Shown: piece by piece, positions 1 through 64,000 of the stretch
Layout of the letters: every line of letters starts with the position of its first letter
Position numbering within the stretch: position 1 is the first letter of the stretch
Assembly: GCA_038049695.1 (NCBI GenBank)
Contig: CP142453.1
Location: 115,546,001 to 115,610,000, forward strand
Direction of reading: 5' to 3'
Length of the DNA stretch: 64,000 nucleotides
Origin: Cinnamomum chago
Taxonomy: Eukaryota; Streptophyta; Magnoliopsida; Laurales; Lauraceae
The notes under the pieces: model-generated
Database searches by the model: none
Seen by the model: the letters and a program-made list of their open reading frames with translations, nothing else
Told to the model about the DNA's origin: nothing
Program-made: the position numbers and the translations under genes

Positions 1-1162
1 AAAGGTACGAGTCATTTCCAAAACCAATTGCTTTGAGCATCAAACCCACTTCATGAGGAGTAAGTGGACATTTCCCTCGTTTCCGCTCTCCCTCGGGGCT
101 CAAATCCTGTCAATAATACATTCTTCAAATACGTGTCCTCTTATAGGATTGAAGGAGAATAAGTGTATGATACAAAAAAAGAATCCTATAAGACTTAAAA
201 ATTGTAAAGCAAAGGGAAACGAAGACATGGTGCTTTTAATTTCATCTCAACATCTGATTTGAGAATTTTCTAATTCTTCAGCACAAACAGAATAGGTGAA
301 TTATTAAAATAAAAAAAAAAACTTTTAATGATCAGAATGTGAATAATGTTGCGAGTATTAACGGGTATTTGACTGTTATTGAGATAAGCGAAGATATTAT
401 CATAAATTCCAAAAACACATCCATTCATAATTAAAACATCCATTCCTTTTTCACAATGGAAACAATAAAGGGCAATGTAGAGGGGCTTAGACTGTTGATA
501 TACATTGTTATGACATTCACTGATAACTCGAGCTTTTGGTGTTTCCGGTTATTAACATGGTTCGTTTGAGGGGTGGTGTTGATATACAGTGTTATGACAT
601 TCACTGATACCTTGAGCTTTTGGTGTTTCCGGTTATTAACAAGACAAGGGGTCCTCTTTCTCCATTCTATTTTATCATTGTGGTTGAGGCTCTTAGCGCA
701 TTATTTTCTAAGGCTAAAGATTGTGGTCTCACAAAATGCTTTGAGGTTGGTAGAGGGGGCAAAAGTTATCACTCATCTTCAGTTTGCAGGTGTTACCATC
801 GTTTTTAGTTCTTCAAGGTGGGAGGAGGTTGTAGTCTTAAAGAGGATGCTTTTAACTCTCCTCAAGGGTTTTTTTTTTTTTTTTTATCAGTAATTCTCCT
901 CAAGGTTAAGGATTAATTTAACCAAAAGCATGGTGGTGTGGTAGGAACTTCAGATGATGAGGTTCAGTTGTTAGCTTTGACGGTTCACTGTTAGTCTGGT
1001 AATGTGTCAATGTTGTACCATTTGCCTATTGTTGGGGGTAAAGCAAGATCTAAAAGCAACTCTCTCTCTCTCTCTCTCTGGTAATGTGTCAATGTTGTAC
1101 CGTTTGCCTATTGTTGAGGTAAAGCATGATCGCCTATTGTTGGGGTAAAGCAAGATCTAAAA

Positions 1163-1221
<59 letters not shown>

Positions 1222-4144
1222 TGTGTGTTTGTGTGTGAGAAGTACCTTACTCAAGGCTTCTTTTTTGTCCAATTTGCAGAACTACTTTATTTCCTTATTG
1301 AGGATGTCATCGTTTGTTAGGGAGAAGCTAGATCGTTTAAGGAGAGAGTTTCTGTGGAGAGGGAGTAACAAAAGAAAACTGTATCTAGTCAGATGGAGGT
1401 TTTTACGCCTAAGGCGGGGCTGGAAAACCTGGAATTTAAAAATTGGGCACTTTTGGATGGATGGTTGTGGAGATTTGGGTTTCAAAGTGGGGGACAGAAG
1501 TCAAGTTCGTTTTGGGTTGATGATTGGGTGGAGGTAGGTCCTTTATTTTTGTCATTTCCTAGGTTGTTCAAGATGGTGGTCAACAATTGGGCTTTAATTA
1601 AAGAATGTCGCCCGGGTGAGGGGGTGTTTGGGCCCCGAAATGTGTCTTTCAAGAGAGGCTTGCATCAATATGAGGAGTCTGAGTTTGGGTTGTTGGTTAG
1701 TCTACTTTCTGACATTTTCATTTGTAGGGATGTAGCAAATTCTTGTATCTGGAAGAAAAGTCCATCTGGTGGCTTCAGTTGTAAGTCTTTTTCTAGGGAG
1801 TAAGAAGGTTCACCACAAGCCAAAATCTCCTCTTTGCTGGCTTGGTAGGGTTTTGCTCCATCTAGGGCTTTCACTTGGCTTGCAGTCTTGGGGAAAGTTT
1901 CTATGGCGGATACCTTAAGAGGAGAGGCTTAGTTTCTAAACCTATTTCAAACTTAAGCATGTTGTGCTGGTAGGGGAGGGAGACGGTGGACTTGTTCGTG
2001 CACTGTGAGTTTTCTCATTCTTTGTGATGTTGGCTTCTTGTGAGGTGTGGTGTTCTTTGGTGCAACCTAGGGTCTTTAGCAGGGATGATTGAAGCTTGGA
2101 GGTGTTCTAGCTTTTATGGGCACAAGTTGGTTCTTTGGAGACTTATCCCTTTCGCTATCTTATTATCGAGGTGGCAACAAAAGAATGCTAGTGTTTAGAC
2201 TTTAGAGGGTCTTCATTGTCGGTGGAGGATTTGTCGCTCAAGATGCTAAAATTGCCAAAGGGCCCCTTTCAAGAGTGAATTTGATAGTTTAAGAGTAGAT
2301 GATGTGTTGAATAATTGGGAGGCTTCTTTATTTTGTGGGGTTAAGGAGGATAAAAAGGTGGTTTCTTGGGTTCCCCCTATTGAATGTGTGCTAAAGTTCA
2401 ATGTGGATGGGGCTGCTAAGGGAAAGCCTGGACTGGTGAGTATTGGTAAGGTGCTTCACAATAATGAAGGAATTGCTAGCATTGTTCTTGAAGCATGTGG
2501 GTTGTATGGAGTCTAATGAAGTGGAGATTGTAGCTATCTAAGAAGCAATTCGGATTTTCACTTCGTCTTCTTTTCATTCAAGATTAGTGGTAGAAAGTGA
2601 TTCTCTTTAAGCTATATCTCATGCGTGTCGTCTTTGGCCATATTCCCTCGGAAATTTTAGTTTTATTTGAATAAGATTAGAGCTCTTTTGTCTTTAATTC
2701 AAGTGGTCTTTCAAGTTTCAACATGTTGAGTTGTTGGCCGGCTAAGCAAGGGGTGGATAGGTCTTCTAATTTGGTTGCTTTCACTATATAACTTGCTTTT
2801 ATTGGTATAATGCTTTTATACCATTGTGCCCCTCTTACCTTCTTAATAGTGGGGTTTTTTTTAATCTTTTCTTCATCCTTTAATATATTTCATCGTTACC
2901 AATCCAAAAAAATAAAAAATAAAGGACAATGCTTTCTAGTTATTTCAAATATTGACAGAATCTGGATAGTTCTTAAGGGCTCTCATACCAAACTATTAAC
3001 ATTAGATGAATGGAGGGACAAGAATTAGGGCATACGCTAATATCTCTTCTTCCACTATTATGCATGCGTTCCTGGAAATCTAATCTGGATAATTAAGCCA
3101 GTTGGTTTCTCAATTCCCAATTGCAGCAACCATCTGTCCATATGTGAGGTCTAATCTGTTTTGATTTATATATAAGGAAAAATCTATTAAAACCTGGGCA
3201 AGAACTTGAACTGTTTTGGTGTGCATGTTGCTTCAGTTAATGTGATCTGGGATTCATAGGTTTTCATCATTATTATTGTTTACCCAAGTTATCATCTGTT
3301 TTGATGTATGTATAAGGAACAATCTATTAAAACCCGGGCAATAACCTAAACTGTTTTGGTGTGCATGTTGCTTCAGCTAATGTGATCCAGGACTTAAAGC
3401 TTTTTATCATTATCATTGTCTACACAAGTTACGTCTTTCAGTTTATGTTGCTTTGTGATAGCAAGGTTAATCTCAAAGGAAATTCAGATTTAAATCCCTT
3501 CCAGGGTCTTTGTCTCCGTAAAGTAAAACCAAACCGGAGGAATAAGAGGTGGAACATGGGCATAGAACATCTATTGCATAACATTGCTTTCACAAGAGTG
3601 CTCATTGGAGCTCCATAAAAGCAACTTATAGCTGTCCCAGAATTGATTTGTGTGAAGCAAAAACAAAATTTTCCATGGGATAGCGATCTCACAGGCAGTG
3701 TCACCCAGCGCTTTCTGATTGCACCCAGCTCACTTCTCTCTTTGTTGCCTCCACCATAGTAACAACCAGAAAATGCAAGCATATCAGGTTCAAATCTGTA
3801 AAAAAAAGTTAACAATAATCATCAATTCCAGGTGAAGAGAACAACAAAATGTTCAAAAAAGTAAATAAAATAAAATTCATGAGGCATTGGTACATCTCTC
3901 AAGAAATCACAGTGAATAGCATGAATTTATATCTATCCTTACAGAGATAATCCCATTAAGGAAATAAATGGTTACAATTATCTGACTGAGATGATTTTTG
4001 CCTAAAATCATATCCACAATGAGGACCTTTCTGTCACACCATCCTCTCAGGAATGGAATGCAACCAAGTGGGTCTCAATTATGCAAGCTGTGAGAAGTAC
4101 CTCTTAGCAGTTTAGATAGATAGATAAATAGATATATAGATAGC

Positions 4145-4188
<44 letters not shown>

Positions 4189-4668
4189 CAGTGCACACAC
4201 TGGATGACTGTACACACCTTGATGTGGGCCCCACATGTGGCTAAGACCTGGGAGGATCAAAATATCTCGCTGGGCCCCTCTATGCAAAAATCCAGCCCCA
4301 AACAATCATCCCATCATCCTCATCCAGGGCCCACAAGTTTAATGGTGTACAATCCATTCGAATGGGTGCAAACTCAGTGGGACCTGTGAACTATAGGGGG
4401 GATTTTTTTGGTCCACTTGAATGCACCCCTAGGTGGGCCTCATCTCCAGTGCGCAACTTATGCACCAGGCGCATTGATAACCCATATATATGTGTGCGCG
4501 TGCGTGCGTGTGGGGATCCCTCTCACATGACTCTCATGAGAGACTTCACAAGACTCATTGGATCTGCCTCTTTATTTCATGTGAACGGACAGACAGCTGA
4601 AAGGATTTTCCTCAACGTTATTCCCTTTTTCATTCTGCATACCAAAACCTTTGGAGAAGAAGCAATAA

Positions 4669-4727
<59 letters not shown>

Positions 4728-7700
4728 GTGATGCAGGCCCTAGGGTTATGGCTAGGGCCTGCATCATATGGGTATCAAGATTGAAAAGTAGGTGATAGAT
4801 AACCCTTCGTGATTCATTTGGGGTATTTCAGTAAGAAATTCCATTTCTGCAAGAATAATCAGGTGGGACTGAAGAATCATTGCTGCCAGTGACAAGTTTG
4901 CAGTGAAGGTACCAAAGTACTTTACAGCATGCAAATTTCTAATCTACTTCTGCGAGTCATGCAAACTTATCTACTTTCGTGAGTCATAACTTTTTTCTTT
5001 TTTGGTGGGGGCATGAGTCATAACTAAGAAAGACAATCAGGGTATAGGAAAAAGAACTCTCTGCAATTAAGAGTGCTTTACCACTCTACTCTTGTCACTT
5101 TCTCTTTCAGTTTAGATTTGGACTTATTGTGTACAAAACCTATGTCGTCTCAGTTGAGCTGACAAAGCCAGAGAAACCCGAGAGGTGCGCGAGGTGCAAC
5201 TTCCACCACTTTGGCTAGCACCACAAGAGCGACACAGAAGACAAATCTCAGAAATGAGCTTGTATGTGATAGTGATTCAAGTATAAATCCTCTTGAGTTA
5301 GCAGCATAAAATAAGCTCAAGGGCTCTTAACCATAGTCAGCCTGCATCCAAAAGAACAAACATCACAACAATTGGCAATCACATGGTTATGCATGACATC
5401 CACTGGCAGTTTTTTTTTTTTAATTATACGTGCGACATCCATGGCTGTCTTACTGAAGAACCACAGCTGGCCTCTATTATCCTAAATTGGCCAAATGTCG
5501 ACAAGAGTGAGGCATAAATCTCCTCACTTCATGAAATCCAACATGGATATGGGAATGAGTACCCACGATCTGATATAGTTTAGTGATTTTCTTTTCTTTT
5601 CTTTTTAGAAAAACCATGATCTCAAGGTTTATAAAATGCCAAGGCTAAAACTCAATATCATGGGATATAATTCCTCTTTACAGCCTGTTAAATGGAAGGG
5701 TTGAGAAAATTCTGCCAAGAGAATTCAGAAAAACCCAAACACTCTTCTTTAAGACTCGCCCTGTTCACCATGAATTTCGACCCAAAAAACAAGCATCTTT
5801 TTGCTCCCCGGCCAGAGCTCAATTCCGGTGTACAGCTTAATTCCCCACAGCAAGATGATCAGAGGTAGAGAGCTCATGTTTCTCATTGCATACAGAACCC
5901 CTGAAACCATTGAATCTACTGAACTTGGATTCAATCAACACCACTTCTCTTCCTTTCCTCTCTCCCTGCATTTTTTCCCCTCCTCTTCCTCTATCTCATT
6001 GCTTCCTCTCCATAGGTGTAGGTATGCAGAACGAAAGAGAGAAGATCATTGAAGGAAACCCTTTCAGCTGTCTGTCCTTTCACATGAAATAAAGATGGCC
6101 ATTGGATCTAGTTTGAGATCCAACAGCCAGAAACCGAGTCTCATAATATATATATATATATATCTAAAGGTCATCATCCAGTGCGGTCCCGCCGAAACAG
6201 GGTCCTGGGAGGGTCCAAACTAGAAACAAACCTAACCTTTGGCAATTTTGCACAAAGTGGCTGCTTGCAAGTCTTGAACCTTCGTTGTCACACATGACAC
6301 CTGAGACTTTTACCATTGCACCAAAGCACTGATCCCAATATATCCGCGCACTGCATTCTCGCAGTAGTGTTACAAGGATCCAACAAAGACTAAGTGCTTT
6401 GATTCAATCCGAGCATCCATTTTATGTTGGGAAGTCCCACATTCCAAAAAAAAAAAAAAAGGATGTGGGACTTCCCAACATTTTAGAGGTACAACTTGAG
6501 TAAGCTGGATTGGTATTGACATGACCTGGCCTAAACCCAACCTAAATTGCATGTGAGTAAGCCTGACGCAGGATAATGCCTGAATTGGCACGCCCTAGCC
6601 TGGGTGATAATAGGAGCAATGGTATAAAATCAAAACAACTCATTTGTTTAAAGCAGACATGGATTTTATGCTGATCATCCAAGTTTAAATAGCAAATACT
6701 CAGATTCAATGGTTTTGATGCACCAGACATCTAGGGAAGTTGCTGTGAGGCATGTGTTGTTTAATGTGGATTATTCCTTATTTAATAGGCCAAAATGAAT
6801 AGTTCTATACAAGAAGTTTCATATCCTCATTACTGTTACTCTTCATAAATTAAGAGAATTAATGCTGATTCTGAATTGCTATAATGAAGAGGTGACAGCC
6901 AACATATTAAGCTTAAGATGCAACACAGGTATGTGGACCCAATTTAAGTATCTGAGGTCTGAGTGCAAGCATGGCCTGAATTATATGGAGCTTCAAAATC
7001 TAGGCCCGAGACAAAAGACACCCATTCCGAAGTGGGTTTCAATGCAGGATAAACTATGCAGGCTCAGGCTTTGCCCAGCCCAAGTTGGGTCCAGAATCCA
7101 CTTTTATGCTAGAGTCTTTTGCATGATAGGGTTAATTTTTAAGATATGTTGGCTTCGTGTCTATAAGTTTGCAATTCAGCAAAATGAGATACCTCAAATG
7201 TACTGCAATAAAACGTGAGCTCATCCTTCTCATTCTCTTCACAATTTTATGTCCAAGATTCCATATAGGCTTTGTAAATCTTAATGCATGATAGTTCACT
7301 CGGCAACGTAGCTTTTGTAATTCATTGTCAAGTCTGTTTGTGAGCCTGTAATCAAATTTTGTCAACTGCACGGCCTGTAAAACATTAATAGTGTAAGCTT
7401 CTGTAGCAAATACATAACATAAGACATTATCCGAACAAAAAGGATTCAAATTTGACAGTCACTTCATTCTGATATGGACCATCTCCCACCTAGGGGTGAA
7501 AGTGGGCCGGGCCGTCCTAGGGCCGCCCACGGACGGCCCGTTATAGGCTCGGCCCGAGCTCGGCTCAAAAGATAAAAGAGCCGAGCTAGGGTCTAGTAGG
7601 AGGCCCGTTTGCTTAAACGGGCCGAGCTCGGGCTTGATGAAGCCCGGCTCGTAAGCCCTAGGGCCTACATATATTAATACATATATTATATATATGTACA

Positions 7701-10700
7701 CTATACAGTATATAATACATATATGATATAACATAATCCATAAATCCTAAACCTAAGTAGTAAGCCATAGGGCCTACATATATTAATCCATATATTATAT
7801 ATATGTGTACACTATACAGTATATAATACATATATGAATCTATGATACTAAATAATCCATAAATCCTAAACCTTAGTTTTAATTCAATATAAATAATCCC
7901 TAAACCCTAAACACTAAACCCTAAGCACTAAACCTTAAACCCTAATTTTAATCCAATATAAATAATCCCTAAACAACCTTGAGGATGCATGTCTATTAAT
8001 GGTCTGGAAGACATTTTTTTAAGTCTTGTAACTCTGGAACACCTTTCATTTGTTGTTATTATTATTTATTAACAAGGCTCTATTGTTGTTGTTATAGGTG
8101 ATGCTGGAGACTTTATTTTATGATGCTGGACGAATACTTTATTTTATTCTATGATGCTATTGGAGTTTAATTTGATTTGTATTATTGTTGGAGTTTGATA
8201 ATGCCCATCTACATTAACATTGAACTATTATGGAGTGTTGGAACTGGGCTCCCTTTGCTTTTATGGAGTCTTTCTTATTTTAGTTAATTTTATTGCTGCA
8301 ATCCAAATTATGGGAATGAGAATATGGGATGAATGCATGCATTTGACCATTTTTTGTTCTGGTTTGCATATGTAGATTTCTTTGAATTCTTACAGGATTT
8401 TTTTTTTCCTGAAGATATTTTCTTTCAGCTAGTGTTATATCATTAGCCAAGCTCAAAGGGCCGGCCCTAGGGCCTCATAAATTAATAAGACCCGAGCCCG
8501 AGCCAAGGTTTTTGAGGCCCTCTCGAGCTCGGGCCGAGCTAGGGCCTACTAAAAAATACTAGGGCCGAGCCTAGGGCCTGTCAAAGCCCGCCTCGGCCCG
8601 GCCCGGCCCACTTTCATCCCTACTCCCACCTACACAAAATGGGTTCTGAGAAATATCTCAGTTCTGTACACAATGTTGGATCGTTGTAAGTTGTAACTTC
8701 TCAAGACAATATAACATTTGCAAGCTCGCATGAAAAGATTCAGGGGGAGAATATCCAGAAATTCATTTATGAAAAGGATATAATACAAGGAAATCAAATC
8801 CAAGAACATGTTGCATGGTCCCTTACACGTCTTCTTAAGAGTATTGGCAGCACTTGATCTATATAGAATTCAGGAGTTGATTTCCTTGGAACACGCATTG
8901 TATACGGCGGCTTTTCCATTGATCTCATTACTTTATCTGGAATTCTTTTGACAACAGTAACATCCTTCGAGAGGGAGGAAATGAACCAATCAACATCAAA
9001 GATGTTGAGGAAGTCACTGTAATTCAAGGCATCTTTCATTAAATAATAGAAAATATAATAATTATGGTAATTGTACAATGCAATATCTCATAGAAACTGA
9101 TGTCACCTATTATCTTTCCAGAAGGAATGATGATCCAGCTCAGGTATGACTAGTGTAGCATTCAAAATCCGTGCAACAACCACTGCATCAGTAATCTATG
9201 TGGAGAAAGGTTAATGGCTTCTTCAAAACAAAACTAAGAAGGCACTAAAACATGCAAAGATCTGCAACATAATATGCTTTTGCCATATACCATAATCATT
9301 TTACACTAAGGATGTGCACAACTAATAGAAGCCTGATCTGTTACGCAGTATCATGACGAAATAAGAAAGGGTGGATACTGCACCACTAGAAGAATTTAAA
9401 TTGCCAACAAAAATGAATTGGCTGTGCATAGTTAAAGTTCTAGGGATAGCATAGCAGGATGCCAACATCCACTGTAGAAAGAACAGATGCTAATCTGTTC
9501 ACTTGGTACAACCCTAAGGGCTGCAAATGTTAAGGTTTATTTCTGAGGGGGCATAGCCCATACATTAATGATGATATCTGTCGAGCAAGGTTGGAAAATC
9601 CTGGATTACCCATCAAATAAGGAATAGGTTCTTTTCTGAGCATAACCCAACTTGTGTCAAAATCTTACAGAATTAATATAAATTCACATGAAGCTTTTGT
9701 AACATGTTCATTCTGCATTCTTTCAGATTACTAGGTTAGATACTACATTTCCATTGAAGAATTAGACCTAGTTAAAAGGTGGGCATCAAGACTAGGAGAG
9801 AATTATGTTATTTAGAACTTCAGTTCTGTGCATGAGAAAAATCTCAACTTACTCCTATTCTCTGTTGGTTTAGTCCTCCACTAGTTGCAATGAGCAAGTA
9901 TCCATTAGACAATCTCTCACGTGCAGGACCTGAATTTTAGAAGAAAGCAAATAGAGACCCATCAGCTGTATGAATAAGAGCAATGGGCAGACATTACGTT
10001 ATTTAGTTTCTGAAAATGTAACTTGACTTAGCAATCAATCAATTCACTTGTACTAGCAAATATCAGCATCACAGAATTAAGGATCTTATTATTTATTATA
10101 TTTGATTGGTAACTATTATGGACAAAAAAAAATGATTGAGACACAAGAAACTATGAACAACCAGATAGCATATGTCTTAGACTTGTGAAGAGTGACCAAC
10201 AAAAAGCCTATAAAGTACATTCTCAATACTCAAAAACTTTCTGAGGGTCCATTTGATAAGCAGGATTGCTGACAGGAATAAAATTCCCGTGAAACCATGT
10301 AACTCCAAATTTTCTGAATTCTGTGTCTGATGGAGAGAATCCAGGAGACACCAAAATTTGCTGCAATAAAGTGTCTCAAATAGCCTTTGAAATTCTCCCA
10401 ATTACAGAATTTAAGATGCTTTTTTATATATATATATATTAGCATTTGAGGAATTCCATTGAGACAGGAAATTGAAGTTATCTGAAACTCTCCAAACATG
10501 AACTCAAAATTCTTTCCATCAGAAAGACCCCAAGTGTCTGTTATGCATCCTGTGACCCAGTCTAGAAAGAAATAAGGGCCTCTCATTTTGGCCACATTCA
10601 TTTGAGGGAAACCAGCTGAATCTCAGCAATTTTCATCAATTGAGCTGTTTGGCAACTCAAGCTTAAAATGTAGAAAGACAGCTTACTTCTTGCTGCGGTT

Positions 10701-11801
10701 CAGCCAAATTCTCAGGGATGAATTCATTTTCTCAAGATTCAGCTGACGTTGCTCAACAATCAGCCACCAAAGAGGTCATAATTCCTGTCCACATGAGCAC
10801 CTTGGGGAGAAAGGCTTGACGGAAATCATCATTTTCAATATTTTCATAGCCCCATTCTATCAATCAACCAACCAACTGAGCCAGACAAAAACGCTAGTCC
10901 AGAATATAACACCCACATTCTAATAGAAAAAAAATGACACAAATCAAGTCAATTATGCAGGGCTTTGTGAGTTCGTTCCACTCCATACCCTTCCAGAAGA
11001 ATAGAAACTTTTCTCTTGATTTTGGTAAATCCTACCAGAAGAAAAATGTAAAGAAGCAATTTTTCCACTCCACAAAGTAAACCAACCAAGCATAACTACA
11101 TCCTCCCCAAGGAAATTAGGGCAGAGAATTGCAAGGTAGAAGATACCCACTAATTTCAAAAGTTCAAAACCCCCCATTCTCGCGAGAATTCTCAAAAAAC
11201 CATGGAAAAAAGAGAACACTTACGAAGAAAACGAGGACCTCTATCACTGCAACCATAGTACAACTTTGAAGACTGAGATTTCCATATATCGACTTTCTCC
11301 TGACTAATGCCCTGCAATTCTTTAACATCAGTCACATTCTACGTAAAAGTAAATCCAATTTTACCGAAGAAAAACACACAAAATAAAGTAAGAACTCGAT
11401 CCAAACACAAACAGAAGATCCAAAACGAAATCACATTCACATCAACTTTACTAAAATCGAAAGAGCAACATCAAGATTCACAAAAACCAGAAAGCATTCT
11501 AATTCCAAAACACACTACATTTAGATTTTAGACGCTGTAAGGATTGAAGAAAACCTACCAGTTTAGAGTAGAAAGCTCGCTTGACGAGACGCTGCGAATA
11601 CCACTCGATGTCGGATGTGACATGGCCGGTGAAGAGCGAGATCAGACCGAGCGCAAAAAGCATCGATCCGCACAAGAAGTAGCGAGAGATGGCCTTTCTC
11701 TGCGATCTCAGCAGCTGCTTCTCCGTCGCCAAAATCGCAAGCTTCGATGGAGGAATCCGCAAGCTTTGAAGCTTCCATTTCTGCGCCTTTCCCTCTCCCA
11801 T
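1..11801 (-). CDS. O-fucosyltransferase family protein (GT65/GT106-like, PF10250), 5' eight exons, 3' end outside window
   Basis: Exons (minus): 11801-11559, 11311-11224, 9929-9853, 9195-9107, 9016-8827, 7374-7193, 3795-3693, 106-1. All introns are GT-AG and every phase closes, giving 359 codons plus one base. Family members are usually near 500 residues, so roughly the last 130-150 are missing. Residues 1-40 are a basic cytosolic tail and 41-61 a single hydrophobic segment, as in a Golgi type II membrane protein. The lumenal part has family hallmarks: DIWKSQ with YYGCSDRG (about 90-105), SGGLNQQR (about 127-134), the TDAVVVARILNATLV segment (from 138), FDVDWF, MEKPPYTMRVPRKS, LTKFDYRL, NYHALRF, AVHLRFEPDMLAFSGCYYGG (GDP-sugar site region) and CPLTPHEVGLML. 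The family transfers fucose or related sugars from nucleotide donors to glycoproteins or wall glycans; the exact acceptor is not readable here. The start is the first ATG in frame with the conserved N-terminus. Family assignment is strong, substrate unknown. Confidence 0.93.
494..641 (+). repeat. Direct duplication, 84-bp period
   Basis: A segment of about 64 bp starting gttgatatac occurs at 494-557 and again at 578-641 with few changes. The second copy runs into the reverse-transcriptase remnant of the LINE, so this is probably a local duplication at the LINE's 5' end. Confidence 0.8.
560..2930 (+). mobile_element. Degenerate L1-type LINE (RT, zf-RVT and RNase H remnants)
   Basis: Pieces of a plant L1 ORF2 lie in order on the plus strand. 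A reverse-transcriptase strip reading RGPLSPFYFIIVVEALSALF lies near 640-710. A zinc-finger RVT region with EFLWRGSNKRK and GWLWRFG-like strips lies near 1320-1480. An RNase H-like domain begins LKFNVDGAAKGKPG near 2392-2440 and continues in another frame to about 2660. Frames change repeatedly and stops are frequent, so the copy is dead. An A-rich tail near 2905-2930 marks the likely 3' end. It lies in the 3.6 kb intron between the last two O-fucosyltransferase exons in the window, antisense to the gene. No target duplication was found, so both ends are approximate. Confidence 0.8.
996..1230 (+). repeat. Duplicated segment with CT and GT microsatellites inside the LINE
   Basis: An 82-bp unit starting ctggtaatgtgtcaatg at 996 repeats at 1078, and part of it (cctattgttggggtaaagca) repeats again near 1132. 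CT runs lie at about 1060-1079 and 1168-1204, followed by a GT run at about 1205-1228. Slippage and unequal exchange in the dead LINE would explain this. Confidence 0.8.
3154..3433 (+). repeat. Tandem duplication, two 140-bp units
   Basis: Two adjacent copies, 3154-3293 and 3294-3433, share atctgttttgat, aatctattaaaacc and tgtgcatgttgcttcag in the same order with scattered substitutions. They lie in the O-fucosyltransferase intron between the LINE and the exon at 3693-3795. Confidence 0.88.
4146..4184 (+). repeat. (GA)n microsatellite
   Basis: An almost pure GA run inside an intron. Confidence 0.95.
4672..4729 (+). repeat. (GA)n microsatellite
   Basis: A GA run of nearly 60 bp with one GG interruption near 4717. 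It is followed by an inverted pair, gcaggccctagggtt and its near complement, around 4734-4763. Confidence 0.95.
5749..5918 (-). pseudogene. Possible terminal-exon relic of an unidentified protein
   Basis: On the minus strand a 3' splice-like ttcag at 5919-5923 is followed by an open stretch of about 55 codons ending in TAA at 5749. It reads SMVSGVLYAMRNMSSLPL and then a hydrophobic LLWG segment. The composition looks protein-like, with one hydrophobic segment, but I cannot assign the family. It sits inside a long intron of another gene on the same strand, so it may be a captured gene fragment, an alternative last exon, or chance. Confidence 0.25.
6164..6336 (-). mobile_element. tRNA-derived SINE
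   Basis: Read on the minus strand, the element begins gggatcagtgctttgg. It carries an A-box-like tggtgcaatgg and a B-box-like ggttcaagact at the usual spacing, then a tRNA-unrelated body with ctttgtgcaaaattgcc and ggaccctcccaggaccctg. This layout matches common plant tRNA-type SINEs. Possible short target duplications (aatatat) flank it, but the left flank is an AT repeat, so this is uncertain. It is intronic. Confidence 0.75.
7651..7868 (+). repeat. 109-bp tandem duplication inside the hAT element
   Basis: Two units share agggcctacatatattaat, tacactatacagtatataat and ataatccataaatcctaaac in the same order. The first starts near 7651 and the second near 7760. Confidence 0.85.
7890..7975 (+). 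repeat. Degenerate telomere-like CCCTAAA strings
   Basis: Several CCCTAAA or near-CCCTAAA heptamers (ccctaaaccctaaac, actaaaccctaagc, ccttaaaccctaa) occur within 90 bp inside the hAT element. They are interspersed rather than a clean array. Confidence 0.7.
9930..11223. other. O-fucosyltransferase intron (1.3 kb)
   Basis: It lies between the exons at 9853-9929 and 11224-11311. I see no gene. Short inverted similarities near 10230-10660 (ggtccatttgataa on one side, gctgtttggcaactc on the other) hint at an old MITE but are too weak to call. Confidence 0.6.
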
Positions 11802-12430
11802 CTATCTCCAAAAGACGAGAATCCGGTCTCATAAAAACCCTAGAGAAGAAGAGAGAAAAAGTATAGAGGACATGGAAACCAACGTTTTTTCTTCTACTTC
11901 TACTTCTACTTCTACTGCGATGATGATTGATTTCTTCTCATGGAAGTTTGGAGTCATCTGGAGAAAACAGAGCAACTTGTTTCTGTTTGGGTTCTAGTTC
12001 TAGTAAAGGAAAAGGCGATTTCACTTTCTCTTTCTCTTTCTCTTTCTCTGTACTCGATGTAAATGCCGGCTTTTATGGAGGAGGGAGATTTTATTGGAAT
12101 TGGATTTTCCCAAGTCGGGTAAGGAAGGGTTCTTTTGTTTGTTTTTGTTTAACTTTTCAGGGAATTTTCGAATGCGGACGGAGAGATAAACGGGAGCGAG
12201 GGAGGGAGGGAGAGGGTAGCTGAATATGCCGTTTGTCGTGGAGTGTGGGAGTGTGCGTCTAAACTATGTTATGTTCGTTGATCGCGGTAATGTAGGGTAT
12301 GAAACAAGGGGAAATGTCAAAAAAGCGGTTATGTTTTCGCACTATATCAAGAAAGGATATAAGTTTAATAAAATTTTAAAATATGATCTAAGTTTTATAA
12401 ATTTTCAAGAAAGGATATAAGGACAACCAC
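11802..12430 (-). promoter_or_regulatory. 5' leader and promoter region of the O-fucosyltransferase gene
   Basis: This is the sequence upstream of the start at 11801. The plus strand shows short CT-rich arrays typical of plant 5' leaders: a cttcta/ttctac array near 11890-11915 and ttctctttctctttctc near 12025-12050. An upstream ATG at 11832 (minus) opens an 89-codon frame that overlaps the main start in another frame. No convincing TATA box is visible. Extent is arbitrary. Confidence 0.4.
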
Positions 12431-12872
12431 TTGTTTAAAGGCATTTTTCTGCGACTTTTTCCGTCAATTTTTTTTTTTTAAATACCAAGATTAACTTTCA
12501 ATGAAATAAAACTCACATTCACTTTTGCTATTTTTGCTTTCTTTTCATTATTGCATCCTTGCGGTGAACGACGTCAACTAGTATCTTCAGGGTGATCGAC
12601 AATAAGTAGTAGTTGCCGGACATATCCATAGCTTTAAATGAAAGGCAGTTTTGGGTATTTCAAAAATTTTGTGGAAATGAGTTGTTGGGAATAGATCTTC
12701 TAAATGTACACTATGTTTTTCTTTCTACACTCACCATTTTAAAAATGATTTTATTGCGAATATACCCTTATGAAAAATTATCAAACTACCGTTGTCTCCC
12801 TCTTCATGCCCTCCGCCGCCCACCTGCTCCTCCATCGGTCACTCTTTTTGTCACCCTCTCTCGTCCATCACC

Positions 12873-13110
12873 ATGACCACTGTCAACCCTACTGAAATCC
12901 TTAGCTACGCCACCTCCTTCTTTGACGACACTATCTCCCTGTCTGACTTCTGTCGATGCCAACTCTCCACGCTACCAGCTTCAAGACCTCCTCCGACCAA
13001 ACCGCCCTCAAAACCTTAACCCTCGTCTTAGAAATAATAGATACCGCCATCTCCACCACCAACCCTCCCACCCGCTCCTCTACCCTCCGCCTTGCCAAGT
13101 GGTTCCTCCC
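12873..13110 (+). pseudogene. Fragment of an unidentified host gene
   Basis: From an ATG at 12873 the sequence reads MTTVNPTEILSYATSFFDDT and then ISLSDFCRCQLSTL. Near 12990 the protein-like signal passes to the next frame and continues DQTALKTLTLVLEIIDTAIS, ending RLAKWFLP near 13100. The composition (Ala/Leu/Thr-rich, helical) looks like a real plant protein N-terminus with one frameshift. No upstream or downstream exons were recognised. I do not know the family. A degraded gene copy or retrocopy end is the simplest explanation. Confidence 0.4.
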
Positions 13111-13943
13111 TCTCCCTCATCTCTTTTGCTCCCTCTCTCTCTCTTTTTCGCTTGCTCCCTCTCCTCTCTCGACGGTGCTAATATTAGTGGGGTTTGCACA
13201 GAAAACACTGGATTTCCCAAACTTCAATGGTAGGTGCGAGTATGTAAAGAGAAATCTGAAATTCCCAAACTTTAAATAACAGAACTAATTAAAATCTTTT
13301 TTTTTAACTTAAATAAAGCAAAAGGTCCACGCTTTATTTGAGAATTCCCTTTCATCAACTAACAAACGCAACGGAGAATATATGCGAGAGATATGCGAGA
13401 GAGCGACAGGGGTTTTTTAAATATTAGAATACGAAGATTAGAGATTAGGACCGATGCATAATCATCATAACGGCGACTTGAATGCCACGCGCGCGCGTCT
13501 CACCGTTAATACAAAGAGGATCTTTTTAATCGGACGGTTGGAAGGGTGCAGTGTGGAAATTTCTGGACAGTGAAAAGCTACAAGTGACACATGGTGGGTC
13601 CAGGTGGACGACTGGTAAGTGACAACGGTATGGACTTAGTCCTCCTCCTGGGTCTGAAAAAGTGAGAAGTGATAAGGGCGGCAGGAGTGAGAGGGACATT
13701 CACATTACCAGTGGTAAGATTTTTCAGGGATAATACGTCAGTTGTCATTGTTTTTCTAAAATGATCTTTTGTTTTCATTGTCAGATTTTCTTTGCTGGAG
13801 AGTGAGGACACTGACTTGTTGTAGGGCCCCAATTAGAGGAGATTTAGGGTTGTTTGTCTGATAATGTCATTTGACCATCTGATTCTTAGACCTAATTCTA
13901 GCATATGAAGTTCAAAACCTATTGGATATATTAATGAGCCTTT

Positions 13944-14014
<71 letters not shown>

Positions 14015-15843
14015 CTGCCTAAGGTTCTAAGAATTTGTAAATAGGTTTCTGCCTTTTCATTTTAATATCTTTCACTTCCCTAAAATTAGTAGCCGTCCAA
14101 CCACCAAAAACTTTTTGAGTAAGATAACACTTTTGCACATCTCTTCATCCCTATATACATGAATTCAAAAGCTCTTTTGACTAATTTTTGTATAAATCTT
14201 GTAACATTAATAATTATATTTAGTGGAAGAGAATAACCGTACGTAAATCTGTTTTTAACAATATGAGGTCTATTTCATTAAATCCAAATCAATTATAATG
14301 AAAATCAACTCTTGTGCTTATAATTAGTTATAATTGATCAAATTCATGGACGACCAACCATTAGATTGATGAAAAGTCTCAAAATACATTATTAGGCTTC
14401 ATGTGCATTAAAGAGTTATTGAGAGAGACCGTTAGGACTTGAAATAAAATAATTTTGTTTTCGTAAATAATAAATATATGGATTTCTTTTAATAGATGTT
14501 AGGGCAAAGTTGTCTTTTTTTTTTAAAAGCTCAATACAAATCTCATGTTGGTTACACATTCTCATTAGGAATACTAATTTTGGAGACATGAAAGATATAT
14601 AAATGAAAGACTAGGTGCCTATTTACAAATACTAAAACTACAGAGACCTATTTACAAATCATAAAAATCTTAAGGGGTATATAAAAAAAATCTATATTAT
14701 TTTATATTTTTTAAAAAGTGGTTTTTTTTTATGAATTGACCAGAGAATAGAAATCGAGAATCTTCCATTTGGGTCAATTGGACTCTGTATATACTAGATT
14801 GATAAGAGGAGTGTATAAGCAGAGGGCCCTCTCATATCTGATACATTTTAAATGGGTTAGACTTAGATATCAAAGGGAATTGTAGACTAGAGAGTTTGTG
14901 CATAGCAATTGACAAGCGAGAGATGAAGAATAGGAAATAGGGCTTTGGGTAATTGGGTTATATCATATATTAGTGTTAGACTTGTTTTGGTGGATCAGCC
15001 CTGCAGTGACCATTTAATTTTGAGTCAGGTACTTATCCTGACTTGTGGTCGGCCTGTTGTGTTTGGTGAATTGGTTGTGGGTCCATTTAGTGGGTTGATC
15101 CATGTTCTGATCACCCCCAAGGTAATTTAGATGTAAATAAAATAATAGAATTTGATATAAATATGGTTAGATTGGTTTTCAATTTCATTTTGGGTCTTAG
15201 ATTAAATCTGAAAAATAAAAAAAAAATGATATTGATCATTGCTGAAAGTTGTAGTGTGGAGATCAGAATTAATTATTAGCTTTCATCTAGTTTTTCTCTC
15301 TTTTTTTCCCTTTGATTATCACTTTTAAAGGGATGTCATAGGACCCTTTGAAGTCTAGTATCTTGTATCCAAATTAAAATAATTCTTCTTCTCTTTTCAT
15401 TTCTCTTCCCTCATTTCACACTTCTTAATTACTCCTTTTGTTTACAATGATAATAATACTAATTAGAAAGATGATGGTGGTGAGTCTTAACATACATAAG
15501 TGATTTGAGGAGAAGATTAGATAGAATTAGGATGAATAATGATTATGATAATAATAAGCCCATGGTGACAGTTGCATTTTCATTGGGGTGCCTCGTGCTT
15601 CTTCTAAAGTTGGCATTTGTTGCAAAAGTCAAGACATCTAATTCGGCAAGTCTCGCTTTGTATATGGCTTGACCTCAGAGGCCCCACTAAATATAAGACG
15701 GCTGGGATTAACAATATAAACAAAATAAAACCCATCGAGCATTTTTTAATGGTAGCAATATATTGTTTCCCTAGCTCAAACAAATTATTTGACTTGAGGT
15801 AGATAAGTACTCTGCACTTCCAATGATAGGCCAAGGCATGCAC
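13111..15843. other. Intergenic, AT-rich
   Basis: No gene seen. It holds the AT microsatellite at 13947-14011, a GC-rich patch cgcgcgcgtc near 13489, and long A/T-rich spacers. Confidence 0.7.
13947..14011 (+). repeat. (AT)n microsatellite
   Basis: About 64 bp of uninterrupted AT/TA dinucleotides. Confidence 0.97.
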
Positions 15844-16311
15844 TTGGGCAATTCGGATCGGTTTAACACCAAAACCAATCACCAAACCAAACCTATGGGT
15901 TTTTTAATTAATCAATTTGGTCCGATTGATGGAGAAAGCTTAGACCGAACCGAACCGAAGTATTTAGTTCGGTTCAGTTTAGTTGGTTAAACTGTTTTTT
16001 CTTTAATTAGAAATTGAAATTTTCAAAATGATGACGCCCTCACCCTTTGCATTTATTCCAATGTTTAGGGCAAAGATAAAAATCCATATCGACTATGATG
16101 ATTCTGCGGTCTCAATACACTGCAAATTACGTAATATATTGGTCGGTTCAGTTTAGGCGGTGAACCCGGATTCAAATCGATAACCGACCAATTTAAGTGG
16201 TTTCTATGATTCCCAAACCGTAGACCGACCTGATCTACTATATCTACTATAAAAACCGATTTGAACCGCTCGGTTCGATTTAGCACTGATTGAATTTTCT
16301 GTGCAGCCCTA
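15844..16311. mobile_element. Short hAT-like element (468 bp) with 8-bp TSD
   Basis: An exact 8-bp duplication, gcatgcac, flanks the unit at 15836-15843 and 16312-16319. The left end begins ttgggcaattcggatcgg and the right end closes with tgtgcagcccta, giving short imperfect inverted termini. Both ends are dense in CGGTT/AACCG motifs (accgaaccgaaccgaag, cggttcagtttag), as in subterminal repeats of hAT elements. No coding capacity. The target site is itself palindromic. Confidence 0.8.
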
Positions 16312-19300
16312 GCATGCACCAAGTTTGATTTTTCATTGGATTCATTCACCATCCAGAGTAATTAATTTCATGTATATACATATAAAAAGATGAATTGAGA
16401 TCTTACATGATAATCTCAATTTTTGTAAGTTAATGAATGAGGTTGATGTTGGACTTTGGCAATGGGGAAGCTTAAGTCAAAATTTATTTGGCCGCTATGA
16501 ATGTGAAGATGGACCTTATATTGGTTAGGATCAAATACCTATTGTGGAGATTCAAATTCATTTTTTTCTTTTTTTATGGTAACAAAAGGATTCATTTAAG
16601 GATGGGGGGACCAATACAAAGAGGTACACCAGAAAATTGTAACAAGGTGGGCTAGGATAATTAGAAAAAACCCTAATCATAGAAAGAGAAGATGCAGGTT
16701 TGATTAACCTACAGAAAATAGCCTATAGCCTCATAGAGAGAGGTGCACCTCTTGCTTATCAAAATAAGAAGCATAGGGAGCAAAAGTTTATTTCCTCATC
16801 CTCTAAATAAAGAGAAGTTGCTTTATAATTAAGAAAGTTAATGTGTGATTGGGGCCTACCCACGTGCAATCACATGTGGGCCCCTGTAACAGATGCTAAC
16901 CGTTAGCCTTCAAAAATGTTTAAAATTCTTGCTCTTATTTATTGTAAGATTAGCCAAATTCAAAGACGTCATTGTCAAATGGAATCAGGGCATGTCCAAT
17001 CCCTTCTTTTTCCGTGATTAATGTAGTTTGGACTTACTTTAATTGCATTGATTAGCAAGGATACTGATTTGGGATTCATAGACTCTCCCCAATAGTGGAC
17101 TATGTTTGATGTTGATATCGTCATGCCAGCGCGTGACAATTCGAGGCCTAAAGCGATAATTTAAATAAGGTATTTTCTATGTTTTAAAATTATTATAAAT
17201 TTATTTTTTTTTAAATTATTTTTTTTGCTTTTTTGTAATAAAAATTTACTAATTAAGTTTTTATATTCAAGTTTTGCTAGCCTATCTTAAGTCCACCTCC
17301 AAAACCCATGTGAAAATCTTGTGCCCATCCCCAAAACTCACATGGAAATCTTAGGTCATAAAATCCAACTACCTATTTGACCCACTCCCCCCGCCCCCTG
17401 TAAAAAAAAAAAAAAAAAAAAGTTCTTGAGTCTGCTACTGGTGGGGCTCGAAGCATTTTCACTTGCACATATGCACCATGAGTTAGTACCACCCAAGATG
17501 GACTTCAGAGGTATACCCTACGTATTGGATGTTCCAGATGCACAATGCTCATATGTACTATGGGCAAGTGAATAAATTCCGACGGGAGCCCATTGTTTAT
17601 CTTAAATTTTAAAATCTATTATTATGGTTAAAAATCTCAAGCTATGGATCTATTACAGCCACATCATGGATCAAATTTGAATGACCCCTATTGAAATATG
17701 ATACACAAAAATAATGAGAGAGGCTTGTGAAGCAAATTCATGACTGAATGTATGACTGAGATTTGATACACATGGACTACTAGAAATATAATGGTGTGCT
17801 AAAATCAATTAATGGACTCCTAACAATAGAAATATAAGGGGCGGATTTGGAAATATAATAGGTCATAAATGACACTTTAAGCCCCATGAAAATCTTGGTT
17901 GTATTTCTCAAGAGAGAGTTATTATGAGGCCTTATATTTTAGGGAGAAAAAAAAAAAAAAAAAGAGATGAAAGTTTACAGGTTTGATTTGTTTGGGGGTT
18001 TTCAAAAGATATCAGTTGTTATTATAAGGCATTTTTTTATCCTTATTTCTTGGGGCCTAAAACAAAGGTTTTATTGGATTGGCCTTATGGTATAGCGGAC
18101 CTTGCCTAGCATGGACAGTTCTAGTAGTTTGAGTATGGCACTTATCTTGTGGATTACACACAATCTTTTTTCAGTGGCAAAATTAAGAAAAAACTGCATT
18201 TTCCATCTATTCTGAGTTGGGTTCCTCCCAGGCCAGTCACATAATGATTTTTAGGGTTAAATCTTGAGGTCCAGTAGTGGCTAAGTCCAATAATGGGGTA
18301 GTTAATAAAATCGAAAATGGTCTAAGCAAATTATCTAATTATCCTGGCTACAGGCCAAATTTAACTCTGCTATAGTTGGCTTTACAATAAATTAAACTAC
18401 ATGATTAAATACATAAAACAATGGCAGTAAATATATGTGCTTTCTCCTTCTTTTGGAGTGAAAATTGTGCCTTTTTTTTTATCCCAACCAAGGGCTTTGA
18501 GACCCAAAGTAGCCCACCCATGTGGAAAGATAGCAATTCACAAAAGTGGGAAGAGTGGCATGCCTAGGGATGGATCCTTAGGTACCAAGGTGATATCCAG
18601 CGTCGCTGACCAATTGAGCAACCCCATATTATAGAAAATTGTCCTATTAACAAAAGGATTTTGTATGGCCTTAGTCACAAATTTGTTCTATATATACACT
18701 TTTGTTTGAAGGATAACAATTATGGTTGAAAAATGTTTAGTAGTTTTTCCTTGAAATACACTCACCTCTTGTGGGTCTACTTAGAGGCACGAAAATCAAG
18801 AGGCAGGAAGGTGAAAATAGTTTCAACATGGATTGGAAGTCTAGAAAATATTGAGCTAATTAAATTATAGAGATAGTGTATCCTTAACATTACATTAAGG
18901 AACAATCCTTATAATGCCCTTGCCTGAAATATATCACAATATCTGTTATTTCTTACTTCTCTAAATTACTTTCCTCTCATAGTCTGTTCTTTATTTATGT
19001 TTTTTTCTCTCCTAATATTCAATTTACCCACACAATATTTTCTATATGTTTCCTTTTAGATTTTAATGATAAATTTTAATAATGTTTTTATTAAAGAGAA
19101 TTCATAATTATCCTGATATTGTCTCTATAATGATATTTGCAACATTGGTTGGCAATGCCCATTATGAATTTTGAAATTGGGTATGGGAATTGAATAAGCT
19201 TTTCCCAATTACATATTGTGCAACTGATTCAGATTAAAGGTTGGACTCCACTCTCCACTGTCTCCACTCACACAGGAGCCAGGGATTAATCTCCTCATCT

Positions 19301-20931
19301 GAGTGGAGAAGAAAACAAGACAAAACGAATTAGCGTCAATCAAGGAATCCGTGGCCCCCACACTACACTTGATGTGCCAAAAGATAAAAGAAAGTTACAC
19401 GAGGCATGAAATCCTGACCATACATTTGGTATTAGTTAAAGAGGAAAAGAAAAACAAAGGTGTCCAAATCAAATGCCGCTTAACAGAAGGCTATGCTTTA
19501 CAGCTTCAGTCGGTCATGCTTTTGCCGCGCGTCTCGCGCCGAAAATTTGAATCATAACATCCTTTTGACTTTGAATGCAAATGGAATTGCACGATCCACG
19601 ATTTGAACTTTTGCATGGATGCTCGAGCCACGGGGAATACTTTGGCCGACCGTGGATTCCTGTTGGGTACCTATACCACCATTTAAAGAAAGAATTACAT
19701 TGTTTACCAAAAAAAATAAGTGAGAGAAATAATTAAAATTTTAATCTTAATAAGTGCTAATTTGATTTTTGGCTCATAAGTATTTGGAGCTTTTTCTAAA
19801 TTTTCCTAAAATTCATTTGGTTTTTGAAAACTTGAAATTGGATATAGAGTCGGGTCTTTATCCCGTATTTTATGAATCTAAATCACCTATTTTATCCAAA
19901 TTGGAGAACCTGTTTGGACGGGCGACACATGAAGGGGCGGATGAGGGGGCGACAACCTTCTTTTTCCTTTACCCCCTCGCGTGTCACCCTCAATACGAAA
20001 CAGGTGCTCATTTTTTTTTTTTTATCTTCAAAGGAAAATGAGGCAATTTAAATGGTGTACCACTGTAGGAGTGGAAATGAAGAGACATAAGGAACAAAGA
20101 GAGATTGGGGATGGATTTTGAGGTAGAGGTGAGATTGTGGCAACTTAAGAAGAAGACGAAGACATGACATATGGATATGAAAGAAATAGCTGGAGAAGTG
20201 GATTTAGGATTTAATGTTTTGAGAATTTGATGGGTGTAGAGTGGATGCAGTCTTCTAGAAGACATGGAAGAAGAAAGAGATTTAGGGTTTGGAGCTTTGA
20301 TAAATTTTGATGAGTGTGGTGTAAAACATTATACAATAAATATTTATAATAATACATATCATGATAAATAAAATCACAATAAAATCATATTTGACATATC
20401 ATGATAAATATATGATTTTATTTATTCCACTATGGAGGGCCATGGTCCTCTCCCTAATTCCACCCCTACAGGCTACACCTAGTGGTGGAATCAAAATGGT
20501 GCCTGAGCCATTCAATGATGTAAATTGTGACCTAATGCAGCCCACCTCCATGATACACATTGCTAGTAACAAACAAAATAGGGATAAGGTCAAGGTCCCA
20601 TTATAATCTTAGGTATATCCCATTTATCCCTTTTCCCAATGAGACAATAACCAAAAAGTTCCATAAATTTACAAAAACACCCCTTCTCGCCTATGTACTT
20701 TCCAATCCATCAGCTTAAATACAGATTAATGACCACTATATGAGTGCACTCGGTGTGACTGACCGAGTATCTTCCATGTGAGCCGGGCCCAATAGCTACC
20801 TGTTCATTGCCAAGCCCAAAGACTAGTTTTTCTTTAGAAGAAAATCTCTCTCTTTCTTTCTTTCTCTCTCTCTCTCTCTTGATACATTGGGAAGTTGAAT
20901 TCATGTACTAGTAAGTCATAACTCACTCTTA
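16312..20931. other. Intergenic, 4.6 kb without a recognised gene
   Basis: It holds a possible LINE 3' end (16561-16880) and several A-runs (17402-17420, 17950-17965). Near 19918-20003 there is a GC-richer patch with inverted pieces (gggcgacacatgaagggg and cgcgtgtcaccc). Nothing protein-like extends for more than a few dozen residues. Confidence 0.6.
16561..16880 (-). mobile_element. Possible LINE 3' end
   Basis: On the minus strand an A-rich tail (complement of 16561-16577) follows ttttgttaccat. The upstream sequence resembles untranslated 3' ends of plant LINEs. No RT domain is present, so this is tentative. Confidence 0.25.
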
Positions 20932-21232
20932 GGACTTGTTTCTTTATTAGAATTTTTGACTAGAATTCTAGTGGTTTGGAGTTTTTGAGACATAATGTGA
21001 TCATGTTCCTTTGGCATTTTCAAATCCTTTATTTCTTGACTATAATTTATGAATTTCAGCATATAATAAGTCTCAATTGGCCTTTGGGAATTCAAGAATT
21101 CCACTTTCTTTGCATTTGGGTGGAATTCCAAAATGCCCATGTCCTTATGAGGATTCAGGAATTCCACTTTGTCTAAGAAGTTAAGAATTCCCCAAACAAG
21201 AATTCCCGAAATTCTAGTAAATGAACAAGCCC
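20932..21232. mobile_element. MITE with inverted ends (about 300 bp)
   Basis: The left end, aggacttgtttctttattag, is an imperfect inverse of the right end, aaatgaacaagccct. Several copies of a short pair, gaattcc/ggaattc, recur inside. Target duplication not clear. Confidence 0.6.
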
Positions 21233-22374
21233 TCACATCCCTTCCCAGCTAAGCTATAGTTTGGGACGAACCAATGAACCATTGTGGCCTTTTATTTTGG
21301 GCTTCAGCTATAATTTCTTGGGGTGGTCATGGGCCAGTGACATGGAGGCCGCGGGATTAGGGCTTTTTTTTTTTTTTTTTTTGAAAGGATCGTGGGTTGA
21401 AGCTGTCTTAATTTCTGCCCTATAGTTGATTGGGCTGGTCCTGCCTTGCTGTATGCTTAAAGGTCCAGTGTCGAAGGAGTGTTCACTTTGTGACTGAGCT
21501 GAGCGTGAGCCTGATTTGGCCCGGTCGGATTGGGCCATGAACACCCCTACCAAGCTTTAAGCTTCTATACTAGATTTGTCTACATAAGAAGAAGAAAGAC
21601 ATGCGGGCCTAACTTTGTCCTTGATGGGGACTTTGTTGGGTCACAACCGACAAGAAAGGCTGCCCCTTCAAAGGTAGCAATAGGACCATTTCTGCACCGT
21701 GGGTCCCACATCTTGAGCTACCCCTGCCATGCTATTTAATGAGTGGGTGGGTGTGGTGGGGCCCTCCCAACCACTGCAAAGTAGCAGATGCCACATGGTA
21801 GGTGTAGGTTAATTAGTGGAGAGAAAACTGCAAAACATGCACATGCAGTGCACGTAAATGAGGATGACTCGGAGGAGTAAACTGTTTCAGTCAAAATACC
21901 CCTCTGCTGTAAGACTTTGGATCCCCTTTGTTTAGAACTTAAATTCAAAATCTAGAATGCATAACAACTTTTGATCAAATGTGTGAAGCCAGTATCATAT
22001 GAGATGAGTGGTTAAAGATATGATAGTAGCAATGTAGACGTGATTTTGGATTACTAACGTGACAACTGAGAGTATTCGATTTTAATTTTTTCTTGATGCA
22101 CTTTCGTTAGAGGAGAAGGGTTTTTTTTTTTTTATAATTACTTTTATATATTCGTAAAAATTCTTATGTATTTAATTTCTATGTATTTATACAAACAAAC
22201 AAACTCTTTAATAAAATCGAATTCATGGGATCCTATCCTACGTCAAGTCCAATCAGACTTGAACAGTATTCTAAAGGAAGCTGATTCTTTTTAGATGCGA
22301 CCTTAATAGAATACAGGAGTCTACATAGATTAGCAATCTACAAAAACTATAAGATGTATAAGATGTTGATGGTG
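21233..22374. other. Intergenic
   Basis: No gene. Near 21540 the sequence ggccatgaacacccctac resembles a hAT terminus, and ttggggtggtcatgggcc near 21318 is its approximate inverse. No 8-bp duplication was found, so I do not call an element. Confidence 0.55.
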
Positions 22375-22382
22375 GCCCAATC

Positions 22383-24109
22383 TAGGGATGTCAAATGGGC
22401 AGGCCCGCCCTTGCCATGGGACAGGCTGGCACAGCCCGCCAGGGTAAAACCCTGGCACGGCACGGCCCGCGAGGGAATTACCTTGACACGGCACGACCCA
22501 CTAGCATGGCCCGTCATGGGGCGGGCTGGAGCGGGCCGGGCCAGGCGGGCTTATTCTAATTTTTTCATTTTTTTTAATATATATATCTTATGGTCTATTG
22601 TGAGACAATGTATTGTCCACCTAATTATTTCCAATCATATTTCTACCTCACAATTTAAAATAAAGTAAGCAGTACTTCTCAATTCTCACTCACATGTCAA
22701 GGAACCCCAAGTAGTGTACTTAGGTAGAGGACAAGCTGGAGGTGTGTGCTTGGGAAGTCTGTACTTTAAAATCTATGCGAAGATCCTCAATTTGCCTCTA
22801 AAATCAAACACAAAGATTATGGGTCAGTCACTGCCGAATTGACCTTAGATTAATAGATTAAGCTAGGTTAGGGCTAGAATAATTTATCATAATTTTTAAG
22901 TCAAGGAGGAAATATGAAGTGAATGGAGATTAATTTGATCGATCCAAGATAAACCCTACATAATACATACTAGCCCAATAATCCGTATTCAGCTCGGTAT
23001 CTTCCTACACTGCACTGTATTGCAAAATAAATAATTACATATTAAAAAATTTTACCTCTTTCCATGAAATAAGTTGGATAAAATAGAAATATTGAAATAA
23101 GAGCTAAAAGGGATATAATTACTAGAAACAATTGTAACATAAGTGGTTTGATGGAAAAATAAGCGGTTAGTTGCATGAGGAGTTACACAACCGTCGGTAA
23201 GAATTATAATCAACCAAAAAGATACAGTCACATAGGAACAACTAAAACATGGGTGGTTTGATGAAAAAAAAGGTGGGTAATTGCATGAATAGTTATATAA
23301 CCATGGGTTAAAATTATAATCGATTGTCAAAATCAAAACCAACACCTCCTAGCTAAGGTCTAATAATATATCTTATTGTCTAATAATAGAACTCTTAAAG
23401 CCGATCTCAGTTAATCAAACAAGCCTACATGATGATGATGTTGATGACAGGTTCATAAAAGAAAGTATTTGAGGAGGAGGTGGTGAAGAAAGTTCACGAG
23501 TTAAATGCTGATCCAGATGTCCACGATTGTAGCGTTGCTTCTCATACTTTTAATTTAATCAACAGAAATGCATTGATTTTAAAAGCAGCTATTTGCATAT
23601 TATTACCTTGTTTACAATTTTTTCCATAAAATTTCTCATTGTTATTATCATTTCCACATTTCTGTATGGAAATGAGCTGTATTAATATACGATGGGCAAA
23701 TAGTGATGTTTGGTAGGTGCCAAAATAAAAAAATGCACAGAAGAAGTTTGTGTTTTATTTGGGCCCAATTTCCACAGTGATTTTGTCACAATGGGCCCAC
23801 CTGTTATATAATGATTGACATCTTTTGTATTTTTTTTTTTGTAAATAAAACTTTGATTAAAAGAAAAAGAATGGGAGGGTTAGAGTATTTATATACTTTA
23901 TAAAATTGAAAAATGATATAAAATACCCCTTATATGACCGTTTTATGGTTGTTGGGGGGTTAAAATAAAGATTTAAAAAAAAATCCATTTTTGGGTGGGC
24001 CAGGCAGGCCGTGCCTAGCGAGCCAGTCCTATCATGCCTGGCAGGCCCAGATGACCAGCCCACGGGCCTGGCGGGCCATGACCCGTTGCCGGCCCATTTG
24101 ACATCTCTA
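22383..24109. mobile_element. Non-autonomous hAT element (1,727 bp) with 8-bp TSD
   Basis: The left end is tagggatgtcaaatgggc and the right end gcccatttgacatctcta, a near-perfect inverted repeat. The exact 8-bp duplication gcccaatc flanks it at 22375-22382 and 24110-24117. Subterminal regions repeat GGCCCGCC, GGCACGGC and GGGCGGGC motifs on both sides. No transposase frame. The AT-rich interior carries a direct repeat of about 80 bp with a period near 110 bp (about 23130-23215 and 23240-23325; shared gtggtttgatg and ggtaattgcatga-like strings). Terminus and layout are close to the element at 7491-8622, so both probably use related transposases. Confidence 0.93.
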
Positions 24110-24117
24110 GCCCAATC

Positions 24118-25946
24118 AAAGGGTATGAAGCAGACGTTTACAAGCTAGAAGGGATAGAAGTTTTTAGTTCTAGCAGCCCATAGATTTAAGAGGTATTGAA
24201 GATTTGCCTTACAGAATTTGAACAACTTCACAGTTCAATTTAAAGGCAATACAAATAACTCGCCACACAATCTTTAACAATAATCACTACTGCCTTACAA
24301 CATTTTGAGCCTCTGTACTTGTAGGCATTGCAAAGTGCAAGCAGAGGGTCACATCCAGATGCAGTTGATGGCATACAGCATCAGCTATGAGCCTTCCAGA
24401 GGAACTTTTGAAAACTCTCACATTTATGGCCGCTGATATGGGCATATGGCGTTCTGGTTCAACTTATGGGATGTTTTACTCTCTTCTGCATTCTCTGATT
24501 TTAGATGGTGCAGTTATATGCACCCTTGTACTTTGCTTTTGATATGTAATAAATAAAGCTCATGCAGCTAAAAGAACCAAGAGGCAAAAGGGCACTACAT
24601 ATAACTCAGCCCAGCTACTTCAACTAATTTGATAGGGTCAACAATTTATTTCCTCCTATTCCAAAACCTGTTGTCGACCCAGTTGGAAAGCGATAGTTGC
24701 AGAAACAAAATTCCTAAAAAATAGGCCCAAGTCTAGCTCAAGGACCAGCCCAATCTGGTCTAAACTCAGGCCATCATGCTGCATGCCTCAGCCATCAGTG
24801 ACACTGCCAGATAAAACAGGGCTGAACCTGTCCCTTGGTCATTTTCCCTGTTATAACAAAGAGAGAGAAGTCCACAGGCGCCTTTGACTACAGGTGGTAG
24901 TATTTTTTTTATAAGATGGAGATAATGCCAACAAACACTCACTACCAGATGGAGACACTCAATACATTGTAAACCCACTCATCATTCATTAAGTTGAGAG
25001 ACTGGGAAATGTTCCCACTGACAGAACTGCAGTCCATGGCCCAAGTGACTGCCAAATGCATGGCTCATAATTGAGAAGGAACTTTTGCAGAGATTGTGAA
25101 CAGGCTAAAAGTTATCTTCATTGAATGATCATGATCATATTACTAGGCGCCCCCCAAGTCTCCAACATTCACAGTTAAAACAATTTAACTGCGCAACTCA
25201 CTTGCTCTTGATCTCCAGACTCCAACGAATTTGGAATTCATATGCAATCAGCATTCTAGCTTTGATACCCACCATTCACCATGCATGCATTAAGCATATC
25301 CAAAATCTGCCATGCATACAAGTTGCTTCAGGGAACTCCGCAGTGTGGTTTTGACGGATATTGAAATCCAAGAAAAAAAAAATTCCAATCAGCAAAAGAA
25401 TAGAACTTTGTTCATTTTTTAATCAACAGTATGAAGTATCAACCACTATCTAGATTCTAGCTGCCAATAAAAGCATCAAACTTTTTGGTTCTCTCACATA
25501 ATACAGTCATTCTAAAACATCCTTGGGAGCAAGATATTATTAGAACTGTTTGTGCAGTGAAAAAAAAAAAATTTGGTAGAAGAAAGCATTACTAATCGAT
25601 TTTCTTTAGTGTGGGAATGAAACACCTAGATTTTATAAATCATCCAATAAATGGGATTCCCATTCACCCCCACTCTTGCTGAAATATGGAGTTTTTAAAA
25701 GCATTCCAACCAAGATTCTTCTCATCAGATCAGAGATCATTCTTTATCCAGATTCTGCTATCAAACATGCCCCAGGCAAAGTCAGGCCTCATGCCATAAC
25801 CATCTGTTAACAAATGCAAGGCTCAAAGTGTACCAATATTTTCCACAACCATAAAGTTAACTGAACAAAGAAATTACAGAAGAAGGCCTACAATTGGAAT
25901 TGAAAAAAAAAAATTCTGAACATGCCAAGATTGTTAGTTAGAGAGT
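24118..25946. other. 3' flank of the SPL gene
   Basis: No further coding exon seen. The part just below 25947 is probably SPL 3' UTR on the minus strand; a good poly(A) signal could not be fixed. An aataaataaag string near 24548-24558 on the plus strand may be chance. Confidence 0.5.
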
Positions 25947-28900
25947 TCAAACCACATGAGTATCCTCTAGAGACTTCCATATCGCACAGCACTCCTCTTC
26001 CTCTTCCTTGGGTCTGCTCCTTCCTGACATGAACCCAAAAGATGAATCCGGCGCCTGCATGAGGTCCAGAGTTACATGCATTGAGGGCTCATGGAAGTGG
26101 TTCCAACTAGGCAACAACCGGCACGCCTCAGACCGATCTGGATCAAATTGGTTATGCTGAGAATGGGTGAAGTACCCCTGAGCCCCGGCTGCGCTATTAT
26201 GCACATAGTGCAGGTCCCCATCTGAGAAAAGCTGCTTCGCAAGGACTTTGGCACGATTCTCCGCAATAAGTTCACGAAGTGCAGCACTGGATCGAGAAGA
26301 GAGGTCCGCTGAAGAAATCCAAGAGGTTTTAGATGACAGAAGAGAGAGAGCACATCCCGTCATCGATGATATGGATGGAAATCTGCGATCCATTGTACTA
26401 TTCTCTGCTGGAGTTGAAAACTCAAAACATGGAACTGTCAGCTTTGGTTTAACTCTAATGACTACCAGCCAGGCAAGAATTGATTAACATACACAGAACC
26501 AAGATACATTTAGTGGATAATATCAGATTATGTGATCCAGTAACGTCTAGAAACATATGCTACAAAATAATTGGATGCCAAGGTGAAATATGTGAGGAAT
26601 GATGCAATTACCTTTTTAGAGAAATTATACAAGTACTTCATATATACACAATCATAAAGATAAGGTGATGACATTATACATTAGGCCTGTTTGTTTCATG
26701 TAATTTAAATCCCTTGTGATTCAAAAACTCTGTAATTCTGTAAGAGGTTAAAAATGAAGAACCGAAGGTGAATATAAGAAATGACCATCCGATAAACCTC
26801 CCCTTTAATGGAAACTAAATCATAGGAAGATAAGGAATGAATACCCACAATTCAAATCATACAAAAGTCAAGGGCCTGATCTACTTCTCTACCTTAAATC
26901 CTTCACTCCTTGGATAATCCATCTGTGTAGCTCATTTGACCATGAATCCATATGCATTCAATTCCTATGTATTCTAAGCAAACAATCAGTGCCTAGAGAA
27001 TTAGTCTGATTGTAAAACAGAAATTTAGAATCATAGAGAATTAAATGATGTTCATCTCAGTCGCTGATTTCTGGTTTTATGTTCTAGCAAGTAACTTAAA
27101 GGCTTTTGGTTGTGTCTTCTATGTTCAAGTAATAATAAGTATCATCATCAAGACGCAATGTCTATTCAAGCATCATGTGGTTCAAGCTTTTCAATTTGAC
27201 TAATGAATTTGATTAAAAAATCACACCTTAATCAAGGATTGTGTAGATCATCAACAAGAAGTCATTCTCCATTCAATCAAGTGTTATCACTGAGATCTTA
27301 TCTATTTAGTATTTCCATTGCTCGTATTGACACAAGTCTACTTCTATTCTACATTAAACTGTCAAATGCTTAAATTGCAAAAAAAGGCAGATGAAAACTC
27401 AAATTAATGCATATAGAGATCCAACATGTTACTGCTCATCCTGGCTTCTGTTGACAAATGCAAACCAAAGATTGCCTGGATCCATTCATCATCATATTCA
27501 TACCTGCAATTTGGCTTCTTCACCAAAAAGGGCAGACACATAGTCAAGAGAAAGCAATGGACAATATTTTCAAAGGTAGGCTGCATAGGTTATTGTTGGG
27601 TTTATGTCTAGTATTGCGGGTTTACCGGATTGGTTCATTGGGTTAGCCAATGACCGGGTACAGGTCAAGTTTATTTTGGTCATTGTACCGGGGCTTTCTT
27701 CAGGGCCAAGAAAGCGGAGATTACATGTATGATGTAATTTGTAACCCTAGACTCTGTGAGAGGCGAGAGCTCTCTCTCCCATGGTGTCGGAGCCATCCAA
27801 ATCACGTGGGGCTAAAGGGGAGAGGTTGTGAGAGCAAGATTGAGACCTATGAGGCGAGAGTAGGCTAAGCGTTAGAGGATTTATAATCGTTAATGAGTTG
27901 CCCCGTCAATGTAGGCAAGTTTGCCAAACCACGTAATATCCTTTAGTCTCTCGTGTGGCATTGTTGTTCAATCACAGGTACTAGCGCTTCCGCACACATG
28001 CACACAGCAGTAACATAAATCAAGTAAACCAGAAATTTTTTAAAACAACATTTTTGAACATAGTATATGCAACTGGTACTTGATTGCTGTTACTTTGATC
28101 AGTTTGAATGTCAGATTTGACTGATCACTTATCCTAGTTAACCTTCACAATTGATCATATTCCAGACAATGTGGCATGAGTTAACTTTTGGATTGGAACT
28201 CATGTGTAGAGTGATGGACCATCATGGCCATCCTTTCTCAATATCACCATGAATAAAAATAGAATTCATAAAATCGGTTGCAATTCTGCCATTTTTTTTT
28301 AAAATCTTTCTGACACTGTTTATGTACTTGGATATGATTATTGAAGAGTTTAAAAAAAAAAAAAAAAAAGATCTTCCTGATGGGTTAACAACACAGGATT
28401 ACAATCAAGTTATGATCTGTTAGGAGGGATCATTTGCTATTTGTAAGTTGCTAACTTGCAATGGCCTGATGGGTGGAATGGCAAGATTTTTGGATCCTGT
28501 AGAACTGGATAGTTGATTGCTATCTTTATGGCTAATACCACCAAACACAGACACTAACAGTAACACACAGTTTGTGATCCAGATCAACGGCTTAAAGATT
28601 TAGGGGAGCCAGGGTCTGCTTCCAGTGTGAGGCCCCACCCTTTGTGGGCCCTCTAATTTATATTTTAAATACTAATTATTACTAATTATTGCTAATTACT
28701 AGCTAATTATGTTAATTAGGGGTTAATCAGGGTTATTAGATAGATTTTTCTAAGTTGTAGTTGAGTTAGTAATTTGGTTAGTAGGGTGTTTTGGGTAATT
28801 CTAGGGTTAACTAGTGTAGGGAGGCCCTTACTAGGGTTTTTAGTAAACTAAAGGGGGGTTATTGCAAAAGGCATCCTCTAGAACCTTCCAACCAAAAGAC

Positions 28901-31900
28901 CCTAATGCCCCTAACCCTAACCCTATGCAACCCTAAAGGGCTTTTCAGTCTTTAGCCACCTCCCCCAATCTATAAAACTAGCCCATTTCCCAAGAAACCT
29001 AGCTACTATTCCTCTCATTTTCTCTCTTCTTCCTCTCTCTTTTCTCTACTACCTTCTCTTTCAAGCTAAGGCAAGTGCATCATACTCTTAACTTAGGTTG
29101 TATGTTCTGTGCATTGATTCATTTGATTTCTAGTTCAGTTATTTTCATTATGATAGAACTACCATGGAGCTTAGTTATGATTGGATGGTTGGACATTGAT
29201 GGATGGGGGTTTCACCCTCATTTGGAAGATCAATGGGCCAAAATGATGTTGATTAATGGGCATTGGAGTGATTCTATGTTTTGTGATGATTTGGTGAAGT
29301 TTGGGACTGATTGGAAGTGGTTTGGAGGAAAAACGAGCAAAAATGGAAAAGTACCTGAAACTGTGTTTTTCCCAGTTTTCGTGCACGAGGTCGACCTGGG
29401 AGTCCACCTGCAGTGTACCCGGTCGACCGGCCTGCAGAGCTCGATCGACCGGCCACACTACAACTGGGAGAAGACAGCTCCCAGTTAGTTTTCTACAGAG
29501 ATCTGTCTCAGTTGCAGGCCGGTCGACCGGGCACACTGAAATTTGGGAAAAACAACTCCCAGTTAGCAAAACTTTGCAGAACTGATTTTCAGTATACCAG
29601 ATCGGGCTAGCCTTGCCCAGGTCAACCCAGTACCCACTGTTTTGCAGGAAATTAACTGGAAGTTGGTTTTTCACCTGGAACTCAGGCACCCTATATTCAG
29701 ATCGACCTAGTACCTAGGATTTGCAATAGAAAGTGTCTGAAAGCCGGGACATCACCCTTTCCATGGTTTTTAGTGTATGCGGTCAATCACCCAGGCCAGG
29801 AGGTTGACCGGACCCATTGGGAACCATTGGAAACGAATTAAGTCTTCCAAGAGGCCTGATTCGGTTCTTCCAGTGCACTCGGTCGACCCACCAGGCCAGG
29901 AGGTCAACCGAGCACACTACACATCAGGTCCACCTGGGGGGGGGGGGGGGGGGCACACTGAAATTTGGGAAAAACAGCTCCCAGTTAGCAAAACTTTGCA
30001 GAACTGATTTTCAGTATACCAGATCGGGCTAGCCTTGCCCAGGTCGACCCAGTACCCACTGTTTTGCAGGAAATTAACTGGAAGTTGGTTTTTCACCTGG
30101 AACTCAGGCACCCTATATTCAGATCGACCTAGTACCTAGGATTTGCAATAGAAAGTGTCTGAAAGCCGGGACATCACCCTTTCCATGGTTTTTGGTGTAT
30201 GCGGTCAATCACCCAGCCAGGAGGTTGACCGGATCCATTGGGAACCATTGGAAACGAATTAAGTCTTCCAAGAGGCCTGATTCGGTTCTTCCAGTGCACT
30301 CGGTTGACCCACCAGGCCAGGAGGTCAACCGAGCACACTACACATCAGGTCCACCTGGGGGTCAATCCCCCAGTGTGCCAGGTCGACCCAGCACACTGGG
30401 AAACCCTGATTTTCAGGTTTTCAACATTTAGGAGTGATGATTAGTTGCGGGGCCCATTGACCATCCAAATGGACATTTATCAATGTACTAAGCCCGAGTC
30501 AACGGTGTGACTCAACCTTGACTCGTGGGGACCACTGATTAGGGTTTTGGTCGTTTAATCTAAGATGATTAGAGCCTTAAACGTTGTCAATGATGCCCGT
30601 AACCTCAGGAGCACCAAACACAGTATCCTTTGGCATCTGAGACTTTGTTTAGAGATCTAATTACCGGAGATGGACCTGAATCTGAATGTGGTCCATTACT
30701 TAGGATTGGACTGTTGTATTTCCCTATTGATTCTCATATTGAAGTTCACACTTCACCTTGTTTATTACTATCATTCTTAGATCTTTAGTGTAGCTGTTAA
30801 CTGTTAATTAAATATAAATGGAGGACCTGAACCTAGGATATCTTAGAGGTGACCTGATGTTATGAATAGAAAAACACTGACCCGTGTCTGTAGCTAGGCG
30901 GGCCCTTATTGGGCCTAAGTATGGTTATGTGAACCCTTAGATTGAAGAGGTAGTTTATATTGGGATTATAACTCATGATAATTGAGAATGAGATGTTTAT
31001 CAGTAGAAATGGATATGATGCCTCGTTTGGACTGATTTAGACCAAGCCATGTGATTGATGGGCCTTGGTATGGATCCAACGAGTGGGCTTGGACTTGGAG
31101 TGTAATCCATAGACTGATTTATATATGAACCTCTTAGAGACTTGGTTAGGACCTTGTTCACGCAAGGCAAAACCTAGACAGACACAGACCCTTAGAGTTT
31201 CTTGAGTCGGCATGGACATTCACTCGGTTGATTTAAGCTCAGCCTGTGGACTGATCATCCCCGGTAGGAGCTATTGAGTGTTGAGAAGCTATCATGATGA
31301 GCTATGTTATTAAGACGGACGGTGTGATACCGGGTCCGGTCTTCGAGTGATGAGTGTGATGAGATTGATGAGTGATTTGCGGGATCAGTAATTTCTAGCA
31401 CTGGTGAGATTTCCCCGCCGCAACTGTGTTCAGTATGGGAGGGCCGCAGCATAATATTCCGCGGTACTCCAACTCGTGTGAATGTGCCATTTTGTAGTAG
31501 ATTAGATGTTGTATATCTTATCCTGATTCTTTATGCTTACCTTGCTCAACTGCCTAGTTCATTTACCTTGTTACTTCTTAATTTATATACCTGTCTCTAT
31601 TCATTTGATATATATGTCCTATGTTATTAGTATACTGTGACTTGCCAGATCTTTTAGATCTGACCCATCTTTGGTGCTTAGGCCTGGACCCAGAGATCGC
31701 AGAGGATTCGCTTGCGCTAGTAGAAGCGCCCGTAGCTGGAGAGTTCGCGTGGGGCCCGGCCGATTCAAATGTCGAGCCGGAGGGTGGAGAGCTACTACCA
31801 GGGTTTTGAGAGTTTACTTTATTTTGGGTTTTGAGAGAATTTTGTAAGTGAGCCGGGTAGTTATCAATTATGTAATCAACTTTTGTTTAACAACTGACAC

Positions 31901-34900
31901 TTTTAAACTAGACTACTGTTCTGCTCTTACTTGATATATATATCTATACCAAATTGTTTCCGCTTTACTTGTTATGCTTCCGCAAATTTAATCGTTATTA
32001 TTATGATGTTCAAAAGTTTTAAATTGGACCTCACTGCGGGCCTACGATCTTGGAAGTTCTCGGATTTTCCGAAAAGTAGCGCGCCAACTTTGGGTATTCC
32101 AACGACTTTATCGGTATTCGGAATTGGGGCGTTACATCCAGCCCAGCTTCCAGGTCGGCTCACTTGAGAAGAATGTGCTATATCCCAAAATGTCTTTGCT
32201 CAGCCCAGCTTCCAGATGGGCTCACCTGAGAAGAATGCCACTGTCCCAAAATGGTCTTCATTGTTGCACTCATCAGTTAAATAGGTAATTTATTTGTCCG
32301 CTTTAAGAATTGTTAGATGTGAGGCCTAGGTTAACTTTCTTTTTTTTTGGCTACATTGGAGACTTGAACTCCTCACTCTCACTCACACCTATGTCCCTAC
32401 CAGCTGAGGTATAGCTTGGGGACAGGTTACTTCTAATTAGGAAATCATATTTGTTGAGCCTTTATTTAAGAGGTTTTTTTGGTTTAAATGAGTAGGATGT
32501 TGGTCTATAATTTTTAAGATTATCTTCTCTTGGAAAGATTTCTTGTAGAAGGCCATAGCCATCAAGAGGTTTTGCAAGAACCTGAATCTTGTCTACATCA
32601 TTTGGTATCAAAGCTAGAATTGTTCCCAATCAAAGAGAACAACATTGTCATCACCCCATTCCCTATCGTCTTTCACCAAATCTTCCAGTCTATTCAGTGT
32701 GAAGGATACAAATTCAAAGATAAATTCCATTTATATAGGAATCAAACAATGCAACCCTAATTTCATATCCATTGCTTGACTCCAGCCCTTCCACCAAACA
32801 GGATTGCATGACAAGAATGAGGCTATCCCCAAAAGGCATTTATTGTCGTATTAGTCCAGTTAGAATATGTTATTTACTTTATGATTTTGTCTATGAGACA
32901 AGACACATCATAATTCTTGAGTTTTTTTTCTTAGGCAGCTTTCTTCTTGCAGAAGGCACTCTTGAGGTGTTGGCCTTTCTTTTTGTAAATCAGTTGAGCT
33001 GTTAGCCTTGCAAATGATTTGTGACAATGCATGTGTACATGTCATCAATCTCTTGAAAAAAATTTCACTAGTATTGTCATGGGTCTCAATCTCAGCAATT
33101 TCTCAACTCAAACAGAAATTAGAAAGTTTAAAAAACTTAAATTTTATTAGGATATCAGCATCAGTGGACAGTTCTCATTAAAAAAAAAAAAAACTGATGA
33201 GGAAATGAAAAAGAAACTGAAATTATAAAAGACATTGTTTAGAACATATACTACAAAAAAAGTGTATTAAGATTCTTTGAGATATTTTGGTAAACATAAA
33301 TTAAACCTAGCCAATCTTAGCCTAGCTTAATGGTTCAAAGTTTTGCTTGAAATCGTCAGATCATGCTTTCAAGCTATATGCACTAAGGGTAAAAAAAATC
33401 CTATCTTATCCTAGAATTTTTCTTGGAAAAACATTGTTAGAAGTAAAAATTATTCTGGAGAAATTTGTACTGATTATAGGTTGCATCTAGGAGTGGTGTA
33501 GACCACTAAAGATGGACGAGGAGAGTTGTGTCATTGAGCTACATGCATCCATCAAGTTTAAAAGAGTTACTTCCTTTGTACCCAGTTCTGTAGTCTACCC
33601 AAGCTGGCAGGTGTAAAAGTATTCTTTGCTAGGGACATCTTAGGGTATTCAATCTTTGTGGCAAATACAACCTCAAAAGGGAAGTCACAAAAGAGGATCT
33701 GATAATAAGGTGAAATGTTAGATGCCAAGAAATTAAGGGAGGAATCAAATAAGAAAATAGGAGTAACTGCTTTTAAATAGTTAGTTTGCCGCACCTTTAG
33801 GGAGGAGTTGAGGCTTGCAAGAACAGCTTGGTGATAGGTATATCTACTCCTATAGGGAGCACCAAGGTTTGAGTTGTGCTCAATGCATGCCAGCCAATGA
33901 ATCTCATAGTTCAAATAGACTGGAATTTATCAAACTGAAGAATCTCCTAGTTCAAAGCAAAAAGGAGGCTCAATAAATTGAGCAAGTAAAATTGATCTCT
34001 CCTTTTCTAACAATACCGAGTCGGGTTCTTCTCCTACCAGTATTGAATAGAACATTATAACAAAATCTTCTTCCCATAAAACATACTCAATTTAGATTGG
34101 AAAAATATGAAATCATGTGCTATGGCTCAAATCCGTATTCAATCTCATTTTTTATTGGAGCAGTTGACAAGCAAAACCAATTTTTCTATTTTTTTTGTAT
34201 ACGTAATAGTGCAAAAAGAAGGTCCCCCGAGACGTTCAGGAATAATGGTGTTGAGTTTCTCAAGCCTTTAGGGTTAGTCAGTTCTATTTCTTGATAGGAG
34301 CAAGGAAGGGATCTAACTCAAAGCTATTGTCACCTTGACATGGTGGAAGTCATCCGTTCGAGCTTGACTATCCCTAAACCCAATGCAATGCGAGTTCTTC
34401 TATTTGGCTTGCTCCCCCATTGCAATGACATGCATGGATAATTGCCACAAACATCACTATTAAGGTAATATCAAAGGGAAGAATCGTGATACTTCAGTTT
34501 TGGGTTGCCTAATGGGATATATTAGGAAGATATTGTTGGAAATAAAAATATTAAAAAAAAAACAATTGTTAATAGTATCAGAAATAGAGATAATTATCTC
34601 AAATCGCAAGTTGAATTTGCCATTGCCTTAGAAGATTAAAGGAATTGATCAAGGAAAATTTTAATTCTCGTATTTAATCTCACCATACAATCAATTCTAA
34701 TTATAAGGCTGCATGTCCACTAAAATGGCATGGGTTGTGAAAACTCACATCTTCCAAAATGTAAATCTTCTTTCAACTCAAATAGAGGTTTTACATCCTT
34801 AGCGTCTCAATAGAATTTCCTTATGGCATTAGGCCTCTTATTTAGTTGCTTTTCAATTCTGAATTCAAGCTCAATTACAGTTAAGTTCTAAGGCGCATTT

Positions 34901-37900
34901 TCTTTAAGATTTCCTTTGGCCTTTTGTTTACTAAAAAATCGACAGTAGGATGCATTATCACAATACAAAACATTTTAAGAATGAATTTAATCCACCTTGA
35001 TAATATCTCAATAAGATTTGATCCTATCATGACAATTACTAAATATCGACTATATTTGTGGCATAGGGATGTGGATACCATGAAATAGGGATGGCAAAAG
35101 GTACATTTTGGTAGGGGTTAAGCCTAAACCCAATCCTGCCCTTGACTCGAACCCGGCTTCACTTTGTAACTGACCCAACTGACAAGAGGTTTATGAGATG
35201 CAATCCCAAACTCGAGTGAGTGAATGGTACACATCAAGGACTCAGACCGGGTTTGATGCTTGAAAGTCTTAATTTTAAACTATTAATAAAATAATTCTAT
35301 TACATATTTTCTCTTGAAAGCCAATCTATATAAACTTCTGTCACAACCCAAACATGATTAGCTGACCCCATCATAGTATGAACAAGGCTTTTACGCTAAT
35401 GATTCCCTTGAATATAGGAGTTTCTGAACCCAGTTGAATGTTTTAATTTTAAATAGTTAACAAAATAGTTATATTAAGCCAATCCATATAAACTTTTGTC
35501 ACAACCCAAACATGATCAGCTGACCCCAACATAGTAGGAACAAGGCTTTGATGATGATGATTTTCTCTTGAATATAGGAGTGTTTTAACCCACAGCACTT
35601 CAATTCAATTTTTGTGATGTTTGCTACCCACCGAATATGTAAAGTGGACAACACCAGTTGCCCAAAACCCAAACCAACCTTGACCTTGACTTGGGTTGAG
35701 AATTTATAAATCCATACCCACCCAAATCTAAGAAAAGCACAAGCAAGCTTTCTTAGGTGGTGATTCACCTGTTTTATCTATGGTGCCAAGTAAAATTGAA
35801 ATATTCAATGTAAGCAAAATGTCTACATTGAAATATCAGCGTTTCCTGATTGGTAAGAAGGGTCAAAGCAAAAAGGAAAAAAACTTAAAGCTGACCCTTA
35901 GGATGGGATATGACTAAGATGACAATCGTAATTATGAAAAATTGTTCATCTCCAATACATTATTAAAGAACCTACACAAATGAAACATTTTGTGATGTCC
36001 AAACGAGTTTGTGAGCTCCATAAAAGCAAATGATCTGAAGATAGAGAAACCCGATCAAATAGGATTTTCACTCATAAGTTGTGGGCCTTTCTTCAAGAAT
36101 AATAGATATTTTGGATAGCTTCCTAATGCCTATAGAATTTCCCTTAATCCGGACCTATTTGTTTGCAATATAATACATAGGGATTTAAGCTCACAGTCAA
36201 ATGAGCTCTACACCAAAGGATGGTTAGTGTAAATGATATGAGGGCAGGGGTGAAGGATACTTAATAATGTCGATGAGACCTTGACTAACCTAAGATTTGA
36301 ATTACTAGGATGAAGATTGGGCATTCATTTCCCATCTTCCTTTGATCACCTTTCCATTAAAGGGGAGGTTGTTTGATGGTCATTCTTGTGTATTTCACCT
36401 TGGATCTTCACTTTGAACCACTTACTGGTATGAATCCCATTTATTCAATTCCTACGTATTCTACGCATGTTTGGTGTGTTAGAAAAAATAAAACATATTA
36501 GAATGCAACTAGATCAATTGTTTGGGGGATCCAATCAGAGGACACAAGATAGTCAACCAGGTCAACTCCTTCATATGGGACAAATATTTAAGCCAATGAA
36601 GAACAAAACCTATCTTTAGCTCCAACAAATTAACATGGTTTTGTACAAGATGCCGTTCAAAATCAGCTTCTATAAGTTGATCATTCACACCACTTGATGG
36701 GGCAATCTGCATCAGCTTTAGCCGAATCCCAACAACGCTGACGGAGCCAAAATTGACGACTCTTAAGCCCTTGTCAAACCCCCTACATTGCTATTAAGCA
36801 ATGATGATGATGATGACTACAATTCAACCTAACAGTAAAAAAAAAAAGCTAATAAAGCATGTCAGATCTAGTTGGATCCTTAAAAAACCCACCCAAAGCA
36901 AGTTATTCTAGTCCCTCCTATGTCACATGTGCTCTAAATCCAGTTCCAGAAAGTACTCTCTGTAAATAATTAATTTAGCATGTGCCTGATCTGCTCCTTC
37001 TACCATACAACCATAATTAACTAATAAAATTAACATGCAGCAGCAACAACAACAACAGCAGCACACGTCCTTTATCGTAGTACAGCCCCAGAATGAGAGA
37101 GAGAGAGAGAAGAACCTTGAGATGGGTTTCTCGCAATAAACTCGTTGGCGCTCTTTCTCCTCCTCTCGTTATGACCAGCCAACCTTCTCCTGCAACTCCT
37201 CTTCGAATCATCAAACTCTGACACCACGTGAAACCTAACCCCCACAAACAAAACCCATCAATCAACGAATAACAAAACCACCCCAAAAGAGAAGCATTTG
37301 GTAGCCAAAACAAGAAAACAACAAACTCTAAAAGCCTGTTTGGCATCATCCATCCTTCAGAAATGTTTCATTCTTTTGAGAATGATTGAAGAAAAAAATT
37401 GTTTGTCAGACACTCTTTGCACAGAGAAAATCTAGAGATAAAAGGAGAGAAGCAAATGCCTGCCAAACAAGTTTAAAGTTTTTCTTCATTCACAAAATCA
37501 AACAGAAACTAAACATTCATTCCAAACAGGCGTTACACTGAGCTGACCTGCTGCATTGCTGGCAGAATCGCTGCTCGGCCCCAAGCACGACGACTTTGGG
37601 CGCCTTGGAGTGCGCCTCGCACACCTTGTGACGACGGTGGTAGTCCTTAGCATCCGTGAGCGTCACGTGGCATCCCTCCACCTGACATCTCGGCACGGCC
37701 GAGGAAGAAGAAGAGGAAGAGGAGGAAGTCTGATAGTAGCCCGTACCTCTCCCTCTCTTTCCTCCAAGCGCCTCCCCACCATCCTCAAAGTAGTGCCTCT
37801 TCCCAAGGTTCAGGCACGTCAAATGCACGTTCTCCCCTCCCCCTCCCCCTCCCCCTCCCATCACCTGCTGCCCATTCTCTCCCCCACTATACAACATTCT

Positions 37901-38020
37901 CATATTCCTACCCTCGTCGCAGCCGCTGCTGCTGTTCACAAACGAAGTTGGAAGAAAACCATTCCAATCTGAAGGCCATTGATGGCTACTAAACCCTTTT
38001 CCATAGCCTCCATCTTCCAT
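25947..38020 (-). CDS. SPL: SBP-box transcription factor, miR156-targeted SPL (SPL16/TGA1-like clade)
   Basis: Exons (minus): 38020-37548, 37234-37116, 26407-25947. Phases close and predict 350 residues, in keeping with this clade. The SBP domain spans about residues 111-187. The first zinc site is C112-x4-C117 with the [11 protein letters not shown] segment. The second is CQQC-x3-H-x11-C, split by intron 1 after QQCS as in other SPL genes, and overlaps the basic nuclear-localisation stretch [17 protein letters not shown]. The N-terminal half has [11 protein letters not shown], a Gly run and a Ser run (99-107). Exon 3 encodes ALSLLS (217-222), the peptide specified by the miR156 site, and ends acidic with DLMQAP and KEEEEE. 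It should bind GTAC-core DNA and act in phase change, branching or organ development; the precise role is inferred. I start at MEDGG because the in-frame upstream Met (38131) would add a low-complexity Glu/Arg stretch read from GA repeats in the leader. The donor of intron 2 (AAG/gttctt) is weak, so an extra small exon is possible. Confidence 0.92.
26334..26353 (-). promoter_or_regulatory. miR156/157 target site in SPL exon 3
   Basis: The minus strand reads GTGCTCTCTCTCTTCTGTCA, the canonical target of plant miR156 in SPL messages. Its complement differs from the common miR156 sequence only at miRNA position 14, which is the usual pattern. It encodes ALSLLS in frame, so it lies in the coding region. 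The message should be cleaved in juvenile tissue when miR156 is abundant. Confidence 0.96.
26688..26990. mobile_element. MITE, family with copies near 36.2 and 56.3 kb
   Basis: Ends ggcctgtttgtttcatgtaa and, inverted, tgattgtttgcttagaatac. The core shares with the other two copies, in opposite orientation, strings such as aacctcccctttaatggaaa and gatgaagattgggcattc-like sequence. Ends are approximate and no duplication is fixed. Confidence 0.6.
27594..27996 (+). mobile_element. Probable Copia-type solo LTR
   Basis: The unit begins TGTTGGG and ends cgcttccgcaca. Near the end it has the string gtaggcaagtttgccaaacc, a usual feature of plant Copia LTRs, followed by ccacgtaat and caatcacaggtactagcgc. 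No internal retroelement sequence adjoins it. A matching 5-bp target duplication was not found, so the ends or the solo status could be wrong. Fossil within SPL intron 2. Confidence 0.5.
28626..32136 (+). mobile_element. Solo LTR, Ty3/gypsy (Tekay/Del-like), 3.5 kb, with 5-bp TSD
   Basis: The unit starts TGTGAGGCCCCACC and ends GGGGCGTTACA, the terminal style of Tekay/Del chromovirus LTRs. The exact 5-bp duplication tccag flanks it at 28621-28625 and 32137-32141. No internal domains or second LTR are present, so it is the product of LTR-LTR recombination. It contains a two-copy internal tandem repeat rich in GTCGACC motifs and an 18-G run. It lies antisense to the SPL gene in intron 2. Intact ends and target duplication suggest it is not extremely old, but age cannot be dated from a single LTR. 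Confidence 0.87.
29531..30362 (+). repeat. Two 422-bp tandem units inside the solo LTR
   Basis: Units 29531-29952 and 29953-about 30362 begin gcacactgaaatttggg and are nearly identical. They share aactgattttcagtatacc, gaagttggtttttcacctgg and ccaggccaggaggt. The first unit ends in an 18-G run (29936-29953); the second has only a short G run at the same place. GTCGACC/GGTCGAC strings recur through the surrounding LTR. Confidence 0.92.
32340..32425 (-). mobile_element. tRNA-like SINE remnant
   Basis: On the minus strand, gtccccaagctatacctcag with ctggtaggg gives an A-box-like segment. The string gaggagttcaagtctcc resembles a B box, and a T/A-rich end follows near 32340. The element body is short and no target duplication was found. 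Confidence 0.4.
33990..34442 (+). other. Nuclear insertion of plastid DNA (rps12-trnV-rrn16 spacer region)
   Basis: The stretch matches, from memory, the chloroplast inverted-repeat region before rrn16. Cues are gtatacgtaatagtgcaaaa with agaaggtccc, then ggttagtcagttctatttct, then a trnV-GAC-like sequence, then aaacccaatg and cttgctccccc. Many substitutions and small indels show an old insertion. The left boundary is uncertain, perhaps nearer 34080. It lies in SPL intron 2. Confidence 0.8.
34307..34376 (+). pseudogene. trnV-GAC relic of plastid origin
   Basis: About 70 nt from agggatctaactca to actatcccta match plastid tRNA-Val(GAC). The anticodon region ccttGACatgg, the ttcga of the T arm and the acceptor stem are recognisable. 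The D-arm is altered and shortened by about 2 nt compared with the normal 72-nt gene. Not expected to function in the nucleus. Confidence 0.8.
35318..35590 (+). repeat. Direct duplication, 158-bp period
   Basis: A segment starting aagccaatc at 35318 repeats at 35476. Both share tcacaacccaaacatgat, agctgacccca and cttgaatataggagt. The second copy is partial. Confidence 0.85.
36157..36480. mobile_element. MITE, same family as 26688-26990
   Basis: It starts near ggacctatttgtttgcaat and ends near attctacgcatgtttgg. Its core attaaaggggaggttgtttg and gatggtcattctt is the reverse of the copy at 26.7 kb. It is inside SPL intron 2. Confidence 0.6.
37333..37531. mobile_element. MITE filling most of SPL intron 1
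   Basis: The unit begins GCCTGTTTGG and ends CCAAACAGGC, a perfect 10-bp inverted terminus. It occupies about 199 of the 313 bp of intron 1 (37235-37547). The donor of intron 1 is only about 16 bp from its right end. No clear target duplication. Confidence 0.65.
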
Positions 38021-38674
38021 TCTCTCTCTCTCTCTATATATTTCTCTTTCTCTCTCTATCTCTACACACTCTCCTTCGTTCAATGATAGATATAGTAGAT
38101 AAATAGAATGACCCGAGCTTCTCGTTTCCATCCAAATAAAGAGAGAGCTCTAGAGAGAGAGAGGGGTGTAAAAGGGGAAATGAAAAAGGCTGCAACAAGG
38201 AGGTGGGAACCGTCGGTGTCGCGTGTGGGGTGTCATGTAAGCACGTGCAGGTGGGGCCGGGGGGTGTTGACATGTGTAAGGTGAGGTAGTGGACGTGCGA
38301 GTTGGGGGAGCTGTGTGTAGTTGCTGGGAAAAGAGAAGGGTGGGAAGGGAAGGTGACAAGACAGGTGAAGGTGTGGTCATTAATGGAGGCCAACTGAAAA
38401 AGCATGATCCTATCAAATCAAAAGATGGCAGGGACTGATGGATGATGATAGTTGATAATACGGGACCTTTTTAGTGGGGCCCTCGAGTGAACAGATTATA
38501 GAGTGGAGACTGTTGAGCTGTTTCAAAGACATGTTGTGCTTCAGGTGTGACAGTTTAGTGTCCCATGTCTTTTGGGGAGAGTTGGTGTTTGATCCTATGG
38601 ATAAATGTGTGTAAGGGGATGGGAGGATGAGTTGGATTTGATCGATTTAGCAGACAGCAGCCAAAGGCTTTGGC

Positions 38675-38706
<32 letters not shown>

Positions 38707-38760
38707 CAAGCTGGCAGAGATGATTCCAATGAGTGTCGTCCCGTGGGACCAAGCACTAGA
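38021..38760 (-). promoter_or_regulatory. 5' leader and promoter region of SPL
   Basis: The first 150 bp upstream of the start are GA/CT-rich (plus: tctctctctctctatata, ctctctctatctctac), as often in plant leaders. A G-box CACGTG lies at 38242-38247, about 220 bp before the start codon. A T-run of 27 (38675-38701) marks the distal side. No clear TATA box; the plus-strand match ataaatagaatgac near 38099 is only a candidate. Confidence 0.4.
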
Positions 38761-40411
38761 AATAACTCACACCAGCTGCATTTCATAATGAACATTTGCA
38801 CTGTATATGATTCAAGAGTTTTAGTTCAAAGTAGTTTTTTTTTTCCTTTCAGAATCTGGTTAGTAGGCATGAGTGATGCTTGAAACTAAAGTAACAGGGA
38901 GAAATCATTGGGCATGTATGTGATAATAAGGCGTCAATGATATTCAACCATTAAGTGTAATGGTGGACTAAAATTACTATTCATGAAAGGATTTTATAGA
39001 GGAAATTTTTTTAGCAAACTTGTATTTTTATTTTAGATTCGTAATAAAATTATCTCAACTCAATTTCACTTATCTTTGGACCACTCCTTAAGATAAAATA
39101 AAGAACAAATGTTCTTCCATCCCCTCAGTCTCATCTCTTGCATGATAAGGCCACGCCACTTCAATCTACTGCGACTTGGCACTTTTGTAATATCTAAGTT
39201 TTAGGCTCTTGGTCGTACGGTTGTTTTAAGATATGACATTTGTACATCAATGGTTGATGTTTAACAAATCCATTTAGAGTTGTTCATGCAATATCTTATT
39301 CTTTATTAGCATATATTATATATGTCACACTTTGCACTATCTTAGGGTCATATGATATAGCTCGTATTAAGCTGTGCGATATTTTATATCCATAGGATAT
39401 AGCATATTTGTTGTACGACACCACTCTAAAAAAAAAAAAAAATTAACTTAGACTGTCTTGGACAAATGTTATGTCTAAGGCCAGCCCCACTCTCAAAATC
39501 CAATTTTGTTTTAGCATGAAATCCAAATGCTTCAACTCCCTTTATTTTAAAAAGAGGGAGAGAAAATGAGTTTAGGTGGATCCAATATTTGATGATGTAA
39601 GTACAGAGCACCATAGGCATGCTAGCATTCTTTCTCATCAAGACCCCTCTATCTGATCTGATGATGTAAACCATAGGTTAAGTATTCATGTAAATGGAAG
39701 AGATTGGGGTTATCCTCTTTGAGGGCAGATGAGGTCCTATTTGTTAGCATAAAAGATGTGCAATATAAGGGATAACTTAGTTAGCGTAGGACTACAGTTT
39801 GCACCTAAAGATTCTATATTCAAAACTGCACTATCATACCAAAGTTACATAGGACTTTATATGGCTTCCTTCCGAGTCCATAAGAATTAGTCAAACTCAA
39901 AGAACTTAAAAACCCTCGATAGTGAAAAAAAAAAAAAAAAACCCAATGAGATGGATGGCTAAAACGTAAAACCCTGCGAGTTATACATTTACTATTATTT
40001 ATTTATAATTTTTATTATAATTATAATTATTATTTTGTTAGAAACAATTGGATGGGTTGCAAGCAAGGGTTTTGAAGAGGGGGTCGCTGTCCTGTACTGG
40101 GTTGGATTTGTCGCCAACTCCAAGCCAAAGAGAATAGGGTAAAATTTCAGCAGTTACCACTTACCAATACCAACCTGACGACAATGCATATCTTACCTGA
40201 CTCAACTCTACTCTACCCCTAGTGCTAGTTTATCAACCCAAGGTAGGTCGGGGTTGATCAGCTGATAGAGTTGGGTTCCAACTTCCAAGTACTTCCAACC
40301 CAGTCTGGGTAGGGGGGCCATGGCCCACTAAAATTTCCTGACCACCACCATACTTTTTCAAAACATTGTACATAGTACACATGTCAGCCCCCTTGAAGAA
40401 TTTTTTCTTAA
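38761..40411. other. Intergenic
   Basis: AT-rich sequence with A-runs at 39427-39441 and 39926-39942. No gene or clear element seen. Confidence 0.55.
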
Positions 40412-40950
40412 TTAGTGGCCTGTTTCTTTACCATCGGGAATTTCCACATTCAGTGGAATTTTCTGGAGGTACAAAATGCTCTTCGGTATTTGAATATCTA
40501 AAGATTTCACTAAATTGCATTTGGGTTGGAATTTTTAAATTCTCAAATGTGATTTTAAGTCTATTTCTTTATTAAAATTCTAAGAATTTTTAAATTTTCA
40601 GGCAAGGTGGAATTTCTGAATGCTCTTTTGGGCTTGAGCATCCAAGAATTCCACCAAAATATAAAGGAAGTGGGATTCTTGAATTTTCAAAGGTTAAAAA
40701 AGATTTTTCAATTAACTAAAATTCAAAAATGCTAGTAAAGAAATATGGAATTCAGAAATTCCAGAAGACATCATGTCTAGAAAATTTTAAATGTAGTGAA
40801 TTTTTTACTGAAATTCCATTAAAAAAACAGGGCCTTAGAATCTTTGAAGGGACTAAAATTTTAAAATGCTTAGAAGAAATAAGACATTTGCAAATAAAAT
40901 CCAACATCCCAAATACCTGTTGAGAATTATAGGGAAGAAACAGGCCACCT
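40412..40950. mobile_element. MITE with long inverted ends (about 540 bp)
   Basis: The left end has gtggcctgtttctttacc and the right end aagaaacaggccac, giving a 14-bp inverted match (GTGGCCTGTTTCTT). The interior repeats ggaattt/aaattcc strings and resembles the MITE at 20932-21232. Duplication not fixed. Confidence 0.65.
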
Positions 40951-43183
40951 ACTCAAACCCGAACCCACTCAAATCTAAACAAAAGTCATGTTGAGAAGCT
41001 AAGAGGCAAGGGACCTGGCTTTGAAAGAGAGACAACCAAGGCCGAATCCTTGGTACCAAAGATTGGAATGTTATTCCCTTGCCAGTGAGGCAACGACAAA
41101 AGATAGCCACATTGAGAAGCTTCAAGCATCAGGACAAATAATCCCATCCCAACCCAAGCCAATCTTATGATTGAGGTTGGGATGTACGGTTGTTGTGGGC
41201 AAACCCAAGCTGCACCCAGTGTACTAGCTCTTTCGGTTTTTTTTCTTTTTTCTTTTGTGGGGGGGCCGGTTGCAACCATTGCAGGCAATTGTTAAACCAC
41301 TCACCATTAACATCAGTTGGGATATCAAACTCAGCTCCCTAATCTCTTAATATCCAAAATAACTGAATTAATATATCATTCCTCTTCACCATTGAAAGCA
41401 TTAATCACTTCTTTAGCATCCTACATGATGAGAATTTTAGAAAATCCTTTGTTTTAGTTTTCTCTTGCAAGTAAGATCGCGCTCGCTTCTTCCTCCTTCA
41501 AAGCCGGGCCAAAGACCTGAGAATGGCCGCACTACTAAGGCCCTTACTCGGTCCTCCTTGGCTAGGACTGAACTTTGGGCCCAAAGACAAGAAGATGCAA
41601 TTTTTTTTTTTTTTATCTTTTCTTCCATACGTTGACATCGCACAAAGTAGAAAATTCACTTGAATGCAATTTGATTTAGAGTAATGGCTTGGGAATCTCT
41701 TACTACCTAAGAGAAGACTATTTGATTGTATTCATGACTCTAACCTTTTTAACTCCTCAATTTTAGGCCCTTACAATGCATCACATTGAATTAATCTAAT
41801 GAATTAAATACCGAACAAGCAAATGAATCCTATATTAAAAAAAACTGCCTCATGGTATCTAGATCCCATGAGGGGCAAAACTTACTGAGTTACCATGATG
41901 ATAATGTATCAAGGTAGGCCCAAACATGGGTTTGCAAGTTCAATCCGGCCCACCTGAACTTTGTCACGAAAACAAACTTTCAAACTGCTGGTCCCAACAC
42001 TTTTAATAGGGAAGGCAACAGGTTGAGTTTGGTCCAAGTTGGGGAAAACACTCGCCCTTTTTTTAAAAAAAATCCAATCAATAGGGTGATCGCAAAAAAT
42101 CCATCAAGGCCTTCTATTTTTTTAAATCCAATCAATAATTGAGTCCCAAACAGCCCTTGGTCCATCAGAAATAAGCCCTTGCCCCCCTCAAAAGACAAAA
42201 TAATGAAGAAAGTAACCTTGTGGCCATTGTTCGCCCCGTTAAATGAAAATCATGGGCCCGCCAATATCAGAAATCACACTTTTCTCATATGAGCATTTCC
42301 TTGTCCATGAAGGATACCTATCATGTCGGTTCAGTCAAGTTTGATAACTTAAAATTAACCAGGAAGAGGAATTGAACATTCGACCTTACCTTTTTATCTT
42401 TCAGAAAGATTCATACCTGCTCCAAACAGGTAATTCCTCCTCCATCCCTGACCCCAATCCTGGAGGCCACCACTTTTGTTTTGTAAGTGCTTGTCATAGC
42501 TACACGCAGTCGATGCAGGCTAGCATGACATATGAGGACAAGTTTTGGTTTTCACACTGTTCTGTAAACTTTTCTATGGGTCTGCCCAGCCCATGTTCTC
42601 ATGCAGTATGTAGAGATCTATTACAAAAGGGAAAAAAAATCTAGATCAGCTGACCATGATAATAGAACGCTGGGGATTTTCTCCAGCTGCAGTCCCCGCC
42701 ATCTCTAATTTGGGATCTTACTTACGTGGACGACTGGGATTGAAAATCTTGCACCGGTTTTTTGTTGGATTCGGGTGGTAGAAAATCTAGCTACAGAACA
42801 CACCCTTTTGTGAATCTGAAATCGTTCAACATCCTTCTTGCATGAATTGGAATACCCCAAACATCATTTGAATGAAATTGCTTCTCCCATTTTAATTTAT
42901 GGTTTACATGTGATCAGCGTCACAATGCACCACTCATGGAGGTGCTATCAGGGAGCCTAACAATTCAGAGGAATGGTGTTTGATTAAATGGCTTTTGATT
43001 CACAAAGGTCAAAGGGTGGCTCTCTCATCATACATTAATGCTACTGATCCCACTAACTTTATGGTCCCTTTGAATGCATAGAAAAAAAAGTCATAATTTG
43101 ATAGCTGGGAGATGAATAGCTTTCATGGACTCTATTGCAAGTCCCTAAGTAGCAGGGCTTTCGGATTTGAACCAAAATCCAAG
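40951..43183. other. Intergenic
   Basis: No gene. Around 42055-42140 a short segment (aatccaatcaata) occurs twice in 70 bp. A T-run with G-run (tttctttttt to gggggggcc) lies near 41241-41266. Confidence 0.5.
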
Positions 43184-44215
43184 GGGCTGTTTGGTTATTG
43201 TGAAAATGATACGTGCGTAATGGAACCACATCAATTTATATTTGACTAAACTCATTTATTTATCACACGTATATATAAATGAGGTGTGAAAATGATGTCT
43301 TTTTTCAGCCCCAAAATTTTGCACGTGGAAAGATTTGAATAGGAACCGCATCTATGTGAAAAATGACATAACCAAAATGCAGTGGTATGGTGAATTTGCA
43401 TCATCAATGCCTTTGTTCTCTCTTTATTTTGGGAATTTTTTACTCATGCAAGCCTCTTAATCGAGACGTGAACCGTTTAGACTCTTTAAAAGGCCAAACA
43501 TAGATAGTGACTCAACCGTTGTATCATTATGAATTTTGAGATATTTGCAAAAAGGTCCAAACATTAAAATCTGCAATTCTGAACTTTTCTAGGGCACATT
43601 TTCATGATCTGCGCCATTAATCCTCTTTAGAAAGCTTTAAACGGCTAGAGGTGAAAATGTAACATCTTAACTCTTCTGGATTTCAATAAACCATCAAAAA
43701 ATATATAGACTGTTGGATTGAACCAAGTAATTTGACATTTTGTGGATGTCCTTGACTACCAGTCCTTTTTTGGGCCTCAAAACTAGGATCTGGTTTGTTA
43801 ATAGTTCTTCAAAGACGAAAAATGGCAATTTGATTAAATTTCATCTATTGGTTCATCATGGATTTTGAGATATTTGTAAAAGAGTACTGCAGACCCTAAA
43901 TTCTCCTATTTTGGACTTTCTGTGGAGTCCATCTTCACAATCCAAATCATTGATCCTTTTTGCCAAAAAAAATGCTAGGTAAATATATATTATATTTTGA
44001 TTCATCTTGGATTTTGAGAAATTTGAGAAAAAATGGTGAACCATTTGACGCATAATGACCCCTTTTGCCAGTGGTTTTGTGGTACATGTAAAAAAGACAA
44101 ACAATAAAAGGTGTTTTCATGGGACACGATATTTGCATATGAAAATGAATCACATGTGTAGTATTTGCACATTCAAATCCTTTTCCTATCACATGGTTTT
44201 GCCAAACAACTCTCT
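43184..44215. repeat. Possible old MITE-like unit with three internal direct repeats
   Basis: The left side ggggctgtttggttattgtg is an approximate inverse of the right side catggttttgccaaacaac. A 20-25 bp string close to ggattttgagatatttg occurs three times, near 43530, 43859 and 44010. This suggests internal amplification in a non-coding element. The ends are not proven. Confidence 0.45.
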
Positions 44216-44938
44216 AAGGGTGGCAAGTAAAATAAGCTGACTGGTTATGGACGTCCGACCTATCTATGAACCTAATAATTAGGCCCAATTGCCCGAAACA
44301 AGATCTTGGAGGGCGAGTCCCATAAGCTCAAGATTTTTGAATGAGGTAGCTCAGTTGTTGGCTAAGTTGAGTTACTGGCTGAATCAAGAGATGGTTTGGT
44401 TTAAGGGTCTGGGCTTTCTGTTTTGTTTTCTAAGAAGAGTATTTTAGCTCTTCATTTTGAACCAGATTCAAATAGTTTCAAAGAACTAATGGGCAGCTTC
44501 CTTGAGAGCTTAAGGCAGAAAATGGGTTGCATACGGGCCGAACTCTAACTTACCTATTTCCAGGCCAGCGGCATTTGAGGAGTCCAGACTCAGTTTTGGA
44601 TCCAGCGCAGACCCCAGTGGTTGGATGTGAGTCTGACTGTTTAGGAAATGGGCCGGCCCATGTCCATTTATTTAGAGTCCTTAAGTATATGCAAAGATTT
44701 GGGCTTTAGGATGATCTAGACTTTCTATTAATATATATTATAGACGTAGGATTCGATTGTGAAATTGGAGTCCGATTTGCTAATTGATTGTAAAATTTGT
44801 TTATTCGATTTCTATTAATATATTAATCTGTTTTTTCTTTCTTGTTACAATATTTTCCCACCAATATCTTTATAGTAAAAAAAAAAAAGCGTTTGGACTT
44901 AACCTAACATTATCATGGGCACGTACCGTCTTCACAAC

Positions 44939-44966
44939 CATATATATATATATATATATATATATT
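44939..44966 (+). repeat. (TA)n microsatellite
   Basis: A run of about 28 bp of alternating T and A. Confidence 0.9.
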
Positions 44967-45369
44967 TATGACGCGGGCGTTCTTGAGTTCACTCAAAATA
45001 AGACTATTTTTCAAACACACACCTGAAAAATTTGAGGTAAGTTTGGAACGCAAGACATGGCGAGCAAACCCATGTCTTATGCCACTCCACCAACTCCTAG
45101 GTAAGCCTTCACAACCATATGTGCGACGCTGGTGATGAGAAATCCTTGACGTTTCAACATTGGCTTTCTTCCGAGGCTTGAACTCACGTGAGGTCCCTTA
45201 GTGGGGCCTACATATGAAAACTCGCATGTCAATCAAAATAAATGCCCTCCTCATGTATAACTTTTTCCCAAATTCAATCTAATAGTTGTGTCAGACTTAG
45301 TACAATAAAACACTTGGCGTTTTCATTATACTTTATTCATGTAATATATAAGCGATCAACTTGATTGTG

Positions 45370-45850
45370 AGAGCCTAAAAGTTAAGGACTTAGATTAGGT
45401 TGGTGTAAGACTTGTGATTTGCTGTTTGAACTTCTTTGGGGAAGATAGATCGCCTTAAGACCTAAAAGGAAAGATTAGAGATCAGAGACGCTGGCTGCCG
45501 TCAGCCGAAGGCTCTCCGATGCCTGAGTAAGTGCTATTACTGAACAAAGGATGGGGATGAAAGGCAAGTATGCTCTTATGCAAGGCGTTCTGTAACGCGC
45601 TATGCAGTGTATGATGAACATAATATTAGTCCATACCCCTGAAGGGATTCTTACCCTTGTATATGTAGAGGTTTTCTCCTGGCTTACCCTTAGTGGGGGT
45701 AGGTGGAAAAACTGTCAGGTTGAATCAAGAGATGACCCCTCGCATTAACGTGGATGTGATTGATCAAAGCGACACCTGACCACCATCCAGCATCAGTCTT
45801 GTCTGTCAGCACATTCTGCAACGTAGCCGTAACTTCATGGAAGCACAATG
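45370..45850. mobile_element. Possible LTR fragment
   Basis: The base composition differs from the surroundings, and strings such as gaaggctctccgatgcctga and gtatatgtagaggttttctc resemble LTR sequences of plant retroelements. I could not find TG/CA ends, a target duplication or internal domains. Family unassigned; fossil. Confidence 0.3.
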
Positions 45851-46487
45851 ATGGCTTAGTACCCATCCCTAAAAAGTCCGCTAAAAGCGTTTTTTTCCAC
45901 CATTAAAGTCTCCATTTTTTTTTCTTTTATTAGTGTTTCCTACCTGTGCAGTGAGCACCAACGAACATAATTAGGACAGATTTGGAGTATTAACACATCT
46001 TACAGTCAGGTTACTATACAGCAGACTTGTCCTCTTTACAAGTAAATCATAAATGGACCAGTACCCAAAGACATCACCTGCATATCAAGTGTTGCCATAC
46101 AAAAGTGGTGTCCAGACAATTGCTTTGCTAAAAATGTGTGGGCCGGTCCCACTTCAAATAGTTTCATGTAGAGGGTTTAGGCAGGTCAATTTGTGTGTTA
46201 CACATTTAAATGCAGGTCAATAAATCTTGGACCCGTGACTGAGTAGGGTTCGAGCCAGAAAGTAGTAAGGTCAAGTTTTGCCACCCCACACATGCTACAT
46301 ATGATCCTAGAAAGGAGATACGAACAGGGAAGGTAGAAACAGTAACAGCCTCATAAATGCCTTCGATGAACATCGAAAATGTAGCAGTTCCTTGTTCTGC
46401 GAACCCTTCCCCCACGTTGCTTCCAGTGCATTGAATCCTTGGACGGATTCCATGTAATTAAGAGCCTCAATTTAGGAGACCCAAACC

Positions 46488-46897
46488 CAGGGGCGGAGCC
46501 AGGATTTCATCTTAGGGGGGGCCAAAATTTGAATAAAATTTTATTTCACCAATTACTTTGCACCCAAAATGGACATAGGGATAAAAACTCATGAGGTAAA
46601 AACTCAAGCAGAGAGTGATTCTTTTGTGAACATCAACAAGTAAGGTTTTCTTTGAGTGAACATCAAATTTCTGAACCATGACAGTGTTCAGGTACACTCA
46701 CCTCTTTGCAAATTTCTCGTCCTCTAACTTGCAAAGGTCATCAGTTGAGTTCCCTTATAGGAAGTGGCTGTGGACCTGTGGTTTTTAACTACTTACTTCT
46801 CTATTCTTCTGTAGCCAAATGATTTTTTGTTGTGTTAATGGTGGACAAAGTGATTTTGTTGGAAGGACAAGCCGTTGATGCCCTTACAAAAACCTAG

Positions 46898-46928
<31 letters not shown>

Positions 46929-46995
46929 TTTTAGTGTTTTAAAATAATTTTCTAAAGGCTGGGGGGGGCCTGGCCTCAATGTAGTTCCGCCTCTG
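46488..46995. mobile_element. hAT-type MITE (508 bp) with 8-bp TSD and a 30-G run
   Basis: It starts caggggcggagccagg and ends gttccgcctctg, inverted termini of the common CAGGGGCGGA type. The exact 8-bp duplication cccaaacc flanks it at 46480-46487 and 46996-47003. An uninterrupted run of 30 G lies at 46897-46926, with shorter G-runs near 46516 and 46963. No coding capacity. Confidence 0.88.
46897..46926 (+). repeat. Poly(G) run, 30 bp
   Basis: Thirty consecutive G residues inside the MITE. Such a run could form G-quadruplex and is prone to slippage and assembly error. Confidence 0.9.
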
Positions 46996-47003
46996 CCCAA
47001 ACC

Positions 47004-48066
47004 AACGTTCTACGTACACTTTCCACTACAAGATAGGCTATTGATGCAAAGTAACAACTTCCAATAGAAGTGTTCTCTTGTTCCGAATACATTGAGAATT
47101 CAACAATCCATGAAAAAACTGAATTATATATCCATGTAGCCAATATGAATCAGTGATTTATAACCATCTTCCAATCTTCAGCATTGGGCCAAATGTGTAG
47201 AGCCAGATCGGCATTTTTAATTTATTTATTCAAAAATTTCGATCTCCCTCAATAAACTTTGCCTTGTTTGATTAGATATGTACGCATTAATGTTCATATT
47301 GTGAATTCAATACCACTTTGCTCGTGGCACAATTGGAAGGTGCTAATTGTCGCAGCCACAAGGTGATGTGTACATGTTATTTAGAAAATAAAAAAAAACA
47401 GTGAAAGAAAATCAGAACCCATGCAGCCCGAAAAAAACCCAGCAAGTAAACTCAATTTGTGTGGAATTGTATGTCGTAGGTTCGCAGTGGTAACAATAAC
47501 CATAACCATAATAGTAAGAATTAGGATCAAAGTAAAAGAAAAGGCATGTTCTTCAATTGGATAAATGTGCTAATTAGTAACATCCATAATGATGATGAGA
47601 GAAATGCAAAACGAAGGGTTTTTGTATAGAGAACCCAAGTTAAGAGCACATTGCAATTAGTCATTAACTTGATTTCCTGTTTCTTTAAGTATCTGCATGG
47701 CCCTCATCAAAGCCTTATCCCAACTTTATTTGGGAACAACTTTGCACACGCATTGGCTCTCTGTATCTTTAGTTGATTGATCATTGAACGCGTCTTCTTG
47801 GTAGAGCGACCAAGTCTCGGATCATGGTCACACCAACAGGTGCTAAAGTAATTTTGAATCTCTAACAAAAATGGAGGTACTGATATTAACCAAAATGCCT
47901 TTTAGGTGTTGATCAATTTCTGTAACTCAACATCAAATTACTTGCTGGAATGGAACATCCCCAAGAAACATCAGACATGAAAAGAAGAGATAATTACAGT
48001 GACTACGCTTTGCACAGACATACATAGAATAATCAACTCAACATCATCATCATAATCATATTATCT
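47004..48066. other. Downstream flank of the PHD gene
   Basis: No coding exon seen. The part close to 48066 is probably 3' UTR of the PHD gene on the minus strand. Confidence 0.5.
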
Positions 48067-48571
48067 TCAACATAAGACGTCCTTGAGCAGCTTGTACCTG
48101 CGGCCAACAGGCCTGGGCGAAGGCGTGCCTCTCACATGGTCGCTGCTCTCCTCTCTACCATTCGAAGAACCATTTCGTTTGATTTTATCCCCTGAGTACT
48201 CGGACCGATTCATGGCTCTCCCACACTTGCCTGCAGATCTTTTTGAAGGGACTACATGCTTCGCGCTTCTCTTCTTGCTCCGGCACCAATCGCAGACAGT
48301 GGTCTCCAACGATTCGTTGTAGTAGTTGGTGCAATACCTGGGAATTCAGAATAACGGGATTGAGATATGATACTAACATAAACGCAATTATGGTATGATG
48401 TTGATGATGATGATGATGAGAATGATAGTTGGAGAGGGAGGGAGACGAAGCATACGAGTGCTGGTAGCGAGAGCGGCATTTGGCGCAATGAAAGAGCTTT
48501 TCAGGGAAGCCGACGTCGCCGCACATGCAACAGACGGAAGGGTGATCGACCATGGCCGGTGCTTGAGGCAT
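48067..48571 (-). CDS. Small PHD-type zinc-finger protein
   Basis: Exons (minus): 48571-48456 and 48337-48067, with a 118-bp GT-AG intron; phase 2, joined inside Ser39. The product is 128 residues. An N-terminal PHD-like finger has C14-x2-C17, C29-x2-C32, H38-x2-C41 and C54-x2-C57, a complete C4HC3 set; the Trp two residues after C54 is typical. The rest is basic and Ser-rich and ends with a conserved-looking GRRYKLLKDVLC tail, which I recognise from a small uncharacterised plant PHD-finger family. PHD fingers often read histone H3 tails; binding here is unproven, and a nuclear location is inferred from the basic tail (KKRSAKHVVPSKRSAGK). A second Met at residue 7 could also start. The intron contains a CAT/ATG microsatellite. 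Confidence 0.9.
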
Positions 48572-48655
48572 GAGAGAGTCTGAAGAGGTTAAATGGAAGG
48601 AAGGAAGAAAGGAAGCAAATGAGAAGGTCAGGACGGTCGGTCAAGGGGATATAAA

Positions 48656-48668
48656 CATATATATATAG
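48656..48668 (-). promoter_or_regulatory. TATA box of the PHD gene
   Basis: The minus strand reads CTATATATATATG about 85 bp upstream of the start codon. A start site near 48628 would leave a leader of about 57 nt. A GA-rich patch lies just upstream. Confidence 0.55.
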
Positions 48669-48716
48669 AAAGAGAGACAGAGAGAGGAGGCGGCATGGGA
48701 TGTTCATGTATGTGGT

Positions 48717-50335
48717 ATTACTTGAATTATCTCTCCGTGTGTGGAAAGTGGGGAAGGAGCTTCCTGTCGTTTTCGCAGACTAGCTAGAGGCCATGGGCTT
48801 TTCCTTTTTATATACTAATTATACATGACTAGCATTAACGGGTTAAATCCTTGCTATTTATCCATTTAATTCAAAACAGAAGTGTCATGTCTTTAATAAT
48901 AATTTCTCAATTTTGAAAGAAAAATTTGAATCTCACGTACCTATTTAGTTGCTTTTATACTTGCTGAAATCAAAGATCACAAGTAGGACCAAATATTTAA
49001 GATTGAGTGAAGCACTAAAGATTAGAAATGGAGAAAAAGAAATTAAGAGAGAGAGAGAGAGAGAGAGAGGAAGATGAGGTTAAGAAAGGAGAGAGACATA
49101 AAGAGGAGGTTCGATGGAGAGAAAGGAGAGACACATCCATTCAATGAGTCGTTTCAAGATGAGGTAGGTTTTTTTTTTTTTTTTCAAAATTGAGATGTAT
49201 TAATTGGGTCCCACTTCCATTTGCTGATGTGGATAATTGTGGATGGATTTAGACAAAAAAAAAAAAAAACCCTCAAAAATGTGTCTCAACTGCACCAACT
49301 GTTTTGTACCTTTCAAGAGAAAGAATTTGCTAGATAGCCAAAAAAATATTAAAAAGCCCATTTCCTGTCCCACTTAAATGCATTACAATAAAAGGAGGTA
49401 TAACAATAAAAACGTTTGAACTTTGAAACTAGGCCAAGAGAATATATATAAAATATCCTGTTTTGATAACTAAGGATATCTCTAACCAAACTCGCCCAGG
49501 ACCCGGAACTAAACTGTAGCAACACGTGCAAACCCTCCTTTCCACAAAGGAGGCTGATTGATTAGATTCAAATAAAATGAAAAATTTGGATGGATACCAA
49601 TTTTGGGGAGGCTTGTGTAAAAGGATTGGGTTAATTGAAAGTGTATCTAAGTATTAAAACTCAAAAAGGGCACTAAAAATGTGAGTTATTTGGATAATTT
49701 CATGGATACAGGTGTACGCGTACACAGTTTTGTTAAGAGATCTCTCTCATAGATTGCGTGAGAAGTAGTTGTCATTGCCTACATGAGACACCCTATAACA
49801 ACTCCAACCCCTTCACATTCATAAAACAAGCTGTGAAGTAGCATTTACTTTAATTTGACACTAATATGAATTATACTCACTATCAAATTAAATTTCATGA
49901 CAAATGTAACATGGGAAAACTATTATATTTTAAGGTCTCTAAACTGGTGGTTGTGATTATCTAATTGAGATAATTTTTGTCCAAAATCATATATACAATG
50001 AGAACTATCAATCACGCTAGCCTCCCATGATTAGAAATGATTCCAAGCGATGATGCCCAAATACAATGTGAATATAATATGAATATGCCATTTACATAAC
50101 ACGTACACATATTTTACACATAAAAATAAATAAATCAGCACATACAATATGAAATGATAGGCTGCCCATTGTAAAGTATCTGTTCATCAAGCATCCTAGT
50201 GATTCGCACAAGGGACTTGGATTTTAATCTTTCACGCAATTGTGTCAAGTAACCTATGCATTTATAATTTGAAAGGATATAGGAGCATTTATAATTTGAA
50301 AGGATATAGGACACGTATATCGCACCTATCTTTAC
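48717..50335. other. Intergenic
   Basis: It holds a GA run (49047-49069), T-runs and A-runs. No gene seen. Confidence 0.55.
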
Positions 50336-50632
50336 TGTTTGGGGAGCTTTACTAAGGAAGTTGAGTGGAGTAGAGATTATTTTGAGGAAAGAATAAAATA
50401 TAAGTCGGTTATGATGGTATTTTATTTTTAGTTGTTTATTATGAAATCTTTTTAAATTTTTGTATTGATTGTGAATTTTTTTGTTTTTTAGTAGAGAAAT
50501 TATGTTACTTTTTTACTTTTTTTTTTGAAAAATATGGTGGAAAATTTGAATTAAAGTGCTTTTGATGTGACTATTTTTTGAAAAATTGAGGTTTTACCTT
50601 ACTTGACTCTAATAGTAGAGCTGCCAAACAAG
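50336..50632. mobile_element. MITE, copy 1 of the TGTTTGG-GC family
   Basis: The left end tgtttggggagctttactaa and the right end agtagagctgccaaaca form an imperfect inverted pair. The interior is AT-rich with gaggaaagaataaaatataag and tttgaaaaatatgg. Two further copies are at 50642-50996 and 57862-58144. Confidence 0.75.
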
Positions 50633-50641
50633 CCCGTGGGC

Positions 50642-50996
50642 TTATTTGGGGGCTTTACTAATGGAGTTGAGTGAAGTAAATATTATTTTGAGGAAAGAAT
50701 AAAATATAAGTAAGTTATGATGATATTTTATTTTTATTTGTTTCTTATGAAATCTTTTTTACTTTTTATATAGGAAAGTGCAGTTTTTTTTTGTTTTTTA
50801 GAGGAGAAAGGAGGTTGCTTTTTACTTTTTTTTTGAAAAATATGGCGAAAAATCTGAATTAAAGTGTTTTAGATATGACTTTTTTTTTAATTTTTAAATG
50901 AGTGCTTCACTTTACTTGACTCTATTAGTAGTGCTGCCAAACAATTTAAATGAGTGATTCACTTTACTTGACTCTATTAGTAGTGCTGCCAAACAA
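50642..50996. mobile_element. MITE, copy 2, with a duplicated right end
   Basis: It is about 85-90% alike to copy 1 by eye and in the same orientation, only about 10 bp away. Its right end (about 52 bp, tttaaatgagtg to ctgccaaacaa) occurs twice in tandem, 50893-50944 and 50945-50996. Confidence 0.8.
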
Positions 50997-52280
50997 GCGC
51001 AATGGACCACTGATTTCTTGGTTACCTTGGGTTTGACCCAAAATATCCAAATATAGACCCTCTTTATGATCCAATTGATAATCAAATCGAAATACAACAA
51101 AAAAAAGCCAAATACAAAACCTCTTTTATGACCTAATTTATAATCAAATGCAAATACAAGGCCCCTAACGTCAATATCAATGGAGGATTGACTTTCTTTC
51201 TTTTTCAAAACCTTGTACATAATTTTTTGGGTGAAAAGGAGGTTCCGCATGTGAAGCCCAAATATATTAACAAGAATACTCATAGAGATGCTGTCTTATT
51301 TTTCTTTCCATTCTTTCCCTTCGGTAGAAAGTTTTTAGGGAGATTTTCATATAATTATGATATTTTTTTACTGCAGATTTTTTTTTTGTTGAAAGATAAA
51401 AAAGAAAAAATCTTTCTGTAAACTACCAAAATGCCATTCTTTCTAGTCTCCTTCTGTATTTAAATTATTTATCCAATATTATTTTTACTTATATATTTAC
51501 TTTTTAACTTAAATTTGTTTTTTTATTTTAATGATAATTTTCAGATAATACCCTAACAAAATTGGAAATTTGAGAATTCCAAACATGGTTTGAAATAGTC
51601 AGCTTAATGTTTTTAATGAGAAAAAGTTTGGGGGCAGGGTTTGTGTTTTTACAAAGCCATACATTAATTGTCAATTTCATTACAATAATTTTGCAGTAGC
51701 CCCCAAGGCATGTATCCTGATTCCGCCCCTGGTTTCAAACATCCCAATCATAGAAAGCTACAATAATAGATCACTTGGGGGATCAAACTCTAGCAAAACT
51801 TGTACTTTATAAATAGCTGATTGAAATAGAATACTAAAAAATCAAAGAAGATGTTTTAACAAAATTCATCACCCAGCTTACCATATGTGGCTGATTAAGT
51901 ACTAAACACAACATGTTGGAATAGTCTGCCTTTCACACCTGTTTTAAAGGTCTCAGACCCCTCATCTTGGATGGTGTGGACCAAAAATTCTTCACAAGTA
52001 TATAGAGTAAAAAATTATCATTGACATAGACATTGCGTGGGGTGGGGGACAAAGAGCAATCAAAAATTCCAAAAGGAAGAGGGAGGGAAAGGTAAGTGAG
52101 TGGGGATGATTTTGTCAAAGTCAAGACGCGTAGACTTTGACGGCTTGACCCCAATCAGGTCATGGTCCAGGAGACACGTCAGTATACACGTTAGCCGACG
52201 CGCCGTGTACGATAAGGATTGGCAAATGACGACGACACGATACGACACGACACTAGACTGGAGGGCGACATAGGGAGGAG

Positions 52281-52318
<38 letters not shown>

Positions 52319-53807
52319 ATAGGAGGAGATGAGTTCTCAGCTGATTTGACATCCTTTTTCCATGCGTCGTCCTCCTTATTGAACTAAATAGGATTTTTTT
52401 ATTTGGTACAAATAACGGATTCGAATTCAAAATGAGAGGATTCGTATTGCCCAGTCAGCATCCAACTTAACTCACTTTAAAATTTTAAAAGGGTTTCGTT
52501 TTAAGTAGCATTCATTGGGCTCTTGTTTCCTTTTTATTGTAACTTCTGAACTTGATATTCTAGGACTGTTTGAAAATCTTAAATGCTGCAGTTTTATAAT
52601 GCTCTAAACTCTAATATTTTTAAAACTTCTTTTTCTATCTATCATTTGTAATATTTTATTTTAGAATTCTATAAATTTATTATTTATAGTTACTAGAATT
52701 TCTTATTAGAATTATGTTGATGCATACATCGAAGGATATTGGACGCATGTACATTTATATGAATTATAATATGACCGTACCTTTTTATGCTTGTGAAGAT
52801 GGGATATACCTTTTTATGAATTACAACGGATCACCTTTTGCAATCATGAACATGAGATCAAACGTTAGAAATTATATGATGGGCTCAGCTTTAAAATTTA
52901 TATATGGTAATTGGAGCCCATCTTTTGAAAATGTATCACTCATCTTTATACGAATTATAATGTGGGGGCCTTTAGAATTCATGGTATTGGGTCCAACTTT
53001 AGAAATTGATTTTCTAGATTTCCACCCAAAAAGTCTACTGAATTTAAAAAATATTCTAGAATTCATAATTAAAATGCTAGATGGTGGGGTGGGATTTGAA
53101 AATGCCTCCTTTTGAGCAACTTGGAATCCTGAAATTTCAGAATTCTTTAAACTCTTTTGAATAATACGAGATTCTTAATAGACATTTCAAAAACTCCTTG
53201 ACAGACAAAAATCTATTACGAATTTCAATAAGAAATAGGCTTTTTGACATAAAAAAGTAATTCAAATAGATATCTGAAAGCTTTAGACTTGCTTGACAAA
53301 ATTTCTATAGATTTCTTTAAAACTTTTTTGTCTTTTTCAAAAACAAGTAAATGTTAACATTTTCAAACATACGTAATGTTTGCCTAAACTTCATGATAAG
53401 TTTGCCTAGACTGCATTTACTTTATAACAAATTTGCATGTACTAATTTTAGAGTAAATTAGCGAAAGGTCTCTTAAAATACTCTTGTAAGTTATTGTTTA
53501 ACAACCAACAAATTTGCCTATATAACATATACAATTCTTTTCTTTCATAAATATTAAGTCTTCTCATACACCTTCACCCTCTAGAAAATTTTCTACAAGA
53601 TAATTTTCTCCCAAAATACAATCTTTAAAGAAAATCCCTCCTATTGCCCTTAATGAAGGAGTGCACTTATTACACAATGATGACGATGGCGGCGTAGCGG
53701 CAACAACAATGATGGTGATGACGATGATGTGGTGCTAAGATAATGGAAGTGATGGCAATGATGATGACGACGACAATGATTATGGTGATGGTGGTAATGA
53801 TGATCAC
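50997..53807. other. Intergenic, low-complexity
   Basis: No gene. It holds a repeated segment near 51040-51160 (aatacaa, tttatgacc), a lone CAGGGGCGGA-type right end at about 51720-51731, and a T-run of 32 (52286-52317). AT-rich sequence at 52560-53240 repeats ttttatgaattacaa and tagaatt strings and may be an old MITE. A 133-codon open frame there (52714-53115) has no protein-like composition. A GAT/ATG-rich microsatellite runs through 53680-53805. Confidence 0.5.
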
Positions 53808-54794
53808 CAGGGGTGGAGCCACCATGTGAGGACCTAGGGCGACAACCAGAAATCACATTAAATTTAAATGGGGTCGGGGCCAGGCCCATGCCCCATGTAT
53901 CACTCAACAATTGCCTCACATCTAACATCAACTGGATGTTTCTACCAAAAACAGAAACAAAAAAAATAATAATAATAATTGCCACATATGACAAAAACTT
54001 CACTATTTTTTTTATTAAAAGAAAGAAAAAAAAAGCACCAGTTAAAAACAACCCTAGAAGAAAAAAACGCATTTGTGGTAAAAAGTTACTTCTTTCAACA
54101 TTTGTAATCAAGCTCTTTGGTGCGGATCAAGCTTCTCCTCATCGGCAGTCTTATGATTAGGCTTTCTCAGCTCATAGCAAACACTTTCCGCACTGAAGTT
54201 CTCAGAATCACCCCTCCTCCAATTCCACATCGAGCCAACTCTGTTGGAACCCCATCCCCATTCGGCCTTCCACATTGAGCCAACTCCGCCAGATTCACCC
54301 CTCCTCCAATTCCTATAATTGTTTGTTATTTCAGTCTCTTTTTTTTTTTCTTTTCTATAAAGTACCATTGTGGACTGTTTGTGTGAGTGAGCTCTTTGGA
54401 GCTGGAGAATTTTTCTTGTATCCGTAAATAGCAACAGAATTATAAAAAAAGCTAAGGATGGAAAGGAACTATTAGGAGATAGAATTTAACTACTTATTTC
54501 TTCTTCTTCTTCTAGAATTTAACTATTTATTTCTTCTTCTTCTTCTTCTTTTTTGGAATTTTTTCTTAGACCATAATATGATGTCTATCACAAATAAAAT
54601 CAATTGTAGAAAGAAGGGGCTTCAAACTCTTTTTCATAAAACACCCTTGTGGATTATTTGCATGAGTGAGCTCTTTGGAGGGTGAAGCTTTAGTATTTTT
54701 CTTGTAAAGAAAAGTAAATAGCAACAAAATTATAGAAATTGAGTTTTAGAAAAAGTTTAGTCTTACCCAAACAAAAATATTGGGTCCGCCACTG
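53808..54794. mobile_element. hAT-like element (987 bp), CAGGGGYGGA termini
   Basis: The left end caggggtggagcca and right end tgggtccgccactg are imperfect inverted termini of the same type as at 46488-46995. The flanking 8 bases (atgatcac and atgatgat) agree only in part, as expected of an older insertion or because the target is a GAT microsatellite. The interior contains two direct segments of about 60 bp (gtgagctctttggag near 54387 and 54667). Confidence 0.6.
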
Positions 54795-54802
54795 ATGATG
54801 AT

Positions 54803-56272
54803 GATATTAGTGGTGATTATGATGATGATGTTGATGGTGGTGGAAAAAAAAAAAAAGAAGTCTGTACAGCCCCACTAATATTCCCGGGACAGGGCTTCAG
54901 GTTTTTGCCCTTTCTGATGTTTTTGGCACTCTTGTCTTCTTCTGTGGGTCGAGAGAGAGATACCCCTGTTCACTCTGCTTCCATTCATTGTACGTTATTC
55001 AAGGCGAGAGAGTCAGAGCTCAGAAGGAAAAGCTATGAATCCGTAATGAAAAAAGAGACTTTAGAGTTTGAACGTACACAAGCATGTAAATTCATTCCTC
55101 TCCCATTTTTCCTCATCCCAACTTGTTTGGTTCTCAGTTTCACACACACGCATACACAAAATGAGAGGAGAGAGAATAGATAACAATGACGAGGTTTGGT
55201 TTCGATGGGAAACTCATTCCTGCTATTCCGTATCAACCTAAACCTTTCCTTCTTATTATTACACACTTACACGTTCGAAAATGTGATAATAGTCAACTTA
55301 CAAGTGATGATGACATTTGAATAGAATGGTTGTATTGTGAGACCAGTCATTCCTCTCATCCATCCATGTGGTGTGCCGTGTGGGTGTGGCCCCCAACAAC
55401 AAGCGTGTAAGCTTCAAACTTGACGAGTCAAGACTCTATTATATGCAATGAGATGTCAATATGGTTTTAGACTCCATTTTGATTTGACCTCTAAAATGGA
55501 AAGTTCGGGCCAATTTGAAATTTCGGCAAAATTCTTTAGAATTACATTTAAAAAAATATATATCTAGAAGAATAAAACAATAAATATAGATTTAATTCAT
55601 TCTAGTAAAACTTTTTGGAATGAAATTTTGAGGAAAAATAAGAAATACAAAGTATATATTTGTATAAAAATAAAAAATAAAAACATAATTAATTATGTAA
55701 AATATCATTTCGGTTGGAATTTAAAAAAAAGGTTTTATGTGAAATTTTATTTCTGTTACTTAACCAAAACGAAAAATTTATATCATTTCGGTCAAAACGG
55801 AACAAAATTAATAACTATCCACATTGTGAAATTCTCTACCAAAGTGCAATCCGTGTGTCGAGTCGGCTTTCACTTGATTTTGAATAGGGTCAGCTATCCA
55901 AAACTTGAGTCGATTTTCAAAATTAGGAACTAAATTTAGAAAGTGATGTACTTCGTATGAAGCATAAATATGATATTATGCAACATAGGCACATGCATTT
56001 GTACGTAGATAACTCGAGCGTCCAGGTTGAGTTTTTATACAGCCCAAGAGGAAGCCATCATGTAGGCCCAACCAAAATAAGGCCCAACAGGTCCAAGGTC
56101 ATACTCTGATATATCATCAAAATTTGTATTTCCGCTGACTTTCTCCTTCTGTCTAAGAAATACTCAAACAATGATCACATGGATACCAGTGCTATAGGGA
56201 TTGGTCTCAAATTGTTTAGGTAGAGGGGAGGTGCTTCACCAGTCACTACCAAGTTATAAGCAGATTGGCTTT
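54803..56272. other. Intergenic
   Basis: No gene. A short GTT/GAT repeat continues to about 54845. The rest is AT-rich. Confidence 0.55.
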
Positions 56273-56480
56273 TAGGTCTTCTTTGTTTGCATGGAATTAA
56301 ATTTCTATAGATTTATGGTGAAATGAGTTCCACCATAGTATTGATAGGGTGAAGGATATTAGGTAGCCGGGCCCAATTTGAATTTTTTTTTAAGGATATG
56401 ACTAGGCATTCATTTTCCAATCTCTCCTGAATTCATTTTCATTAATGGGGTGATTATTCCATGAAAGAAACATACCCTTA
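56273..56480. mobile_element. MITE, third copy of the family at 26.7 and 36.2 kb (shorter)
   Basis: It starts near ggtcttctttgtttgcatgg and contains ggtgaaggatatt, ggcattcattttcc and attaatggggtg, in the order seen at 36.2 kb. Its right side abuts the A-tail of the LINE at 56483. Confidence 0.55.
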
Positions 56481-57466
56481 GATTTTTTTTTTTTTTTTGC
56501 TTAAAGTTAATAATTGTATTGAAAGAAGGAGAAAACATGGGCTAGGAGACCACAAAAAGCGAAAAACCTGAAACTATACATGCTCTTAAAGAGCCAAAAG
56601 AATCAACTACAACTAATCCCCTCAAAGTTGAGGTATCACCCAAAAAAAAGGAGAGCATCGTTAGTCGGCCTCTGAATGTTCCTCGACAAGAGCATCGAAT
56701 ATAACTTGAGAGGTGGCTAGACATGCCTCTTTTGGCCCAGACATGAGTCACTGATTTGTTGTTGAAAGTGGCTTCATTTCTGCAATACCATATTGTGTTA
56801 AGAGGAATCCACAGTAAGAGGAGTTAGAATAGTGATGTTGGTGGGTAGCCGACTGCAAGTATTGTTTGTGATCATTGGAAGGAGGTGATTTGGGATCAAC
56901 CATCGTCCACCATCAATCAACAATGAAACGGTATCATTTGGTGGCAGGGGTGGACCCAGAAAATGGAAGGGAGGGGGGATTTGTGGTTTTAACATTTTGA
57001 AAACTTAATGGAGGAGGTTGATAGCAGCCCCATCTCCCACAGGCCATCTGAGTTCCAAGGCGAAGGAAAGCCGCGAGAGATCTGATTTTCCTCCAAATAC
57101 ATGAACAAGCATGAGGATTTTTCTTATTATTCCAAATGGAGGAATTTCTAAAATATGTAGCTTTGAAACAATTGACCCAAATGGAAGAAGCAGTCATTCC
57201 CGTCCACCCAAAATTCAGCATGCAAGCATCACTTACTTCGCTGATTCTACCAATGCCCAATCCACCTTCGGACTTTGGGAGGCAGATGTGTTCCCAACAA
57301 ACCAAGTATTGTTTAGTCTTCAAAAGTCCTAATGACTAGGGAGGGGAGTGGAAAGCGAAATGTGAAGACGCATACTTGCTAACACATGCTTGACAAGAGT
57401 CAGTCTCCCTACAAACGAGAGGGCTTTGGCTTTCCAACCTGATAGCTTGTTCTAATAACAAAAAGT

Positions 57467-57593
57467 CTACTTGGACAAACTTTTTGGCCAGAATTTTGGC
57501 CAACCCCCATGGTTTGCATTGAATATCACTATGATATTCAATGCAAACCATGGGGGTTGGCCAAAATTCTGGCCAAAAAGTTTGTCCATGTAG
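57467..57593. repeat. Near-perfect palindrome, 62-bp arms, 3-bp loop
   Basis: Arm 1 is 57467-57528 and arm 2 is 57532-57593, with one mismatched pair (57471/57589) and loop CTA. The inner 57 bp of each arm are perfectly complementary. It interrupts the LINE sequence. It would form a long hairpin in RNA or a cruciform in DNA. Confidence 0.97.
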
Positions 57594-57861
57594 CATTACT
57601 CAATAATAACATCCGATAACTTCACAAAGTGATAGGGTTTGGGGCTTCCAAAGAAAAGAGGAGCACCAAGTAAGAAGAGGGAGAATTGGTAAATGCCTAA
57701 CTGGGATGTCAAGCAAAGATAAACTGGATTTTTTCCCGGTGATTACATTTACCAATAAAGAGGTGGCTCTTAGAGAGGTTAAACGCTTGGCCCGCAACTA
57801 ACTCATACTTGGGTAGAAGGTTGTTGATACAGTGGATACTCTTGGAAGAGGCGGCATATTT

Positions 57862-58144
57862 GGGGTACCTTACTTGTAGAGTGAAGTAAGGTAAAGCCTC
57901 ATTCTCAAGAAAAAAATCCCACCAAAAGTACTTTACATTAAATTTACCACCATACTTTTTCCAAAAAAGTCAAAAAAATAATCACATTTACTCACTAAAA
58001 GACAAACAAACTCCACTTTCCAATAAGAAAGTCAACTAAAAATAACTAAAAACAAAATATCATCATTATCCACTTATATTTTATTATTTCTTCAAAATAA
58101 CCTTCACTCCGCTCAACTCCACAAGTAAAGCCCCCAAACAGGCC
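57862..58144. mobile_element. MITE, copy 3 of the TGTTTGG-GC family, reverse orientation
   Basis: Read on the minus strand it begins cctgtttgggggctttactt and ends near gaggctttaccttacttcac, as in the copies at 50.3 and 50.6 kb. It sits inside the LINE, so it arrived later. Confidence 0.75.
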
Positions 58145-58380
58145 CAAAGAAAGAACATGAGGTTATCGGCATATAGAAGAAGGCAGGGGGTGTTGAGTAC
58201 AAGGGAGACATGCCTAGTTAAATTCATTGATTGAAGATCCTGTGCATTAAAGTTCCAAGATTTCCTCAGCAAGGAAGAGGAGATATGGAGACAGGGCGTC
58301 TCCTTGACGCAGCCCGCTTGAAGAAGGGAAGAAGCCCCAAAGACTTCTATTAAGGAGAACGGAGCCCCTTGAGGTTGTAA

Positions 58381-59352
58381 TAAGCTGTTTTTAAATCAAG
58401 TCCACTCCATTAATTCTTTTTAAATGTCAAAAACACCCTCATCTCATTTTTTTTAAAATTATTTTATAACTTAGTAGGGCCCACTTTAGCTACGTTTATG
58501 CATATATGGTTTTCCAAATGACTAAAAAACTATCTTAATTAAATGGCTATACTATTTTTAAAAATGAGCCAAAAGTCTTATACTATATATATTTTTTAAA
58601 TTCCCACAATAATTACTCTCTTGCAACGTGTCAAATTGGGGTGGTGGTTAATACAATAGAGTCCCATCGCCTGCACATGAACATGCACCTCTAGTGTACA
58701 ACTGGTATCATTAACCCAGTGGCCGCTCATGCAACAGAGGGTGCTTAAAATCAAAGTGATTGAACTTTTTTATTTATAACAGTAAATCTTATTGCTAAAA
58801 AAACCAATCGACTGAAACAGCTCTGACCAACTCAAAGGCAAACAACCAAGCAATTAAAACAAAAACAGCTAAACAGCAAAGACAGAACAATTAATCGAAC
58901 TTGACTGATGCGATAGTTATTAGCAAATGGCATGGATCATCAGATCACAGCAATTTCTTTTCCAACAGTTCATCAACATCTGAGCCTTTTAGCTCAACCA
59001 ACACTATCAAGAAACACCATATGAGAGAATAAGAGCTGCTCAAATAAAGCTCGTCAATCTTTATAGTTTGCCGGAAAATAGGATTCAGTACACAATTTAT
59101 ACATGACATAAAAATGATGACCAATCAAAAACTCAGAAGAGTGACCTCCTATGATGGTAGAGAGCAAGGGAAAAAAAAAGAAGCTCGGCAGCATTGGTCA
59201 ATTATCTTTTTTCTACGGGTATGAGGACATCTTATCCTCTTATGTATAATCGAAGTGAGCATATCCTATATCATAGGTAACAAATCCATAATAATGGAAA
59301 GGGATTATGGAAAATTCAATGTACACGCAACAACATAGATGAAACTAAATTA
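58381..59352. other. Intergenic and probable 3' UTR of the RHIP1-like gene
   Basis: No coding exon seen. The part near 59352 follows the stop codon of the RHIP1-like gene on the minus strand. Confidence 0.5.
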
Positions 59353-61910
59353 TCAAACTGAAATCCCATAATTAGTGATTTTTGAGACCTCTTTGATGAG
59401 AACAACTTTTTCCTTCTTGGCATCAGAAGCAAGGGAAGAAACCTGCAAAACATATAACAGTGAAGTAACATCCTTTCACTATCCCAGCAAGAAAACTATA
59501 TGATAAAGAAGTATGCAAATGCAACTGGCAAACACATCAAGCCAGATGAAACATTATACAATGAATGCAACAACTTGTGAGAAAAATGGCATTTAAAATG
59601 AAACAAAATAATATTTTTCAACCAGCACGCTATTCTCCACTTGATATAGTAATATATGAGTAATGTCAAAATTCTGCTACAATCAGCAAGTTTAATCCCA
59701 GCTTTTTAGACAATGCCAGCTTCTTTAAAAAAAAAAAAAAAAGTACAAATGCATAAGATCTGTCTGCCTTCTTATCTATTTTCACTATTTAGATCTAAAC
59801 CAATCCAAATCCCTAGCAAAAACAGGCATTTCTCAACGTGATGGATAGCATATGCCTTTTTTTTTTTTCCTGGGATTTAGAGAATTCCTATCGGGCAGAA
59901 ATCTAATTTCTCAGAATTGTGTGCCGAACAGGTTTCCTAAATCCTCAAGTACATCCTAGCATTCTAGATGCTAGGATTTGATGAATTTGAAAAGCCAAAA
60001 GTGACAATTTAAAAAACTGTTTTTTTTTTTTTTTTTAATTCTAGCAATCAAATAAGAAATTCCATATGATCAATTGATAGGAACTGAAATTACAGTCAGA
60101 AATTCCCAAACACATGGAATTACAATCAGAAATTCCTCTGAACCAACGTCCCCCTTTGTGTGTATCAACTATCAAGGCACTAGGCATGTACTTTTTGGAT
60201 GCACCTCGAGGCACAGGGCTCAAGGTTTTAGGTATTGGTATCAGATCCATAGCGGTTTTTCGAAAAACCAATGCCCATCCATATCAGCCCCACATCAGCT
60301 TGATTTTAAAAATGACTCAAAAACAAAAAGACATATCTCAATATCACAAATAATGGAAAACCCAAAAAAAAAAAAAAAATTTCTAGAGATTATCTGCTTG
60401 ATTTTGTGTGCGTACCAATCCTTTCACTCCTATAGGATGTTTTAAACCAAATGTAGATCTCGTGTAATTTTCAAGACTTTGGCATGCATTTGGAAGGATG
60501 GGAAATAAAAGAAACTAGTATAAATTACCCCGAAAAAGCAATACCCAGCTCTCCCCCAGTAGGGCATTCTGGTTCGGGCAATGAGAGTTACAGCTGGCAA
60601 CAATGACCCCACCATTGAAGGCTTCCTCAAGTCTACCTTCTTATGATCTCATTTCATAAGTAGTTGGGGTTTCACTAATCTAGCATTCTTTCCAAGATCC
60701 TCAAAGCCCATACCCACGTATATTTTGCTGACAAATATGGCAGTTTCAACAAGCAGATTGGAAATTGGATAAGCAAAGCACAGAATGCGTTCCCATAAAT
60801 GACATTGCATGTTGTGTTTTTTCTTGAATTGGTCGTGTTTAGAGTGTGAGTTTGCAGGAGAATAGATATTGCCATCTGCGTGTTAATTTTGAATACTAGT
60901 TAAGTGTCAAACACTAATGCTGAAACATTGAAAGATATCAAAATCCAAACTGCTTGACAAGTGGAGTTCTGTAGTGTACTAATTTTTATTTTGTCTTCAG
61001 CTATACCTATTTAATTTTTATTCTAGGTGCTTTTCAGAGGGCCTGTGTTTCGAATAATTTAATTCTATATAACAATTGGTTTTTCCATATGCATTTGCAT
61101 TGGTTACTGCAAAATATATCGCAAATTAAATTACTCAGCTTGGAATGTTGGAGGTGTCAAAAGCTGCTGCCGTAATCGTCATATCCACAATACCTATCAG
61201 CGTATCAGCTAATAATCATGCAATACATGCATCATACTTGTCCACATATTTGCCAGCCGAAAAACTGATGTGCTGACCAATACAGATCATACCGGCCCAT
61301 TATGGCAACACCACAATGTGCCTTGAGATGCAAAGCATATGCCGTTTTGGTACGCTATGAAGCAAATTGCTCTTTTTTTTTTCTTTTCAAAACAATGGTA
61401 CAAAAAAAAAAAAAAATACTGGGATATGATATAAATTGGTGGCGGCACCCAGCAAAATCGTTTTAAGAATTAAGACCCCATAATGATATTGCACCATTCA
61501 AATAGCCTAACTGACCTGTGCACGAAAACGGGATGCCTCTCTGCTGGGAAGTTCTCCAAGAATATCTTTCAAGCCTAACGAAACACACGTAAATTCTTTT
61601 AGAGTTGAGGCAACATCTCAAAAATAAATCATTATTTATTCATGCTAATTCAATCTTTAAAAAAGTCAATGTCAGGAAGGATGTATGCATACCCCTTGCT
61701 TGTCTTTCAATCTTGTAGGCTGAACGAATAACACCTTGAATCTGACGTCCTGCTTGTCTGAAAAAAAAAAAAAAAAAAAAAAGGTGTCAACCAAATGAAT
61801 AAAAACCAACCTGGTGCATAGAAAAGTAGCAGTCTCGTGCTTTCAACCATAAAGTACCTAAGTTTTGTTCTTCCACGCCCCATTTCCTCTTCAGCTTGCA
61901 AAGTACTTTC
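59353..61910 (-). CDS. RHIP1: RGS1-HXK1-interacting protein 1-like, last four exons (5' end outside window)
   Basis: Exons (minus): 61910-61858, 61757-61693, 61574-61516, 59442-59353; the phases close and give 88 residues before the stop. The protein reads LQAEEEMGRGRTKLRQAGRQ, then IQGVIRSAYKIERQARGLKD, then ILGELPSREASRFRAQ, and ends KEVSKITNYGISV. I recognise this C-terminal part as that of plant RHIP1, reported in Arabidopsis as interacting with the RGS1 regulator and hexokinase 1 in glucose signalling. The visible part is helical and probably coiled-coil. The N-terminal exons are not in the window or not seen. The last intron is 2.1 kb and mostly AT-rich. Identification is from memory of the family sequence. 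Confidence 0.8.
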
Positions 61911-62291
61911 CTGAAATAATAAAAAAATACAAAAGCTGGTAAGATTAACGTCAACAATAAACAGAGTGGGATAAATCAATATTTTACCAAAACAAAACAT
62001 AAAGGAAAACATGTGCAAACAGACCCTCATGCTACTAGAATAAAGAATTAAAGACACTATTATGAGACTAAGAAGAATCAAGATTTAAAAAAGGATCCAC
62101 ACTAAAAAAAAATCAAAGTAGAATAGGCCCCTCAATAGAGAAGTTTCTACAAAAATTGATTGAAATATTAAATCACTATGACATTAAAACTAGGTTCCCT
62201 ACAACTTAACTATTAATTCACAAGAAGCTGCAAGTTTAAGTGGGAAGTTCGTGCAATGATGCACAATGCTTAGGCATTGTCTACAACCAGT

Positions 62292-62521
62292 TGGTGAAGT
62301 ACTATGTGCCTCAAGAAGCGGAGAGGTCTTGTGTTCGACACCTACCTTCGTTGGACACCTCCCACAGTTTTACCCGGTGCATGTGGATAGGAGGGTTTGC
62401 ATGTGCCCCTCGGGATTAGTTGTCAGCTGTCCAGAATCAATAGTCCCTCGGGCTCAGGGCCAAAGGCTCCTAGGCTGAGCTGGGCAGGAGATACCCTGAG
62501 TTATCCTTTTTCTTTTTTTTT
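62292..62521 (+). mobile_element. SINE with 15-bp target duplication
   Basis: An exact 15-bp duplication, ttgtctacaaccagt, flanks it at 62277-62291 and 62522-62536. The 5' part has an RNA polymerase III B-box-like gtgttcgacacc. The body contains cctcgggattagtt and gagataccctgagttatcc, followed by a T-rich 3' end, which resembles plant Au-type SINEs. The long exact duplication argues for fairly recent insertion. Confidence 0.85.
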
Positions 62522-62525
62522 TTGT

Positions 62526-62577
62526 CTACAACCAGTATTGCTATTTATTTTCTACAACCAGTATTGCTATTTATTTA
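62526..62577 (+). repeat. 26-bp tandem duplication at the SINE 3' flank
   Basis: The segment tctacaaccagtattgctat plus ttattt occurs twice head to tail, directly after the SINE. Confidence 0.92.
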
Positions 62578-64000
62578 GCCTTCACAAACCAACTTTCTGA
62601 TGCCGGCACCATTATGCTATAATACAGAAGATTACATTTTGAGAGAACCATGGAAAATATGCCCATATTACTTTCTGAAAGAACATCAGATGCCCCATCA
62701 GGTTAAACAATATATAGAAGATTACTTACTGAAATGACTTGGAAAGAACTTCAGATGATATCTTACATAGGCAGATGCAAGAAAAGAAATCAAGAGTACC
62801 AAATGAAGAGAACGATAGGAAACATAAAAAAGAACTTGCGCATAAACAGTGTCAAATCAAAATTATCATTTCTGATTCATCCAGACCACAACAAGTCAAC
62901 CAAAGGAGACAGACCCAGCCAGTCCAGCTGAGCCAGGTCCGGCCTGCATGGCCAGTTGTGCCAAGCACAAGTTGTTGTAGCCCAGATGACTCAAACTAGG
63001 ACTCCACAGGCCAAGGCGAACAAACCTAAGCAAGATTCCAGATGGTCCAGCCAAAGTCCCACAGGCCCAGATGACCGCAGTGAAAGTCTGAATACAGATC
63101 TCATCTTTCTCAAATTGGTTTGTTTGATTTTCTTTAAGTTCTATTGTAGTTAGAAGATTATAGGAGAAAATATAAGGAGTCTAAATTGAGTTATACCCAG
63201 AGAAAGAGGGATTTGAGTAGGGTTGTCAATGAGGACTCAGTTGGGCTTGTCTCAACTCAGCTCATTAATGTACATTAAAATAGGAAAATTTTCTCTCCGT
63301 GAAGATAGTACCGATTTGAATGGACCGCAGAGCGCAAGAGCGCAAAAGAAAACTGTCCCATAAACATATGTATGAGGAACAAGCTGATCTCAAGCCCAAG
63401 CTCAAGCATTGCTCATCTATAATCAAACTCAATCTTGAGCTCAAATCAAGCTTAAGCCGTGTATCAGGCAGTTGAGCTCAAGCCTGGCCAAGCTCAGCTT
63501 GCTTAGCTTACTTATACCCCCTAGATTTGAGTCTTCCAATGGAACTACAAGAGTATGGAAAAAAAGGTCAAAATCGATAATCTTTATATACCACTCCAGT
63601 TTACAGAATTTCAATAAAAATCTGTGAGTTTTCACGTTCAGATTATTTTATTTGAACCTTTCAGAAAAAAATATTTTATCTGAACTGAAGCTCGCTCTTC
63701 TGGTTTACTAGGGATTAATGACTGTCCCAATATCCAGCACCTGCCTCTTCTTTCAAGTCTTGCAATTCAGACAAATTGTAGTCCTGCACTTCTACTTTAG
63801 ACGTGATTCTTAGTCCCAGGTTCTTCAGTTTCAAGGAGATTCATTTCATACCAGGTTGTTGCTACTATATTGCACTCTACAGTTCAGTTATGCAGACTAG
63901 TTCCAGGCTGATCGCAGATTTTGAGAAGTTTGAAAGAAGGGATCCAGAAATGGAAGTTACCAGATAAAACAGTATTGCCCCAGTTGACTGTTCTATTAGA

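Follow-up and report, generated by a model that had tools for sequence, protein, structure and literature searches.

The locus considered here raises the question of whether an SBP domain and a miR156-target exon, lying 10.7 kb apart on the minus strand of Cinnamomum chago DNA, belong to one SPL gene and, if so, whether the length of the intron between them changes how that gene is controlled. Within the window, which is the whole 64,000-nucleotide stretch of DNA that was analysed, the sequence very probably holds a single miR156-regulated SPL transcription-factor gene, which is probably working and the second intron of which has grown to 10.7 kb partly via transposable-element insertions. The gene, a member of a plant family that acts in growth-phase control, is spread over 12 kb of the minus strand, and this is partly due to mobile DNA in one intron.

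The coding part of exon 1 (37548..38020, minus strand, 473 nt) begins with the start codon and extends as far as the Arg codon in the QQCSR motif of the SBP domain. Intron 1 (37235..37547, minus strand, 313 nt, GT..AG) is located within the SBP domain and splits this Arg codon, the third base of which is supplied by exon 2 (37116..37234, minus strand, 119 nt); exon 2 encodes the remainder of the domain and ends in phase 1. The first-pass annotation had placed SBP exons at 37.1–38.0 kb and a last exon with a miR156 site and ALSLLS at 26 kb, and these coordinates proved right: the SBP domain (PF03110) was recognised by Pfam at residues 112–185 with an E-value of 5.6e-33 and 113.5 bits against a curated cut-off of 27, and the protein of this gene matches seven distinct SBP sequences of solved structure. 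The split Arg codon is residue 47 when counted from the first Cys of the SBP domain, while PMC4035897 gives a conserved-codon intron in Populus and Arabidopsis at residue 48 of a domain of ~78 residues; the domain start may have been counted differently. An intron inside the SBP domain at a conserved codon, as expected of an SPL/SBP transcription factor, is present in this gene.

The coding part of the last exon, up to the stop codon, occupies 25947..26407 (minus strand) and carries the miR156 target site at 26334..26353 (minus strand), the sequence of which is GTGCTCTCTCTCTTCTGTCA. This predicted site encodes ALSLLS and shows one mismatch to miR156a. The same 20-mer is also present exactly in eight paralogues, and nowhere else in the window does a stretch score 6 or better. 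An ALSLLS-encoding site within the last coding exon is what distinguishes the last-exon type of SPL gene, whose Arabidopsis counterparts are AtSPL2/10/11, 6, 13 and 9/15, and the gene agrees with this type. miR156 would cleave the mRNA opposite 26343/26344.

When position 37116 is joined to 26407, a single open frame of three exons and 350 codons plus a stop is obtained, and this bears out the earlier proposal of a 10.7 kb intron between the SBP domain and the miR156 exon. With the acceptor at 26407, intron 2 (26408..37115, minus strand) measures 10,708 nt and has the ends GTTCTTCT..AACTCCAG. It would sit just past the SBP domain, at a phase-1 position common to the paralogues. The junction had also been described as closing exactly in phase 1; it does join in frame, but 26407 is just one of five phase-compatible starts. 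Between 26484 and the miR156 site, five AGs keep the phase and give exon starts at 26461, 26452, 26434, 26407 and 26404, and the four choices that were translated (26461, 26434, 26407 and 26404) are all open. Start 26407, the one chosen in the first-pass annotation, has the highest upstream pyrimidine share among the five (0.65) and is one candidate acceptor of five. As well, 26407 and the next AG form a CAGCAG tandem acceptor (26403–26410), the two products of which would differ by one residue. The phase itself finds more general agreement, in that all six paralogues (L009, L011, L015, L019, L025 and L027) in which a coding miR156 exon comes after a recognised SBP exon 2 have a phase-1 intron between the two, as read by eye from the junctions in the genome sequence. 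This count leaves aside L031, where the site is past the stop codon, and also L021 and L029/L030, in which no exon 2 fitted the pattern; in L021 and L030 the miR156 exon likewise starts at a phase-1 acceptor.

The long intron had been put forward as the standout feature of the gene, a view which a comparison with the SPL family of the same genome (1.06 Gb, 14 contigs) does not sustain. The search yielded 38 SBP matches, which correspond to 18 genes with both halves of the domain, a first half that is itself partial (C4:45589295) and a second half on its own. The SBP gene at C5:8303584 is ~22 kb away from this last match (C5:8281656–8281742, minus strand), which is perhaps a duplicate fragment. 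Among the 18 genes, the gap between the SBP halves ranges from 78 to 7,632 bp with a median of 2,356 bp, and exceeds 5 kb in four of them (5.8–7.6 kb). A miR156 site is found downstream of the SBP domain in 10 of the 18, at distances of 0.17, 0.47, 0.50, 1.5, 2.0, 2.5, 2.5, 5.8, 7.3 and 10.8 kb. The window gene has the longest of these, followed by genes on C5 (7.3 kb) and C8 (5.8 kb); the distances are measured between SBP domain and site and may include a further exon in some genes, above all those on C5 and C8, so that not all of them are single introns. The genome contains 14 exact miR156 sites, nine of which are 0.47–10.8 kb downstream of a same-strand SBP gene, and the tenth downstream site, with one mismatch, is 0.17 kb from the C10 gene. 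The other five exact copies (G000:C4:36612034–36723861, C4:7519145 and C4:35814260) have no SBP match nearby and possibly belong to MIR156 genes. The distances spread widely, with the window gene at the far end; its length is not special, and long SPL introns are common in this genome; length alone is therefore no sign of special regulation.

Related SPL genes had been said to have short introns, which is correct for Arabidopsis and bryophytes, where SPL introns are short on average according to PMC10796333, but not for this genome. In Populus, SPL introns reach 3.0 kb (PMC4035897), against 10.7 kb for the second intron here. Long introns are described as usual in Chloranthus and magnoliids in PMC8626473, with LTRs as a main cause in Chloranthus, and the window gene shares with that system a long intron that bears an LTR besides other repeats. 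SPL exon and intron counts are given in PMC10488160 and PMC12112263. A literature search for orthologues with the protein string returned no match.

Among the insertions in intron 2, the most clearly delimited is a solo LTR at 28626..32136 (plus strand, 3,511 bp), which has TG..CA ends and the 5-bp target duplication CTGGA (minus-strand reading) at both flanks, as a solo LTR should. A genome search with 3,510 of its 3,511 bases gave 5,467 first-look candidates, 40 of which were scored, and 37 of the best 39 other rows start at the first base of the LTR. Moreover, the LTR end, in plus-strand reading, adjoins a primer-binding motif at 10 other places in the genome with at most three mismatches (two exact; reversed control 0), and the LTR therefore most likely reads along the plus strand, antisense to the SPL gene. 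The LTR also contains an internal duplication of ~412 bp (29529–29940 and 29951–30361, 98.5% alike, spacing ~421), with a run of C on the minus strand between the two copies. Once the LTR and one target duplication are subtracted, 7,192 bp of intron 2 are left, so that most of the intron is unexplained by an insertion with proven ends.

A long intron that bears transposable elements might end a substantial share of the transcripts prematurely and yield an SBP protein that lacks the miR156 exon and escapes miR156 control, a reading that we consider unlikely. If intron 2 were kept, the frame would read through the donor for 14 further residues to a TAA (37072..37116, minus strand, coordinates counted by hand) and translation would give a protein of 211 residues without the miR156 site, and the intron itself is free of miR156 sites scoring 6 or better. 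The splice-donor consensus has A at +3 and G at +5, and the donor of intron 2, CAAG/GTTCTT, is weak against this pattern since it has neither; the donor of paralogue L025, CAAG/GTTTCC, is similarly weak, which counts against any particular meaning for the one studied here. There is no sequence evidence for premature polyadenylation: AATAAA occurs in the intron nine times on the sense strand and seven times on the antisense strand, with no clear excess, and the solo LTR seems to be in antisense orientation. The idea may be called reasonable in itself and not new in kind, because comparable cases are on record: OsIBM2-knockdown rice and the Arabidopsis ibm2 mutant are reported to show premature polyadenylation in heterochromatic introns (PMC7145194), and some predicted barley SPL splice variants are without the miR156 site, with one of four variants of HvSPL11 having it (PMC5935748). 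What the rice genes with intronic heterochromatin have in common with the window gene is a long repeat-bearing intron. An alternative poly(A) site has also been reported for a Citrus SPL gene in PMC4443640, and it was set aside as a parallel, for the miR156 site there is in the 3' UTR. It is very unlikely that intron 2 acts as a switch governed by chromatin at the solo LTR, with transcripts that end inside the intron giving a short SBP protein beyond the reach of miR156; if this were true, one gene would supply an age-regulated factor as well as an age-independent one.

The two parts of the gene might also be unconnected, splicing between them having been lost; the exons at 37–38 kb would then be a truncated SPL gene and the last exon at 26 kb an orphan. 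The distance between SBP domain and site, which exceeds that of the nine other SBP genes with a site downstream, would suit this reading, as would the in-frame ATG that precedes the miR156 site in the last exon. Nevertheless, each part is an intact open frame, the two agree in strand and phase, the last exon stays open for 152 codons from 26407 to the stop, and its site is the very 20-mer found in the eight paralogues, which together make such a break highly improbable. In addition, neither a second copy nor another SBP partner of the last exon was found in the 1.06-Gb genome, where its protein matches itself alone (four candidates scored; next E-value 8.2); this, with the intron phase shared by the six paralogues, makes the gene model more than a chance arrangement. 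A separate SBP domain for the last exon was also looked for in the window, where the only SBP matches are the two halves of this gene. The last exon as a separate gene was rejected for these two reasons, and a single gene spliced across intron 2 is the preferred reading.

Insertions had been proposed to have enlarged intron 2, and besides the solo LTR the intron indeed contains MITE-like copies and plastid-like DNA. For the family of MITE-like element B (26690..26990, minus strand) the genome yielded 1,478 first-look candidates; the 40 scored rows other than the element itself are 69–84% identical, and 8 of these 40 span from position 1 or 2 to position 301. A short repeat with fixed ends and many copies, as is expected of a MITE, is what element B represents. 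MITE-like element A (36150..36465, minus strand, edges approximate) is an inverted relative of element B, and self-complementarity is clear in A and weak in B. The two are in opposite orientation near the intron ends, with A ~0.65 kb from the donor and B ~0.28 kb from the acceptor. That they pair in the pre-mRNA, bring donor and acceptor together and so aid the splicing of a long intron is the least probable of the readings considered, for although a 60-nt stretch of A and B is 80% complementary, the size of the family means that their joint presence in a long intron may be a matter of chance. A diverged fragment at 34130..34376 (minus strand) resembles the plastid trnV-GAC/rps12 spacer, with an alignment score of 230, whereas 30 shuffles reached at most 33. 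The match is a strong lead only. When the piece was looked for as an RNA family, the interval 33000–36000 gave one weak match, below the gathering score and elsewhere in the stretch. Of the 7.2 kb of intron that remain beside the LTR, the recognised insertions account for no more than a part.

Elsewhere in the window, no RNA gene was found at the Rfam gathering score and no tRNA was found by ARAGORN. Ten other open reading frames of the window were compared with Pfam and gave one PHD finger and two matches far below the cut-off; the former is an open frame at 48188–48640 (minus strand) with a plant PHD-type zinc finger (PF25054, E-value 2.4e-14) and is probably part of a neighbouring gene.

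Among known systems, the miR156-targeted SPL genes of Populus groups G1 and G2, as presented in PMC4035897, have the same split SBP domain and the ALSLLS site in the last coding exon, and these genes likewise have a phase-1 intron after the SBP domain. The top whole-domain SBP identity of the window gene, 58 of 73 residues, is to the C10 gene, which would point to the SPL3/4/5 type (clade VI), whereas the C8:71.9M gene is equally close on the SBP first half (37 of 47) and provides the best single tblastn stretch. Moreover, the C10 gene has its site past the stop codon of the SBP frame, in contrast to the window gene, where the site is in the coding last exon. An SBP tree of 14 rows did not assign the gene to a clade, 6 of its 11 inner branches being open; the tree lacks six of the 18 SBP genes and represents C8:71.9M and C5:4.81M by the first half only, because their second exon did not fit the exon-2 pattern.

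On the single-gene reading, intron 2 would be spliced out of most transcripts and its length would have little regulatory effect. Nothing seen in its sequence points to unusual control. The supported model is of use in that gene finders tuned to short introns might cut such a gene in two and, as a result, report a false SPL gene without miR156 control.
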